Assembly (NCBI RefSeq): GCF_001593605.1
Contig: NZ_CP012836.1
Coordinates: forward strand, 372,001 to 436,000
DNA from: Algoriphagus sanaruensis
Lineage (GTDB): Bacteria > Bacteroidota > Bacteroidia > Cytophagales > Cyclobacteriaceae
Reading direction: 5' to 3'
Length of the DNA: 64,000 nt
A program made the translations under genes and the position numbers. The notes under the pieces were generated by a model. It worked only from the letters and a program-made list of their open reading frames with translations. It was not told the origin of the DNA and did no database searches. Shown piece after piece: positions 1-64,000 of the stretch; positions within the stretch are counted from its first letter, which is position 1, and the number at the start of each line of letters is the position of its first letter.

Positions 1-1647
1 ATCAGTGAGTCATTGGTTTTTAGTGGGAGAGATTTTAACCTCAGCCAACAAGGCAATTTAATACTGAGTCAAAACTCAAGTACCACATCAACAAGGGATT
101 TTAGTCTGAGCAATCAATTTCAACTATCAATGTCCAATAATGCAGAATTGACAGTTGAGAGAGATCTAACACTGTCAGACCAATCTTCATTTGAGGTAAA
201 TAATCAAGCAAATGTGATTGTAGAGTCAGATGTGGAACTTTCTGACCAGTCTCAATTTATTGGAAGAGATTCGACTTCCTTTACTGTCCTCCAGAATTTG
301 ACTTTGTCAGACCAATCGACAGCAAGTTTTTCAGGAAATTCTTCTATAACTGTTGAAGAAGATTTGCTCGTTGAAACAAATAATCAAAATAATGGGCTGA
401 GATTTTCTGATGATTCCAGAGGTACATTTGAAGGCACTAACACTTTCGACAGAAATTCAGCAACACTATTTACAACAGGTAATGCAGAAATTATTTTCAA
501 TGGATATACAGAGTTCATTGGAGGGTCAGATATTTTTATTCAAGGAAATAGTCAAGTAACTATTAATGCCAACTTAGATATTGAAGAAAATGGCACTACT
601 CTAAATCTCCAAAATACCTCAAGATTAACTGTTTCTGGGAACACAAGAATACGCACTGGAGCAGATGTGGCAATTACAAACAACGGATTTTTAGACCTTG
701 GCGGCACCCTATTGATAGAGGATAATGGTAGTTCCTTGAATCTAGAGGACGATTCAGAATTACTTGTCGATGGAGCTACTACCGTTCAGGACGGTGCAGA
801 TGTCACAATTGAGGATAATTCAGCCGTAAATATTAAGAATTCACTTAGTCTTGATAATACAAGTGGAACAAATTGGATTAACAGGAACAATTCTACCTCT
901 TTTATAGAAGGGAATTTTAATAAGGGTGGAAATAGCTACCTATATGTCCGAAACTCCGGAATATTTGAGGTTTGTACCGGTTCTTTTCCAGAATTAATTT
1001 CGGATTCAAGGATTGTCACAGATCCATCACCCGCTTATTACGGTGGCTGTAGAATTTTGCCAGTTGAGCTATATAAATTTGAAGCTAAACTTGATCCTAG
1101 TAAAAATACTTCTATCCTTTCTTGGTCTACCGCAAAGGAGTGGAATAATTCTCATTTTGAAATTGAGAGGTCAGTAAATGGAATTCAAAATTGGATCAAA
1201 ATTGGTGAGGTCCAAGGCCATGGCTACTCTGACCAAATTCAAGAATACAATTTCATAGATCAATATTTACCTAGCGAAGGTGGTATCGTATATTACAGAA
1301 TTAAACAAGTAGATTTCGATTCCAATTTTACAATCAGCAGCGTAAAATCAGTTCAATTTACCTCGAATGTTTCGACCAAAAATTGGAAAATATATCCAAA
1401 TCCAAGTTCTCAAGGAGACAGGATTAAACTGGATTTTTCAGAATTAGGGCAAAACATTGAAGGAGAAACTTTTTCCGTAAACCTTTCTGACGCAACAGGA
1501 ACCTTTTCTTATCAATTTAGATCAAATGAGCAAAATGATCTTGAGGAATGGTTAAATCGATCGCTTGAAAACCAAAAGAAAGGATTGTACATCCTTACTT
1601 TCACCTATCAAAATACAGCATATCAAGTCAAACTATTTAGAAAATAA
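1..1647 (+). CDS. T9SS-secreted beta-helix-like surface protein (5' end outside window)
   Basis: The reading frame is open from base 1, so the N-terminus and signal peptide lie outside the window; the TTG at 13 is internal. The first ~320 visible residues are short repeats rich in Asn, Ser, Asp and Thr with periodic LTLSDQS- and VTIEDNS-like strands, the look of a beta-helix or beta-solenoid surface protein. From about base 1050 follows a module starting ILPVELYKF and containing SHFEIERSVNG and YYRIKQVDF, shared with the next three genes. The end is a type-A T9SS sorting domain (IYPNPSS, then YQVKLFRK), which in this family directs export through the outer membrane and attachment to the surface. 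It is the first visible member of a four-gene tandem array. An adhesin or matrix role is inferred; no catalytic motif is visible. Confidence 0.8.
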   Translation: MSESLVFSGRDFNLSQQGNLILSQNSSTTSTRDFSLSNQFQLSMSNNAELTVERDLTLSDQSSFEVNNQANVIVESDVELSDQSQFIGRDSTSFTVLQNLTLSDQSTASFSGNSSITVEEDLLVETNNQNNGLRFSDDSRGTFEGTNTFDRNSATLFTTGNAEIIFNGYTEFIGGSDIFIQGNSQVTINANLDIEENGTTLNLQNTSRLTVSGNTRIRTGADVAITNNGFLDLGGTLLIEDNGSSLNLEDDSELLVDGATTVQDGADVTIEDNSAVNIKNSLSLDNTSGTNWINRNNSTSFIEGNFNKGGNSYLYVRNSGIFEVCTGSFPELISDSRIVTDPSPAYYGGCRILPVELYKFEAKLDPSKNTSILSWSTAKEWNNSHFEIERSVNGIQNWIKIGEVQGHGYSDQIQEYNFIDQYLPSEGGIVYYRIKQVDFDSNFTISSVKSVQFTSNVSTKNWKIYPNPSSQGDRIKLDFSELGQNIEGETFSVNLSDATGTFSYQFRSNEQNDLEEWLNRSLENQKKGLYILTFTYQNTAYQVKLFRK

Positions 1648-1752
1648 GCAGGAAAAGAACCTCGGAAAATTGAACAGGGGCTCATCGAACTCTAACTAGA
1701 CTCAATTTCTGACAGTTAAATTAAAAATTGATAAATTTTTTGTCCTTTTTTT

Positions 1753-1784
1753 GTATTTGAAATACATTTTTTTGCATACTTTTG
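1753..1784 (+). promoter_or_regulatory. 13-bp palindrome plus -7 element before the second T9SS gene
   Basis: Bases 1753-1765 form a perfect 6-1-6 palindrome (GTATTT g AAATAC). A TACTTTTG at 1777-1784 matches the Bacteroidota -7 consensus TAnnTTTG. A TTTG at 1756-1759, inside the palindrome, could serve as the -33 element with 17 bases between. The start codon lies 54 bases further on. A related palindrome precedes the paralogous gene at 6784. Confidence 0.5.
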
Positions 1785-1838
1785 TCACAGGATAATTTGA
1801 CAGTTTCACCCGCTGCCAAATAAATCACCCGAAATCCT

Positions 1839-4742
1839 ATGAACATCAAATTCCCTTTACGATTTCAAGACGCCTTGATCTTGGTCATTTCCTTCATATT
1901 GACCATAAACCTCGCTCATGCACAGTGTGTGCCAGGGGAAACCGTGACCCAAACAATCAATACTGTTGGTTCAGGTACTTTTACTATCCCTGCTGGCGTA
2001 ACTTCTATTCGAGTTCAAATATGGGGTGCCGGAGGAAGAGGAGGAAATCGATCAAATGATGGTACTGGTGGCGGAGGTGGAGGTGGTGCCTATTCAGAGA
2101 GTACTATTTCTGTAATTGGAGGTAACACCTATTATTATTCAGTGGGTCAAGGAAGTACTAGTACAAATCCGGGTGGTGATTCTTGGTTCTCATCTAGTGC
2201 TAACGTAAATAATGCAGTAGTTCTCGCAAAAGGAGGCCAATCTGTAGGAAATAATGATAGTGATGGTGCAGACGGAGGCGATCGAAGAGATGGAATAGGA
2301 GATATAAGATATTCAGGTGGTGACGGTGGTGATGGCGAAGGTGGAGATGGCGGTGGCGGAGGATCATCAGCAAGTTCTACAAATGACGGACAGGATGGAA
2401 GAGATGGAGATAATGGTTCAACTGGAGGAAATGGAGGATCTGACTCTGGAAGCGGTGGAAATGGCCAAGAATCACGTGACGGAAACGGAGCCGATGGAGC
2501 TAACCCAGGCGGAGGAGGCGGAGGTGCTACCAGAGACCAACAAAGTGGGACATTAACAGGTGGTAAAGGAGGAGACGGACAAATTATTATCTCTTACGTG
2601 TGCCCATCCTGCGGACCCGTCATAAATTATTCAGCAAATGTTCAACAGTTTAAAGTACCTGCAGGCGTAACCTACATTATAGTAGAAGCTTGGGGAGGAG
2701 GCGGAAAAGGTGCTGGGAGAGATAATGATAGAGGTGGAGGTGCTGGAGGGGGTGCTGGAGCCTATTCAAGAAGCACGCTTACAGTTACCCCTGGAGAAAC
2801 ATTATATTTTTCTACGGGAACAGGTTCAACCGGATATGGTACTCCAGGAGGAGACTCTTGGATTTCTAGAAATAATGACGGTTCCAATGCCTTGGTCCGT
2901 GCGAAGGGAGGAAATTCTGTAAGTGGGAACAATGCAACTACAGGAGCTACAGGCGGTCTTGCATCTCAAAGTATTGGGGACACCAAAATTAATGGTGGCA
3001 ACGGTGATAATGGGGGTAACTCCAATGGAACCGACGGTGGCGATGGCGGTGATTCTCCTAACGGAGGTCAAGGAGGTCAAGGAGGAGACAACGGAAACGA
3101 ATCTGGTGCTGATGGTGCCAGTCCTGGCGGTGGCGGCGGCGGCGGAAAAACTGAAAGTAACAGCCAAACTAGAAATGGTGGTAATGGCGGAAACGGATTA
3201 ATAAAAATTTCATACGATTGTTCCGTAACCAATCCTTCAGGATGTTGGAGATATATTGATGATGGATCCGTTTCAGGGGTTGTTATCATGGAGTTCTTTA
3301 ATGATTGCAATTGGGAAGCACCTGAAAACCTTCTAGAATTTGAAGTTCTAGTTGTGGGTGGAGGCGGAGGCGGAGGTCTACGCTCCGGAGGCGGCGGTGG
3401 CGGAGGTGGTTTAGTACATGCAAGAGCCGATGTTTCAGAAATCACAGCCACTGGATTACCTGCAAATTCCATTTTTCAAATTAAAGTCGGTAGTGGTGGA
3501 GCGGGCTCTTCAGATAGAACTCAAAAAGGAGGAAATGGAGTAGAATCCTCATTTGATTTAGGTGGAACCTACGAGATTATTGCTGGCGGCGGCGGCGGAG
3601 GAGGATCGGATGATGACAGATCTGGAAGAGCAAATAGAAGTGGAGCGAATGGATCAAACTCATCTATTAAAAATAATATTACAGGATTTGGAGTAGTAAG
3701 TTCAAGATTTTTTGGCGGTTCTGGTGGTGGTGCAGCTCATGGTAGTGAAAACCCAGGCAATGGTAATGGTAATGGAAAAAACGGTGGAGAAGCCGATGAT
3801 CATGCCGGCGGAGGTGGTGGCGGAGCAGGATCTAATGGAAGAAAAGCAAGAGACCAAGACAAGGGTGGAGATGGTGGAGCTGGCCTAATTTTCCCTGATG
3901 AGTTCGGTGAAAGAATTTATGCAGCAGGAGGCGGAGGCGGAAGCAGGGATGATGATGAAGAAGATAGAGGATTTGGTGGAACGAATTTAAGAGGAGGAAA
4001 TGGAGGATTTGATAATGAAGGCCCATCGGTGTCAGGTGAAGATGGTCAAAGTCCCGGTTCAGGAGGTGGGGGAAGTGGCCACGACGATGATAATGTTTCA
4101 GGTGGAAAAGGAGCTAAAGGCGTAGTAATCATTCGCTATGAAATCGCGAAAATACTTCCTGTTGAAATCAATTCTTTTACTGTAAAACTTGATGCACAAA
4201 ACAGAGAGTCTGTTTTAACCTGGACAACAGTGAAGGAGTGGGATAATTCTCATTTTGAAATTGAAAGATCTGTAAATGATGTAAAAAGCTGGGAGACAAT
4301 TGGCACAATCAATGGAGCCGGATACTCAGATCAATTAAGAACCTATGCATATTCTGACAATAAGCTGCCAGCTGTAGGAGGAAATGTATTTTATCGCCTC
4401 AAACAAGTTGATTTTAATGGAAACAGCAAGTATAGCGACACAAAATCAATCAGAATTGAAGCAGTAAGTGGAAAAGGTAGCTGGGTAGCATATCCTAATC
4501 CAAGTTTCAAAGGTCAATATGTTCATATCGACTTGTTGAATTCAACCACTCACAATGAGGAGCCAATTTATATTCAACTTTCAAATAGTTCAGGGACCTC
4601 TATTACATCTATTGAAGTAGACAAACCATCTGAAGTTGAAAAGACCATAAATACCTTCATTGAACAGCAGAATACTGGAATTTTTGTAGTTAAACTTAAT
4701 TGGGGAGATTTTTCAGAAATTCTAAAAATTCAGGTAAAATAA
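1839..4742 (+). CDS. Glycine-rich T9SS-secreted surface protein
   Basis: A 967-residue protein with a clear signal peptide (hydrophobic LILVISFILTINLAHA, cleavage near AHA-QC). It has three glycine-rich modules, roughly residues 40-255, 260-460 and 465-775. Each opens with a strand such as IPAGVTSIRVQIWGAGG and continues in long GGGGG, GGNGG and GGDGG runs; the first two are clear homologues (PAGVT, GGDSW, AKGG in the same order). The module ILPVEINSF...SHFEIERSVND and a type-A T9SS sorting domain (VAYPNPS) close the protein, as in its neighbours. Likely an abundant, flexible cell-surface or extracellular-matrix protein; this role is inferred. A strong terminator follows, so this gene ends a transcription unit. 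Confidence 0.85.
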   Translation: MNIKFPLRFQDALILVISFILTINLAHAQCVPGETVTQTINTVGSGTFTIPAGVTSIRVQIWGAGGRGGNRSNDGTGGGGGGGAYSESTISVIGGNTYYYSVGQGSTSTNPGGDSWFSSSANVNNAVVLAKGGQSVGNNDSDGADGGDRRDGIGDIRYSGGDGGDGEGGDGGGGGSSASSTNDGQDGRDGDNGSTGGNGGSDSGSGGNGQESRDGNGADGANPGGGGGGATRDQQSGTLTGGKGGDGQIIISYVCPSCGPVINYSANVQQFKVPAGVTYIIVEAWGGGGKGAGRDNDRGGGAGGGAGAYSRSTLTVTPGETLYFSTGTGSTGYGTPGGDSWISRNNDGSNALVRAKGGNSVSGNNATTGATGGLASQSIGDTKINGGNGDNGGNSNGTDGGDGGDSPNGGQGGQGGDNGNESGADGASPGGGGGGGKTESNSQTRNGGNGGNGLIKISYDCSVTNPSGCWRYIDDGSVSGVVIMEFFNDCNWEAPENLLEFEVLVVGGGGGGGLRSGGGGGGGGLVHARADVSEITATGLPANSIFQIKVGSGGAGSSDRTQKGGNGVESSFDLGGTYEIIAGGGGGGGSDDDRSGRANRSGANGSNSSIKNNITGFGVVSSRFFGGSGGGAAHGSENPGNGNGNGKNGGEADDHAGGGGGGAGSNGRKARDQDKGGDGGAGLIFPDEFGERIYAAGGGGGSRDDDEEDRGFGGTNLRGGNGGFDNEGPSVSGEDGQSPGSGGGGSGHDDDNVSGGKGAKGVVIIRYEIAKILPVEINSFTVKLDAQNRESVLTWTTVKEWDNSHFEIERSVNDVKSWETIGTINGAGYSDQLRTYAYSDNKLPAVGGNVFYRLKQVDFNGNSKYSDTKSIRIEAVSGKGSWVAYPNPSFKGQYVHIDLLNSTTHNEEPIYIQLSNSSGTSITSIEVDKPSEVEKTINTFIEQQNTGIFVVKLNWGDFSEILKIQVK

Positions 4743-4750
4743 AACTTTGA

Positions 4751-4790
4751 AGAGCGGAGAAGGTAAATTTCTCCGCTCTTTTATTTTTTG
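4751..4790 (+). terminator. Rho-independent terminator
   Basis: A perfect 10-bp stem (AGAGCGGAGA at 4751-4760, TCTCCGCTCT at 4770-4779) is followed by a T-rich tract. It starts eight bases after the stop codon of the glycine-rich protein gene. Confidence 0.9.
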
Positions 4791-5127
4791 ATGGTTTACC
4801 TAGAATATTTTTTAAATCAACACCATGATTACCCATATTCTTTAACCATTTCACCTCCTTCAAAAATGTGACGGTGTCTACAATTTTTAGAATAAAGAAC
4901 AAGCCTGAAACAGATTAGAAATAATTGAAAATTAATAAAAATATTTTGGTAGCTCCATTATTGCTTTTACAAGCAAGGAAAATGAATTTAAATCACAATA
5001 ATCCTCGAATTCATATTTTTTAAAAAACCAAATTTTCTTAGCCAAATTTGATTTAGATGCATTAAAAGGTAAATTAACTGCCCTTTAAACAGTGTTGTCA
5101 GAATTTTATTTGACTTTACCTTCTTTT
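4791..5127 (+). other. AT-rich intergenic region without a recognisable gene
   Basis: About 340 bases, very AT-rich, between the terminator and the next T9SS gene. I see no credible coding frame or RNA. It must hold the promoter of the gene at 5128, but I find no convincing -7/-33 pair. Confidence 0.5.
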
Positions 5128-6645
5128 ATGCATTTTATATATACTATTTTGAATTATATAACTCTTGGTTCAAAACAACCAAGACTATATATAATTAAAT
5201 GGATATATTGTATTCTTTGCATCTCGGTATATTCCTCAACACTAGGTCAAAATTTCACATTTTCGCTTACAAAATCTGGTTGTAACGGAACATGGGGAGA
5301 TTCAGATTGCTGGACAAGAACTATTATTTCATCTCCCTCTGGATGTAGTAGCAATGCAAGCTCACCACCACCATTTTCAAGAACAGCAAGCCATGGTTGC
5401 GAAATAAGAACTTCCATATCAAACAATATAACTTTATCAGGCAATGTATATATGGGAGGTCTATATAGGAGTCTAACCATCTCAAACAATGCTACGATAA
5501 CAATCACTGGAAACCTCTATTTCCAAACAGGAAGTAATGTGACCATCAATTTGATAAATGGTGGAAAGCTTCGGGTTCTTGGAACAACTGGGGTTTTGAT
5601 GGATAAAAACTCAACAGTTACAATCACGGGAGATTCTACCGGAAGTTTTGAAGCCACTCAAATAGATTTTGACAATGGTGCTGAACTCAACCTAGAATCT
5701 GGAGGAGCAGCTTACTTTTCGGGAGAGACAAAGCTCTCAGGTCAAGATGTCATTCTTAATATATTTGGCCTATTCAGAACAAACGAAATAGATATCGCTG
5801 GTAAAGCCACCTTAAATATGGATTCACCTGGCTTACTATTAGTGGAGAATAGATTTAAAATGCAAGGCCAATCAAGTGTTTTGATACGGGGCTTGAGTGT
5901 GGTAGAAGTAGGAGGACAATTCCAATCGAATTCAAATCAAATTACACTTGAGGTTGAACCTACCTCCTCTTTTTATGTCTGTGGTGGAATTTTTAATCCG
6001 GATTCAGTTCCCCCTGCTGTTAAAGCTGAGATAACTGAAGGTTCAGATAATTGCAGGATTTTACCGGTAACATTCATTTCTTGGGATGCCTATATCGGAA
6101 AAAAGGATAGAACAGCATTTTTAAACTTTAAAACTGGATCTGAATCGAATATCTCACATTACGAAATTGAAAGAAGCGTAGATGGAATAGATAATTTTGA
6201 AAAGATAAGCGAACTAAATGCAGAAGGGTTTTCACAATCAATTAAAGGATATTCTTTAGTCGACTCAATTTTGCCAGTTTTCAAATCAACCCTTTACTAT
6301 CGAATTCGAGCAGTGGAGTTTGATCATCATTTTTCATTTTCGGAAATACGAAGAATCGAAAACCCTGGAATACCCAAGACAAGTGGATCATGGTTGGCCT
6401 ATCCAAACCCAACAAATGGCTCTGATTTAAATCTGGAATTACTGGAAACTTTAGAATCCACTCCAACAAATATCAGGTTCCGAATTTTCTCGAGGTTAAA
6501 AGAAACTGAAATGATTTCTGCTGGCTCTTTGGAAGAATTACGGCAATCTATTCAAACCGTGCTAAAAAATTCTCCGAAAGGACTGATAATTATCGATATA
6601 TACTGGAATGGGAAAAACGAAAAAATTAAACTTATCCTGAGTTAA
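5128..6645 (+). CDS. T9SS-secreted beta-helix-like surface protein
   Basis: About 505 residues from the ATG at 5128. The frame could also open at a GTG at 5092, but the ATG is preferred because it places a short positive stretch and the hydrophobic IIKWIYCILCISVYSSTLGQ at the N-terminus as a signal peptide. Residues ~45-290 carry cysteines near the N-terminus (CNGTWGDSDCW) and then repeated strand-turn units such as NNATITITGNLYF, typical of a right-handed beta-helix. ILPVTFISW, SHYEIERSVDG and YYRIRAVEF mark the module shared across the array. AYPNPTNGSD begins the type-A T9SS sorting domain. Paralogue of its neighbours; substrate or ligand unknown. Confidence 0.8.
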   Translation: MHFIYTILNYITLGSKQPRLYIIKWIYCILCISVYSSTLGQNFTFSLTKSGCNGTWGDSDCWTRTIISSPSGCSSNASSPPPFSRTASHGCEIRTSISNNITLSGNVYMGGLYRSLTISNNATITITGNLYFQTGSNVTINLINGGKLRVLGTTGVLMDKNSTVTITGDSTGSFEATQIDFDNGAELNLESGGAAYFSGETKLSGQDVILNIFGLFRTNEIDIAGKATLNMDSPGLLLVENRFKMQGQSSVLIRGLSVVEVGGQFQSNSNQITLEVEPTSSFYVCGGIFNPDSVPPAVKAEITEGSDNCRILPVTFISWDAYIGKKDRTAFLNFKTGSESNISHYEIERSVDGIDNFEKISELNAEGFSQSIKGYSLVDSILPVFKSTLYYRIRAVEFDHHFSFSEIRRIENPGIPKTSGSWLAYPNPTNGSDLNLELLETLESTPTNIRFRIFSRLKETEMISAGSLEELRQSIQTVLKNSPKGLIIIDIYWNGKNEKIKLILS

Positions 6646-6703
6646 ACCAAATAATCAACAAATCAGTAAAAATGTAATTTTTACATATTTTACCTAATTT
6701 TTT

Positions 6704-6716
6704 GCATTTTAAATGC
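6704..6716 (+). promoter_or_regulatory. 13-bp palindrome before the fourth T9SS gene
   Basis: A perfect 6-1-6 palindrome (GCATTT t AAATGC) lies 67 bases before the ATG at 6784. It is followed by a T-rich run ending in GC, as at the 1753 palindrome. A regulator site or a promoter-associated element is inferred from position and similarity only. Confidence 0.4.
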
Positions 6717-6783
6717 TATTTTTTGCTTTTTGAATTTGTTCAGTAATTTTTTATATATAATTTTGATAAGATTTTTTTTCACC

Positions 6784-8547
6784 ATGAGAAGATTAATGTC
6801 ATATGGATTCTTTTTTCTGGCAATAATGCTAATTGCACAAGAGAGCTATGGTCAACGAACTTTCACTTTAAATTCATCATGTTCAAGCTCTACACCCTTT
6901 ACAACTAATTCCTGTTGGTCAAAAGCAGGGACATGTTCTTCGGACAATTCTCCTGGAACTTCACCAGAAGGAACTCTCGCCTGCCCAATAATTATCGTCA
7001 TAAATTCGAACCTAACTATTAATAGCGATATTATTTTAGGAGGATTCGTGACTATTAAAGTCAACACTGGGGCAACTCTAACCATAAATGGAGATATAGT
7101 TATTGATGGAGAATCAACCTCTAATTTTTTGGAAACAAATGGAGGAAATATTGTCGCTGAAGAAATCGTACTTCAAAACGGAAAAGCGGCTTCAAGAACT
7201 ACCCTAGGAATCAAAGGCTATGGATCTGGTACCATAACTTTAACAGATCTTGAAATTAGTCAGAATGTCACTCTGAACATTCTAGATGGAGGCAATCTAA
7301 AAGTAACTGGTACTACTAATTATTCAGGAAATAGTTCTCAAATCAATGTTTACGGGGGATTTGAAACAAATGAAGTAATTATTGCTGGAGGTGGAAAAGG
7401 GGTTGAACTTAACGCCTATGGGAATGCCAATGTAAATATTTTAGGAGACCTTGAAATACGTGGTGAATCTACTATTGAATTTGGCGGAAATAGCGCTATT
7501 AATGTAACAGGCGACATAAATGTAACTGGGACGAGTGACCTAACTGCCGAAACTGGTGGATTATTTTTAAAAGACAGCGCTAGCCTTACCGTTGGAGGAA
7601 ATATAAATGTTGATGGAAACGCAGCTGTGGTTCTTAGTAATAATTCAGAAGTACTAGTTGCTGGAAGCATCTATTTATCAGGTAGTGGAGAATTTAATAT
7701 GAAAGATTCTTCAAGCCTAATTGTTGAAGGGGGATGTGGAACTTACGAAGACATCAACTGCGCTGGAGGATTATTTATTTCTGGTAATGCAGAGTTTAAT
7801 GAATCAGATTTGTCTGAGGCATATATCTGTGGTCAAAAACCAGAACCAAATGATAACGGAACAAATTCAGATGTAAAAGTTACCATATACTGTGATCCCA
7901 ATAATCCTTCCTTAATTCCTGGCGTCAATTGCGCCTTATATACCAGTTGTCGAGTTTTGGCAGTTGAATTTGATGCTCAAGCAGTAGTGTTTGCCCCCCA
8001 TGATAGAATTAATTTAATCCATTTTACTACATCAAAGGAGCGCGATAATTCGCATTTTATCATAGAGCGTTCAACGGATGGAACAAAATCCTTTGAAGAA
8101 CTTGGAATAATTAACGGCTCTGGATGGTCTGATCAAAAAACAGATTACAACTTCACCGACACAAAGCTTCCGCTAACCGGCGGGAACATTTTCTATAGAA
8201 TAAAGCAGGTGGACTTTTCTGGAGATTTTATTTATTCAGAAATTTTTGCAAATAGAATTCCACCAATAACCTTCACAACAAGTGTATGGAGAGCATTCCC
8301 AAATCCTTTAATAAATAATGACCTTAACATAGGTTTATTGAAAGAATCTGAATACAGAGGAGAGGGAATCACTTTTCGAATTATTCACCCACACATGATT
8401 TCAAAATCATTTTCTTCCATCGACCTCGATGATCTTAATCAAAAATTACAATCATTGACGAGAGAAATCCCTTTTGGAGTATTTGTAATTGAAATTCAAT
8501 GGGAAGGTAAACTAGATCACATCAAAGTTTTAAAGCTTCGGAATTAA
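6784..8547 (+). CDS. T9SS-secreted beta-helix-like surface protein
   Basis: 587 residues from the ATG at 6784. An upstream in-frame TTG at 6730 is possible, but the ATG gives a classical signal peptide (MRRLMSYG, then FFFLAIMLIAQESYGQ). The body has repeated units such as GGNLKVTGT, GDINVTGTSDL and NINVDGNAAVVL, consistent with a beta-helix, and a Cys-rich patch at its end. The shared module (VLAVEFDAQ, SHFIIERSTDG, FYRIKQVDF) and a type-A T9SS sorting domain (RAFPNPL) follow. The stop codon overlaps by four bases with the convergent gene on the minus strand. Last gene of the tandem array; the function is inferred to be surface adhesion or matrix. Confidence 0.82.
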   Translation: MRRLMSYGFFFLAIMLIAQESYGQRTFTLNSSCSSSTPFTTNSCWSKAGTCSSDNSPGTSPEGTLACPIIIVINSNLTINSDIILGGFVTIKVNTGATLTINGDIVIDGESTSNFLETNGGNIVAEEIVLQNGKAASRTTLGIKGYGSGTITLTDLEISQNVTLNILDGGNLKVTGTTNYSGNSSQINVYGGFETNEVIIAGGGKGVELNAYGNANVNILGDLEIRGESTIEFGGNSAINVTGDINVTGTSDLTAETGGLFLKDSASLTVGGNINVDGNAAVVLSNNSEVLVAGSIYLSGSGEFNMKDSSSLIVEGGCGTYEDINCAGGLFISGNAEFNESDLSEAYICGQKPEPNDNGTNSDVKVTIYCDPNNPSLIPGVNCALYTSCRVLAVEFDAQAVVFAPHDRINLIHFTTSKERDNSHFIIERSTDGTKSFEELGIINGSGWSDQKTDYNFTDTKLPLTGGNIFYRIKQVDFSGDFIYSEIFANRIPPITFTTSVWRAFPNPLINNDLNIGLLKESEYRGEGITFRIIHPHMISKSFSSIDLDDLNQKLQSLTREIPFGVFVIEIQWEGKLDHIKVLKLRN

Positions 8548-11500
8548 TCAATTCCACTCCCCTCCTCTTCCTTTCGAATTGCCTTTGGAACTTTCACTTT
8601 TCCAAATCCAAAGGTTCCCTTTAGACCACTCAACGTTGATCTCCACCAAGCATTAAATATAAATCTACTTTTGTCTCTTACTTGATAAATTTCCTGTTTG
8701 ACTAGAGGTGATGAAAGAGATCTAGGATTATTATTCTTTGCAATTAGGTTAGCCAAAAAGCCATAAAAGTTTAGCTTACCCTTACCATTTTCAAATGTCA
8801 GACTGTCTACAAACCCTACTTTAAGATTGGAGTAACCTAATTTCATTTGACCAAAGGAATAATCATCATTCAATTCAAAACTCCATTCTCCTCCTGTAAT
8901 TATCCCCTTTTGGAAGGTCATAAACTGAGTTTTCTCCAGAAATGGATTGACATCCAATAAATTCAAAGTATCCAATTCAAACTCAATGTCCATGGACGAA
9001 ATTGGATCAAATCTTAAAGTGGCATTCAGTTTCAATGCCGATTTACCCATTATATCCGCCTTGACTCCTATCTTCAGCCGATCTAGTGGAAAAGTCTCAT
9101 TCGATCTTCTTAGATAAAATGGGGCCATATCCATCTCCAGATTATCAAAAATGATTCCTCCTGGAAGAGAAGATTTCGATGACCATTCAAAATACCGTAT
9201 CCTACTATTCTTGATATGAATTGAACCAATATCTGACCTAATTCTGGCATTTTGCATCAATTTTTGAGGCATTTCTCGATAGGACGATGAATCAATAGGA
9301 ACTCTTTTATCTCTAAATAGGTCAATACTGGCTCCCTCAATAGCTAAGGAATTCAAAACAAGGTTTCTATTTTGAACATATTCCTTCAAATCCAGCCCAG
9401 TAAATTGAATTCGCCTTATCGGGCCCGAAATAACATCTGATTGATACCCTTTTTCCCTCAAATACTGGAAAATCCCGGGGTAAGGTCGAATAAGGACATC
9501 TGAAATGGACAAATTTCCTTGAGCATATTCAATTTTTCCAAAATCAACCCGAAAGGAACTATCCTGATTATACCACTGATAATTCGATAAATTAAACCTA
9601 GGATTTGTACTAAAAAGTAATGATAAATCCATCTCTTTTTGAGATCCCAAAAGATCAAAATCCAAGTTATCTAAATTCAAATCCAAGTCAGGAAAAGAAA
9701 TCCCGGGAATCCTTTTCCCACTTTTCAAAAAAGCTTCAAAACTTCCGTTTTCTAAATTGATAGTTCTGATCAAGAAAGAATCAATCAACCCCTTTTTTGG
9801 AGATTCGGACTTTTTAATCAATTGCCTACTTTGAATGGTATCATCTAAAAACACCTGCACCTTGGCACCTGATAACTTAAGCTTGCTAACATCTACCTTC
9901 CCCTGTTGAACAATTTCCTCCAAATCGTTGACGATAACTCCGATTTCTTCAAATCTGGCTTCTACTACAGGAAAACCTGGATTTCCAAGATGGTTTTTGG
10001 GAACTACAGAAAAATCCTTAAAAACAATATCATCACTCTCCTGACTCAAGGATACCTCTGAAAAGTTAATCGTATGAATGCTATCTGGAAGTGCAAATTC
10101 GAAATTTTCAAGACTTAGATCTGCTGAAGAATAAAGCGTTCCAATTTCATTCTTATCAAGCGCCAATGTGTCCAGTGTAAAATCTTGAATCAAAAATTCA
10201 AAACGAGTTTGAACAGACCTTTTTACCCGATCATTAGTTAGAAAATTCACTTCTAAATATGAATTTTGAGCGGAAATGGAATCTACTTCAATCCTATTAA
10301 TGGTTTTAGCTACTCTGCTTACCCCATTGGATCTAATAGCAGGTTTGACCATTTTATCAATCCCGATAGACACCTCCCCTTCCCTCACCTGAACCTTTCT
10401 CAAATCCAATGTATTGCCAAAAATAAATTCCTCGATATCCACCCCTTGAAGGTCCACTTTCGGAAAATCTAACCCCAAAGCAATAGACCCTCTGAAATTT
10501 TGGCCTGGCTGAAGGGTTAATCCATCCAAAACCAAAGACTCCTCCTTAGAGTTGTAATTCATCCGATCGATTTCTGCAAAGTATTTACCACCGGCTATAT
10601 TGAAGAAGTAATTATTGAATATCAGGTCGATTTCTTCAGAAAAGAGTGTTTTCCCTGAAATACTACTATCCCCAGGATGAATCGAAAAATTCTTTAGCGT
10701 TAAGTAAAATTCATCCTCATGAAATCTACTCTTTTGACTTTGCCCCAAGCTTTGAAAGTCAATAGTTGCCTGATTCAAAAGAATTGAATCGACATGAATT
10801 TGATTAAAATAACCCAATAAAAGCTCTCGAATATCCTCCGTAGATTGGGGAGATTTTTTTGAGGTAATAGGCTTTTGAAAAACTGAAATCGAAAATTTGG
10901 GCTTGGGTAAAATAATTTTTTCAACAATAAGGTTTTGATTAAATAAAGCATTTTGAACATCTATACCATCAGCCCGAAAAAGTGGCACAAAAAAGTCAAT
11001 TGCAGCAGTCTTCCCGGTCTTTTCTAAAACAAGATCAATCAGTTCCTGACTTTCGGGCCGAATAGACAAATTTTCAATTTGAAGCATCTCCTCTTTAGAG
11101 TCCAAGGTTAAGTTACTTGCCTGAAAAAGATGAAGATTATCCCTTAATTTAAGCAGGTAATTATTCAAAGAAATGTAAATCTCCTTGGATATAAATTGCT
11201 CATAAATAGGTAGGCTTGGATCAGGATTAATTTCTAGACCCTCCAGTTTAAAACTGAATTCGTCAAATCCAATATCATTAGTCTTATTACCTCTTTCATC
11301 GGTAAATTGTATTTTACCTCGGTCAACTCGGAAATTTTCGATGGAAACCTTATCCAAAAACCCAATAATAAAATCTGAAACTGAAGATTGTCTACTATTA
11401 GGTTCAGGGCGGCCAAAGCTAATGTACTCCACCTTTGGCTCAAGTACATCCAAACTTCCTACTGTAAGTAAACCGTGATTATAGAGGTTTTTAAAATCGA

Positions 11501-12881
11501 TTTCATCAAGAAATATTTCTTCTAAAGAAACCTTTATGAGGTGATCTGATAATTGCCCTTGAAGTGGAGAAATCTGAACTCCAATAACTCGAAGCTCATC
11601 CTTGAAGGATGATACCTCAATTCTATCACCAGTAAATACATGAATACCATCTCCTAAAAAAAGCTTTCCTCCATGAATTACCATTGAGGCATCTTGCCCA
11701 TAAAAAAATTGATTTACTTTCTTCAAAGAATCATTCCCCAAATAAAAGTCAACCATCTTAAAATTTAACTCCTCAAGCTCAATTCGATTTCTCAGACTAT
11801 CTTCCTTAAGGGCTTTAAAAAATCGACCTTTATTAATTGCTAATTCTTTTATAGAGATCGAATTGAGCTGGCCTTGTATAAATTCATTTAAATCACCGGT
11901 AGGATCTCCTTCATTAATGCTCCTTTTTCCAGTTAAAACCTTGAAATCAGGACTATTTAATATCAACTCATCAACCTCAAGATTAGAAGTCAAAAAAACT
12001 TGATTCATGTCCACATTACCCAAAAGAAGCTTATCCAAATGGACTTCATAATAGGTTGGGCTTTCCTTTTCATAATCTGGCATCAAAGAAAAGTTCCGGA
12101 CATCGATCACGTTTTCTGAAGAAGAAATAAAGACCTTACTAGCTTGGATTTTATGGACTAAATCGGGGAGAGGATATCGGATCTTTTCAAGATTAAATTC
12201 AAAAGCTTGCGCATTAAATGGAGTTTTCCAATCTGAATTTTCAGTCCAATTGATATCCTTAACGATCAAAGAAGTATTCTCAGCTTCAAGATTATTCTTA
12301 CTGAGGAATTTCAAGAAAAACCCATTTGCATGATCAATTTCAATTTGTCGAATAAACAATTTTACGAATGGCCTTTGTTGTAAACTTTTCCGTATTTCCT
12401 CTTCTAACAATCTTACCGGCGAAACAATATCCTTCTTCAAACTAGAAGGCTTTTTCAAACCTTTTTGGACCGGCTCGTCCAATGAAAAATTGGGATTATC
12501 GAGATAAATAGATCCGATGGTCAAATAATTGTCGGCGAAATCATACCAAAGACCACTAAAACCAACCTCGTCTAAGGTGAAATCAAATAAGGTTTGCCCC
12601 TCATTTCGTTCATCAGAGTCAACAGGCTTCATCACCAAGCCATTGAGAAAAACACCTCTTCGAATTAGCGAGAAATTGATTCGATTAAATTCAACAAGAT
12701 AAACTCCCTCGGTTGCTTCATTTACTTTCTGTCTTGCATACTCTGCCAGAAAAATATTGGATCCAAAATAGACCACAAATTCCAAAAACAAGACCGCCAA
12801 TACTACCCGAAGTATCCATCCCAAGATTTTTTTTCGAATAGGGTGCAGACTATGTTTAGAATGATGGGTATCAGAAGACAT
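8544..12881 (-). CDS. Large AsmA-like envelope protein
   Basis: The ATG at 12881 (MSSDTHHSKH) is chosen over an upstream in-frame start at 12953, since that one would fall inside the terminator of the neighbouring RNA gene. The product is about 1445 residues. A single N-terminal membrane segment (LGWILRVVLAVLFLEFVVYF) is followed by a very long series of amphipathic strands with recurring phrases such as IENFRVDRGKIQF and LDKLLLGNVDM. This is the architecture of AsmA/DUF748/TamB-type proteins: an inner-membrane anchor with a long periplasmic beta-groove, some of which move lipid between the membranes. Family assignment rests on architecture, not on a diagnostic motif. A lipid-transfer or envelope-assembly role is inference. 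Confidence 0.6.
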   Translation of the reverse strand: MSSDTHHSKHSLHPIRKKILGWILRVVLAVLFLEFVVYFGSNIFLAEYARQKVNEATEGVYLVEFNRINFSLIRRGVFLNGLVMKPVDSDERNEGQTLFDFTLDEVGFSGLWYDFADNYLTIGSIYLDNPNFSLDEPVQKGLKKPSSLKKDIVSPVRLLEEEIRKSLQQRPFVKLFIRQIEIDHANGFFLKFLSKNNLEAENTSLIVKDINWTENSDWKTPFNAQAFEFNLEKIRYPLPDLVHKIQASKVFISSSENVIDVRNFSLMPDYEKESPTYYEVHLDKLLLGNVDMNQVFLTSNLEVDELILNSPDFKVLTGKRSINEGDPTGDLNEFIQGQLNSISIKELAINKGRFFKALKEDSLRNRIELEELNFKMVDFYLGNDSLKKVNQFFYGQDASMVIHGGKLFLGDGIHVFTGDRIEVSSFKDELRVIGVQISPLQGQLSDHLIKVSLEEIFLDEIDFKNLYNHGLLTVGSLDVLEPKVEYISFGRPEPNSRQSSVSDFIIGFLDKVSIENFRVDRGKIQFTDERGNKTNDIGFDEFSFKLEGLEINPDPSLPIYEQFISKEIYISLNNYLLKLRDNLHLFQASNLTLDSKEEMLQIENLSIRPESQELIDLVLEKTGKTAAIDFFVPLFRADGIDVQNALFNQNLIVEKIILPKPKFSISVFQKPITSKKSPQSTEDIRELLLGYFNQIHVDSILLNQATIDFQSLGQSQKSRFHEDEFYLTLKNFSIHPGDSSISGKTLFSEEIDLIFNNYFFNIAGGKYFAEIDRMNYNSKEESLVLDGLTLQPGQNFRGSIALGLDFPKVDLQGVDIEEFIFGNTLDLRKVQVREGEVSIGIDKMVKPAIRSNGVSRVAKTINRIEVDSISAQNSYLEVNFLTNDRVKRSVQTRFEFLIQDFTLDTLALDKNEIGTLYSSADLSLENFEFALPDSIHTINFSEVSLSQESDDIVFKDFSVVPKNHLGNPGFPVVEARFEEIGVIVNDLEEIVQQGKVDVSKLKLSGAKVQVFLDDTIQSRQLIKKSESPKKGLIDSFLIRTINLENGSFEAFLKSGKRIPGISFPDLDLNLDNLDFDLLGSQKEMDLSLLFSTNPRFNLSNYQWYNQDSSFRVDFGKIEYAQGNLSISDVLIRPYPGIFQYLREKGYQSDVISGPIRRIQFTGLDLKEYVQNRNLVLNSLAIEGASIDLFRDKRVPIDSSSYREMPQKLMQNARIRSDIGSIHIKNSRIRYFEWSSKSSLPGGIIFDNLEMDMAPFYLRRSNETFPLDRLKIGVKADIMGKSALKLNATLRFDPISSMDIEFELDTLNLLDVNPFLEKTQFMTFQKGIITGGEWSFELNDDYSFGQMKLGYSNLKVGFVDSLTFENGKGKLNFYGFLANLIAKNNNPRSLSSPLVKQEIYQVRDKSRFIFNAWWRSTLSGLKGTFGFGKVKVPKAIRKEEEGSGID

Positions 12882-12943
12882 ACTTAAAAAAACGGAGGAA
12901 ATCATCGAAAAGATAAGCACAAAACCCCAAAACCGGTAAAAAC

Positions 12944-12972
12944 AAAAAAGCAACGGGATTCCGTTGCTTTTT
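12944..12972 (-). terminator. Terminator of tRNA-like RNA copy 1
   Basis: A perfect 12-bp stem (12945-12956 with 12961-12972, loop of four) ends on the minus strand in a run of six T. It begins six bases after the 3' end of the tRNA-like RNA, so it most likely ends that transcript. Confidence 0.85.
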
Positions 12973-12978
12973 ATCGTG

Positions 12979-13102
12979 CTGTAGGAGAAGGATTCGAACC
13001 TCCACGGGGCAGTTAGGCAATAGTCCGGTTTGAATTACGCTTTGTGCTGGGCTCCCCACCCCCGAGACAGGAGGGCTTGTCTGCCAATTTCAACATCCTA
13101 CA
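12979..13102 (-). ncRNA. tRNA-like RNA, copy 1 (Asp-type anticodon loop, 55-nt insert)
   Basis: Read on the minus strand this 124-nt segment folds as a tRNA. It has a 7-bp acceptor stem (TGTAGGA/TCCTACA), T8, a 3-bp D stem with A14 and G18-G19, a 5-bp anticodon stem (CCCTC/GGGGG) around loop CTGTCTC, and a T arm with the canonical loop TTCGAAT. The anticodon is GTC (plus-strand 13066-13068) and the discriminator base is G, both as in tRNA-Asp. Instead of a 4-5-nt (class I) or ~15-nt (class II) variable region there are 55 nt, starting with a GGGG/CCCC stem. Position 37 is T, where decoding tRNAs normally have a purine, and no CCA is encoded. A second copy lies 422 bases upstream. Ordinary tRNA-Asp is ruled out by the insert; tRNA-Leu/Ser by the anticodon. 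Confidence 0.7.
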
Positions 13103-13123
13103 ATTTGGTGTGTTTTTGGGCTA

Positions 13124-13235
13124 GGAAATAGCTTGCTCGTATGCAAGCTTTCCCAACTCCCTGATAATCAAAAAGCTCTTTCGAGCTTTTCGTAATCGAT
13201 TGAATAGGTTTGAGATATTTGATAAGCCAAAGTTA
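13124..13235 (-). promoter_or_regulatory. Promoter and two leader hairpins of tRNA-like copy 1
   Basis: On the minus strand TAACTTTG (plus 13228-13235) matches the -7 consensus; no good -33 element is visible. Downstream are two strong hairpins. The first (13171-13190) has an 8-bp stem, a GAAA tetraloop and a trailing T run, so it resembles a terminator. The second (13124-13153) has AGCTTGC/GCAAGCT arms extended by GGAA/TTCC. If transcription starts near 13222, both would be in the leader of copy 1. The start site is inferred. Confidence 0.4.
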
Positions 13236-13460
13236 GAAAACACATTCATTTATTAAAATATTTGCAACATTTATTTTATTTTTTTATTGATTTTTTAATT
13301 TTTAAGGATTTTTATTGCCTATTTGAAAATATTGTTCTCATTTTATCGGAATAGATTAGAAAAATGATAATCGCCTTCGATTCTCGAAATACTCATTCTT
13401 AAATTTGGCAAATCCTCCTCAATGACAAATTTTATACTAATTCAAAAAAGTATAGGCAAT

Positions 13461-13492
13461 AAAAAAACCACGGAATAAGATTCCATGGTTTT
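13461..13492 (-). terminator. Terminator of tRNA-like RNA copy 2
   Basis: A 12-bp stem (13464-13475 with 13481-13492) is followed on the minus strand by seven T. Its one non-Watson-Crick position is a G-U pair in minus-strand RNA but a C-A mismatch in plus-strand RNA, which supports minus-strand transcription. Confidence 0.8.
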
Positions 13493-13523
13493 AGTCAATT
13501 AACAATAAACCCAAAATAACCTG

Positions 13524-13648
13524 CTGTAGGAGAAGGATTCGAACCTCCACGGAGTAGTTAGGCAAAATTACGAGCTCGCTAATTGCTTTATCCTAGACTC
13601 TCCACCCCCGAGACAGGAGGGCTTGTCTGCCAGTTTCAACATCCTACA
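13524..13648 (-). ncRNA. tRNA-like RNA, copy 2 (Asp-type anticodon loop, 55-nt class insert)
   Basis: A 125-nt paralogue of the RNA at 12979-13102, same strand. The acceptor stem, D arm, anticodon arm (loop CTGTCTC, anticodon GTC at plus 13612-13614) and T arm are identical apart from one D-loop base. The insert differs strongly in its interior but keeps its ends. The basal stem is GGAG/CTCC here and GGGG/CCCC in copy 1, a compensatory change. The insert holds a longer hairpin than copy 1, including AATTA/TAATT and CGAG/CTCG arms around 13570-13590. A good promoter precedes it and a terminator follows 32 bases after the 3' end, so it appears to be an independent gene and not debris. Confidence 0.72.
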
Positions 13649-13682
13649 GTATATGTATGAACTTTTAGCTGAATTGCTGATT

Positions 13683-13715
13683 CAAAGATAGGCCAATTCC
13701 TTATTGTTTTGCAAA
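13683..13715 (-). promoter_or_regulatory. Promoter of tRNA-like RNA copy 2
   Basis: On the minus strand TTTG (plus 13712-13715), a 21-base spacer and TATCTTTG (plus 13683-13690) match the Bacteroidota housekeeping promoter. The RNA 5' end is 34 bases after the -7 box, so a short processed leader is expected. The region from here to 13918 is AT-rich, with no gene that I can see. Confidence 0.6.
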
Positions 13716-13918
13716 TTATTCAAAGTTAAAGCTAAATAATTACAGTATTTTTAAGGAAATCGATTGAATAATATGGATTTATAAATAATTCGAACAAAAT
13801 TAAAACCCAAATTGAAAAAATCGTAACAAACATGTAATGTTTTGCTATATTTATAGTATAAATGATATTTTATTAAATTTTTTTCATCAAAAATTCAGAT
13901 TTAATATCATTTCAGCAA

Positions 13919-14953
13919 TCATTCATGCTGAACATAGGATTCCCATTTTTCAAGAACTGCCAAAAAATCTTGTGGTAAGGGACTTTCAAAATACATTTTC
14001 TCTTTAGTCATTGGATGAATAAAACCTAAGCTCATCGCGTGCAAAGCTTGTCTAGGCATTAATTCAAAACAATTGGCTACGAAAGTCTTGTATTTGGCAA
14101 ACTGGGTCCCTTTCCGAATTTTATCTCCTCCATACATGGCATCATTAAATAATGGATGGCCTAGAAATTTCATATGGGCTCGAATTTGATGAGTCCTACC
14201 TGTTTCCAAATTGCATTGAACTAGGGAAACATATCGAAGCCTTTTGAGTACTTTCCAATGAGTTATCGCGTGCTTTCCTTGACTTCCGTCTGGAAAGACA
14301 TCCATGACTTTACGATCTTTGGCACTTCTTCCAATATGACCTCGAATTGTCCCGGCGTCTGATTCCGGTTCTCCCCACACAAGAGCAAGGTAAGTCCGAT
14401 CAATGGTATGATGAAAAAATTGAGAAGCTAGCCCCGTCATGGCAACTTCTGATTTGGCAATAACCAATAGCCCTGAGGTATCCTTGTCTATTCTATGCAC
14501 TAACCCTGGTCTTCCGGTATTCCCTTTCATCTCGGGCAGATTTTGAAAGTGATAAACCAAGCCATTTACCAATGTACCAGACCAATTCCCATGTGCTGGA
14601 TGAACCACCATTCCGGCAGGTTTATTCACTACTAACAAATCTTCATCCTCGTAGATGATATCCAAGGGAATATTCTCAGCAACTACCTCGGTATCGCGAG
14701 GAGGTTTTTCCAAAAGAACCTTGATTTCATCAAGAGGCTTGATTTTATAATTGGATTTGGTAGGTTGACCATTTACCAAAACCGCCCCAGTATCAATGGC
14801 ATGCTGAACTTTATTTCGAGTAGCATTTGCTACCTTTTCTGTTAGAAATTTATCAATTCTCACCAACGATTGTCCCTTGTCCACGAGGATACGGTGATGC
14901 TCATATAATTCTAACTCGTCTTCTTCAAAGTCTTCGTCTGGGCGCTCCATCAT
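13919..14953 (-). CDS. rluD: RluA/RluD-family 23S rRNA pseudouridine synthase
   Basis: 344 residues, the usual length. An acidic N-terminal tail (~20 residues) is followed by an S4 RNA-binding domain (RIDKFLTEKVANATRNKVQ, LVNG) and a RluA-type catalytic domain with GLVHRIDKDTSGLLV, where the Asp of HRIDKDTSG is the catalytic residue, and GRTHQIRAHM. RluD isomerises uridines in helix 69 of 23S rRNA; the S4 domain and length favour RluD over RluA or RluC, but this is not certain. Divergent from the deaminase gene, with a compact promoter region between. The ATG at 14953 is followed at once by a second ATG at 14950. Confidence 0.85.
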   Translation of the reverse strand: MMERPDEDFEEDELELYEHHRILVDKGQSLVRIDKFLTEKVANATRNKVQHAIDTGAVLVNGQPTKSNYKIKPLDEIKVLLEKPPRDTEVVAENIPLDIIYEDEDLLVVNKPAGMVVHPAHGNWSGTLVNGLVYHFQNLPEMKGNTGRPGLVHRIDKDTSGLLVIAKSEVAMTGLASQFFHHTIDRTYLALVWGEPESDAGTIRGHIGRSAKDRKVMDVFPDGSQGKHAITHWKVLKRLRYVSLVQCNLETGRTHQIRAHMKFLGHPLFNDAMYGGDKIRKGTQFAKYKTFVANCFELMPRQALHAMSLGFIHPMTKEKMYFESPLPQDFLAVLEKWESYVQHE

Positions 14954-14957
14954 TTTA

Positions 14958-14991
14958 CAAAAATAGGACGCTCTGCATTAACTTTGGCAAA
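14958..14991. promoter_or_regulatory. Compact divergent promoter region
   Basis: The 47-base gap holds -7 elements on both strands. Minus: TTTG (14988-14991), 22-base spacer, TATTTTTG (14958-14965), ending only five bases before the rluD start codon. Plus: TAACTTTG at 14979-14986, 14 bases before the ATG at 15001. If used, both mRNAs would have almost no leader. Confidence 0.5.
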
Positions 14992-15000
14992 AGTGCATCA

Positions 15001-15912
15001 ATGCTTTCTCCCAATCCCATTCCGACTCAAACCCTTCATCATTCAGTTCTAACCGAAAAGAAGGTAAAACTTGCTGTTCTAAGACTGGATCTGGTTCATG
15101 AAGAAGTCTCGGGCAACAAATTTTTCAAACTGAAATACAATTTGGAGGAAGCCAAAAAACTAGGCAAAACCACCTTGCTTAGCTTTGGAGGAGCCTTTTC
15201 CAATCATATTTTAGCACTATCAGCTGCTGCTAAAGTTTCCGGCATGAAATCTATCGGAATCATAAGAGGTGAAGAAAGCAGCAAAACAAATCCAACGCTC
15301 TCCCAAGCTGAAGAAAATGGAATGAGCCTTCATTTTGTTAGTAGAGAAGAATATAGACGAAAGACAGAATCCGATTTTATTCTAGCACTTGAAAAAACAT
15401 ATGGAGACTTTTTTCTTATTCCAGAGGGAGGAACAAATGCTTTTGCCATTCAAGGAACACAGGAAATTTTAGATGAAAGACATGCTCCATTCTCACATGT
15501 AGCCACTTCGATCGGTACAGGAGGGACCTTTGCGGGATTATCGACTAGAATTCTTAAAAATCAGATTCTTTTAGGTTTTCCGGCATTGAAGGGACCTTGG
15601 ATTAAAGAAGAAATCCAACATTTACTCGAATCAGAAAGCATTCAGCCAAAAGGCCAATATAAACTTATCGAAGACTATAATTTTGGAGGATATGCCAAGT
15701 GGAAACCTGAATTGATCGAATACATCCGCTGGTTCTGGAGAGAATTCAACATTCCGCTGGACCCCATTTATACCGGCAAGATGGCATTTGGAATCTGGGA
15801 TTTAATTAAAAGGGACTTCTTCCCTCCTGATTCGAATATTTTTATGATTCATACAGGGGGCCTTCAGGGGAATGCCGGATTTATTGAACAAACTGGTCAA
15901 AAACTTTACTAA
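15001..15912 (+). CDS. PLP-dependent ACC deaminase/D-cysteine desulfhydrase family protein
   Basis: 303 residues from the ATG at 15001; an open extension to 14827 overlaps rluD and encodes no homologous residues. The sequence shows the fold-type II PLP signature of the 1-aminocyclopropane-1-carboxylate deaminase/D-cysteine desulfhydrase family: EVSGNKFFKLKYNL with the PLP-binding Lys, SFGGAFSNH for the substrate carboxylate, and SIGTGGTFAGL for the phosphate. Members break down ACC to 2-oxobutyrate and ammonia or D-cysteine to pyruvate, sulfide and ammonia. I cannot tell which substrate applies; desulfhydrase activity is more common in bacteria that do not live with plants. Monocistronic by context. 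Confidence 0.8.
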   Translation: MLSPNPIPTQTLHHSVLTEKKVKLAVLRLDLVHEEVSGNKFFKLKYNLEEAKKLGKTTLLSFGGAFSNHILALSAAAKVSGMKSIGIIRGEESSKTNPTLSQAEENGMSLHFVSREEYRRKTESDFILALEKTYGDFFLIPEGGTNAFAIQGTQEILDERHAPFSHVATSIGTGGTFAGLSTRILKNQILLGFPALKGPWIKEEIQHLLESESIQPKGQYKLIEDYNFGGYAKWKPELIEYIRWFWREFNIPLDPIYTGKMAFGIWDLIKRDFFPPDSNIFMIHTGGLQGNAGFIEQTGQKLY

Positions 15913-15963
15913 ATCGGAGGCTTAAAAGGACACAATTTGATCTAACAAAAGTTCCAGAGTTTT

Positions 15964-16599
15964 CTACTCTTTCAAGGTAAAAAAATCCTCCGATTCCTGA
16001 GGATGAAGTGTTAGAACATTGGCAACAACAAGTTTAACCAGAGTTTTGGAAGCTAAAAACTTTGGGATTTTGGCAATCTTGGAGAATTCAGTAAGTGTGA
16101 TCTGTGATTTTTCTCCCAAGGCTTTCATCAAGATCTCTTCTTTTTGCCCATACCGAAAGACGGTATCTTTTGGAGTTCGGCTTTTTTTCAAAACCTCCCA
16201 CACCTCCCGACTGGCTTTGATACTCCGGTCCTCCACTCGAATAAATGCTTGTCGCTTTTCTCCATCTTTCAAATAATGTGGGCGGAACTGACTCAAGGGG
16301 ATTCGAAATACAGCAACACCTTTTTTTTCGTTAAGCTTGATGGTAAAAACCTCCACCTCTAATGCTGGAAAGATCAGCTCTCGGATGGCTTTCTCCATAA
16401 CAAAAATCTCCTCCTCAATAAACCGCTGTCCACTCACTGTTCCATCATCATCCACTCCAATCAAAAGATCACCACCTTGGGTATTTGCAAGTGCAATGAC
16501 CTCACGGACGATTTTTTCAGGAAAAGCTGCCTTTTTCTTGAACTCGATTTTCAGGCCCTCCCCTTTCAAGGCCAAATTTTTTACCTCTTGGAGTGTCAT
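15964..16599 (-). CDS. AlbA_2/Schlafen-type domain protein
   Basis: 211 residues. The N-terminal half (residues ~1-130) is a divergent AAA_4/AlbA_2 domain: EGLKIEFKKKAAFPEKI, then VIALANTQGGDLLIGVDDDG, the signature of this family. The C-terminal part (VFRYGQKEEILMKALGEK, then ITLTEFSKIAKIPKFLASKTLVKLV) looks like a winged-helix. The pairing is common in predicted transcription regulators, and the same core is found in Schlafen nucleases, so the activity is open. It starts 26 bases after the uvrB stop on the same strand and is probably cotranscribed with uvrB, which hints at a DNA-repair or stress link (inference). Confidence 0.7.
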   Translation of the reverse strand: MTLQEVKNLALKGEGLKIEFKKKAAFPEKIVREVIALANTQGGDLLIGVDDDGTVSGQRFIEEEIFVMEKAIRELIFPALEVEVFTIKLNEKKGVAVFRIPLSQFRPHYLKDGEKRQAFIRVEDRSIKASREVWEVLKKSRTPKDTVFRYGQKEEILMKALGEKSQITLTEFSKIAKIPKFLASKTLVKLVVANVLTLHPQESEDFFTLKE

Positions 16600-16625
16600 C
16601 TTTACGCGGAATTAAAAATAGAAAA

Positions 16626-18668
16626 CTAAGAATTCGGCCCACGTTGGATTTCTTCCAATCGCTTCTTGAGACCTTGCCATTCATCTCTCAACCTTGCAGC
16701 CTCCATGAAGTTCAATTCCTTGGCTGCCTTTTCCATTTGCTTTTGGGTTTGGGCGATTAGTTTTTCGAGTTTATCCTTACTTAAATACTGCACAACCGGA
16801 TCGGCAGCTAGTTGTGCTTCTCCTGGCATCGGTTCGGCATAAACTTTTGCATTTCGCTTGGAATCAGCCACCTTGGTTTGACCCATGATTTTGTCTCTCG
16901 ACTTGATGACGGTAGTCGGGGTAATTCCATTCTCTTCGTTGTAAGCCATTTGTAGGGACCTTCGTCGCCGAGTTTCATCGATAGCTGACTGCATGGATTC
17001 AGTAATTTTATCAGCATACATGATCACCCTTCCTTCGGAATTTCGAGCTGCCCGACCAATGGTCTGTACCAGAGAACGTTCATTTCGAAGAAACCCTTCC
17101 TTGTCTGCATCCAAAATCGCAACCAATGCAACCTCTGGCAAGTCAAGCCCCTCTCGAAGTAAGTTGACCCCCACAAGTACATCGAAAATCCCTAACCGAA
17201 GTTCTCTTAAAATTTCAACCCGATCGAGAGTTTTTACTTCTGAGTGAATATACCTGGATTTTACCCCAGCACGCTCTAGGAATTTCTGTAGTTCTTCAGC
17301 CATTCTTTTAGTAAGCGTTGTAACCAATACCCGCGCATCAGTTTTGATTGTTTGATCGATTTCCTCGAGCAAATCATCAATTTGATTTTGACTGGGACGC
17401 ACTTCAATGGTAGGATCTAAAAGTCCAGTTGGCCGGATGATTTGCTCTACCACTACCCCTTCAGTAAGTGCCAATTCATAATCAGCAGGAGTTGCGGAAA
17501 CATAAATCACCTGATTAGTCAACTGCTCAAACTCATCAAATTTCAAAGGCCGATTGTCTAATGCAGAAGGTAAACGGAATCCATAATCAACCAAATTCAC
17601 CTTTCTAGACCGGTCTCCCCCCCACATGGCTCTGATCTGAGGAACAGTGACGTGGCTTTCATCAATGACAAGTAAATAGTCGTCAGGGAAATAATCTAAC
17701 AAGCAGAAAGGTCGAGTTCCAGGTTTTCTTCGATCAAAATACCTCGAATAATTTTCTACGCCTGAGCAATAACCAAGTTCTCGGATCATTTCTAAATCAA
17801 ACTCAGTTCGCTCTTGAAGCCGTTTAGCTTCAATGAATTTTCCCTCTTTTTCGAAAAAATTGACTTGAGCGACCATGTCATCTTGAATCTCATGAATAGC
17901 AGTGTCAATGGTATCTCGACCAGTCACAAAGAGATTGGCAGGGAAAATAGAAATGATTTTTTCGTCCGAAAGCTTTTTTCCAGTGCTAGGTTCAATTCGT
18001 TGAATAGCCTCGATCTCATCCCCCCAGAAAAATATTCGATAGGCAAAATCCGCATAGGCAACAAAAATATCAACGGTATCCCCCTTCACCCGAAAGGTCC
18101 CATGGGTTAAATCTTGTTGGGTACGACTGTAAAGAATATCGACAAGTTTGAAGAGCAGCTGATTTCTAGGGATTCGATCTCCTTCTTGAAGCCGAACGAC
18201 ATTCTTTCCAAATTCCTCAGGATTTCCAATCCCATAAATGCATGAAACCGATGCGACTACAATTACATCCCTTCTACCAGAAAGCAAGGAAGAAGTGGCG
18301 CTCAGTCTGAGTTTTTCGATCTCTTCATTTATGCTAAGATCTTTTTCAATATAGGTTCCAGAACTCGGGATAAAGGCTTCTGGCTGATAATAGTCGTAAT
18401 AGGAGATAAAATATTCAACAGCATTTTCAGGAAAAAACTGTTTAAATTCTCCATAAAGCTGGGCCGCCAGTGTTTTGTTATGGCTCAAAACCAAGGTAGG
18501 GCGCTGGGTTTCTTGGATCAGATTGGCTACTGTAAACGTTTTCCCAGAACCGGTCACCCCAAGGAGAACTTGGGAGGGCTCTCCTCGCCTGATTCCTTCC
18601 GCCAATTGACGAATTGCCTCTGGTTGATCTCCTGTAGGTTGATATTCCGAAGTAAGTTTAAATTCCAT
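16626..18668 (-). CDS. uvrB: Excinuclease ABC subunit B
   Basis: 680 residues, typical for UvrB. Visible: Walker A ([13 protein letters not shown]), the beta-hairpin region that probes damaged DNA ([19 protein letters not shown]), the DEAD-like box (VIDESHV), helicase motifs V-VI ([24 protein letters not shown]) and the C-terminal UVR domain ([14 protein letters not shown]) that contacts UvrC. UvrB loads on DNA with UvrA, verifies the lesion and recruits UvrC for the two incisions in nucleotide-excision repair. First gene of a probable two-gene unit with the AlbA_2 gene. I see no clear SOS box in the 58 bases upstream. Confidence 0.97.
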
Positions 18669-18726
18669 ACGATTTACTCAACACCTTTCACAAGCCAAAT
18701 GGTTTAAAACTCCAAGATTTTGAAAA

Positions 18727-19902
18727 CTACCTTCTTGCCAATTGGTAATACAGGAAATTGGAACGAAGGATAATAACCAGAAATAGAGGCACTAATGAGG
18801 GGTGAAAAGATTGAATTCCAGTAATCCATATCACCAAAGCAATGACCGCTCCGACAAGGGTTGCTAATAAATATGATGAAACCCATGAAGGCGTTTGTTT
18901 TTTAGCCAATCCCCAAACCAAGGCAAGATGTCCAGGAAATGCCCACAGGATATTCCAATTCCATTGAGTGGCCGAATGATCTGTGAAAAACCATAGGAAG
19001 AAAACAACCCATCCTAAAAGTCCCAAAATAGAAAACAATCCAAGATCAATGCCTTTAAACAGCCTTTGTTTCTTTTTCCCCAAAAAAGTGAAAATCCCAA
19101 TTACAATTGCAACTACCCATAAAACCAAGTAAGGATTCATAATTTCCATTCCGGTTTCGGTCTCTGGATAAGAAAGAATTACCCTAGATTCCATCACCAA
19201 AGGCCGAGTAGGACCATCACCTTCAATCGTAGCATTCGCAAATGCCTTTTCCATGTAATCTGGTAAAAATTGCTTTTCTCTATCAGAGGCATTTCGATCA
19301 ATAACTGCACCCAAAGCCAAATCTATCCCCAGATCAGCCCATGGCAAGGGATACACATATTCATCGATTAGATTTCTAAATGTCTTTTCTGAAGAATCTG
19401 AAGGAGTATTCCATACCAAAGATTTCCCGATGGCTATCTCAAAAGCATCTCTAACCTTGGTCGCACAGTTGTTGAAAAAGAAATCGTATTTATAAAAGCG
19501 CCTTGCCGGATCGTAGAGGGCATTTAAATGCTGAATTAAAAAGTCTTTTTGCTCGGAATTCAAATCCAAAACCTGCTCGCGAACCCCTCTTTTGTAATAA
19601 TCATACTCCACTATAAATCGATCATAAGTAGTGATGCTGAGCATATAGTTCAATTTCCCCGTTACAAACTTCCCATAGAAGTTAGGGGTATCAAAATCAA
19701 AGGTTCCAAAATTGAACACCAAGTCTTGACCAGTTGAACCGATTTGCCTCACTCGAATTGCACTATGACCAAAACTGGAGTACAATTCCTTGCCTGGATC
19801 ACAAGTCAGCAAACTGACTTCATATACTTGAGCACTCAATGAAGATAAAATGCTAGTAATCAGGAAAATTGTAAGTACTAGTTTTTTATTATTCAAGATC
19901 AT
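18727..19902 (-). CDS. Lnb/DUF4105-domain membrane protein
   Basis: 391 residues with a signal peptide (LTIFLITSILSSLSAQ). Residues ~22-190 form a DUF4105/Lnb N-terminal periplasmic domain with LYSSFGHSAIRV (conserved His) and FFFNNCATKVRD (conserved Cys). About five membrane segments follow (from YLVLWVVAIVIGIFTFLG to LVPLFLVIILRSNFLYYQL). Lnb of Gram-positives is an intramolecular lipoprotein acyltransferase that uses a His-Cys pair. In Bacteroidota the family is widespread but its role is not settled; a lipid or lipoprotein function in the periplasm is inference. Divergent from the T9SS gene at 19941, with 38 bases between. Confidence 0.75.
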   Translation of the reverse strand: MILNNKKLVLTIFLITSILSSLSAQVYEVSLLTCDPGKELYSSFGHSAIRVRQIGSTGQDLVFNFGTFDFDTPNFYGKFVTGKLNYMLSITTYDRFIVEYDYYKRGVREQVLDLNSEQKDFLIQHLNALYDPARRFYKYDFFFNNCATKVRDAFEIAIGKSLVWNTPSDSSEKTFRNLIDEYVYPLPWADLGIDLALGAVIDRNASDREKQFLPDYMEKAFANATIEGDGPTRPLVMESRVILSYPETETGMEIMNPYLVLWVVAIVIGIFTFLGKKKQRLFKGIDLGLFSILGLLGWVVFFLWFFTDHSATQWNWNILWAFPGHLALVWGLAKKQTPSWVSSYLLATLVGAVIALVIWITGIQSFHPSLVPLFLVIILRSNFLYYQLARR

Positions 19903-19940
19903 TTTTTAACTTATAGTTAGTTTTTTGAACCTAATTTTTT

Positions 19941-22217
19941 ATGAAAAGAGGAATAAATTTTTCCAGACCGGGAGTATTTTTTTCATGCCGAATATACAGG
20001 ATATTCTTGGCAGTTGGATTCCTTTGGATTCATACCACAATCCTCCTCGCGCAAGAAATTGGCGCATATAAAACGATTACTAGTGGACCTTTCAATCAAA
20101 TCTCCACTTGGTCAGAATGGAATGGTTCAAGTTGGATTTCCGCGACTACAATTCCCGATCAATCTCGAAATATTTATATTGATCAAAACCACACACTCAC
20201 TTTAACTTCCGACGGAGAAGTAAAAAGTGTTTTCATAAATGCCCAAACAGGTGCAGGTCAAAAATTAAACCTGAATGGATTCAATTTGGATGTTTATGGA
20301 ACCCTTGAGGCCTTTTCTGGCGCTGCTCCGGGAACTCCTGAAAATGCTTGGACTAGCCAAAATTGGATCGGAAATTCTTCAACTAGCACAATCACATTCA
20401 AAGGAACAAGTCGAGTAATTATCAATAAAAACAGTTGGAGTGCGCAGACGACCCAAAGTAGATTTAGTGTCATTTTTGATCCTAGGCCCGGAAATACATT
20501 GACAATTGAATCACCTTTAAAAGCAGTATCTTTTACTGTAAGGTCTGGAACCCTTCTCCAAAAGCTGGATACAAGTGTCATTCCCAATGTATGCAATACT
20601 CTGTCCTTTAACACTGAAACCGCCTTCTATGGGTCAGGTCCATTTGGAGAAATGATCATTGAAGATGGAGCTACTTTTATCAGCGAGTGCAATGCAACTA
20701 TTTTAAACCGATCAACCAGTGGCTCGGTCAGTGCACTAAACTTTGACCTCCAAAACGGAGGAAACCTTATTTTGGAAGGTAGCGCACCATTAATAGAAAC
20801 CGCTAATTTCCAGCTCAATGGCACAATTATCTATCGAAATGGAACTCTTTTAAAATCATTCCTCTCTAGCTCATTCCCAGATGCAACTGCTCCAATTTCA
20901 ATTCGAAATACAGAAATACAGGGTCTCCACAATGTAATTCTTCCCTCATTTCTTCTGATTCGCGGCAATATGACTTCCTCAGGTGGAGGAAACTTTATTG
21001 CCACAAATTCTCAATTGACCTTTTCGGGTTCCAACTTTCAGACTGTTTCAGGCTTTGCGCTCAATACCCTAGATCTGAGTATTTCAAAAACTGCTGGTCT
21101 TGTTTCATTTAATTCAGACCTGCGGATTCAACGGAACTTCAACTTATCTAGCGGAATTATTGATCTGAATGGAAAAAATCTCTCAATCAATGAAGGTGGA
21201 ATAGGAACCTACACCTATACTACCGGCTGGTGGCAAAATGTGGGAAAGTTGACTTTATTCAATATCCCAAGTACCCTGGACTTGAAACTTCCCTTCAAAG
21301 ATCTAGCAAACCAAGGGGTTCGAACGATTCAATTACTTGGAAATTCTACTGGAGGCAATCTTTCAGTACAGTTTTTTGAGTTTGAAGGAGCTAACAATGA
21401 TCCCAATTATTCAGATTTGGATGGGACGCCTATTTTGTATCAACTATATAGCTTCTTTCGTTTTTCAGATTTAACTCCTAATCCTCAATCTATTGAACTA
21501 CGGATTTCCGCAGATAGCCTGATTGTTGACAACGTGGATGATCTAAGAATTGTGGGCACTGGGGTTGCTGCGCCCGGAACTCATCTTTCGGGTCAAAATC
21601 CGGGACTATGGGCCCGAAGATCATTGACATGGAGTGACTTGGAAAATCAAAATCTGACCATTGGTAGTTTTCGAGAATTTTCAATCCTGCCTATTTCATG
21701 GCTTGATTTTCAAGTTCAGGCAAATTCCAATGGAAATCTTCTTAGATGGACCATCGAACATGACAATGAATTCGGGGAATTCGAACTATTCAGAAGCGAG
21801 GGAGCTGAATTAAACTGGGAAAAAATAGGAAGTCTTGCCATGACTCAAGAGCATGATTATGCTTATTTAGATACTGAATCCACCTTATTTGAAAGTTATT
21901 TTTATAGAATTGGTTTTCTAAATAGCGACTCCACATACTCATGGAGTCCAGTCAGACGAGTTTCCAACCAAAAGGAAAATCCTGGAAATCTAACCATCTT
22001 ACCAAATCCTTATTTGTCGGGTGAAGTCCATTTCATCACCCCTAATTCAGAAGATGGTATCGTTCAGGTGCAAAATCACCTTGGCCAAGTGTTAGCCAAC
22101 TTTCCCTCCACCATGCTCATTTCAACTAGCTTCTTTGAAAATTTAGCTCCTGGCCTCTACTATGTTCAGGTAATGGGTTTAAAAAACCGCTACTCAGGAA
22201 GATTATGGAAGCGATAG
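19941..22217 (+). CDS. T9SS-secreted surface protein
   Basis: 758 residues. The signal peptide has an unusually long basic n-region (MKRGINFSRPGVFFSCRIYR) before IFLAVGFLWIHTTILLAQ. The body (residues ~40-570) is repetitive, strand-rich and Asn/Ser-rich, with phrases such as TLTSDGEVKSVFINAQTGAG and FNLSSGIIDLNGKNL, of the kind seen in 'G8-like' or beta-helix surface proteins. Near residue 590 it carries the same pre-CTD module as the 1-8.5 kb array (ILPISWLDF, FELFRSEG, YFYRIGF) and then a type-A T9SS sorting domain (LPNPYLSGEV, ending RYSGRLWKR). A distant paralogue of the array; ligand unknown. Confidence 0.8.
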   Translation: MKRGINFSRPGVFFSCRIYRIFLAVGFLWIHTTILLAQEIGAYKTITSGPFNQISTWSEWNGSSWISATTIPDQSRNIYIDQNHTLTLTSDGEVKSVFINAQTGAGQKLNLNGFNLDVYGTLEAFSGAAPGTPENAWTSQNWIGNSSTSTITFKGTSRVIINKNSWSAQTTQSRFSVIFDPRPGNTLTIESPLKAVSFTVRSGTLLQKLDTSVIPNVCNTLSFNTETAFYGSGPFGEMIIEDGATFISECNATILNRSTSGSVSALNFDLQNGGNLILEGSAPLIETANFQLNGTIIYRNGTLLKSFLSSSFPDATAPISIRNTEIQGLHNVILPSFLLIRGNMTSSGGGNFIATNSQLTFSGSNFQTVSGFALNTLDLSISKTAGLVSFNSDLRIQRNFNLSSGIIDLNGKNLSINEGGIGTYTYTTGWWQNVGKLTLFNIPSTLDLKLPFKDLANQGVRTIQLLGNSTGGNLSVQFFEFEGANNDPNYSDLDGTPILYQLYSFFRFSDLTPNPQSIELRISADSLIVDNVDDLRIVGTGVAAPGTHLSGQNPGLWARRSLTWSDLENQNLTIGSFREFSILPISWLDFQVQANSNGNLLRWTIEHDNEFGEFELFRSEGAELNWEKIGSLAMTQEHDYAYLDTESTLFESYFYRIGFLNSDSTYSWSPVRRVSNQKENPGNLTILPNPYLSGEVHFITPNSEDGIVQVQNHLGQVLANFPSTMLISTSFFENLAPGLYYVQVMGLKNRYSGRLWKR

Positions 22218-22279
22218 GATTTTTTATTTTCCAAATCTCTGATTTTCCTATCTTCATTCCCTGACAAAAACCCAAACCT

Positions 22280-23593
22280 ATGACCATATTCTATGTCCTA
22301 ATCAGTATCGCCATTTTGGTTCTGCTGATTGTCTGGGCAAAACTCAACCCTTTTCTTGCCTTTTTGGTGGCTGCAATCTCCGGTGGGCTACTCCTTGGAC
22401 TTCCAGCTGATCAAGTTGCCAAATCAATTCAAAAAGGTATGGGGGCTCTACTGGGAGATTTAGTAATCGTAATCGTAACTGGAGCCATGTTGGGCAAACT
22501 CGTCGCAGAAAGCGGAGCAGCTCAACGAATTGCAGGCTTTTTGATGAAAATTTTTGGGGAAAAATACATCACATGGGCCATGTCATTTACGGGCTTGATT
22601 GTAGGTATACCCCTATTTTATAATGTGGGATTTGTCCTCTTGGTCCCATTAGCTTTTACCATTTCTTATCAATATAGACTTCCTGCAGTCTATGTAGGGA
22701 TGCCCTTACTTGCAGCTCTATCTGTTACTCACGGATTCCTCCCGCCTCATCCATCACCTGCAGCACTAGTAGCTCAGTTTGATGCCAATATGGGTCTGAC
22801 GTTATTCTACGGATTCTTGATTGCCATCCCAACCATCATCTTGGCAGGTCCTGTTTTTGCTCCATTTTTAAAAAACATTAAAGCAAAGCCTCTCAAAACA
22901 TTTCAATCTGATCCCAAGCCCGAACATGAGCTTCCTGGGATCGGAAACAGCTTATTTACAGCCCTTCTTCCTGTTTTCTTGTTGATTGGAACCACTGCTT
23001 TAAATCTTAATTGGGAAGAAAATGGATCATTTTCTCCTGTGATTAAATTGATCTCAGATCCGAGTACCGTCATGTTGATTTCTTTGCTATTCGCCACCTT
23101 TTCGCTGGGGATAAGCCGAAAAGAATCCATGACCAAGCTTATGGACATTTACACGGATGCAACAAAAGATATTGCTATGATTCTTTTGATCGTGGCAGGT
23201 GCGGGAGCTTTGAAACAAATATTTACAGATACTGGCGTTAGCCAGGAGCTAGCTGATGGGTTGAAAACTTGGGATATGCATCCTTTGATTTTGGCGTGGT
23301 TAATTACTGCCGTGATCCGAATTTGTGTTGGGTCAGCTACGGTAGCGGGATTGACTACAGCAGGGATAATCGCTCCAATGGTCGATACTATGGGAGTAGA
23401 TCCCAACCTCCTTGTACTTTCCATCGGAGCAGGTAGCCTGGTACTTTCTCACTTCAATGATGGCGGCTTTTGGATGTACAAAGAATACTTTAATGTCAGT
23501 GTAAAGGACACTCTTAAATCCTGGACACTCATGGAAACCTTAGTGGCCTTGGCGGGATTGGTGGGAGTTCTTATTCTAGATTTAATCATATAA
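22280..23593 (+). CDS. GntP-family permease (gluconate/D-serine type proton symporter)
   Basis: 437 residues with about 12 hydrophobic segments. Family features include GLIVGIPLFYNVGFVLL, HGFLPPHPSPAAL and AVIRICVGSATVAGLTTAGI, all in the expected order for GntP transporters. Members carry gluconate, related sugar acids or D-serine together with protons. The next gene, 14 bases on, encodes a RidA-family protein and is probably cotranscribed. RidA removes reactive enamines formed by PLP enzymes on amino acids, so an amino-acid substrate such as D-serine is at least as plausible here as gluconate (inference). No kinase or dehydratase gene is adjacent. Confidence 0.85.
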   Translation: MTIFYVLISIAILVLLIVWAKLNPFLAFLVAAISGGLLLGLPADQVAKSIQKGMGALLGDLVIVIVTGAMLGKLVAESGAAQRIAGFLMKIFGEKYITWAMSFTGLIVGIPLFYNVGFVLLVPLAFTISYQYRLPAVYVGMPLLAALSVTHGFLPPHPSPAALVAQFDANMGLTLFYGFLIAIPTIILAGPVFAPFLKNIKAKPLKTFQSDPKPEHELPGIGNSLFTALLPVFLLIGTTALNLNWEENGSFSPVIKLISDPSTVMLISLLFATFSLGISRKESMTKLMDIYTDATKDIAMILLIVAGAGALKQIFTDTGVSQELADGLKTWDMHPLILAWLITAVIRICVGSATVAGLTTAGIIAPMVDTMGVDPNLLVLSIGAGSLVLSHFNDGGFWMYKEYFNVSVKDTLKSWTLMETLVALAGLVGVLILDLII

Positions 23594-23607
23594 CCAGTTT
23601 AAAATAG

Positions 23608-24072
23608 ATGGAAACAGCAGAAATTAATTTTCAAAAATTAGGCTTGGAATTGCCTCCGGCCCCAAAACCACTTGGTGTCTATAAGCCTTGCCTTATCGAT
23701 GGAAAATACCTTTACTTATCCGGTCATGGAACCGTCCAGTCAGATGGATCATTGATCATTGGAAGAATCGGAGAGGATATGGATATGGAGCAGGGGAAAC
23801 TTGCGGCCCGTCAAGTAGGGTTAGCTATGCTAGCTACTATCAAAGCCAATATTGGGTCATTGGATAAAATCAAACGAGTAGTTAAGGTTCTCGGAATGGT
23901 AAATTGTGTGTCTTCCTTTGAAAGACACCCCTATATCATCAATGGCTGTAGTGAATTGTTTGCTGCGGTTTGGGGAGAAGAAAATGGAATTGGAGTCCGG
24001 TCTGCTGTAGGTATGGGTTCCTTACCTGATAATATTCCTGTTGAAATTGAGGCTTTATTTGAATTAGCCTAA
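23608..24072 (+). CDS. RidA (YjgF/YER057c/UK114) family protein
   Basis: 154 residues, slightly longer than the ~128 of archetypal RidA and like the longer subgroup that starts with a KLG-type stretch. Visible: LYLSGHGTVQSDGSL, AARQVGLAMLATIKANIGSLDKIKRVVK and GVRSAVGMGSLPDNIPVEIEALF, whose Arg corresponds to the catalytic Arg of RidA enamine/imine deaminases. RidA proteins form trimers in the cytoplasm and hydrolyse 2-aminoacrylate and similar intermediates. It is second in the unit with the GntP permease. Its stop overlaps by three bases the stop of the convergent transglycosylase gene. Confidence 0.85.
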   Translation: METAEINFQKLGLELPPAPKPLGVYKPCLIDGKYLYLSGHGTVQSDGSLIIGRIGEDMDMEQGKLAARQVGLAMLATIKANIGSLDKIKRVVKVLGMVNCVSSFERHPYIINGCSELFAAVWGEENGIGVRSAVGMGSLPDNIPVEIEALFELA

Positions 24073-25463
24073 GGGTTCACCAACGTTCGATAAGAGTGGT
24101 AAAGAGATAAAATATCCCGTACATAATTCACCGCGATATGGCCTTTGGCATAACCGCTTTTCACCATAGGATCCCGATAAAACTCGGGATCACTTTTTAG
24201 ATTTAAAAAATAGGCGACATCTTTCCAAGACCTGGTATTTTTTCCATACTTCAGGGTAAGCCTCCAAGCATCTTCCACATGACCTTGACCAATGTTGTAG
24301 GAAGCCAAAATAAACTTTATCCGCTCATTAGAATCAGGCACTCGCTCCCTCCAAAACCGATCTAGGTATTGTAAATATCTAACTCCTCCTCGTAGGGACT
24401 GAATAGGGTCATTGGGATTAGTAACTCCAAAGCGTTCCAAAGTCGCTGGCATCAATTGAAGTAATCCTTCTGCACCGGCATAGGAAACAGCAGTCGTATC
24501 AAATCCACTTTCCTTATAGACTAAGGCAGCCAATAATCTCCAGTCCCAGCCTAATTCTGCCGCATTTTCTTGAATTATTTCATCATATACAGAAATCCTA
24601 TTTCCTGCCAATGAAGAAAACTGACTATTTGTTCGATAGTAATTATTCCTCGGGCTTAGAAAATACTTGGTGTATAAATCTGGAATAAATCGCTTTTGCT
24701 TATCCTCAAGCCATGAATCAATTTCAATTAATAGGTTGGGAGAATTTTTCCGCACTGCCCAAGCAACCTGACCTTCCTCGGAAAGCTTTAGGGAAATATC
24801 CAATCCTTCATAATAAGTAGCATTGACCTGAGCTATATTCTTATCCGCCACTGTCCAGTCAATCGACCCATCAGCTACCTGATCAATTAAATTTTCTTCA
24901 TGATCAGCGACTTCCTGAATCACAAAATCTAATTGAAGGGAATCACGAAGTGTACAGAGCTGTCCTTTATAGACCGTTCCTTTTCGAATAAATACGGTGT
25001 CTTGAGCAAGATCTTCCCAAGTAAGCTTGGGCTTGTCTTTCATTTTTCGAGAAACCAAGACGGTGCTCATCTTTCCCAAGGGTTGAGTAAATGTGACTTC
25101 TTCTTCCCTTGAATCAGTTTTTTCTAGGTTTAATGCGAGGATATCAACTTTTCCATTCTCTAAAAAATCAAAGGCTTGATCAATTTCGCCCACCACAACG
25201 AATTCCACTTGTACCCCAAGCCTTTTTCCCAAATCCCTCAGAAGTTCAAATTCATACCCCATTCTTCTACCTCGGTAGATGTAATAAGAGGTGGAATTAT
25301 TATCCACTGCAGCTCGGATAGTACCACGGGATTTTATTCCCTGCAGATCTAATACGTAAGGGTCTTCGAAAAAACGCCCAAAACGGCCTTCGAGAAAAGT
25401 ACATTGAACGCCGAAGAGCAATATAGTGACTAAGGAAAGAAAGAGAACCGTGGCCTTTTTCAT
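24069..25463 (-). CDS. mltF: MltF-type membrane-bound lytic transglycosylase
   Basis: 464 residues. The N-terminus (KKATVLFLSLVTILLFGVQC) is a signal peptide ending in a Cys at 21 that could be lipidated, although the lipobox is not standard. Residues ~40-270 are a periplasmic solute-binding-type domain (GTIRAAVDNNSTSYYIYRGRRMGYEFELL). Residues ~290-450 are an SLT lytic transglycosylase domain with the catalytic Glu in ALVYKESGFD, then AGAEGLLQLMPAT and ASYNIGQGHV. MltF cleaves peptidoglycan glycan strands and forms 1,6-anhydro ends; the binding-type domain modulates activity. Single gene by context. Confidence 0.88.
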   Translation of the reverse strand: MKKATVLFLSLVTILLFGVQCTFLEGRFGRFFEDPYVLDLQGIKSRGTIRAAVDNNSTSYYIYRGRRMGYEFELLRDLGKRLGVQVEFVVVGEIDQAFDFLENGKVDILALNLEKTDSREEEVTFTQPLGKMSTVLVSRKMKDKPKLTWEDLAQDTVFIRKGTVYKGQLCTLRDSLQLDFVIQEVADHEENLIDQVADGSIDWTVADKNIAQVNATYYEGLDISLKLSEEGQVAWAVRKNSPNLLIEIDSWLEDKQKRFIPDLYTKYFLSPRNNYYRTNSQFSSLAGNRISVYDEIIQENAAELGWDWRLLAALVYKESGFDTTAVSYAGAEGLLQLMPATLERFGVTNPNDPIQSLRGGVRYLQYLDRFWRERVPDSNERIKFILASYNIGQGHVEDAWRLTLKYGKNTRSWKDVAYFLNLKSDPEFYRDPMVKSGYAKGHIAVNYVRDILSLYHSYRTLVNP

Positions 25464-25551
25464 GCAAAGGGGGAAACCCCGTATAGTTCAATTCGCAATT
25501 GGCAAAGCCTGTGCCAAAATAAAAATAAAGTCAACTCGGTAAAAAGCAAAT

Positions 25552-25584
25552 AAAAAACGGAAGTCGATTTGACTTCCGTTTTTT
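25552..25584. terminator. Terminator of the efflux operon
   Basis: A perfect 14-bp stem (25552-25565 with 25571-25584) has A and T runs on both sides. It begins one base after the tolC-family stop codon and lies before the mltF start. Confidence 0.88.
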
Positions 25585-25585
25585 A

Positions 25586-26926
25586 TCAATTTGAAGCAGG
25601 TTGAAAATCTTCCGTGAGGTTTTCGAAGAATATTTTCCCCGAAAGACGCAGAAGCTCAATTTCCTGTTCTTTGATATTATAAATCGAAGTAATCAATCGG
25701 GTTTGAGCAGTCAACAAATTTTCTTGAGCGTCTCTAAACTCCAAATAGGAAGCTATTCCCAACCGGAATCTCTCAAGAGCAATTGCTGTGTTTTCGCTAG
25801 CAACCTCAAAGTTATTTTTCTCGATCTCTAATAGGCGCAGGTTATTTTGATAGGTATTAAATGCCCGCTGAATATCTGACCGTAATTGGATTTCAAGTTG
25901 TTCTACGGCATTATCTTGAATCCGTTGATTCACTTTTGCACTTTGAATTCGTCGACTCAAGGTAAATCCACTAAACAAATTGAAGGTAATATTTCCACCA
26001 TAGCTGAAACCCTCACGTTGATTTTGAATCAAAAATCCAGCATCAGAATTAAGTGTATTATTGGCATAAGTTCCATTCAGATTTAAAACAGGGAGCCTTT
26101 GAGCCTGCAATTCTCTGATTTGAAGAAATGCGACATTTTTTTGCCTTTGGCTAATCAGTAATTGCTTATTTTCCAAGAAAGCATTGTCTTCAAGCTCTCC
26201 CAAGGACAAAATCTGATCTACACGAATGGTATCATTAATTTGAAACTCGGTACTTGGATCTACCGCCAGAAGCTGATTAAGATTTACCCTTGCATTTTGA
26301 ATTACTTGCTCTTGGGTCAATAAAAGACTGGAATCTGCATTATAGTCCACTTGGGCCGTCAGAAAATCTCTTTTCCCCGCACCTCCCAATTCATATTGTG
26401 CTCTGGCAATTTCCAATCGGTCTTTACTCAACTTAAGCGTTTGCTTCAATACTTGATAGCGCTGTAGTTCCAAAATCAATCGATAGTAAGCAGTAGAAAT
26501 TCCGGCGACGGTATTCTCAACGACCACTTTCGACTCCAACTCCCCGATTTCAGCCAATTGACCAAGCCTTTTGATGGAGACCAAAACATCAGTCCGGAAC
26601 CCATAGACACCAGCGACATTGAAGTTTTCATTTCTAGATTTTGCATTATCGATTTGTCTTGGCGCAGGGTCATTGACAAACTTCTGAGTGACATCTTCGG
26701 TACTGAAGGATCGCAAGTAGGTAGAGTTCACTGTTGGAAGTAATGCTCCCATTCCAGTTTTTCTCTCCAAGTCTCTCAACTCTGCATTATCGAAAGCAAT
26801 CTTTACCTGAAGATTATTCTCCAAGCCAAGTTGAATGGCTTTTTCCAGATCTAGATTTTCTTGAGCAAAAAGACCTTTCCCTGTTCCGAGAAGGAATACT
26901 AGTAGAATTATGGTTAATCTTTTCAT
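25586..26926 (-). CDS. TolC-family outer-membrane efflux protein
   Basis: 446 residues with a signal peptide (LTIILLVFLLGTGKGLFAQ) and two outer-membrane-efflux-protein repeats. Visible are the usual long heptad-like helices (LDLEKAIQLGLENNLQVKI, then LEIARAQYELGGAGKRDFLTAQ and its second-half counterpart ALERFRLGIASYLEFRDAQ). It forms the trimeric outer-membrane duct of a tripartite pump. Its ATG overlaps the stop of the RND gene by one base (TAATG), so translation is likely coupled. Last gene of the four-gene operon. Confidence 0.92.
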   Translation of the reverse strand: MKRLTIILLVFLLGTGKGLFAQENLDLEKAIQLGLENNLQVKIAFDNAELRDLERKTGMGALLPTVNSTYLRSFSTEDVTQKFVNDPAPRQIDNAKSRNENFNVAGVYGFRTDVLVSIKRLGQLAEIGELESKVVVENTVAGISTAYYRLILELQRYQVLKQTLKLSKDRLEIARAQYELGGAGKRDFLTAQVDYNADSSLLLTQEQVIQNARVNLNQLLAVDPSTEFQINDTIRVDQILSLGELEDNAFLENKQLLISQRQKNVAFLQIRELQAQRLPVLNLNGTYANNTLNSDAGFLIQNQREGFSYGGNITFNLFSGFTLSRRIQSAKVNQRIQDNAVEQLEIQLRSDIQRAFNTYQNNLRLLEIEKNNFEVASENTAIALERFRLGIASYLEFRDAQENLLTAQTRLITSIYNIKEQEIELLRLSGKIFFENLTEDFQPASN

Positions 26927-29900
26927 TAAATTCTTGCTAATCGACCTTGTTTAGAGGTGAGGTAGGTATAAATAGAAGGGATAATAAATAATGTCAAAAC
27001 CGTCGCGAAAGTAAGTCCACCAATTACGGCTGCGCCCATTGGTACTCGGCTTTCTGCACCAGCACCCAGCGCAAGTGCAATTGGCAAAATCCCAAGAATC
27101 GTAGACAAACTAGTCATTAGGATCGGTCTGAAACGTGCTACAGCAGCTCCAAAAATTGCTTCCTCCACATCCATACCTTGAGCTTTTCGTTGATTTGCAA
27201 ACTCAACGATCAGGATTCCATTTTTAGTCACAAGACCGATCAACATGATAATCCCGATCTGACTGAAGATATTTAGAGTAAATCCGAACATCCAGAGAGT
27301 TCCCAAGGCTCCAAACAAAGCAAGTGGAACAGTGAACATAATCGTCAAAGGATCGGTAAAACTTTCAAACTGAGCGGCTAGAACGAGGTAAATCAAAATC
27401 AAGGCGAATATGAAAGCAAAAATCAAACTGTTTGAAGATTCACGGAATTCTTTCGAAGGTCCTGAAACATCGGTAGAATAAGTATCATCCAATACCTCTG
27501 ATGCAATCCGATCCATTTCATCCAAACCATCACCAATAGTATACCCCTCTGCTAGGTTAGCAGAAACTGTCGCACTGACAAATCGATTAAATCGATACAA
27601 CTGAGGAGGAGTACTATTCTCTTTCACTTTAACCAAGTTGTCCAATTGTACCAATTGGCCATTATCACCTCTCACATACAACATTCGCAGATTAATCGGC
27701 TCATTTCTATCCTGAAGGCGCATTTCACCTACGACTTGATATTGCTTGCCATTCTTGATAAAATACGCAAAGCGCTGACCGGAATAGGAAAGCTGCAGCG
27801 TACGGGCAATTTCCTGGACAGAAACGCCAATATTTCTCGCCTTCTCCCGGTCGATTTCAATTTCAAGCTCAGGTTTGGTAAACTTCAAGTTGATATCTGA
27901 AAAGATAAAAGCCTTGCTTTGGCCCACCTTTTCCATAAAAGGAGGAATCGCCTCTTTTAGCTTTTCAATGGTAGGAGCTTGAAGAACATATTGTACAGGA
28001 AGTCCACCTCTTCGGTCACCAATAGATACTGGCTGCTGCGCAAATCCTCTAACTGCGGTCACACTTCTAAGCTTATTATTAACCTGATTGAAAATAGCTT
28101 GCTGTGGTCTAGTTCTATTTTCTGCATCGCTTAAGTAAAGTCTGATAAATGCAGAGTTTGTATTTGCCGTACCAAAGCCAGGCGAAGTCACAGAGGTTAC
28201 CCCAAGTCGTTCTTCTTGAGGGATTTCATTCATGAGGTCCTTGGCCAGATCATCGACAATTCGATCCATATAGCCGAAAGTTGCCCCTTCAGGACCCGTA
28301 AGGTTAATTCGTAATTCACCTCGATCTTCGATCGGAACCAATTCAGTCTGTAGGTTAACAAACAACCCATAAATTCCTGCACCCATGGCTAAAACAAGCA
28401 CAAAAGCAATCCATTTTGCTCTCATGAATTTCGCTAGGGCGCTTTCATAGATTTTATTCAACCAAATGAAAAATGGCTCCGTCAAATTGTAAAATGCACT
28501 TTGCTTCTCTCTTCTTTTGAGCAATTTGGAGCTTAGCATCGGTGTCATGGTCAAGGCCACAAATGAAGAAATGATCACCGATCCAGCTACTACTATCCCA
28601 AATTCGCGGAAGAGTCTACCCGTGGTTCCGGTTAAGAAAATTACAGGTAAGAATACCGCCGCCAAGGCAACTGTTGTCGCAATAACTGCGAAGAAAATTT
28701 CCTCAGAACCCTGACGGGCTGCTTCCAAAGGTTTTTCTCCTTTTTCAATTCGAGCATAAATATTCTCCAAAACAACAATGGCGTCATCGACCACCAAACC
28801 GATCGAAAGTACGATTCCCAGCAACGTGAGTACATTGATCGAGAAATCGAGGAGATACATGATAAAAAATACCCCGATCAAGGAAATTGGTATCGTCAAA
28901 ACCGGAATAAAAGTAGTACGCCAATCTCTTAAAAAGAGGAATATAATGGCTACCACCAGTATGAATGCTGTAATGATCGTTTCCTGAACCTCAGCAATTG
29001 ATTTTCGGATATATTCCGTTGAGTCAAATGCGATTTCAATTCCAACATCACTAGGCAGATCTTTCTCAATTTGATTTAATCGTTTGTAAAATTCATCGAC
29101 GATTTCAATGTTGTTTGAGCCAGGAAGAGGAACCAAAACGACTGCGACCATCGGAACTAAATCACGCTTCAAAACAGTCTTTTCATTTAATGCAGACAGT
29201 TCCGCATTTCCGATATCTTGGAATCGGACAATGTTGTTTTGATCTTCTTTAATGATCAACTCATTGAATTCCTGCGGGGAGGTAAGACGGCTTTTGGTCC
29301 GAACGGAAAGCTCAATATTTTGACCTTCAATACGACCTGAAGGAAGCTCTAGGTTTTCACTTTGTACTTTCTGCAAAACATCCAAGGGCGTAATTCCATA
29401 GGACGCCATCTTTAAGGGGTCCATCCGAAGTCGGATTGCATATTCCTTTTCACCCCAAATCTGAACTCGGCTAACTCCTGGAATCGTCTGAAGCCTTTCC
29501 TTAAAAATATTGTCTGCGATATCAGACAGTTCCAAAAGACTTCGATTATTTGACTTCACATTCAATGCCACGATAGGCTGGGAATCAGCATCTGCCTTGG
29601 AGACTACGGGAGGCTCTGCATCAGGTGGTAAATTCCGTTGGGCACCAGAAACCTTATCCCTCACATCATTGGCAGCGGCTTCCAGGTCTGCACCAACTTC
29701 AAATTCAACAGTGATATTGCTTCGCCCATCAGCACTTGTAGAAGTCAAAGATTTAATCCCTTGGATACCATTGATCTGTTCTTCCAAAGGTTCGGTGATT
29801 TGGGCTTCGATGACATCAGCGTTAGCGCCCACATAGGTAGTACTGACATTGATCACTGGAGGATCCACTGATGGATACTCCCTGATCCCCAAAAGGAAAA

Positions 29901-29988
29901 TCCCGATTCCTCCAAAAAGGAGAATCACAAGGGACATTACAATGGCCAAAACCGGCCTGTTAATACTTACATTTGAAAGACTGGCCAT
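26926..29988 (-). CDS. RND-family (HAE1-type) efflux transporter
   Basis: 1020 residues, the AcrB/MexB length. It has a TM1 start (ASLSNVSINRPVLAIVMSLV), two large periplasmic loops and 12 membrane segments. The proton-relay residues are present: the Asp pair in GLVVDDAIVVLE and the Lys in LIGLVTKNGILIVEF. The family pumps drugs, detergents, bile salts or endogenous metabolites from the periplasm or inner membrane through a TolC-type duct. It is the third gene of the operon, four bases after the membrane-fusion gene. The substrate cannot be read from sequence. Confidence 0.95.
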   Translation of the reverse strand: MASLSNVSINRPVLAIVMSLVILLFGGIGIFLLGIREYPSVDPPVINVSTTYVGANADVIEAQITEPLEEQINGIQGIKSLTSTSADGRSNITVEFEVGADLEAAANDVRDKVSGAQRNLPPDAEPPVVSKADADSQPIVALNVKSNNRSLLELSDIADNIFKERLQTIPGVSRVQIWGEKEYAIRLRMDPLKMASYGITPLDVLQKVQSENLELPSGRIEGQNIELSVRTKSRLTSPQEFNELIIKEDQNNIVRFQDIGNAELSALNEKTVLKRDLVPMVAVVLVPLPGSNNIEIVDEFYKRLNQIEKDLPSDVGIEIAFDSTEYIRKSIAEVQETIITAFILVVAIIFLFLRDWRTTFIPVLTIPISLIGVFFIMYLLDFSINVLTLLGIVLSIGLVVDDAIVVLENIYARIEKGEKPLEAARQGSEEIFFAVIATTVALAAVFLPVIFLTGTTGRLFREFGIVVAGSVIISSFVALTMTPMLSSKLLKRREKQSAFYNLTEPFFIWLNKIYESALAKFMRAKWIAFVLVLAMGAGIYGLFVNLQTELVPIEDRGELRINLTGPEGATFGYMDRIVDDLAKDLMNEIPQEERLGVTSVTSPGFGTANTNSAFIRLYLSDAENRTRPQQAIFNQVNNKLRSVTAVRGFAQQPVSIGDRRGGLPVQYVLQAPTIEKLKEAIPPFMEKVGQSKAFIFSDINLKFTKPELEIEIDREKARNIGVSVQEIARTLQLSYSGQRFAYFIKNGKQYQVVGEMRLQDRNEPINLRMLYVRGDNGQLVQLDNLVKVKENSTPPQLYRFNRFVSATVSANLAEGYTIGDGLDEMDRIASEVLDDTYSTDVSGPSKEFRESSNSLIFAFIFALILIYLVLAAQFESFTDPLTIMFTVPLALFGALGTLWMFGFTLNIFSQIGIIMLIGLVTKNGILIVEFANQRKAQGMDVEEAIFGAAVARFRPILMTSLSTILGILPIALALGAGAESRVPMGAAVIGGLTFATVLTLFIIPSIYTYLTSKQGRLARI

Positions 29989-29992
29989 AGAA

Positions 29993-31078
29993 TCAATTGA
30001 TAATTGTAGGTTTGATAGACATTCCCTGTCTTGCCTGCATTACACCTGTGGTGAGTACCAGATCTCCTTCATTCAATCCAGAAAGTACCTGGACATGAGA
30101 TTCGGTTCTAGTTCCGATTTCAATTCGTCTTTGTTCAACTTTACCGTCTGCTGTCGCGATAAATACTTTATATCCTTCCAATTCAGGAATCACAGCCTCA
30201 GCAGGAACCATCAAAGCATCTTCTTTCACTTCCAGAATGAAACGGATTTTGACAAACATTCCTGGAAGAAACTTTCCACCTTTATTAGGACTTTGTGCTC
30301 TCAATTTGAGAGTTCTGGTGGCTAAATCGATTTGAGGCTCGAAAGCATATACAGTTCCTTGAACTTCTTCTTTGGAGGATTCATTTGAAAAATAGATAGG
30401 AGATCCAACTGATACCTGAGAAGCATAGCGCTCTGGAATTGAAAACTCAATTTTGATGGGATCAATATTGACCACACTGGTGATGACATCTTGAGTTCCT
30501 ATCACACTCCCCTCAGAGATAAATCTTAACCCAAGAATTCCATTAAATGGAGCTCTAACGACTGTCTTTTCAAGTTGAGCTTCTACCAACTTGATGTCAG
30601 CCAAAGCAGTATTGTATTGATTCAAAGCAATATCATATTCTTCCTGAGAAATCGCTTCTCTAGCCAATAATTGCTTTTGTCTATTTTCTTGGGTTTGAAA
30701 TAATTTTTGGGTGTATTGAAGACGCTGATATTGTGCTTGAAGCTCCTCATCATTCAAGTAAACCAAAGGTGTGCCTTTAGTAACATATTGGCCTTCCTTA
30801 AAATTAATCTTGGTAACCAATCCAGATATTTCGGACCGGAGATTTACAGATTCATTAGGAAGAATAGTACCTGTAACTTGTAGCTGATTATTGAGTGTTT
30901 CTTTTTTAAGCTTAATTACATTGACTGGCAGCTCCTGAGCAGGGCCACCACCTGCTGGCGCAGAACTGGAAGGAATTCCGGCAGGACCAGCATTTTGATT
31001 CACCCTTGGGTAAAAATAAGCGACGGCCACCAAGGCCAAAATCACAACTATGAGGATGACTTTAGTTTGTTTTTTCAT
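29993..31078 (-). CDS. RND efflux periplasmic adaptor (membrane-fusion protein)
   Basis: 361 residues. An N-terminal membrane anchor (VILIVVILALVAVAYFYP) is followed by a Gly/Pro/Ser-rich linker, a lipoyl-like domain in two halves (NLRSEISGLVTKINFKEGQ and TVVRAPFNGILGLRFISEG), an alpha-hairpin (YQRLQYTQKLFQTQENRQ), a beta-barrel and a membrane-proximal domain. It bridges the RND pump and the TolC duct. Its ATG overlaps the stop of the hydrolase gene by four bases, so it is coupled to that gene. Confidence 0.93.
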   Translation of the reverse strand: MKKQTKVILIVVILALVAVAYFYPRVNQNAGPAGIPSSSAPAGGGPAQELPVNVIKLKKETLNNQLQVTGTILPNESVNLRSEISGLVTKINFKEGQYVTKGTPLVYLNDEELQAQYQRLQYTQKLFQTQENRQKQLLAREAISQEEYDIALNQYNTALADIKLVEAQLEKTVVRAPFNGILGLRFISEGSVIGTQDVITSVVNIDPIKIEFSIPERYASQVSVGSPIYFSNESSKEEVQGTVYAFEPQIDLATRTLKLRAQSPNKGGKFLPGMFVKIRFILEVKEDALMVPAEAVIPELEGYKVFIATADGKVEQRRIEIGTRTESHVQVLSGLNEGDLVLTTGVMQARQGMSIKPTIIN

Positions 31079-31878
31079 TGAATAGCGAAAATCGAGTTAG
31101 TTTGGTTTTTAATAAAGGCAAGAGAGAGAGTATTAAACTTTTCAGGCTGCTCGACATTTACCACATGTCCACAGCGTTCTAATATTTCCAAAAAGGAATT
31201 TTTATGTTTTTTGACTAAGTATTTTACTGGCTCCAAAAACATCACATCTTGGTCTCCCATGATGTACAAAGTGGGAATCGGTAGTTCCTTTTCTTTAAAA
31301 TACCGAAGCAGTGGATTAATGTCCTTGGTGAGTTTAAACCAGCGGATAAACTCTTTTTGACAGAGTTTTTGAGCTTCTCGAATAAATAAATTTCGGGACT
31401 CTGCATGCTGTTTTCTAGGCATTATGATAAAAGCAAAAAGCTTGTACAGCCACATGTAGGGAATGATCCTTTTGGTGGCATTTCCCAAAACCACCAATAC
31501 CCTACTTTGAAAGGTAAGTCGGGTAACTGCTCCGGCCATGACAAGTGATTTGACACGTTGAGGCTGCATTTCGGCGAGCTGTCTAGCTAAAATAGTCCCC
31601 AAGGAAACTCCCATAAAGTGGGCAGGGGGGATTTGAAGATGATCAAGTACCTCAATTATATCCGCAGTAACTGCCTCAAAGGTGTATTCCTGTTTCCAAA
31701 TTTTCTGAGCGAGATCTGTGGATTTACCATGGCCTCTGAGATCAATCAAAAGCAGATTAAAATCTTTCTGAAAGTCACGAAGCTGCTTATGCCATACCGC
31801 AGAAGAACCTCCTGCACCGTGTATCAACACGATCCATTCTTTACTTTCCGAATGAATAAACTGTTTATAATACAACAT
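31075..31878 (-). CDS. Alpha/beta hydrolase, first gene of the efflux operon
   Basis: 267 residues with a full alpha/beta-hydrolase layout: oxyanion motif VLIHGAGGSSAVW, nucleophile elbow FMGVSLGTIL (catalytic Ser), acid YIMGDQDVMF and the His in ERCGHVVNVEQPEKF. No signal peptide, so it is cytoplasmic. Esterases, lipases and acyl hydrolases share these motifs; the substrate is unknown. The stop overlaps the adaptor start by four bases, which makes it part of the same operon and suggests that it acts on the pump's substrate or on a lipid connected with pump function (inference). Confidence 0.85.
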   Translation of the reverse strand: MLYYKQFIHSESKEWIVLIHGAGGSSAVWHKQLRDFQKDFNLLLIDLRGHGKSTDLAQKIWKQEYTFEAVTADIIEVLDHLQIPPAHFMGVSLGTILARQLAEMQPQRVKSLVMAGAVTRLTFQSRVLVVLGNATKRIIPYMWLYKLFAFIIMPRKQHAESRNLFIREAQKLCQKEFIRWFKLTKDINPLLRYFKEKELPIPTLYIMGDQDVMFLEPVKYLVKKHKNSFLEILERCGHVVNVEQPEKFNTLSLAFIKNQTNSIFAIQ

Positions 31879-31919
31879 GACAGACTAACCCAAGGGCTAT
31901 GATAAAAGTTGCCCAACCA

Positions 31920-31927
31920 CAAAATTA
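31920..31927 (-). promoter_or_regulatory. Candidate -7 element of the efflux operon
   Basis: On the minus strand TAATTTTG fits the -7 consensus, 41 bases before the hydrolase ATG. No convincing -33 element is visible. A small GAAGG/CCTTC inverted repeat lies upstream at 31963-31978. Confidence 0.35.
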
Positions 31928-32085
31928 AGGGAGTAAAAGCTGAGTTTATTAGAAAACGTACTGAAGGTAAATGCCTTCGACCAATGGATAAATACTGGGA
32001 TGCCAATGTTTTAATTTATAGAATAAGGCCATTTTGGCATTCTAGTCAACTATTTTATCCAGATGAATGAGAAAAAAATCAAAAA

Positions 32086-32112
32086 AAAAGGCATCCTTTT
32101 GGGATGCCTTTT
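32086..32112 (-). terminator. Terminator of the TonB-dependent receptor gene
   Basis: The stem GGCATCC/GGATGCC (32090-32096, 32102-32108), extended by A/T pairs, is followed by a long T run on the minus strand. It lies just after the receptor stop codon. Confidence 0.85.
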
Positions 32113-32129
32113 AGTGATACTAAGTCTAA

Positions 32130-35100
32130 TTAATTGAAGATATATCTCACACCGAACTGCATGCTCCAAGTAGTTCCAAAACCAGATGCATTTTGGAATG
32201 GAGTCAATGGAAGCTGGTTAGAAACTCTGTTCATGATCAAGTTTGGAGCGGTAGTTACGTTTCCAGATCTGGTCAACAAGTTTTGTCCATTGTTCAGATT
32301 CTGCTGAATTCCCCAATCAGATTTCAACAAGTTTCCAAAGTTCACGATATCCAAAGAAAGCTGAAGGGTATTTTTGTTTTCTCCGATATTGGTGAAGATG
32401 TCTTGCAATATTCTTACGTCGAATCGGTTCAACCAAGGAAGCAAGAACTCGTTTCTTGGAAGGTATTGACCTCTGTATTTTTCCAAACCGTTGTCTGCCA
32501 CAAACTTGTCAAACGCTTGTCTTTGCTCCTGAGCAGTGAAGACTACATTACCGCTTGAAAGGATGTCCACAAAGTTCAATTCAGAAGAATTCACTGGAAG
32601 GAAGATCAAATCAGCATTGATACCATCTCCATTGAAGTCATTGCTATACGTGTAGGAGAATCTGCCTTGATGTGCACCATTGTAATACACACCAAAAGTG
32701 GTCGCCAACTTACCATACTCAAGTTTGTAGCTCAAGTTTGCCATCACTCGGTGAGGGATTGCAAAGTTTGAGGTCCACAGTCTCTGATCGTTTGGATTGT
32801 TGATGTTTGGCGATGCACCCCAAGCAGAGCTTGCAGAAGATCCAGCGTTGGCAGATACTTCTTTAGCAGCTGAATAAGTATAGTATACCGATCCAGTCAA
32901 ACCTTTCACGTTCAAGAAAGACAATCCAACCGTAGCACTAAATGCATTCCCTTTCAAGGTAGTGTTAGTCAATACTTGAGAGTTATTAGCACCTAAAGCA
33001 GAGTTGTAAGCAACTGAAGTACCTGGTAAAACAACCTCACGAGTATCACCCGCATAGTTCATTTTAGTAGGTGAAGTAGCTCGGTTTGCTCCATATTGGA
33101 ATACACCATTGATATCTCTTGTGTAAAGGATGTCAGTGGTCAAAAGGAGTGGAGTGTTTGGAATTGAATAGTCTGCACCCAAGCTTGATCTCCATACCAT
33201 CGGCATTCTAAACTCATCATCTACTAGTGCAAATGAACTTGGAGCACCTGCTCTAGGATTAGAGATAAATACGTTTTCTGCACCAGCAGGTGGATTCTTC
33301 ACATAGTAATAAATGTCTTGTGGCTGGAAGGTAACGTTTCCAATCCAGCTTGCGATTTGGCTATAGCTTCCTGGTTCTACGTTATTCTGCAATACACCAG
33401 CACCAGTTGGCATGTTAGTCAACCAAACAAAAGGAACTCGACCAGAAAATGCTCCAGAACCACCTCGGATTACCAAGCTACGGTCACCATTTACGTCATA
33501 GTTAAAACCTACTCGAGGAGAAACCATCAATCGAGACTTAGGCCATGCACCTGAGTCATAATTTTTAGGGTCGCCATTTACATCCAAGAAAGTAAGGTCA
33601 TTGATTGACTCATTTGGAGTAAGCTTATTCAAATAAACTGGCAACTCAGCACGTACACCGTAAGTCAAAGCCAATTTATCAGTGGCTTGGAATCTATCTT
33701 GGAAATAAAGTGAACCAAGACCGAAGTTAACTCGAGCATATGTTTCTTGACCCTCGTATGGATAAGTCAAAGCAAACATGATAGGTGCAACTTCATTAGC
33801 CGTACCAGTAGTCAAGAAGTCTTCAACAGACAAATATCTGTAGTAGGAAGTACCAGCACGAACGAAGGAGTTACCAAATTTTTGGATTTCAAAAGCAGCA
33901 CCAGCAGTGAAGGTGTGCTTGCCTTTGATGTAAGTCAAGTTGTTAATGAATGAATAGTTATCGTTGATTACTTCATTGTTGTAAGAGAACAATTCAGTAC
34001 CAAAACTCATGTAGTTGTTTCCGTTTGGATCTCCATCCCAAATGTCTACGAATGGGAAAATTTGATCACTAGGAGTTGTTCTTCTATCTCTGATTCTAGA
34101 ATAAGTAGCCAAAAACTGGTTAGAAACAGTATTTGAGAAGTAGCTGTTCAATTCAGCTGTAACTGAGCGAACTGAGTTTTCGAAACCATAGTTTCCATTT
34201 TCAAACGTGATGGAGTTTTGAGAAACTCGGTTTGTGCTAGATCTTGGTCTAGGTCCAGAAGAACCGTTAGCCAATTGATTGGAGATACCAACTACTTGGT
34301 TGTAACGGACTGCAAGTTTATGCTTGCTATTGATATTCCAGTCAATTCTACCCAATACTTTGGTGCTGTAATCAAGTGCTTCACTTGCATATCCTTCGTA
34401 TCTGCCTGGGTCATATCCCCAAACATTGATCAAGTGATTTCTTACTGCCTCAAGATCTGAGACTGTAGTTCGAGCGATATTGTTTTCAGGATCGGCGATA
34501 CCGTTGGTAGAAGGTCTCCAAAGGTTCACCCCAGATGCGTTTCCACCTGTATTTTCTTCTCTTTCTACGTTTGCGAAGAAGAACAATTTGTTCTTAATGA
34601 TTGGACCACCAAGTCTAAAACCAAAGTTTTTAGTAGCTGCATCCACTGGCTGCAATTCATTATCTCCAATTTTCTTACCCTGAAGATCCTGATTTTTCAA
34701 AAAGTAGTAGGCAGAACCTTTGAAGGTATTTGTACCAGATCTCGTTACTGCGTTGATACCAGCACCTGTAAAGCCAGACTGGGTTACATCAAATGGAGCA
34801 ATGTTTACAGAAATTTCTTCGATTGCATCCAAAGAGATTGGCTGAGAATTTCCACCTGGAAGTGGGTTGCTGCTCAATCCAAATCCGTTGTTAAAGTTTG
34901 CACCATCAACTTGGAAGTTGTTGTAACGAGCATCTCTACCAGCAAATGAATTACCACTAGCCTGAGGAGTCAATCGAGTGAATTCAGTTACACTTCGGTT
35001 GATTTGAGGTAAGTTAGAAAGCTGCTGATTGTTAACGTTTGTAGCAGTACCTGTACGGTTTGAGTCAAATTCAGAGGATTTATTTCCTGTGATTACCACC

Positions 35101-35459
35101 TCATTCAATTCAGTACTGTCATCTCTTAAGGTCACGTTAATACCATAAGGTTCACCCAATCTTAGGATAATTCCGCTGTAAGACTGAGTCGCATAACCGA
35201 TGAAACTTACTTGAACGGTGTAAGGACCACCGATTCTCAAGTTTGGAAGGTTAAAACGTCCTTCTAAATTGGTTACTGCTCCGTATCGTGTGCCAGATGG
35301 TTCGTGCACAGCAACTACGTTTGCACCAGGTAAGGTCTCACCCTTACTGTCAACCACCACACCTTGCATGGAGCTAGTGGTTACCTGTGCTTCAGCAAAT
35401 CCCAATCCTAAGAAAAGGACCACAAAGCAACCGATAATGAATCGTAAATTTTGCCTCAT
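32130..35459 (-). CDS. TonB-dependent receptor with carboxypeptidase-regulatory N-domain (Oar-like)
   Basis: 1109 residues with a signal peptide (LRFIIGCFVVLFLGLGFAEAQ). Residues ~25-110 are a CarboxypepD_reg-like domain (MQGVVVDSKGETLPGANV). A plug domain (~120-250; NFQVDGANFNNGFGLSSN) and a 22-strand barrel that ends in FGVRYIFN follow. The overall layout is that of the Oar-like group of TonB-dependent proteins, which lack an obvious siderophore-type signature. No SusD gene is adjacent, so it is not a SusCD glycan pair. The ligand is unknown; Oar in Myxococcus helps protease secretion, but that does not assign a role here. A single-gene unit with its own promoter and terminator. Confidence 0.88.
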   Translation of the reverse strand: MRQNLRFIIGCFVVLFLGLGFAEAQVTTSSMQGVVVDSKGETLPGANVVAVHEPSGTRYGAVTNLEGRFNLPNLRIGGPYTVQVSFIGYATQSYSGIILRLGEPYGINVTLRDDSTELNEVVITGNKSSEFDSNRTGTATNVNNQQLSNLPQINRSVTEFTRLTPQASGNSFAGRDARYNNFQVDGANFNNGFGLSSNPLPGGNSQPISLDAIEEISVNIAPFDVTQSGFTGAGINAVTRSGTNTFKGSAYYFLKNQDLQGKKIGDNELQPVDAATKNFGFRLGGPIIKNKLFFFANVEREENTGGNASGVNLWRPSTNGIADPENNIARTTVSDLEAVRNHLINVWGYDPGRYEGYASEALDYSTKVLGRIDWNINSKHKLAVRYNQVVGISNQLANGSSGPRPRSSTNRVSQNSITFENGNYGFENSVRSVTAELNSYFSNTVSNQFLATYSRIRDRRTTPSDQIFPFVDIWDGDPNGNNYMSFGTELFSYNNEVINDNYSFINNLTYIKGKHTFTAGAAFEIQKFGNSFVRAGTSYYRYLSVEDFLTTGTANEVAPIMFALTYPYEGQETYARVNFGLGSLYFQDRFQATDKLALTYGVRAELPVYLNKLTPNESINDLTFLDVNGDPKNYDSGAWPKSRLMVSPRVGFNYDVNGDRSLVIRGGSGAFSGRVPFVWLTNMPTGAGVLQNNVEPGSYSQIASWIGNVTFQPQDIYYYVKNPPAGAENVFISNPRAGAPSSFALVDDEFRMPMVWRSSLGADYSIPNTPLLLTTDILYTRDINGVFQYGANRATSPTKMNYAGDTREVVLPGTSVAYNSALGANNSQVLTNTTLKGNAFSATVGLSFLNVKGLTGSVYYTYSAAKEVSANAGSSASSAWGASPNINNPNDQRLWTSNFAIPHRVMANLSYKLEYGKLATTFGVYYNGAHQGRFSYTYSNDFNGDGINADLIFLPVNSSELNFVDILSSGNVVFTAQEQRQAFDKFVADNGLEKYRGQYLPRNEFLLPWLNRFDVRILQDIFTNIGENKNTLQLSLDIVNFGNLLKSDWGIQQNLNNGQNLLTRSGNVTTAPNLIMNRVSNQLPLTPFQNASGFGTTWSMQFGVRYIFN

Positions 35460-35502
35460 AATTTTTTGTTTTGGTAAAGTTGGTTTTGATTTAAAATCCC
35501 TG

Positions 35503-35537
35503 CAAAGGTAAGGTACACTACCAGTACAGCTTGGTAG
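35503..35537 (-). promoter_or_regulatory. Promoter of the TonB-dependent receptor with an inverted repeat in the spacer
   Basis: On the minus strand TACCTTTG (35503-35510) is a perfect -7 element. Immediately upstream is a CTACCA/TGGTAG inverted repeat (35518-35523 and 35532-35537) where the spacer and -33 element should be; no -33 TTTG is present. A repressor or activator site is inferred. The remaining AT-rich bases to 35806 contain nothing I recognise. Confidence 0.45.
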
Positions 35538-35806
35538 TTTTCGTTAAATTTTGCACTGCAAATTTCACAATTTTTAACGAAAGCTTAACATGCTGACTCA
35601 AACATTTTTAGCGTAATAAATTCGAAATCAACACTTTTTTAACCCCTCAAATAAAAAATTCGCTGAAATTGTAACTAAAATGAGGTAATATTTGGACGAT
35701 TTGGAGAAAACGTAAAAAATCAAAATTTCCATATCTGTTTCCGTTATTAAACCATTATTACATATATTAATTTAGTTTGTTTAACTAATTCAAAATTTAA
35801 TTTGGC

Positions 35807-36493
35807 TTGAGAGATCGAAATATTATCTGGCTTTATGTGTTTTTGGCAGCAACTATCGCCGACCTTACGTTTATGATTTCAGGGGAAAATTTTAATCGGT
35901 TTTTTTCAAAACCGCTGATTCTTTTGGGTCTAATCCTTTACTTTTTTAGAATTTCCAGAACAATCTCCTCCACCATCCTTACAAAATCGATACTTGGAGC
36001 TTTGATTTTTTCATGGCTTGGAGACATCCTGCTTCTTTGGCCAAAGCTTTTTGTCTATGGCTTAGGATCTTTTCTTATCGCCCATATTTGCTATATCATC
36101 GGATTTAGACTTGCTCAAAATTCAGATCAATTTCGAAAACCTGATTTTATCAAATCCTTTTTCTACAATCTCCCTATCTACCTCGGAGCTTCCCTAGTTT
36201 TTTATTTTATAAATCCCGGGCTTGGCAGCCTAAAAATCCCAGTTATCGCATACATTCTCGTTATTGTCGGGATGGTAGCTACTGCGAGAGATCGCTTCAA
36301 AAAGTGTAATCCTAGTTCCTTTTGGCAAGTAATGATTGGCGCTAGTTTATTTTTTATTTCGGATGGAATCATCGCCATCAGTAAATTTTACCATGACTTT
36401 GCTGAAGCCGGAATTTTAATAATGGGCACTTATGCAACTGCCCAGCTATTGATCGTGATGGGAATTCGTTCCTATCTGATTGCGCAGAAATAA
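35807..36493 (+). CDS. YhhN-family membrane protein (lysoplasmalogenase-like)
   Basis: 228 residues, about eight hydrophobic segments, including KPLILLGLILYFF, GALIFSWLGDILLLWPKLFVYGLG and FFISDGIIAISKF. The arrangement and the polar residues in the membrane (SWLGD, ISDG) fit the YhhN/TMEM86 family, whose animal members hydrolyse lysoplasmalogens. The start is TTG at 35807; an in-frame stop lies two codons upstream and the next ATG would cut the first membrane segment. Activity in this bacterium is not established. Confidence 0.8.
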   Translation: MRDRNIIWLYVFLAATIADLTFMISGENFNRFFSKPLILLGLILYFFRISRTISSTILTKSILGALIFSWLGDILLLWPKLFVYGLGSFLIAHICYIIGFRLAQNSDQFRKPDFIKSFFYNLPIYLGASLVFYFINPGLGSLKIPVIAYILVIVGMVATARDRFKKCNPSSFWQVMIGASLFFISDGIIAISKFYHDFAEAGILIMGTYATAQLLIVMGIRSYLIAQK

Positions 36494-36497
36494 AAAA

Positions 36498-36511
36498 AGG
36501 GCCGAGGCCCT
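36498..36511. terminator. Convergent terminator between the YhhN gene and aspS
   Basis: AGGGCC/GGCCCT with a two-base loop, with an A run to the left and a T-rich run to the right. It can serve both converging genes. Confidence 0.75.
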
Positions 36512-36515
36512 AATT

Positions 36516-38270
36516 TTATTTTCTCAATGCTACTTGGATCGAAAGTTCTTGAAGTTGATCCTCTGAAATTGTACTTGGAGAATCAATCATCACATCCCTA
36601 CCAGAGTTGTTTTTTGGGAAAGCGATGTAATCTCGGATTGAATCAGAACCTCCGAAGATGGCACAAAGTCGATCAAAGCCAAATGCAATTCCTCCGTGAG
36701 GAGGAGCTCCATATTCAAAAGCCTCCATTAGAAACCCGAATTGCTTTTGTGCTTCCTCGTCCGTGAATCCAAGGTGTTTAAACATGAGCTGCTGAGTAGC
36801 TCGATCATGGATTCGGATAGATCCTCCTCCCACTTCTACCCCATTAATCACCAAATCATACGCATTTGCTCGTACAGCCCCTGGATCAGTATCCAAAAGT
36901 GCAATATCCTCACGCTTTGGAGAGGTAAATGGATGATGCATGGCATGGAATCGCTGGGATTCATCATCCCATTCGAGTAATGGGAAGTCCACTACCCAAA
37001 GTGGTTTGAATACATTCCGATCACGAAGTCCGAGATCTTCGCCCATTTTGAGTCGAAGTTCAGAAAGTTGTTTGCGGACTGATTTAGCATCGCCACTAAG
37101 TATAAGCATCAAGTCACCAGGTGCTGCACTGAATTTATTTGCTATTTGTTGCAAATCTTCCGGGGAATAGAATTTATCTACACTTGACTTTAAAGTCCCA
37201 TCAGCATTAAATCGAATGTAAACAAGCCCTTTAGCACCGATCTGAGGCCTTTTAACCCAATCAGTAAGCTCATCGATTTGTTTTCTAGTATACTCAGCGG
37301 CTCCTTTTGCACAGATCCCAACGACTAGCTCAGCCTGATCAAAAATTGAAAAACCCTTGCCTTGGGCTACCTCATTAAGTTCGACAAATTTCATATCAAA
37401 TCTTAAATCAGGTTTATCGTTGCCATAAAATCTCATGGCATCAGCAAAGGTCATGTGATCTACCTGGCCCAAATCAATCCCCTTGACAGATGAAAACAAA
37501 TGTTTCACCAATCCTTCAAACGTATTTAAAATGTCCTCTTGAGAAACAAAGGCCATTTCACAGTCAATCTGAGTAAACTCAGGCTGTCTATCAGCTCTTA
37601 AATCTTCATCTCGGAAACATTTTACAATCTGAAAATATCGGTCAAAACCACTGACCATCAATAATTGCTTAAATGTCTGAGGAGATTGTGGGAGTGCATA
37701 AAATTCTCCCGGATTTACCCGACTTGGCACAACAAAATCACGGGCACCTTCGGGAGTAGACTTGATTAACACAGGAGTTTCTACCTCGATGAAGTTTTGT
37801 CCATCCATGTATCTCCTTGTTTCCTGCATCATGCGATGACGCAATTGGAGTTTTTCACGAACCACATTTCTCCGAAGATCGAGATAGCGATATTTCATTC
37901 TTAGCTCATCTCCCCCATCTGTTTCATCCTCAATAATAAATGGAGGGACTTTGGCAGCGTTGAGGACTTCCAGGCTTGAAACTTTAATTTCAATTGCCCC
38001 TGTAGGCATTTTGTCGTTCTTTGAAGTCCGCTCAATAACTACGCCTTGGGCTTGAATCACAAACTCCCGACCTAATTGAGCTGCCTTATCCAACAAGCTT
38101 TTGTCGGTACTTCCTTCCTCAAAAATCAATTGGGTAACTCCATATCGATCTCGAAGGTCGACCCAAATCAACCCTCCTTTATTTCTTACTCGCTGAACCC
38201 AGCCAGCTAAAGTTACTTCTTGATTTACATGATCAAGGCGAAGTTCGCCGCATGTATGGCTTCTCAACAT
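36516..38270 (-). CDS. aspS: Aspartate--tRNA ligase
   Basis: 584 residues, the bacterial type. An N-terminal OB-fold anticodon-binding domain ([23 protein letters not shown]) is followed by class II catalytic motifs: motif 2 [16 protein letters not shown] and motif 3 GIAFGFDRL. The insert of ~100 residues between them is the bacterial GAD domain. The enzyme charges tRNA-Asp, recognising mainly the anticodon GUC and discriminator G73. The two tRNA-like RNAs of this window carry exactly these elements, although they lie 23 kb away. Monocistronic. Confidence 0.97.
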
Positions 38271-38302
38271 TGCTTAATGGTTTACCTTAGAATTAGGGAG
38301 GT

Positions 38303-38310
38303 CAAAGATA
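38303..38310 (-). promoter_or_regulatory. -7 element of aspS
   Basis: On the minus strand TATCTTTG matches the consensus fully, 32 bases before the aspS ATG. A TTG lies 24 bases further upstream (38335-38337), slightly far for a -33 element. Confidence 0.45.
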
Positions 38311-38564
38311 AATATTTGGATCAGAGTAATCCATCAATCATTTAAAGATTCATAGCAAGAAGGGGAAATTCATGAAAAATCTTTCGAAGAAATGGTTAAA
38401 AATTAAAAACTTCAAAATCAACCTATTTTCTTTCGAGCCGATCCAATTCCTTCAATCTTGCCAAAATTGGCCTGAAATTCGTGCTTTAATGCTCTCAAAC
38501 TTGCAAAAACGGGCCGAATTTGCTTGTTTGAACTGATTTTCACTCGATTAAAAATATAGCCTCA

Positions 38565-39872
38565 ATGAAAAAGAAATGGATTGGTATCGCTGCTTTAATA
38601 CTAAGCTTGGCGGCCACCTTGCTTTTCCAAATTAATACCAACAATGGGTTTTCATTTTCCACATTTTCGGAAGAAAAACCTGATTCTGATTCTACTCAGA
38701 TTGAAGAAAAAAAAGAGGTCTATCTATACGGTATTAATGTAACCGATTTCACAATTGTGGAAGGAAAGGTGAATAAAAATGAAACCCTTGCTACAATTCT
38801 TTCCCCATTCAATGTCCCTTATGGCATCATAGATCAGATAGCTAAAAAATCCAAGGAAGTATTTGATGTGCGAGGCATAGCTGCAAACAAGAAGTTTACT
38901 ATTCTCACCGAATCCAATACCTCAAAGGCTCAATTTTTCATTTACGAACCAAATCCTGCTGAATTTGTCGTGTTCGACTTAGACTCGTTAGAAATTTATA
39001 AAGCAGAAAAGCCTGCAATTTTTCGAAAAAAAGAAGCTTCAGGAATCATAACCAGTTCACTTTATCAGGCAATGGTTGACCAGGGTATTTCGCCCGAAAT
39101 CATTGATGAGTTTGCCGATTTATATGGATGGTCTGTTGACTTTCAAAGCTTACAAAAAGGCGATTTATACAAAGTGATATTTGAAGAAAAGTTGATTGAA
39201 GACCAAGTGGTAGGGGTTTCGGGAATTCAACTTGCCTATTTCGAGCATAAGGGAGAACCTCTTCACGCCATTCCTTTTGAACAAAATGGTCAAGTTTCAT
39301 TTTTTGATCAAAATGGGAATAGTTTCAAAAAAGCATTTCTTAGAGATCCTCTTAAATACACGAGGATCAGTTCTAGATATAACTTAAAACGATTCCATCC
39401 TGTCCAAAAACGATATAAAGCGCATTTGGGCACAGACTATGCCGCTCCAACAGGAACTGAAATTAGATCGGTGGGAGATGGAACAGTGGTCGAAGCGAAA
39501 TACACTTCAGCAAATGGGAATTATGTGAAAATCAAACACAACGGAACCTACACCACTCAATATCTGCACATGTCAAAAATCGGAAAAGGGATAAAACCTG
39601 GAACCCGAATTAAGCAAGGTCAAGTTATTGGATATGTTGGAAGTACTGGATTAGCGACAGGACCGCACCTTTGTTTTAGATTTTGGAAAAATGGAAAGCA
39701 AGAGGATTGGTTGAAGGAAAAAATCCCACCATCCGAACCTATTTCTGCTGCAAACAAATTGGCATTCCAAGCCAAAAAGGATAAAGCTATGAAACTACTT
39801 GCTCAGCTAAATCCGAACTCCAAATCGTCAGAAAAAAATCTCGAAATGATCAAGACAGACATTTCGGAATAA
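38565..39872 (+). CDS. M23-family metallopeptidase (LytM-type) with variant HxC motif
   Basis: 435 residues. An N-terminal membrane anchor (KWIGIAALILSLAATLLFQ) is followed by a LysM/OapA-like region (~55-110; KVNKNETLATILSPFNVP) and a C-terminal M23 domain. The first zinc ligands are present (AHLGTDYAAPTG), as is the active-site His in QYLHMSKIG. The second motif reads GPHLCFRFWKNG, so the usual HxH is HxC: a Cys replaces the third zinc ligand. Similar Cys variants occur, as far as I remember, in other Bacteroidota M23 proteins. The family cleaves peptide cross-links of peptidoglycan or activates amidases. Cell-wall remodelling is likely; activity with Cys is untested. Confidence 0.85.
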   Translation: MKKKWIGIAALILSLAATLLFQINTNNGFSFSTFSEEKPDSDSTQIEEKKEVYLYGINVTDFTIVEGKVNKNETLATILSPFNVPYGIIDQIAKKSKEVFDVRGIAANKKFTILTESNTSKAQFFIYEPNPAEFVVFDLDSLEIYKAEKPAIFRKKEASGIITSSLYQAMVDQGISPEIIDEFADLYGWSVDFQSLQKGDLYKVIFEEKLIEDQVVGVSGIQLAYFEHKGEPLHAIPFEQNGQVSFFDQNGNSFKKAFLRDPLKYTRISSRYNLKRFHPVQKRYKAHLGTDYAAPTGTEIRSVGDGTVVEAKYTSANGNYVKIKHNGTYTTQYLHMSKIGKGIKPGTRIKQGQVIGYVGSTGLATGPHLCFRFWKNGKQEDWLKEKIPPSEPISAANKLAFQAKKDKAMKLLAQLNPNSKSSEKNLEMIKTDISE

Positions 39873-39943
39873 ATTTAGTTCAATCCTAGTTTAAAAGGTG
39901 GATCAAGTAGGCAACGACTTAAAATCCACCTTTCTTAGTTTTT

Positions 39944-40672
39944 ATGGCAGAAGAAAATTCAATTCGAATTAACAAATACTTGAGCGAAGTTGGGTTTTGC
40001 TCACGAAGAGCTGCTGACATACTTCTCGAACAAAATCGAATTACCATCAATGGAAAAATCCCAGAATTAGGAACAAAAGTATTTCCTAGGGATGAAGTTC
40101 GGGTAGATGGAAAACTAGTAGGAAAGCCCAAACAAAACCATGTTTACATTGCATTCAACAAGCCAGTTGGAATCGTATCCACTACCGATACTAAAGGAGA
40201 GAAGGATAACATTATTGATTATATCGGCCATAAAGACCGGATTTTCCCAATCGGGAGATTGGACAAAGAAAGTGAAGGTCTGATCCTTCTCACGAGTGAA
40301 GGGGATATTGTTAATAAAATTCTACGATCAAAAAACAACCACGAAAAAGAATATGTGGTTACAGTAGACCGGCCAATAACGGAAGGATTCATCCAAAGGA
40401 TGAGCTCAGGTATCCCAATTCTTGGAACCATTACTAACCCTTGTAAGGTAGAGCGCTTAAACCGATTCAAATTTAAAATCATTTTGACACAAGGTTTAAA
40501 TCGACAGATTAGGCGAATGTGTGAATATTTGGGCTACAATGTGAAGCAACTGAAACGAATTCGAATCATGAATATTCATCTCGACCTACCAGTCGGCAAA
40601 TGGAGGGATTTGACAGAAAAGGAACTCGCAGTTTTAAATGAATCAATTCAAGATAGTAGCAAAACCATTTGA
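39944..40672 (+). CDS. rluF: 23S rRNA pseudouridine synthase, RluF type
   Basis: 242 residues. The S4 domain (IRINKYLSEVGFCSRRAAD) is followed by a RsuA/RluB/RluE/RluF catalytic domain with GRLDKESEGLILLT (catalytic Asp), QGLNRQIRRMCEYLGY and KRIRIMNIHL. The RIRIMNI and VKQLKR wording is typical of RluF, which modifies U2604 (and 2605) of 23S rRNA. The start is the ATG at 39944, 71 bases after the M23 gene on the same strand, so cotranscription is possible. Confidence 0.88.
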   Translation: MAEENSIRINKYLSEVGFCSRRAADILLEQNRITINGKIPELGTKVFPRDEVRVDGKLVGKPKQNHVYIAFNKPVGIVSTTDTKGEKDNIIDYIGHKDRIFPIGRLDKESEGLILLTSEGDIVNKILRSKNNHEKEYVVTVDRPITEGFIQRMSSGIPILGTITNPCKVERLNRFKFKIILTQGLNRQIRRMCEYLGYNVKQLKRIRIMNIHLDLPVGKWRDLTEKELAVLNESIQDSSKTI

Positions 40673-40710
40673 ACCAGTCTTAAAAAATTGGAAATATACC
40701 CGTAAAGAAA

Positions 40711-40742
40711 ACAAAAGGCCTCTTGAATAAGAGGCCTTTTGT
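40711..40742. terminator. Bidirectional terminator between rluF and the adhesin operon
   Basis: A 14-bp perfect stem (40711-40724 with 40729-40742, loop GAAT) with GGCCTCTT core. It lies between the converging rluF and OmpA-family genes. Confidence 0.88.
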
Positions 40743-40765
40743 ACTTAAACTAATCCATCAAAAAA

Positions 40766-43159
40766 TTACATAGTATCCACTTTTTTCTGACGACCAGTAT
40801 AGCCAAACGAAAGCTTACCGATTCTTAGCTCAGTTCTTCTATTCAACTGATGCATGGCAGGAGTACAAGTTACGTCATTGCAATCATGAATAGGACGAGT
40901 CTCTCCAAACCACTTGTATTCTAGTCTGTTTTGCTCAATACCACGATTGTTAAGGTAATCCATAACTACCTTAGCTCTGCGCTCAGAAAGTTTTTCATTG
41001 TAGTCGTCTGTTCCTCTTTGGTCAGTATGACCTTCGATGTAAAGCATCAAAGTAGGAAGTCGCTTCAACATAGCCGCAGTTCGCTCAAGCTCCTGCTTAT
41101 GTACCGAACGCAACATTGATTTATCAAAATCAAAATAGATCGTTGGAATATCATTAATCTCTTCCTGAATCTTATTGAACAAGTCTTCAGGCTGGCAGAA
41201 ATCCATGTCCTTAAGCTCTTGTGGAATATCATACTGCTTAGTAGGATCTGGGAAGGCCTCAAGGACAAGTTCAGATCTTCTATTCAATTGATGGTTTTCT
41301 TCAGAACATGGTTTGCCATTTCCGCAATCATTGATCAATTGACTTTCACCAAACCATTCTAGGCGAACTCGATCAGCACTTATTCCTTTTGCTCCCAAAT
41401 ATTCTGTAACAGCTTTAGCTCGATTGTTAGATAGAGTGATGTTGTATTCATCGGAAGCTCTTGAATCTGTATGGGAAGCAACAAGCAAGTCCAAGAAGGA
41501 GTACTTTTTCATCAAATCAGCAAGTTTATCCAAGGCAGGCATTGCATCTTTCCGAATGACAAATTTGTCAAGATCATAATAAACAATGTCCACATGCACA
41601 GGAAGCTGATAAGGAATAGGAACTAGTTTATATTCCTTTTTGAGTGTATCACCTTCAAAACCTTTGGTAGTGATATTTTCATCAGTTAAGGTAAAATAAC
41701 CAGGCTTGGAAATGCTAATTCCAAAATCACTATCTGGTTCAAGTTGAGCAGTCAACTCTCCCTTTGGATTTCTAGCTGTTGGAACCATGATTCCACGTGT
41801 CTTATCTCTGAAAGTAGCTAAGTATGAATCTGTAATCACGTCACCATTACAATCCAAAACTCTGGCTAAGAATTGCTTATACATTTCTTTTGCCATGTAT
41901 AAGTCGTCAAGACCCATTCCACCTTTACGATTGGAAGAAAGATAAACTGTCTTGTCTTTGTCTTCCCTGTAAGCGAAGTCGTCTGCAAGAGAGTTGACTG
42001 GTGCACCCATATTGGTCACACCCGATACAGAAGTAGGAGAATAGCTAGCTTCAAAAATATCTAATCCACCCATTCCCTTATGTCCATCAGATGAAAAGTA
42101 AAATTTAGATCCTTTTCTAAATGGGTGAGTCTCATTACCTGACGTATTTACAGAAGTACCAAGATTTACTGGCTGTTGAAAATTCAGTTCATCATCAAAT
42201 TCAGAATAGTAAATATCATATCCTCCTTGCCCACCGGGCATGTCTGAAACAAAATACAGACGTTTTGCTTCTTCGTCAACAAAAGGATGCATGACGGCAT
42301 ATTTTAATGAGTCATTGAATGGAAACGCTGTGAATCCTTCCAACTTACCGTCTGGACCAACTTTACTGAAGTAAATTTCAGGTTGAACGGTAATGTTATC
42401 CTGTCTTTTTACCTTTTTGATGGATCTAGTAACTGAATAGAACAAAAGATTTTTCTGACTCGCATAGCTAGGATCTGAAAAATTCATCGTTCCGGGTACG
42501 TTCGAAATAACTTCAGAAACTTGTCCCTCATTATTTTTCATGTAAACATTAAAATAACCTCGGTCAGTGTAATCACTTTTCTCATCAGAGAAATATTTAT
42601 TTCTTCCATCTATTCTTATTGCTGGCATTTTACTAGGCATTGATCCGCCTCTATCAGACACAAAGTACATAGCACCGCCCATGCCAGGAGCAAGAGAGAA
42701 ATCAGACTCTGTAGAATTAAGATCATCAATTGCAGTAACCTTCAGATTTCTTACAGATTTTCCAGAGAAAGAATTCCAAGAATCAATTGTGCTAGGATCA
42801 AAACCCTTTGCCTGAATGGTAGATTTTGCATCCTGAACTTGTTCAGTCAAATGCCCTGCATGCAATAGTTGCATGAACTCTTCCTGAGTTGCCTCTTGGT
42901 ATCCAGCAACTGTTTTCCACCAAGTATAAGCTTGGTCATAATCCCTTACTTGATCATAAGCTTTTGCAATTTTGACTGCAGTTTCAAAATTTGGTTTTTT
43001 AGCATAAGCCTCTTTATAAACATCGATGGCATGCTTGTAATTCATGAGAACCATCTGCTCGTCTGCATATCGAACCTTCGATTTCTGCGCATAAACTCCG
43101 CTAGTTACTCCAAGAATCACTAGGGAAGCGAGGCTGAATATTTTTAGTAGATTTTTCAT
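40766..43159 (-). CDS. OmpA-family protein with PD40 propeller and two OmpA domains
   Basis: 797 residues from the ATG at 43159, chosen because it gives a clean signal peptide (KIFSLASLVILGVTSGVYAQ); an ATG four codons upstream overlaps the previous stop. Approximate order: TPR-like helices (30-130), a PD40/WD40-like propeller (150-430; e.g. YFVSDMPGGQGGYDIYYSE), a carboxypeptidase-regulatory-like domain (435-530), then OmpA domain 1 (~540-650; ASHTDSRASDEYN, LSNNRAKAV) and OmpA domain 2 (~685-795; GHTDQRGTDDYN, LSERRAKVV). Each OmpA domain has the Asp and Arg that bind meso-diaminopimelate in peptidoglycan. The T9SS protein PorE has the same order but one OmpA domain. Third gene of the operon with the giant adhesin and PorP/SprF; it probably anchors that system to the cell wall (inference). 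Confidence 0.87.
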   Translation of the reverse strand: MKNLLKIFSLASLVILGVTSGVYAQKSKVRYADEQMVLMNYKHAIDVYKEAYAKKPNFETAVKIAKAYDQVRDYDQAYTWWKTVAGYQEATQEEFMQLLHAGHLTEQVQDAKSTIQAKGFDPSTIDSWNSFSGKSVRNLKVTAIDDLNSTESDFSLAPGMGGAMYFVSDRGGSMPSKMPAIRIDGRNKYFSDEKSDYTDRGYFNVYMKNNEGQVSEVISNVPGTMNFSDPSYASQKNLLFYSVTRSIKKVKRQDNITVQPEIYFSKVGPDGKLEGFTAFPFNDSLKYAVMHPFVDEEAKRLYFVSDMPGGQGGYDIYYSEFDDELNFQQPVNLGTSVNTSGNETHPFRKGSKFYFSSDGHKGMGGLDIFEASYSPTSVSGVTNMGAPVNSLADDFAYREDKDKTVYLSSNRKGGMGLDDLYMAKEMYKQFLARVLDCNGDVITDSYLATFRDKTRGIMVPTARNPKGELTAQLEPDSDFGISISKPGYFTLTDENITTKGFEGDTLKKEYKLVPIPYQLPVHVDIVYYDLDKFVIRKDAMPALDKLADLMKKYSFLDLLVASHTDSRASDEYNITLSNNRAKAVTEYLGAKGISADRVRLEWFGESQLINDCGNGKPCSEENHQLNRRSELVLEAFPDPTKQYDIPQELKDMDFCQPEDLFNKIQEEINDIPTIYFDFDKSMLRSVHKQELERTAAMLKRLPTLMLYIEGHTDQRGTDDYNEKLSERRAKVVMDYLNNRGIEQNRLEYKWFGETRPIHDCNDVTCTPAMHQLNRRTELRIGKLSFGYTGRQKKVDTM

Positions 43160-43161
43160 AA

Positions 43162-44136
43162 TCAGAACCATCTTTGGTTTTTCATTTTAGCAGTACGCGG
43201 AATCATATAATACCCAATCGAGAATTCATGAGAATTGGATCGGTAATCCTGCAATACGTTAAGGTTATGATCATATGCATATCCTATTCGTAATCTATCG
43301 GTGGCAAAAATCTCAAGCACAGCTGCTACCGCATTTCTATTCGACAGGTTAGCTTCTAGGTTGTCGTTCCAAATTTTCATGTTGGATCGATACGATCCAC
43401 CAATCCAGATTCGTTCGAAAAACAAAAACATCCCATTGATATCGTAGTTAGTCGGAGCGCCTTTAACCTCTTTAATCAAGAAACTTGGCTTGAATTGAAT
43501 ATTATCAGAAAGTGGAATTAATGCGCCAGCCGTCAAATAATAATGAAAGTCATGATAGGCCAAAGCGATATCTTCTCTCTCCAATGCTTTTTTACCGATC
43601 ATGTTGTAAACACTGAATCCAGCATAGAATCTTGGAGTGTGGAAGAATAATCCAGAATTAAGGTTAGGAGTAAACAAGTTAACTCTACCTTCTGGTAGAA
43701 GGATATCTGGACGATCATTGGGATCCAACTCACTTCCGTCAATCACGTATTCTGAAAATCCAGCACTAACTCCTAGACCTAAATGGCTTCTAGCACCAGT
43801 TTGGATTCTATAAGCATAAGTAAGGAGACCACTTGTAGTACGAGCTGGACCAAGATTATCTGATAGTAAAGATATTCCAAATCCCATGGTACCCTCATTC
43901 GCACTTAGGTCAGCTGTTACAGTGAAGGTCTCCGGAGAACCGGGAAACCTTACCCATTGGGAACGATAGGTTGACTGAAGATAGGGTTCTCCCTTGTAAC
44001 CTGCATATCCTGGATTAACATGGAGCCCATTGAATATGTATTGGCTGAACTGAGGAAGTTGCTGGCCAAAAGTCTCTCTGGTGGCCATAAAGGCCACCAA
44101 AAGAGTCATTCCAATGATTTTAAAAGTCGTTTTCAT
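43162..44136 (-). CDS. PorP/SprF-family T9SS outer-membrane protein
   Basis: 324 residues with a signal peptide (IIGMTLLVAFMATRETFGQ). The start (LPQFSQYIFNGLHVNPGYAGYKG) is the hallmark of the family, followed by a predicted outer-membrane barrel (ARSHLGLGVSAGFSEYVIDG). In Flavobacterium johnsoniae SprF is encoded beside the adhesin SprB and is needed for its delivery; the family is linked with cargo that has type-B C-terminal domains. The giant gene just upstream (11-base gap) ends in such a domain, so this is most likely its dedicated partner. The OmpA-family gene follows with a two-base gap. Confidence 0.92.
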   Translation of the reverse strand: MKTTFKIIGMTLLVAFMATRETFGQQLPQFSQYIFNGLHVNPGYAGYKGEPYLQSTYRSQWVRFPGSPETFTVTADLSANEGTMGFGISLLSDNLGPARTTSGLLTYAYRIQTGARSHLGLGVSAGFSEYVIDGSELDPNDRPDILLPEGRVNLFTPNLNSGLFFHTPRFYAGFSVYNMIGKKALEREDIALAYHDFHYYLTAGALIPLSDNIQFKPSFLIKEVKGAPTNYDINGMFLFFERIWIGGSYRSNMKIWNDNLEANLSNRNAVAAVLEIFATDRLRIGYAYDHNLNVLQDYRSNSHEFSIGYYMIPRTAKMKNQRWF

Positions 44137-44147
44137 AATTTCTGAGG

Positions 44148-47100
44148 TTATTCTTTAATTACCTGAATCCATCCTGTGTACTCGTGTACCTTACCTGATT
44201 GATCGGTCAACTTCAAGACGTAATAGTAAGTACCAGCTACTTGTCCCGGCGCATTCCAATCATTTTGGTAATTTTTCTTTTCGAGGACGTGGTCTCCATA
44301 TCTGTTGAAGATGACGATCTCGCTACTTGCAAATTTCCCTAGGCCTTTGATCTCGAAGGTATCATTGTCCCCATCATTATTTGGAGTGATCACATTCGGG
44401 ATTCTAAATGGCAGTACTTGATTCACATCAGTAGCGGAATTATTTGCATCATTAGTATCATCTTCTTCAGAATCAACCACCACCACATTTTGGATCGAAC
44501 CAGCATTACCTGCTTTTACTGTAATTCGAATAGTTACCACCCCATCTGCAGGTATGAATGGTACATTCCAAGTAATTGTGGAACCACTTACTGTAGGCGC
44601 ACCGACCTGAATTTGTGAATCACTTACGCTTGCCACTCTTGAACTCAAATAAGTTAGACTTGCAGGTAGGTTATCAACAATGGTCACTCCAGATGCAGGC
44701 GTTCCTCCGATATTTCGAACTACAATTTCATATTCAAATTCGTCGCCTTCGTAGATCTCAGCACCAAAACTGGTCTTGGTTACAGAAAGGTCAACGTTGT
44801 CGTTCAATATTCTAAAGACTACTGTAGCATCGTCACTATTATCAGGGAAGAGGGTTTCTCTTAAGGTATAACCTAGAGTGTAACTTCTTACTTCATTCAC
44901 ACCTGGGATTAGGCTGAGTTCGCCATTTTCGTCGATCAAGAGACCGATGATTCCGTCAAGCTCAGTGAATTCGAAGTCAACATCATCTGGATCAGGACGC
45001 TGACCTTCAAGGAGATCATTGTCTAGGATATTTCCTATGACACCACCGAAGCTGATGAAGTGAGCTCCAAAGTCATCATTATTAGCGATGATTTCAACTT
45101 CAACATCCAGACATCTGATTCCAAAATCCATATCAAGGAATACTAATTGATCACTAATGACTGTGCGAGTGATTTCATTGCCAGTGGTCACTCCGCATCT
45201 CACCTCAGTTCTGCTGGCATTAATACCCATAATTCGGGCGCCAGCATCAGGAAGAACTTTGACCAAACCAGTACCTCTCATTCGCTGAGCTTCTGTATCC
45301 AGGAATTCATCGATTGTGAGAGTTGCAGTATAGTCACCAAATCCAGCTTCAGGACGGGTTCTCCAGTAGCCGAGGATTCCCACAATCACATCATTTTCAA
45401 ATCCGTTTGGCCCAGTCACTTTAATGTTAGCGCTTTGAGCATTACCGAAGCCGGCCTTGTTCAATTCACCTTCGTTTTCAGGACCATCATATCTACCATC
45501 TCCGTTGAGATCAAACCACTCCCATTCGCTGATGTCAATTGCTTGACCTTGGATAGGATTCTGAGTTACTTGACCGTCATTGTTGGCATCAAACCATTCA
45601 TTTTGGATACCATCACCGTTGAGATCGTACCATACAAAATCTCCTAACACTGGACCATCGTAGGTTCCATAACCGAAGTTTTTGGTTTGATAGATACACA
45701 CCTCGATATCTGTGAAGAACAATGAACTTGCAACTGGATAAAGGCCTCTTGTTGCGTTAAGATTTGCATCTTGAACTTGTAGCAAATAACTACCAGCAGG
45801 GAAGTCCTTAAAGGAGTATCTACCATCTGCACCAGTTACTACGATCTTGATAGTTCCAGGAGTACTGCCTTGAGGAATCAACGTTACCGGAACCCCTACC
45901 AATGGCTCACCGGTCATATCATTGAATATTGTACCAGTGATCAGAGTTCTGTCCATACAAAGAATTTCAACCAACTCCTCAGCCTCTTCGCTTCTTTCTT
46001 CCTCTGTCACAGGATCAGTGTAGGTAGCAGTTGCCACGTTTACAATTGTTTCTTGAGCAGCAACATCATCGATGGTTACTATATAGCTCGTCTCGAATGA
46101 AACTGCCTGACCTGGCTCAAGTACATCTATTACCTCAGAAAGTCCAGTCTTCGGATCTTCGACAGATACACTGGTAAGTGTGATATTTCCAATGTTGGTT
46201 ACAGTAATGGTATAGTTGATTACTTCGCCTTCATCTTGCACACCTTCTACATCCGCTACTTTAGTAATCTGAATATCTGTCCTTCTAGCAATTGGAGTCT
46301 CAACTTCAACCTCGTCGGAAGGATCATCACCGTCAGGGCTGTCACCAGTGGTCAAAGCAGTGTTCAATACGAAGCCTGCGTTCACGTCTGACTGAGTCAC
46401 TGTGTAGCTGGTCGTTCTGATTGCTGACTGACCTGGGTTAAGCGTTCCCACGTTTTCTTCATATCCAGTCAATGGGTCAGTAATCACCACATTGGTCAAG
46501 GTTACATTTCCAGTGTTGGTCGCTGTCAAGGTGTATGTAATCACATCACCTGCTGCATCTACCTCGGCTCCATTGTCTGTCTTCACAATCTGGATCGATG
46601 GGTTACGCTGAATCGGTGTCTCCTCTTCAGTCTCATCGCTTGGATCGTTTCCGTCAGGGCTGTCACCAGTGGTCAAAGCAGTGTTCAATACGAAGCCTGC
46701 GTTCACGTCTGACTGAGTCACTGTGTAGCTGGTCGTTCTGATTGCTGACTGACCTGGGTTAAGCGTTCCCACGTTTTCTTCATATCCAGTCAATGGGTCA
46801 GTAATCACCACATTGGTCAAGGTTACATTTCCAGTGTTGGTCGCTGTCAAGGTGTATGTAATCACATCACCTGCTGCATCTACCTCGGCTCCATTGTCTG
46901 TCTTCACAATCTGGATCGATGGGTTACGCTGAATCGGTGTCTCCTCTTCAGTTTCATCGCTTGGATCGTTTCCGTCAGGGCTGTCACCAGTGGTCAAGGC
47001 AGTGTTCAACACGAAGCCTGCGTTCACGTCTGACTGAGTCACTGTGTAGCTGGTCGTTCTGATTGCTGACTGACCTGGGTTAAGCGTTCCCACGTTTTCT

Positions 47101-50100
47101 TCATATCCAGTCAATGGGTCAGTGATCACCACATTGGTCAAGGTTACATTTCCAGTGTTGGTCGCTATCAAGGTGTATGTAATCACATCACCTGCTGCAT
47201 CTACCTCGGCTCCATTGTCTGTCTTCACAATCTGGATCGATGGGTTACGCTGAATCGGTGTCTCCTCTTCAGTTTCATCGCTTGGATCGTTTCCGTCAGG
47301 GCTGTCACCAGTTGCCAAAGCAGTGTTCAACACGAAGCCTGCGTTCACGTCTGACTGAGTCACTGTGTAGCTGGTCGTTCTGATTGCTGACTGACCTGGG
47401 TTAAGCGTTCCCACATTTTCTTCGTATCCAGTCAATGGGTCAGTAATCACCACATTGGTCAAGGTTACATTTCCAGTGTTGGTCGCTGTCAAGGTGTATG
47501 TAATCACATCACCTGCTGCATCTACCTCGGCTCCATTGTCTGTCTTCACAATCTGGATCGATGGGTTACGCTGAATCGGTGTCTCCTCTTCAGTCTCATC
47601 GCTTGGATCGTTTCCGTCAGGGCTGTCACCAGTGGTCAAAGCAGTGTTCAATACGAAGCCTGCGTTCACGTCTGACTGAGTCACTGTGTAGCTGGTCGTT
47701 CTGATTGCTGACTGACCTGGGTTAAGCGTTCCCACGTTTTCTTCATATCCAGTCAATGGGTCAGTAATCACCACATTGGTCAAGGTTACATTTCCAGTGT
47801 TGGTCGCTGTCAAGGTGTATGTAATCACATCACCTGCTGCATCTACCTCGGCTCCATTGTCTGTCTTCACAATCTGGATCGATGGGTTACGCTGAATCGG
47901 TGTCTCCTCTTCAGTCTCATCGCTTGGATCGTTTCCGTCAGGACTGTCACCAGTGGTCAAGGCAGTGTTCAACACGAAGCCTGCGTTCACGTCTGACTGA
48001 GTCACTGTGTAGCTGGTCGTTCTGATTGCTGACTGACCTGGGTTAAGCGTTCCCACGTTTTCTTCATATCCAGTCAATGGGTCAGTGATCACCACATTGG
48101 TCAAGGTTACATTTCCAGTGTTGGTCGCTGTCAAGGTGTATGTAATCAAATCACCTGCTGCATCTACCTCGGCTCCATTGTCTGTCTTCACAATCTGGAT
48201 GCCTGGAGTCTGTGTAAAGCATTCTGTTACAGTACTTGGCTCCGCACTTAGAATCACTTCGTAAGCATCCTCTTCTAAACCTTCACTTGGAAGCTGTTCA
48301 CCAAAATATTCTCTAATTTCTGCGATTGCAGTATTTTCATAACAACCACCGTCAATCAACTCCTGGGATATTTCAACAATTACTTGTCTTGTATCCTCCG
48401 CATTTGGAGCCAATTCAGTAATCATCCAATTATCGCCTGTCTTAATGTCTTCAACATAGATGTTAAACAGAGTAGTATTTCCAGTATTCTTAACAGTTAC
48501 ATTGAACACCAAATCTCCACCTAAAACATCCGCATTCGAAGCCACTGTTTTATTGATTGCAAGACTTTGATTTTGACATAGAGTAAGTATCAAGCTATCC
48601 GTGTCTGATACCGTCTCATCATTGGTAGTCACCTCTACTGAGTTCTCGATCATTCCAGCATCAACATCTTTCTGAGTTACCGTATAGGTAGCTTTGTATG
48701 TCCAGGTCTCGGTTACATCAAGTTCTCCGTCTTCATCAGAATCGCCTTCGACAAACTCGATCGCTGAAAGATTCGGCATCTCGTCAGTCACTTCAACTCC
48801 ACCCAAGGATACGTTTCCTGTGTTGGTTACTGTGAAGGTGTAGGTAATTACTGTTTCACCAGCAATCACTTCGTAGCAGTCTGATTCTCCGTCTACTTCC
48901 AAGCTGGATGTCTTGGTCACATTGATGCCCTTATCCTGACATAGAGTAAGTGTCAAGCTATCCGTGTCTGATACCGTCTCATCATTGGTAGTCACCTCTA
49001 CTGAGTTCTCGATCATTCCAGCATCTACATCCTCCTGAGTTACCGTATAGGTAGCTTTGTATGTCCAGGTCTCGGTTACATCAAGTTCTCCGTCTTCATC
49101 AGAATCGCCTGCGACAAACTCGATCGCTGAAAGATTCGGCATCTCGTCAGTTACTTCAACTCCACCCAAGGATACGTTTCCTGTGTTGGTTACTGTGAAG
49201 GTGTAGGTAATTACTGTCTCACCAGCAATCACTTCGTAGCAGTCTGATTCTCCATCTACTTCCAAGTTGGATGTCTTGATCACATTGATACCCTTATCCT
49301 GACATAGAGTAAGTGTCAAGCTATCTGTGTCTGATACCGTCTCATCGTTGGTAGTCACCTCTACTGAGTTCTCGATCATTCCAGCATCAACATCTTTCTG
49401 AGTTACCGTATAGGTAGCTTTGTAAGTCCAAGTCTCGGTTACATCAAGTTCTCCGTCTTCATCAGAATCGCCTTCGACAAACTCGATCGCTGAAAGATTC
49501 GGCATCTCGTCAGTCACTTCAACTCCACCCAAGGATACGTTTCCTGTGTTGGTTACTGTGAAGGTGTAGGTAATTACTGTTTCACCAGCAATCACTTCGT
49601 AGCAGTCTGATTCTCCGTCTACTTCCAAGCTGGATGTCTTGGTCACATTGATGCCCTTCTCTTGTGGCAAAATAGTTTCTTCATCGTCGCTTGAAGGTCC
49701 AGTTTCATTAGAATCAGCGGTAGCCGTATTTCTAACTATTCCAGCATCAATATCATCCTGAGTAAGGGTATAAGTAGCTGTAAATGTTAATCCGCTATCT
49801 TCTCCTACTTCAAGATCAATTGGCCCGCCATTTACTGTCACCATAGGATCGGTAACGGTTACTCCAGTTAGTTTAACATTACCTGTATTGGTTACAAGGA
49901 ATGTATACTTGATCGTTTCACCTTCATTTGCAAGGTTATCAGAATTTTCATCTACAAATTCTCCAGATTTTACAATAGAAAGTGAGCAATCATTTATAGT
50001 TAAGGTAACCGGAGTTCTCTTACTTACACAGCCAAATTCAGATACTGCCTCTGCCCAATAAGTTACAGTGCCAATTTCATTTAAGGTTGGAAGACCTTGA

Positions 50101-53100
50101 ATTGGCGTCAAACTTTCTACAGATGAATACCATCTGATTGTTTCATTCTCATTTACTGTTACTTCAGCAATTAATTCTTGAACTGGATCTATTGCACAGA
50201 CTGTTTGATTTCCTTTAGAAACCGGGGCTTCTACTTCATAATAGCTCACTGTTACTGTGGCGGTTGCCGCTTCTGTACATGGTGCTGTCGCTGCTACAGT
50301 ATAAGTATACACATTGCCAACATTGCTCCAGCTTCCTCCTGCATCAGGGGTGCCGGTCAACGCAGCAAACAATTCTGATTCCGTAGGGGTAGTGCCCTCG
50401 CATAGCGTCAACGTTCCGTTGCCTCCCGCATCAGGACCATCCTGGTAGCTCACTGTTACTGTGGCGGTTGCCGCTTCTGTACATGGTGCTGTCGCTGCTA
50501 CAGTATAAGTATACACATTGCCAACATTGCTCCAGCTTCCTCCTGCATCAGGGGTGCCGGTCAACGCAGCAAACAATTCTGATTCCGTAGGAGTAGTGCC
50601 CTCGCATAGCGTCAACGTTCCGTTGCCTCCTGCATCAGGACCATCCTGGTAGCTCACCGTTACTGTGGCGGTTGCCGCTTCTGTACATGGTGCTGTCGCT
50701 GCTACAGTATAAGTATACACATTGCCAACATTGCTCCAGCTTCCTCCTGCATCAGGAGTGCCGGTCAACGCAGCAAACAATTCTGATTCTGTTGGGGTAG
50801 TGCCCTCGCATAGCGTCAACGTTCCGTTGCCTCCTGCATCAGGACCATCCTGGTAGCTCACCGTTACTGTGGCGGTTGCCGCTTCTGTACATGGTGCTGT
50901 CGCTGCTACAGTGTAGGTATACACATTGCCATCATTGCTCCAGCTTCCTCCTGCATCAGGGGTGCCGGTCAACGCAGCAAACAATTCTGATTCCGTAGGG
51001 GTAGTGCCCTCGCATAGCGTCAACGTTCCGTTGCCTCCTGCATCAGGACCATCCTGGTAGCTCACTGTTACTGTGGCGGTTGCCGCTTCTGTACATGGTG
51101 CTGTCGCTGCTACAGTATAAGTATACACATTGCCAACATTGCTCCAGCTTCCTCCTGCATCAGGGGTGCCGGTCAACGCAGCAAACAATTCTGATTCCGT
51201 AGGAGTAGTGCCCTCGCATAGCGTCAACGTTCCGTTGCCTCCTGCATCAGGACCATCCTGGTAGCTCACCGTTACTGTGGCGGTTGCCGCTTCTGTACAT
51301 GGTGCTGTCGCTGCTACAGTATAAGTATACACATTGCCAACATTGCTCCAGCTTCCTCCTGCATCAGGAGTGCCGGTCAACGCAGCAAACAATTCTGATT
51401 CCGTTGGGGTGGTACCCTCGCATAGCGTCAACGTTCCGTTGCCTCCTGCATCAGGACCATCCTGGTAGCTCACTGTTACTGTAGCGGTTGCCGCTTCTGT
51501 ACATGGTGCTGTCGCTGCTACAGTGTAGGTATACACATTGCCATCATTGCTCCAGCTTCCTCCTGCATCAGGGGTGCCGGTCAACGCAGCAAACAATTCT
51601 GATTCCGTTGGGGTGGAGCCCTCGCATAGCGTCAACGTTCCGTTGCCTCCTGCATCAGGACCATCCTGGTAGCTCACTGTTACTGTGGCGGTTGCCGCTT
51701 CTGTACATGGTGCTGTCGCTGCTACAGTGTAGGTATACACATTGCCATCATTGCTCCAGCTTCCTCCTGCATCAGGGGTGCCGGTCAACGCAGCAAACAA
51801 TTCTGATTCCGTAGGGGTAGTGCCCTCGCATAGGGTCAACGTTCCGTTGCCTCCTGCATCAGGACCATCCTGGTAGCTCACCGTTACTGTGGCGGTTGCC
51901 GCTTCTGTACATGGTGCTGTCGCTGCTACAGTATAAGTATACACATTGCCATCATTGCTCCAGCTTCCTCCTGCATCAGGGGTGCCGGTCAACGCAGCAA
52001 ACAATTCTGATTCCGTAGGGGTAGTGCCCTCGCATAGCGTCAACGTTCCGTTGCCTCCTGCATCAGGACCATCCTGGTAGCTCACTGTTACTGTTGCGGT
52101 TGCCGCTTCTGTACATGGTGCTGTCGCTGCTACAGTGTAGGTATACACATTGCCATCATTGCTCCAGCTTCCTCCTGCATCAGGGGTGCCGGTCAACGCA
52201 GCAAACAATTCTGATTCCGTAGGGGTAGTGCCCTCGCATAGCGTCAACGTTCCGTTGTCTCCTGCATCAGGACCATCCTGGTAGCTCACTGTTACTGTGG
52301 CGGTTGCAGCTTCTGTACATGGTGCTGTCGCTGCTACAGTGTAGGTATACACATTGCCATCATTGCTCCAGCTTCCTCCTGCATCAGGGGTGCCGGTCAA
52401 TGCAGCAAACAATTCTGATTCCGTAGGGGTAGTGCCCTCGCATAGCGTCAACGTTCCGTTGCCTCCTGCATCAGGACCATCCTGGTAGCTCACCGTTACT
52501 GTGGCGGTTGCCGCTTCTGTACATGGTGCTGTCGCTGCTACAGTATAAGTATACACATTGCCAACATTGCTCCAGCTTCCTCCTGCATCAGGAGTGCCGG
52601 TCAACGCAGCAAACAATTCTGATTCTGTTGGGGTGGAGCCCTCGCATAGCGTCAACGTTCCGTTGCCTCCTGCATCAGGACCATCCTGGTAGCTCACCGT
52701 TACTGTGGCGGTTGCCGCTTCTGTACATGGTGCTGTCGCTGCTACAGTATAAGTATACACATTGCCAACATTGCTCCAGCTTCCTCCTGCATCAGGAGTG
52801 CCGGTCAACGCAGCAAACAATTCTGATTCCGTTGGGGTGGTACCCTCGCATAGCGTCAACGTTCCGTTGCCTCCTGCATCAGGACCATCCTGGTAGCTCA
52901 CTGTTACTGTAGCGGTTGCCGCTTCTGTACATGGTGCTGTCGCTGCTACAGTGTAGGTATACACATTGCCATCATTGCTCCAGCTTCCTCCTGCATCAGG
53001 GGTGCCGGTCAACGCAGCAAACAATTCTGATTCCGTTGGGGTGGAGCCCTCGCATAGCGTCAACGTTCCGTTGCCTCCTGCATCAGGACCATCCTGGTAG

Positions 53101-56100
53101 CTCACTGTTACTGTGGCGGTTGCCGCTTCTGTACATGGTGCTGTCGCTGCTACAGTGTAGGTATACACATTGCCATCATTGCTCCAGCTTCCTCCTGCAT
53201 CAGGGGTGCCGGTCAACGCAGCAAACAATTCTGATTCCGTAGGGGTAGTGCCCTCGCATAGGGTCAACGTTCCGTTGCCTCCTGCATCAGGACCATCCTG
53301 GTAGCTCACCGTTACTGTGGCGGTTGCCGCTTCTGTACATGGTGCTGTCGCTGCTACAGTATAAGTATACACATTGCCATCATTGCTCCAGCTTCCTCCT
53401 GCATCAGGGGTGCCGGTCAACGCAGCAAACAATTCTGATTCCGTAGGGGTAGTGCCCTCGCATAGCGTCAACGTTCCGTTGCCTCCTGCATCAGGACCAT
53501 CCTGGTAGCTCACTGTTACTGTTGCGGTTGCCGCTTCTGTACATGGTGCTGTCGCTGCTACAGTGTAGGTATACACATTGCCATCATTGCTCCAGCTTCC
53601 TCCTGCATCAGGGGTGCCGGTCAACGCAGCAAACAATTCTGATTCCGTAGGGGTAGTGCCCTCGCATAGCGTCAACGTTCCGTTGTCTCCTGCATCAGGA
53701 CCATCCTGGTAGCTCACTGTTACTGTGGCGGTTGCAGCTTCTGTACATGGTGCTGTCGCTGCTACAGTGTAGGTATACACATTGCCATCATTGCTCCAGC
53801 TTCCTCCTGCATCAGGGGTGCCGGTCAACGCAGCAAACAATTCTGATTCCGTAGGAGTAGTGCCCTCGCATAGCGTCAACGTTCCGTTGCCTCCTGCATC
53901 AGGACCATCCTGGTAGCTCACTGTTACTGTTGCGGTTGCCGCTTCTGTACATGGTGCTGTCGCTGCTACAGTGTAGGTATACACATTGCCATCATTGCTC
54001 CAGCTTCCTCCTGCATCAGGGGTGCCGGTCAACGCAGCAAACAATTCTGATTCTGTTGGGGTGGTACCCTCGCATAGCGTCAACGTTCCGTTGCCTCCTG
54101 CATCAGGACCATCCTGGTAGCTCACTGTTACTGTTGCGGTTGCCGCTTCTGTACATGGTGCTGTCGCTGCTACAGTGTAGGTATACACATTGCCAACATT
54201 GCTCCAGCTTCCTCCTGCATCAGGGGTGCCGGTCAACGCAGCAAACAATTCTGATTCCGTAGGGGTAGTGCCCTCGCATAGCGTCAACGTTCCGTTGCCT
54301 CCTGCATCAGGACCATCCTGGTAGCTCACCGTTACTGTGGCGGTTGCCGCTTCTGTACATGGTGCTGTCGCTGCTACAGTATAAGTATACACATTGCCAA
54401 CATTGCTCCAGCTTCCTCCTGCATCAGGGGTGCCGGTCAACGCAGCAAACAATTCTGATTCCGTAGGGGTAGTGCCCTCGCATAGCGTCAACGTTCCGTT
54501 GCCTCCTGCATCAGGACCATCCTGGTAGCTCACCGTTACTGTGGCGGTTGCTTCTACCGGACAAGGAGAATTAGATGACAATGTGTAAGTATAAACATTA
54601 CCAACATTGGTCCAAATTCCTCCTGTATCAGGAGAACCTCCTAAGGCAGCAAATAACTGGGATTCAGTTGGGGATGCTCCTTCACATAGGATTAAATCCC
54701 CATTAATTCCTGGATTCAATACAACAGGTACTGGCTGAGGATTGATGGTAACAACAGCAGGAGAACTTATACATCCATCCGCTGATTTTACTGTGACACT
54801 GTATTGACCTGGATTAAGATTATTAAATACATTGGAATCCTGATAGTCAACACCATCAATAGAATATGTAAAATTATTTCCTGTTGGGGCTGAAACTGTT
54901 ATTGCACCTGTAGCTACTTCACAAGTTGGCTGAGTTAAGGATGTTGTAGGCGAACCAGGAGTGACAGGTTGATCTGGCACACTAACCTGAGCTGTTCGAA
55001 TACATTCATTTGATAGTTTAACCCTAACTGTATATAGACCAGGAGTGAGATTATTAAAGGTATTAGATTCTTGGTAATTCTGACCATCAATTGAATAGGT
55101 AGCCCCACTTACTTGACCTACTGTTATACTACCAACTGCAACAGAACAAGTAGGCGCAGTGATTTCAGTTTCCACATCAAATGCCGTAGGATAAGATAGA
55201 TCCTCAATTCTTGTTACAGATACAGCTGGATTCTGAGAATCAGTTACTACCAATCTTACTTGTGATGCAGAATTATCACTATAGGTATGAACAGGATTAG
55301 CTGTAGTATTATCAATGATACCATCATTATTGAAGTCCCATGCATAGGTATAAGGAGAAACACCACCATTTACATCTGAGGTAAAGTAGAAAGTATAACC
55401 AGAATCTCCATAACAACTTGTGTAATCGATATCTGCTGAAAGTGGAGCGGAAACAAAGATTTCATCCAAGCACTCACTTTGAGCTTTGTTGTAGTCACCA
55501 CAATCTACTGGAATAGAATTGGGATTTGTCAACCACACCAAAAGGATATTGGTCATTCTCAATTCATCGCCACATTGCCAACCATCAATTTTTTGGATAA
55601 CTCTTTTAACCACACCTTGCGCACCAACATCAATTAACCCTATGTATGAGTTTATTTGAATTGGAGTTGCAGATTCACCAATAAACAATTTGGCGAAAAG
55701 TCTTGTCTCATACCGAGCTGTATTGGAATTCTGTTGAATTTCTACAGTTATGTATACATCTTGCTGTACTCCATCCTCACAAGTTCCAGTAATTCTGTTT
55801 CCGTTTACATCACTTAGATAGACTGCTGGGAAGTTCAAATTGTTGGTGGTGCAGTTAAAATCTTCTGGCTCACATGGAGGAAAATCCGGGCCTTCACTCA
55901 CCAAAATCATCGCTTCTACAATTGGGCTTTCACATCCAGCTGCATTAACTTCACTTACATACTTTTTATAAGTACCAAGTGTATTACTGTTAATGCTTGG
56001 AGTGCCATTTAATGGTGTACCCCCAGCAGGAGAGTCGTACCATCTTAAAGTATTATTCGAATTTTTCTTATTTGCCTTAAATTCATAATTACCTGAATTC

Positions 56101-58139
56101 TTGGCTACTGAAAACGAAAGGCCTTCGGGAGCTTCAGCTAAAGAATTTACGACAACTGTCTTATTTACAGTAGAGGTACAATTATTCTCAGTTACCGTGT
56201 AAGTAACATTAGCTTGACCTACCGCAATACCAGTAACTAGTCCTTCATCAGAAATAGAAATCAAATTTGGAGTAGTCGTGCCCCAAATTCCACCAAGAGT
56301 TCCACTTTCCATTTGTGAAGTCCCACCTACACAGACATCTTGACCTTGGATAGGATCAATAGTCGGCAAAGCATTCACTGTAATATTCGCAGTATTAGAA
56401 GTGGCTGACCTACAGTTACCAGTGACTACTACATAGTACCATGTTTCTCCTATCTGAGTAGTAGAAGGAGTATAAGTAGAGTTAGTAGCACCATTGATTA
56501 GAGTTCCTCCAGTGTTGGAATTGGTCGTATTGGAATACCACTGATAAGTTTTTGTTCCTGTTCCAGAAACAACAACCTCTAAAGGAGCGGCGTTTTGATT
56601 TACACAATAAGTAGCGGGATCTGGTTGATCCGTAAAAGTTATAGGTACAATTGTACTTGCAATGGTAATTTTATAATCTTCGACCTCACCATTCAAAGCT
56701 CCACCATCAGGACCCAATCCTCCTGCAGTATTAATTCTAAAACGCATATAACTGTCACCTGGAACTGCGTCACAAGGAACAGGAATTTGCAATTGAGTAT
56801 TCGTGGATGTACCAGAGACAGCTTGGTTGGTAACTATCTGCTCTCCAGCATCATTAAAATCACCATCTCTATTCCAATCTATCCAAGCATTTATCTGTCC
56901 GGTACCACGAGTATTTACAGTGATTGTCTTATTCTGATTGGCATCAAAAGATCCAGAAAATGAAATTCCATCCTCATCATCCTCGGTTGAACTAGGATCG
57001 TCAGAATTCAAATCATCACCATCCGCATTTACACTTGGAAAGGATCCATTTTCTCTATCGACAATAGCTCCAAACCTCGGAGTGATATTTGAAGGAGAAA
57101 CGTTTGACGGCGTGGTATGTGATGGAGTTCCATAACTTGCAGGTGCATCGCCATAATCGGCGGCCCCAACCTGGAAATCATCTATACAAGAAACATAAAA
57201 AGAAAAATATCGGCTATTTTGAGCTTCACTTCTTCTATAGCGAAGTCCAAACCTCCATCTAAAGGTTTGGATATTTACAAAATCAACTTTTACTATACGT
57301 TCAAAAACATTCGTAGGAATCGGATTACCTCCACTTTCTGCTGAACTTCCAGTATTATCTTGATATCGGGTGCCAAAGGGCGCTGGCTCACTCAATTCAT
57401 CCAAATTATCCTCAGCACCATTTCCAAATGATATATTTCCTAAACTTCCATTTCCAGCAGAGACCGCTTGAAACTCATGAAAATTGCTATCCCCATCGAT
57501 ATCAATCAAGTAGGCTGTAAAATTCGGGATAGTTACAGGAGTACTAGTTCCAGAAAGAACAAACTCATATCTAAAAGTTGCCCATCCATTATTATCACGT
57601 CTAGTAGATCCATCGCCACTCAAAATTGGTTGAAGTGCGGTAGGATAACCTGAATCGGTATCATCAAAAGCTGAAATTTTACTTCTGACTTCGTCTTCGA
57701 TTGTCACAATCGCGTCAACAACCGTTCCTCCTGGTAGTGTTACCACATTGGAAAAACGATAACTAGCCCCTGGATTTAGATTAGCTCCAGATCCACCATT
57801 TGGATTTCCCAAATAGGTTGGATTTTGAAAACTTAGCGGTGGGACACCACCAGAACAGAATTCTGTTTCAGATTGGACTCTTCCATTCAATGGAGCTGTT
57901 GTTCGTAGCATCCTTGCATTAGAAGAAGATTTTAAGGCATTAAAATCAATGGCCGGAATAATGTCAGGCTTAACTTGAACTGCCTTTAGATCATTTTCAG
58001 TCTGACCAAATGATGGAAGAACTGCGATTAACAAAAAGATCCAAACTAGAAGTCCATAAAATCTTAAAGGCTTCAGTTGGTTTAAAAATCCATTGCCCAT
58101 AAAACTTCGAGCAAATTGATTATTGGATAACCTGTCCAT
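44148..58139 (-). CDS. Giant SprB-like repetitive adhesin with type-B T9SS C-terminal domain
   Basis: 4663 residues. Signal peptide near residues 25-46 ([20 protein letters not shown]). Order: an N-terminal domain, a GEVEDY domain (~330-490; [19 protein letters not shown]), Ig/PKD-like units (500-940), two SprB-like repeats (~985-1135; [15 protein letters not shown]), one diverged and 21 near-identical 68-residue repeats (~1130-2630), DUF11-like units as three 121-residue copies (~2826-3188) and six 107-residue copies (~3311-3953), SdrD-B-like segments ([16 protein letters not shown]), a last DUF11 unit and a gliding-motility-type CHU_C domain ([20 protein letters not shown]). The last is a type-B T9SS signal. 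The layout and the downstream PorP/SprF gene point to a SprB-like cell-surface adhesin used for attachment or gliding (inference). The repeats could cause assembly errors in copy number. Confidence 0.93.
   Translation of the reverse strand: [4663 protein letters not shown]
46282..48207 (-). repeat. Six tandem 321-bp repeats (DUF11-like units)
   Basis: Six copies of a 107-residue unit ([17 protein letters not shown] ... [18 protein letters not shown]). The copies differ at only a few bases; the landmark gggttacgctgaatcgg recurs every 321 bases (46600, 46921, 47242, 47563, 47884). A diverged seventh unit follows at the C-terminal side. Confidence 0.92.
48575..49663 (-). repeat. Three tandem 363-bp repeats (DUF11-like units)
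   Basis: Three copies of a 121-residue unit ([18 protein letters not shown] ... [17 protein letters not shown]) with few differences. They are longer than the 107-residue units and are only distantly related to them. Confidence 0.9.
50244..54527 (-). repeat. 21 tandem 204-bp repeats in the giant adhesin
   Basis: Each unit encodes 68 residues ([18 protein letters not shown] ... [20 protein letters not shown]) with two Cys. Protein-level differences are almost confined to three sites: G/D before NGTL, T/S before TPTES, and V/D in SNxGN. A diverged ancestor-like unit lies at the N-terminal edge (54528-54730). The near-identity at DNA level, including synonymous sites, points to recent amplification or gene conversion. 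Confidence 0.93.
51215..53827 (-). repeat. Second-order duplication inside the 204-bp array (offset 1428 bp)
   Basis: Rare variants recur at exactly 1428 bases, seven units: gtagcggttgcc at 51481 and 52909, catagggtcaac at ~51830 and ~53258, gtctcctgcatcag at ~52257 and ~53685, and gttgcagc at ~52305 and ~53733. The matching blocks run about 51215-52399 and 52643-53827; outside them the offset copies differ. Confidence 0.85.
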
Positions 58140-58645
58140 ATTCTTAGAATTTAAAATTTTTCGAGTTCGTAATTCTGTTTCTATACTTTTCTCATTTTCA
58201 ATCCTTTAGAAAAATTTTAGCTTAAAAATTTCAGCGATCTTTTTCAAAGGACCATCCAGATTCTTTGACTTTTTTTGATTTCAAAATCAGATTTCAATTC
58301 AAAGTCACTTATTTGCCATAAAAATACACTTTAATGTATTTCATATCCAAGTCTTTTTGAATCTTTTTTTATTTGTAATGCATTTTTTTTAATGTGAAAT
58401 TATTTTTTGGTGATTCAAAATGTGTTTTTGTCAAATTTTTAAGCCTATTCATTAAACAAAAAAGGCCTTCAGATCAAAGAATCCCCATTTTTTTATGTCT
58501 AAAAATCCATTTTTCAAAGTCAGGGTATTTATTATTGGTTAGGTATTAGTTTTTCTAGTTTTAATTACATCATGTTTGAACCAAGGTGTAGTTGGGGATT
58601 TTCAACAGAATTGGATAGATTTCAAAAATTGAAACCCAAAAAAAC
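58140..58645. other. 506-bp AT-rich divergent intergenic region
   Basis: It lies between the divergent giant-adhesin and aldehyde-dehydrogenase genes and must hold both promoters. I see no gene. Notable are an AATACA/TGTATT inverted repeat (58323-58328, 58335-58340) and, at 58371-58389, a near-copy (17 of 19 bases) of the element at 1755-1773. CAAAGTCA at 58300-58307 reads TGACTTTG on the minus strand, close to a -7 element for the adhesin operon. Confidence 0.5.
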
Positions 58646-60070
58646 ATGTTAGATCAGAGCGTTGAATCAGACTTTAGCGAGGTTTTCATTATTCAAAAGG
58701 AAACTTCAGTTTTCTTGAGAAAGTCCTCTCCACATGAGCGGTCGGCGAAACTTTTAAAGTTGCGGTCATGGATTAAAAAAAATCAAAAAGAAATCCAAAA
58801 AGCCTTGTGGAATGACTTTAAAAAACCTGAAGTAGAGGTTGATCTAAGTGAAATCTATCCGATTACCGCTGAAATAAACCATGCTTTAAAAAACCTGAAA
58901 GCATGGATGCGTCCAAAAAAGGTAAATACACCACTTCCCATGGCAGGGACAAGTGGTAAAATCAAATTTGAACCCAAAGGAACAAGTTTGATTCTTTCAC
59001 CTTGGAATTTTCCCTTTAATTTAACTATCGGGCCATTAGTTTCTGCAATTGCTGCAGGATGCACCGCTATAATTAAGCCTTCAGAATTTGCTCCAGCTAC
59101 CGCTAATATTATTAGTAAAATGATTTCGGAGCTTTTTGAACCTAGAGAAATTGCTGTCTTTTTAGGCGATGTAGATATTGCCTCTTCTTTGTTGGAGTTA
59201 CCATTTGACCATATTTTCTTCACTGGTAGCCCGACTGTGGGTAAGATTGTGATGAAAGCAGCTTCCAAACACCTAAGTTCTATCACCCTTGAACTTGGAG
59301 GCAAATCTCCGGTGATAATTGACAACTCAGCAGATCTCAAAGATGCGGCAGAAAAAATCATTTGGGGAAAGTTTATGAATTGCGGACAAACCTGTATCGC
59401 ACCAGACTATATTTTGGTTCCTACAGAGCTTCAGCAAGAATTTACTCAACAATGCATCAATCAGATTCAAAAGTATTATGACCCAACATTTAAAGGAATC
59501 GAAGCAAGTTCGGATTATGCGCGCATCATCAATGAAAAACACTTCAACAGGCTGATTCAACTTCTAAAAGATTCAGAAGTAAAAGGGGCCAAAATTGAAT
59601 TTGGAGGAAAATTCTCCTCTGTTGATAACTACCTGGAGCCCACGTTAATTTCTAATATCAGTATGGATATGGAGATATTCCATGAAGAAATATTTGGTCC
59701 AATCCTCCCTATACTTCCTTATAAAGGATTGCATGAGGCAATTAACTTGGTGAACTCCAAACCTAAACCATTGGCTTTGTATTTCTTTGGCTCAAACAGG
59801 ACGCATCAAGAGCAAGTCATTCAAGAAACGAGTTCTGGAAATGTGGTCATCAATGATTGCGTTTTACATTTCCTACATAGCGAACTTCCATTTGGAGGAG
59901 TAAACAATAGTGGGATAGGAAAGGCGCATGGCTATTCAGGATTTTTGGAGTTTAGTAATCCCAAAGGAATTCTCAAACAACGGATTGGATTTAATAATGT
60001 AACATTGCTTCGTCCTCCTTACACCCTAAAAACCAAGCAAATTATTGCCTCATTAATCAAATGGTTCTAG
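58646..60070 (+). CDS. Aldehyde dehydrogenase (ALDH3-like)
   Basis: 474 residues, the length of class-3/coniferyl-type aldehyde dehydrogenases. Visible: NAD(P)-binding SPWNFPFNLTIGPLV, FFTGSPTVGK, the general base Glu in ITLELGGKSPVI, the catalytic Cys in NCGQTCIAPDY and EEIFGPILPI. The C-terminus is a hydrophobic/basic tail (TKQIIASLIKWF) that may touch the membrane, as in fatty-aldehyde dehydrogenases. It oxidises aldehydes to acids with NAD(P); medium- or long-chain lipid aldehydes are the likely substrates (inference). The next gene is an esterase 66 bases downstream, but no firm operon link is visible. Confidence 0.92.
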   Translation: MLDQSVESDFSEVFIIQKETSVFLRKSSPHERSAKLLKLRSWIKKNQKEIQKALWNDFKKPEVEVDLSEIYPITAEINHALKNLKAWMRPKKVNTPLPMAGTSGKIKFEPKGTSLILSPWNFPFNLTIGPLVSAIAAGCTAIIKPSEFAPATANIISKMISELFEPREIAVFLGDVDIASSLLELPFDHIFFTGSPTVGKIVMKAASKHLSSITLELGGKSPVIIDNSADLKDAAEKIIWGKFMNCGQTCIAPDYILVPTELQQEFTQQCINQIQKYYDPTFKGIEASSDYARIINEKHFNRLIQLLKDSEVKGAKIEFGGKFSSVDNYLEPTLISNISMDMEIFHEEIFGPILPILPYKGLHEAINLVNSKPKPLALYFFGSNRTHQEQVIQETSSGNVVINDCVLHFLHSELPFGGVNNSGIGKAHGYSGFLEFSNPKGILKQRIGFNNVTLLRPPYTLKTKQIIASLIKWF

Positions 60071-60136
60071 AAAAAAGAAACATTCCATTTTTTCAAATCG
60101 ATTGAATTTTTAATTCTTCATTTTAAAGTTTAGAGT

Positions 60137-61000
60137 ATGAAAAAATCGAAAATTACTTCATTGGCCTTTTTGGCATCCAAAATTGGAATTCTTTCAATTG
60201 TACTTTTATTGGGTTGTGTAGGTACTGAAGAACAAGTACTTAACTCAAAAAAGGAGTTAATCAATCTAAACTATGGAGATGACCCTAGGCAAGTCATGGA
60301 TGTCTACCTTCCAGCTGGTCGAAGTACTGAGTCTACGCCACTCCTTATATATATACATGGTGGAGCTTGGATAGATGGAGATAAAAGTGAATTCCTTCAA
60401 GTAAAATCCTTAGCAGAAAATTCTCTCTCAAACTTTGCGTTTGTCTCGATCAATTATCGACTTTATGATTTCATTTCTGGATCAAATCAATTTCCAACTC
60501 AAGAAAATGACATCGCTTCTGCAATTAATTTCATTGAGAACAGCCTTACAGAATGGAACGTATCCAATAATCTAATTCTAAGTGGAGCGAGCGCAGGCGC
60601 ACATTTAGCCTTACTTCAAGCCTACAAAGCACCTTTGAATAAATTCGAGGCAGTGATTGCCTTTTTCCCACCCACAGACTTAAATACTCTTTTTGGGTTT
60701 TCGGTTTTTACCGCGCAGGGACTTTCCGCAATTCTGGGGGGTACCCCAGACCAGAACCCCAACCTTTACATTTCTTCTAGCCCTAGTAATTTTGTCACCA
60801 GAACAAGTCCACCCACTATCCTTTTTCATGGAGAATTGGATACTGTAGTACCAATAATTCAAAGCGAGTTGCTTGCAAATCTTTTAGCGGAAAGTGAGGT
60901 GCGTCATGAATTATTTAGAGTTCCAAATCAAGGACACGGATTTAGTCCTGAGACTTATAAAATGGCATTCGAACAAATAAAAAAATTCTTAAATCAATAA
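60137..61000 (+). CDS. Lipoprotein alpha/beta hydrolase (HSL-type esterase)
   Basis: 287 residues. The N-terminal signal ends in a good lipobox (LLLGCVG), so the protein is probably a membrane-anchored lipoprotein. The hydrolase has the HGGAW oxyanion motif (IYIHGGAWIDGD), nucleophile elbow SGASAGAHL, acid in FHGELDTVVP and the His in QGHGFSPETY. These fit the hormone-sensitive-lipase/carboxylesterase group; the substrate is unknown. The stop codon is TAA at 60998-61000, directly before a hairpin that belongs to the opposite strand. Confidence 0.85.
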   Translation: MKKSKITSLAFLASKIGILSIVLLLGCVGTEEQVLNSKKELINLNYGDDPRQVMDVYLPAGRSTESTPLLIYIHGGAWIDGDKSEFLQVKSLAENSLSNFAFVSINYRLYDFISGSNQFPTQENDIASAINFIENSLTEWNVSNNLILSGASAGAHLALLQAYKAPLNKFEAVIAFFPPTDLNTLFGFSVFTAQGLSAILGGTPDQNPNLYISSSPSNFVTRTSPPTILFHGELDTVVPIIQSELLANLLAESEVRHELFRVPNQGHGFSPETYKMAFEQIKKFLNQ

Positions 61001-61004
61001 AAAA

Positions 61005-61022
61005 ACCCTGCAATAGCAGGGT
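61005..61022 (-). terminator. Terminator of the sigma-factor operon
   Basis: ACCCTGC/GCAGGGT with an AATA loop. The T run follows only on the minus strand, so it ends the sigma/anti-sigma transcript. It could still slow plus-strand transcription from the esterase gene. Confidence 0.78.
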
Positions 61023-61034
61023 CACCGATAAAGA

Positions 61035-61268
61035 TTAGACTTTTTGAAGTCCCGTAGATTTAGCTTTTTGTTTGATTGCTTTTACTACTCTCTCGGAGGG
61101 TTGAACTTGGATCTGATCCATTTGCTCTATCGTGCTCAGCAGGGCTACATATTCTTGCATTAGTTCGTCATCGCTATGCAAGGCTTGCATCAAGAGTTCT
61201 TGTTCTACCTCCGCCATTTCCTGGTAAATATACCTTACCAGGTCATTTGGGGTAAATTGTTTTATCAT
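61035..61268 (-). CDS. Small acidic protein after an ECF sigma factor (possible anti-sigma)
   Basis: 77 residues with predicted helices and no membrane segment or Cys. The N-terminus (FTPNDLVRYIYQEMAEVEQELL, then ALHSDDELMQEYVALLSTIEQM) resembles the N-terminal helices of anti-sigma factors that hold a sigma factor, but there is no zinc motif. The start overlaps the sigma gene by 26 bases, which implies translational coupling and near-equal synthesis. The family appears limited to Bacteroidota as far as I recall. A sigma-binding role is inference from position and helix pattern. Confidence 0.65.
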   Translation of the reverse strand: MIKQFTPNDLVRYIYQEMAEVEQELLMQALHSDDELMQEYVALLSTIEQMDQIQVQPSERVVKAIKQKAKSTGLQKV

Positions 61269-61845
61269 AGGCTATATTTAATTGTTGCATTTTCTTTCTC
61301 AAATGAATTAATGCATAACGCATTCTCCCTAAGGCTGTATTAATACTTACTCCAGTTTTATCAGCAATTTCCTGAAAACTCATATCCATGTAATGTCTCA
61401 TGATAAGGACTTCTTTTTGTGCCTCTGGTAAGTCCTCAATCATTTTTTTAACCATAGAGATAGTTTCTTCTTTTACCTTCAAATCCTCAATCGAATGATC
61501 AGCAAACTTTAAAGAATTGAAAACGTTACTCCCATCCTCTAAAATAATAGTAGGATACCTTTTTGCTTTCCGGAAATGATCAATCGCTAGATTATGAGCA
61601 ATTCTCATTAACCAAGGCTGAAATTTCCCTTCTTCTTGGTATTTATCAGAGTTCAAAGTTTGAATTACCTTGACAAATACATCCTGAAGCAAGTCTTCTG
61701 CAATTTCCTGATCCTTAACTATCAGAAATATGGTAGTATAAACTTTAGTTTTATACCTGTCTACCAAAAGGTCGAAAGCAACTTCACTGCCGTTCCGATA
61801 TTGTGCGATCAATTCGCTGTCCAAAGGACCTATGTACTTACTCAT
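61243..61845 (-). CDS. ECF-type RNA polymerase sigma factor
   Basis: 200 residues from the ATG at 61845 (MSKYIGPLDSELIAQYRNGS); a TTG seven codons earlier is a weaker alternative. Region 2 is clear (AFDLLVDRYKTKVYTTIFLIVK, DLLQDVFVKVI, FQPWLMRIAHNLAIDHFRK), as is region 4 (LPEAQKEVLIMRHYMDMSFQEIADKTGVSINTALGRMRYAL). The factor recruits RNA polymerase to a set of alternative promoters. Its partner is probably the overlapping 77-residue protein. No transmembrane anti-sigma gene is nearby, so the signal would be sensed in the cytoplasm (inference). Confidence 0.93.
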   Translation of the reverse strand: MSKYIGPLDSELIAQYRNGSEVAFDLLVDRYKTKVYTTIFLIVKDQEIAEDLLQDVFVKVIQTLNSDKYQEEGKFQPWLMRIAHNLAIDHFRKAKRYPTIILEDGSNVFNSLKFADHSIEDLKVKEETISMVKKMIEDLPEAQKEVLIMRHYMDMSFQEIADKTGVSINTALGRMRYALIHLRKKMQQLNIAYDKTIYPK

Positions 61846-62183
61846 CTTAAGTTGGTTTAAAATCAACGTAGAAGTCTAGGCCATAGTATCTTGTTAGCGT
61901 AAAAAGAAAATAATTTTGATCAGGTGACTGAATTTTGAGAATTCTAACTAACTGCTTTTAATTAAGCTTGTCAATAGCTCATTGAAATTCAAGAGGAAAT
62001 TTGGCAAATCATTCGAATAACCAAAATCCATTGGCAATAAAGATTCCAATTAAATAAAATTCCGATAAAAGTTAAAGCTTGTGAAAATTGCAGCACTAAT
62101 CGGATGATCCTTTTTCTTGGCGATTCAGACAAGGGAAAATAATCGCCATTTCTTACCTTCGTGATCTGACAATATTATTAATT
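61846..62183. other. Intergenic region with a 7-bp inverted repeat before the DUF3127 gene
   Basis: No gene is visible in these 338 bases. GGCGATT (62119-62125) and AATCGCC (62141-62147) form an inverted repeat with a 15-base spacer. TACCTTCG at 62155-62162 is one base from a -7 element, so the repeat would sit over the -33 region. A regulator site is possible. Confidence 0.4.
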
Positions 62184-62525
62184 ATGGACATTACCGGAAA
62201 AATCATCAATCAACTTCAGGAAGTGAGTGGGAACTCAAAAAGCGGAAATTCTTGGAGAAAAAAAGAATATATTCTTGAAACTACCGGACAATACCCAAAA
62301 AAGGTATGTGTAGCTGTATGGGGGGATAAAATAGACCAATTTGCCCTTCAAATAGGAGAACAAGTGACTCTTGGAATCGACGTGGAAAGTAGGGAATATA
62401 ACGGTCGCTGGTATACCGAAGTCAAAGCCTACAAAGCGGATCGAAGTGGGGGCGCAGGAATGCCTCAGACTCCTGAAGTAGATACATTTTATTCCGAGAG
62501 TGAGGAAGACAAGCTTCCTTTCTAA
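62184..62525 (+). CDS. DUF3127-domain protein
   Basis: 113 residues. The DUF3127 domain (residues 1-90) shows MDITGKIINQLQEVSGNSKSG, WRKKEYILETTGQYPKKV and GRWYTEVKAYKADR. The family is typical of Bacteroidota and is predicted to have an OB-fold with similarity to single-stranded DNA-binding proteins; the tail here is acidic (YSESEEDKLPF), as in SSB proteins, where such tails recruit partners. A nucleic-acid role is inference. The 152-residue gene follows 32 bases downstream, possibly in one unit. Confidence 0.85.
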   Translation: MDITGKIINQLQEVSGNSKSGNSWRKKEYILETTGQYPKKVCVAVWGDKIDQFALQIGEQVTLGIDVESREYNGRWYTEVKAYKADRSGGAGMPQTPEVDTFYSESEEDKLPF

Positions 62526-62557
62526 ATTTATTCACACTTTTTCCTCTGAATTTTTCG

Positions 62558-63016
62558 ATGTGGGACGATTTTAACCAAGATCCAGATTGGGAGGATGAGA
62601 ATGAATTTGATCCAAAATCCATGAGAGATCGGATTTATTCTCATCCACTAATGAAAAAAGGCCACGAGTTGGTTGCACTTACTCATGCCATTGTGGGCAG
62701 TCTGGATGAAGCCCGAAGAGAGCTTTATGGTGGGATGATGATGCAAGATGCCACACTTATCTGCTCCAAATTTGCAAATGCTGAAGGGATAAGTGACTAT
62801 GTCCTGAAAATGGAAAATGCAACCATTATGAAGGTTCATGCCAGACACCTCCACTCCATGACTTACCAATTGGCCATGGAGGAAACCCACGCTGAAGAGC
62901 ACCTAAATCTACTTCGAGAGTTGATCGGCGAGTTTAAGGTCCTATTTATTGAATGGGTAAAAAGCTTCGATCCAAGTGATCGATATGATGATGGATGGGG
63001 CTTATTTGTAGATTAA
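62558..63016 (+). CDS. Conserved hypothetical protein, helical
   Basis: 152 residues, unrecognised. A very acidic Trp-rich start (MWDDFNQDPDWEDENEFDP) precedes a compact, His- and Met-rich helical region (e.g. KVHARHLHSMTYQLAMEET), and it ends in DRYDDGWGLFVD. No signal peptide and no membrane segment, so it is cytoplasmic. It lies after the DUF3127 gene and before the converging RNase G/E gene. I have no function to suggest; the His-rich helices could bind a metal, but the spacing fits no motif I know. Confidence 0.7.
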   Translation: MWDDFNQDPDWEDENEFDPKSMRDRIYSHPLMKKGHELVALTHAIVGSLDEARRELYGGMMMQDATLICSKFANAEGISDYVLKMENATIMKVHARHLHSMTYQLAMEETHAEEHLNLLRELIGEFKVLFIEWVKSFDPSDRYDDGWGLFVD

Positions 63017-63288
63017 TTTTTTGCCTTAGTCGGTTTTTCGACGTTTAAAAATTATTTATTCAGATGAATGACTTAATCTATCTCTATTTTTCATTTTTAG
63101 TTGCAGCTCTTTCTGAAAGTCAAATGAAATCCAATTTTTACAACTTAATGATTTGATCGCTGAAGCCCTTAATCTGGAAAGGATCCACTTACAAAAAATC
63201 TGAGAAATGGCTCTTTCTATTTCAAAATCGACGACGGGAAGTCCTTTTCACTTTCAATTAATGATGACTTTTCAAAAATCACTCCATA

Positions 63289-63320
63289 AAAAAAGCGGGG
63301 CTTACTCAGCCTCGCTTTTT
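63289..63320 (-). terminator. Terminator overlapping the 3' end of the RNase G/E gene
   Basis: A hairpin with arms AAAAAGCGGGGC and GCCTCGCTTTTT; one position is G-U in plus-strand RNA and A-C in minus-strand RNA. T runs follow on both strands. The RNase stop codon lies in the loop. Confidence 0.7.
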
Positions 63321-64000
63321 TGTTGTAGTTCGATCTCTTCGCCAGATTCATCTAGAAATCTGTATTCCGTTACCGGCAGAGAAGAATCTTTGATCAACCG
63401 TATCCATTTGAAATACTTTAAAAACCATTTCACTCTTCGACTAATAATTCCCTGAGTGAAATATGCGTGCAGGTAGGGATGCAGCCCAATGTTTATTTTT
63501 TCAACATTTTGGATTCTAGCCATGTGCTCCAAGTCCTGCTCAAGTTTATCCGCGACAAGGATTGAAGCTTGAATTTTTCCAGTTCCATTGCAAGCAGGGC
63601 AAGTCTCTTTAGTCACAATATTGACCTCAGGCCTTACTCTTTGCCGGGTGATTTGCATGAGTCCAAATTTACTCAGCGGCAAAACAGTATGCTTAGACCG
63701 GTCAGACTTCATCTCCTGCTGCATCGCTTCATAAATAGCCTTTTTATTTTCGGCTTTTTTCATGTCTATGAAGTCGACCACAATGATACCCCCCATGTCT
63801 CGGAGGCGGAGTTGTCTGGCAATTTCTTTAGCAGCGACCAGATTGGTTTTTAATGCTGTTGATTCTTGGTCACTTTCTTGATTGGACTTGTTACCACTAT
63901 TTACATCGATAACATGAAGAGCTTCAGTGTGCTCAATAATAACATAGCCACCTTGTGGAAGGCTAACTGTCTGTCCAAACAAGCTTTTGATTTGCTTTTC
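63302..64000 (-). CDS. rng: Ribonuclease G/E family protein, C-terminal part (5' end outside window)
   Basis: 233 residues are visible and the frame continues past base 64000, so the start is not in the window. Visible: the catalytic core with the metal-binding Asp in ALHVIDVNSG and the second in GGIIVVDFIDMK, and the zinc-link CPACNGTG that dimerises RNase E/G through paired Cys. There is no long E. coli RNase E-type scaffold C-terminus, so it is closer to RNase G. It cleaves AU-rich single-stranded RNA in rRNA maturation and mRNA decay. Symbol by similarity only. Confidence 0.88.
   Translation of the reverse strand, partial: EKQIKSLFGQTVSLPQGGYVIIEHTEALHVIDVNSGNKSNQESDQESTALKTNLVAAKEIARQLRLRDMGGIIVVDFIDMKKAENKKAIYEAMQQEMKSDRSKHTVLPLSKFGLMQITRQRVRPEVNIVTKETCPACNGTGKIQASILVADKLEQDLEHMARIQNVEKINIGLHPYLHAYFTQGIISRRVKWFLKYFKWIRLIKDSSLPVTEYRFLDESGEEIELQQKSEAE

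Follow-up and report, generated by a model that had tools for sequence, protein, structure and literature searches.

Background

Several described systems bear comparison with the RNA genes reported here. The tRNA shape can be kept for a use outside decoding, as in the non-translational tRNA-Gly of Staphylococcus, which serves peptidoglycan, carries another identity and has no long variable arm. Stemmed variable arms are found in the class II tRNAs for leucine, serine and selenocysteine, of which tRNA-Leu has A73. In E. coli the genes asnC and asnA are divergently arranged. The AsnC regulator beside this asparagine-making gene activates asnA unless asparagine is present, according to the portion of PMC4482635 available to us.

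Asparagine can also be made on a tRNA. In Bdellovibrio, Deinococcus and Thermus, as described in the accessible part of PMC4206432, a non-discriminating AspRS and GatCAB act together on tRNA-Asn, and GatCAB is present beside both AsnRS and GlnRS. The bases that govern such reactions have been defined, and we rely for them on the available portion of PMC9976931. The bacterial aspartate determinants it gives are G73, G34, U35, C36 and C38, with G2-C71 as a minor element, and in bacterial tRNA-Asp it describes G1-C72 as crucial and strictly conserved. For Asp-tRNA-Asn to be amidated U1-A72 is required, as PMC4206432 also states for GatCAB; in tRNA-Asp the reaction is blocked by G1-C72 together with U20a. 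The same source lists U1-A72, G2-C71, G73 and U35 among the determinants of tRNA-Gln for GlnRS, and G1-C72 and U2-A71 among those of bacterial glutamate tRNAs.

Here we describe two genes from a 64,000-nucleotide stretch of the Algoriphagus sanaruensis genome (the window) that belong to a conserved, previously undescribed family of tRNA-like RNAs. Their conserved bases resemble those of tRNA-Asp in the anticodon arm and those of a GatCAB substrate at the end of the acceptor stem.

Results and discussion

Two tRNA-like genes with a long variable arm

Both genes lie on the minus strand, copy A at 12979..13102 (124 nt) and copy B at 13524..13648 (125 nt), and lie near rluD and a gene for a DUF748-like protein. 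Each has a 7-bp acceptor stem (UGUAGGA/UCCUACA) followed by G73, U8, a 3-bp D stem with G18-G19, a 5-bp anticodon stem (CCCUC/GGGGG) and the T loop UUCGAAU. The full tRNA core that had been predicted for both segments is thus present, and comparison with relatives supports its structure. Read from the sequence and its conservation, the anticodon-position loop is CUGUCUC in both (G34, U35, C36 and C38; 13064..13070 in copy A, 13610..13616 in copy B, minus strand). The place of the variable arm is taken by 55 nt in copy A (13004..13058, minus) and 56 nt in copy B (13549..13604, minus), in keeping with the earlier estimate of about 55. In copy A this arm consists of stem V1 (GGGG/CCCC), V1b (CAG/CUG), an internal loop CACAAA/CUAA and V2, and in copy B of V1 (GGAG/CUCC), V1b (UAG/CUA), an internal loop GAUAAA/CUAA and a V2 that includes a GAGCUC palindrome. 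These arms were read from the sequence, with V1 counted in the 40-sequence covariation test below and the architecture taken from relatives. A DNA search of the host genome found exactly these two copies, and the genome also has ordinary tRNAs, among them two tRNA-Asp(GTC) genes.

A terminator search found an intrinsic terminator for each copy, as the original prediction had stated, at 12945..12972 for copy A and 13464..13492 for copy B (both minus). Of the good promoter it had assigned to copy B, a candidate of Bacteroidota type stands, TTTG-N21-TATCTTTG, with the -7 element TATCTTTG of the TAnnTTTG type at 13683..13690 and the candidate -33 element TTTG 21 nt upstream of it at 13712..13715 (both minus); the sigma-70 scan found no promoter positioned for either copy. 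The assignment follows what we take to be the Bacteroidota promoter consensus (TTTG/TAnnTTTG). No TAnnTTTG was found within 100 nt upstream of copy A. Among relatives the element occurs within this distance in 94 of 162 unique upstream sequences of the named-genome set (shuffled mean 10.8, maximum 19) and in 67 of 114 of a second genome set (shuffled mean 6.9, maximum 15), and upstream of none of eight viral copies. Terminator-like hairpins follow 148 of 165 copies in the named set (58-82 in five shuffles), 91 of 114 in the second set (25-37) and one of eight viral copies (0-1). The base after G73 is C in all 183 unique downstream flanks and likewise in the host tRNAs inspected, which is consistent with tRNA-like maturation.

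Between copy B and its terminator lies a conserved 21-nt 3' trailer, TTATTTTGGGTTTATTGTTAA (13499..13519, minus), which is found unchanged downstream of 53 of 164 copies in the named set. A boxA-like GTTCTT leader was seen in 19 of 113 second-set upstream regions (shuffled mean 1.2) and in only 4 of 163 named ones (mean 1.6, maximum 7), and because of this weak enrichment in the named set it is not claimed. Likewise, an anti-Shine-Dalgarno role of the CCUCCU in the anticodon arm was considered and dropped, as other lineages have CCGCC, CCGUC, CCCGC or CCCUCU there.

Comparative support for the secondary structure

Folding of the single sequences is no better than that of shuffled ones (z-scores 0.93 and -0.72), and the structure therefore rests on comparison. 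In a test on 40 sequences 99.1% of 1000 cells are paired, 14 of 25 pairs have changed on both sides, and the 83 cells with two-sided changes, against a shuffled mean of 23.8, were reached in none of 500 shuffles. Most of these sequences came from a script that accepted only copies with paired acceptor, anticodon and T stems, so the unselected helices weigh most, namely the D stem (100% paired) and the first stem of the variable arm (98.8%), both of which show two-sided changes. On 49 sequences, 22 mostly from the stem-pairing script and 27 that are matches of a model with that structure, 98.3% of 1223 core cells pair and 15 of 25 pairs change on both sides, with 151 two-sided cells against a shuffled mean of 34.3 (0 of 500 shuffles reach this); sliding the partner strand lowers pairing to 54-62%.

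The test of the variable arm is freer of such selection, as its 36 members were chosen solely by a GRGUNGACCAC element, with helices read from the same alignment. Here 97.5% of 631 cells are paired (37-52% on sliding), 13 of 18 pairs have changed on both sides (a number reached in 4 of 500 shuffles), and 137 cells show two-sided changes against 40.1 in shuffles (0 of 500). The arm of these relatives comprises V1, V1b of 3 bp, the internal loop GANAAA/CUAA, V2 of 8 bp and a hairpin in which the loop is UNGA and an A is bulged. Both window copies conform to V1 and V1b, using different base pairs (V1b being CAG/CUG in one and UAG/CUA in the other), and the UNGA hairpin is absent from both. Some copies of the family have hairpins within the D loop.

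A widespread RNA family

ARAGORN called no tRNA within the window, and neither copy has an Rfam match at the gathering score, in keeping with the original prediction, which had recognised no described family of this shape. At a loose threshold the Rfam tRNA model (RF00005) gives a partial match of 19.7 bits to copy B only, against a cut-off of 29. A known RNA family was rejected for want of an Rfam match at the gathering score, and a self-splicing intron or tmRNA was rejected as there is no such Rfam match in the window and the cloverleaf is intact. A literature search, with most subscription papers beyond its reach, recognised no published description of the RNA.

A DNA search with copy B gave matches in 30 of 38 genomes, its own included, and none in GenBank phages and plasmids. 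The 27-base core of the D and anticodon arms was found in at least 119 stretches of named genomes; among the 80 matches listed, titles that name a group give what we take to be Cytophagales throughout, and a few say only Bacteroidetes or Bacteroidia. A first covariance model (R1, from 40 sequences), searched over 395 genomes of the phylum, gave clear matches above about 80 bits in several families, along with many of 50-60 bits and about 83 nt that we take for tRNA-Leu; its tally of 366 of 395 genomes includes these cross-matches and so does not count the RNA family. A second model (R2, from 49 sequences, threshold E <= 1e-16) recovers the RNA from 44 of 247 genomes of the class, spread over 18 families. 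Nothing above the R1 cross-match level was found by the phylum search in two families, f18 and f19, which are presumably Flavobacteriales.

The covariance-model search proposed with the original prediction has thus recovered homologues, and their spread, together with the covarying stems and the over-represented TAnnTTTG element upstream, bears out the view that these genes form a maintained RNA family and are not pseudogenes. Two relatives elsewhere do look decayed, one diverged in its anticodon-position and T loops (L288) and one with a truncated anticodon arm (L293), and are likely decaying copies. Diverged members may escape the models. An example is a 76-nt relative lacking the insert (L245 in genome G035, 4339-4414), with the loop CUAUCUC, no long variable arm and 69 bits with R1, which is either a reduced form of the RNA or a related tRNA.

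A search with 18 bases of the anticodon arm recovered 21 stretches from IMG/VR, most of them with tRNA arrays, and R2 matches all 21, two of which are clipped by the contig end. The viral nature of these contigs rests on the collection label and the tRNA arrays: a PHROGs scan of ten of their proteins matched three, none of them structural. The variable arms of these copies (L032-L052) have palindromes of differing sequence (GCCGGCCGGC, TCCTGCAGGA, GCTTGCAAGC and TGCATGCA), and some copies have hairpins inserted in the D loop, which makes loop-loop pairing possible.

Other features of the same contigs deserve mention. Proteins encoded at L043 2965-3867 and L045 748-2211 match QueC-like queuosine synthesis and nicotinamide phosphoribosyltransferase families, and a GOLLD RNA (326.6 bits) lies at L041 6063-6472 on the same contig piece as a tRNA array with the RNA. 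The arrays at L036 5130-8251 (minus), L037 4332-5973 and L044 5065-5412 hold several tRNA-like shells, in seven, three and two places respectively, with a near-identical acceptor (AGTCAGG/CCTGACTA), a Leu-like D arm and a T arm, in which unrelated inserts replace the anticodon arm. These shells do not belong to the RNA family of the window, and we know of no description of them.

Conserved bases suggest aspartate charging and amidation

The 49 aligned sequences comprise 27 found by the model and not by a loop pattern, and 22 picked with a pattern that fixes the loop. In the former U1-A72, G2-C71, G73, U35, C36 and C38 are each present in 27 of 27 rows, G34 in 24 and U33 in only 20; over all 49 the same six are invariant, with G34 in 46 and U33 in 42. 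Among 227 copies picked regardless of their ends, 225 have U1-A72 and 226 have G73. A further 21 matches of R2, which lean towards the model and one of which (L282) was placed by eye, all have U1-A72, G2-C71 and G73; G34, U35, C36 and C38 are found in 19 of them (the two decayed copies being the others), and U33 in 13 of those 19. The loops seen are CUGUCUC, UUGUCUC, CAGUCUC, CGGUCUC, UCGUCUC, CUUUCUC and CUCUCUC. The second base after G19 is A in all 49 sequences, and the family therefore has no U20a.

The RNA thus shares G73, G34, U35, C36, C38 and G2-C71 with bacterial tRNA-Asp, and differs from it in having U1-A72 in place of G1-C72, in the missing U20a, in the Leu-like 3-bp D arm and the variable arm (55-56 nt in the window copies), and in positions 33 and 37. 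Both host tRNA-Asp genes have G1-C72 and U20a, and the host tRNA-Asn has U1-A72 but also U20a. The tRNA-Asn anticodon GUU is not found in the family, C36 being present in all 27 model-found rows. To judge from these bases, the RNA would combine the determinant set of AspRS with the amidation set of GatCAB. The D arm and loop and the stemmed variable arm recall class II tRNAs, and ARAGORN-called tRNA-Leu genes cross-match R2 at 35-51 bits; the RNA differs from that class in a far longer variable arm with an internal loop and, in many members, the UNGA hairpin, and from tRNA-Leu in G73.

It is very unlikely that the family is a special decoding tRNA for the aspartate codons GAC and GAU with an oversized variable arm, although G34-U35-C36 is found in 46 of 49 sequences and the IMG/VR copies lie in or beside tRNA arrays. 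U33 is not conserved as in a decoding tRNA, being replaced in 7 of 49 sequences and in 6 of the 19 later loops, none of the 49 has A at position 37, and ordinary tRNA-Asp is present in the host and in several of the IMG/VR arrays. A glutamine route, by which GatCAB would amidate glutamate carried by the RNA or GlnRS would attach glutamine directly, appears just as improbable. In its favor, U1-A72 serves tRNA-Gln as well, U1-A72, G2-C71, G73 and U35 are GlnRS determinants in the available account of PMC9976931, and the U34 or C34 variants (3 of 49) give glutamate anticodons; yet the glutamate set in that account has G1-C72 and U2-A71, where all 49 sequences have U1-A72 and G2-C71, C36 and C38 are unfit for glutamine, 17 of 39 RNA-bearing genomes have no GlnRS over the cut-off, and the regulator found next to the RNA (see below) is AsnC-like.

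Co-occurrence with GatB and scarcity of asparagine synthetases

We compared 80 genomes, 39 of the 44 shown by R2 to bear the RNA and 41 without it, absence being judged by R2 for 19 and by R1 for 22 (best E 3.6e-12 or weaker, or none), and the presence of GatCAB was judged from GatB. GatB is found in 39 of 39 RNA-bearing genomes versus 13 of 41 others. AsnRS is present in all 80, and GlnRS is over the cut-off in 22 of 39 and 29 of 41, respectively. In the 29 genomes where GlnRS is not, GatB is always present, as translation requires (17 of 17 with the RNA, 12 of 12 without). The contrast lies in the 51 genomes with both GlnRS and AsnRS, where GatB accompanies the RNA in 22 of 22 and is found in only 1 of the 29 without it (Fisher p 1.5e-13, with kinship ignored). 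The exception, G440, has a 362.9-bit GatB match in an open frame of 1120 residues.

AsnA is over the cut-off in 1 of 39 RNA-bearing genomes (G202) and 4 of 41 others. E. coli-type AsnB, searched with a query that scores 958.5 bits on the AsnB model NF006949 (cut-off 499), is found in none of the 39, in 22 of the 28 genomes that have neither the RNA nor GatB, and in none of the 13 with GatB and no RNA; the matches have 69-100% identity to the query, apart from one of 40% in G090. One or the other enzyme is thus present in 1 of 39 RNA-bearing genomes versus 24 of those 28. The broader AsnB family (TIGR01536) matches in 76 of the 80 genomes, 75 over the cut-off, and in 37 of the 39 with the RNA (36 over the cut-off, G033 being weak, and none in G430 and G566). 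The best of the three such proteins of G000 and the sole representatives in G116 and G249 are encoded beside glycosyltransferase genes, two of the three also beside NusG-like and ABC-export genes. They score 240-280 bits on NF006949, below its cut-off; for the proteins scanned from G086 and G202 the scores are 307 and 312 bits. The proteins beside glycosyltransferases could still be capable of making asparagine, and the AsnB-family proteins of 600-670 residues may provide another route to it.

On an AsnRS tree of 50 of the 51 genomes with both synthetases (G436 was left out for its long branch), the RNA changes 5 times, GatB 4 times and AsnA/AsnB 3 times. There are 3 independent pairs on supported branches, in which GatB differs the same way as the RNA in 2.6 and the opposite way in 0, and AsnA/AsnB the opposite way in 1.0 with no difference in 2.0; an earlier quick tree had 1 supported pair. 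As three pairs are too few, no significance is drawn from the tree. The few independent events, along with the occurrence in IMG/VR tRNA arrays, are what speaks for the notion that the link with GatB reflects shared ancestry only and that the RNA does something unrelated, for instance as a decoy for enzymes that cut tRNA-Asp. We regard this as quite unlikely: a decoy leaves U1-A72 and the missing U20a unexplained, and the RNA and GatB are absent or present together in family f17, where G151 has neither and the three other genomes tested have both, and in genus g196, where G591 has both and G443 neither, with the qualification that G591 is also without GlnRS and so needs GatB anyway.

An AsnC-like gene beside the RNA

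In all 76 loci where it was found (30 in the named set, 46 in the second), a gene for an AsnC-like regulator is divergent from the RNA, at a distance of 109-494 nt (median 152.5). It is absent from the examined DNA of 88 named and 43 second-set loci and of 12 of 12 IMG/VR loci counted, sets that overlap in part. The named loci without it include many from Algoriphagus and its kin, with the RNA near rluD and the DUF748-like gene. Two example regulators have the Pfam HTH_AsnC-type and AsnC_trans_reg domains, and their best NCBIfam model is AsnC (173.3 and 180.0 bits, with LrpA next at 88 and 72). Since these scores fall below the cut-off of that model (NF008384, 227 bits), we call the regulator AsnC-like and not AsnC. 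In G090, which has no RNA, the AsnC-like gene is divergent from the asnB of 40% identity, and in G382 it adjoins asnS. A pattern scan found no such RNA alongside the AsnC-like genes (about 39-47% identity) of the f18 and f19 genomes tested. A link to the Suf operon was rejected, having been seen in only part of the named loci.

A proposed role in asparagine synthesis

By a narrow balance of probability we favor the reading that the products of both genes are non-decoding tRNAs dedicated to asparagine synthesis, with aspartate converted to asparagine on the RNA. It is the most economical one and would explain four observations: the conserved bases, the retention of GatCAB where translation has no need of it, the rarity of AsnA and of AsnB of the E. 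coli type, and the regulator. The original prediction had proposed no function; the connection with GatCAB and asparagine is introduced here. The RNA would have a promoter of its own and undergo maturation as tRNAs do. AspRS would charge it with aspartate, as G73, G34, U35, C36, C38 and the minor G2-C71 suggest, and GatCAB would amidate the aspartate to asparagine, as U1-A72 and the missing U20a, the opposite of ordinary tRNA-Asp, suggest. The asparagine would then be released and used by AsnRS, with the AsnC-like regulator, divergent in many lineages, presumably adjusting the supply. Exclusion from the ribosome, or the docking of a partner, may be the role of the long, structured variable arm and of the tolerated changes of U33.

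Asparagine synthesis on a dedicated RNA would resemble the route on tRNA-Asn in Bdellovibrio, Deinococcus and Thermus in its GatCAB retained alongside AsnRS and GlnRS, its U1-A72 substrate and its conversion of aspartate on an RNA, as far as the accessible part of PMC4206432 describes it. There the substrate is the decoding tRNA-Asn and the synthetase is non-discriminating, whereas here it would be a separate RNA with an aspartate-type loop and a long variable arm, and if AspRS recognizes this loop a non-discriminating AspRS is not needed. In comparison with the E. coli asnC-asnA pair, the RNA gene takes the place of asnA or asnB beside the regulator.

Several findings count against this reading. 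U1-A72 departs from the G1-C72 of tRNA-Asp, G34 is replaced in 3 of 49 sequences, and U1-A72, G2-C71, G73 and U35, unlike C36 and C38, are shared with the tRNA-Gln set. Nearly all RNA-bearing genomes have an AsnB-family match, and G202 has AsnA beside the RNA. The 12 GlnRS-less genomes and G440 have GatB and no RNA, and four genomes (G432, G443, G448 and G151) have none of the RNA, GatB, AsnA and E. coli-type AsnB. Finally, the AsnRS tree offers few independent evolutionary events.

The same determinants and the same association with GatB would also suit an RNA whose asparagine is donated in a non-ribosomal transfer to a lipid, peptidoglycan or a protein end and is not set free, and amino-acid-donor tRNAs outside translation do exist, the Staphylococcus tRNA-Gly being one. 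This is unlikely, as the recurrent neighbor is an AsnC-like regulator and not a transferase, and RNA-bearing genomes seldom have AsnA or E. coli-type AsnB. The constant divergent placement of that regulator wherever it is found and the elaborate, conserved variable arm would fit a regulatory RNA that signals nitrogen or asparagine status by being charged with aspartate, charged with asparagine or uncharged, and that acts through the AsnC-like protein, AspRS or GatCAB. We think this rather unlikely, given the many loci, among them all 12 counted from IMG/VR, that have no AsnC-like gene in the examined DNA.

Conclusions

The favored conversion of aspartate to asparagine on the RNA can be extended, tentatively and with somewhat less than even confidence, to the family as a whole. 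It would then be a tRNA family at the scale of a phylum that never decodes, an RNA cofactor that AspRS loads, on which GatCAB converts the aspartate to asparagine and that yields the asparagine in free form. It would substitute for asparagine synthetase, its gene occupying the position of asnA or asnB next to the AsnC-like regulator, and its purpose in viruses with tRNA arrays would be to maintain the asparagine supply upon failure of the host RNAs. The finding contributes an RNA family whose variable arm has a new architecture, and raises the question of why contigs classed as viral carry the RNA in tRNA arrays. If the proposed role is correct, this tRNA serves metabolism, and its composite identity (aspartate loaded, amide produced) can be read from its sequence. 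It would also explain why GatCAB is kept in part of Bacteroidota despite AsnRS and GlnRS, and how asparagine is made in the absence of AsnA or E. coli-type AsnB.
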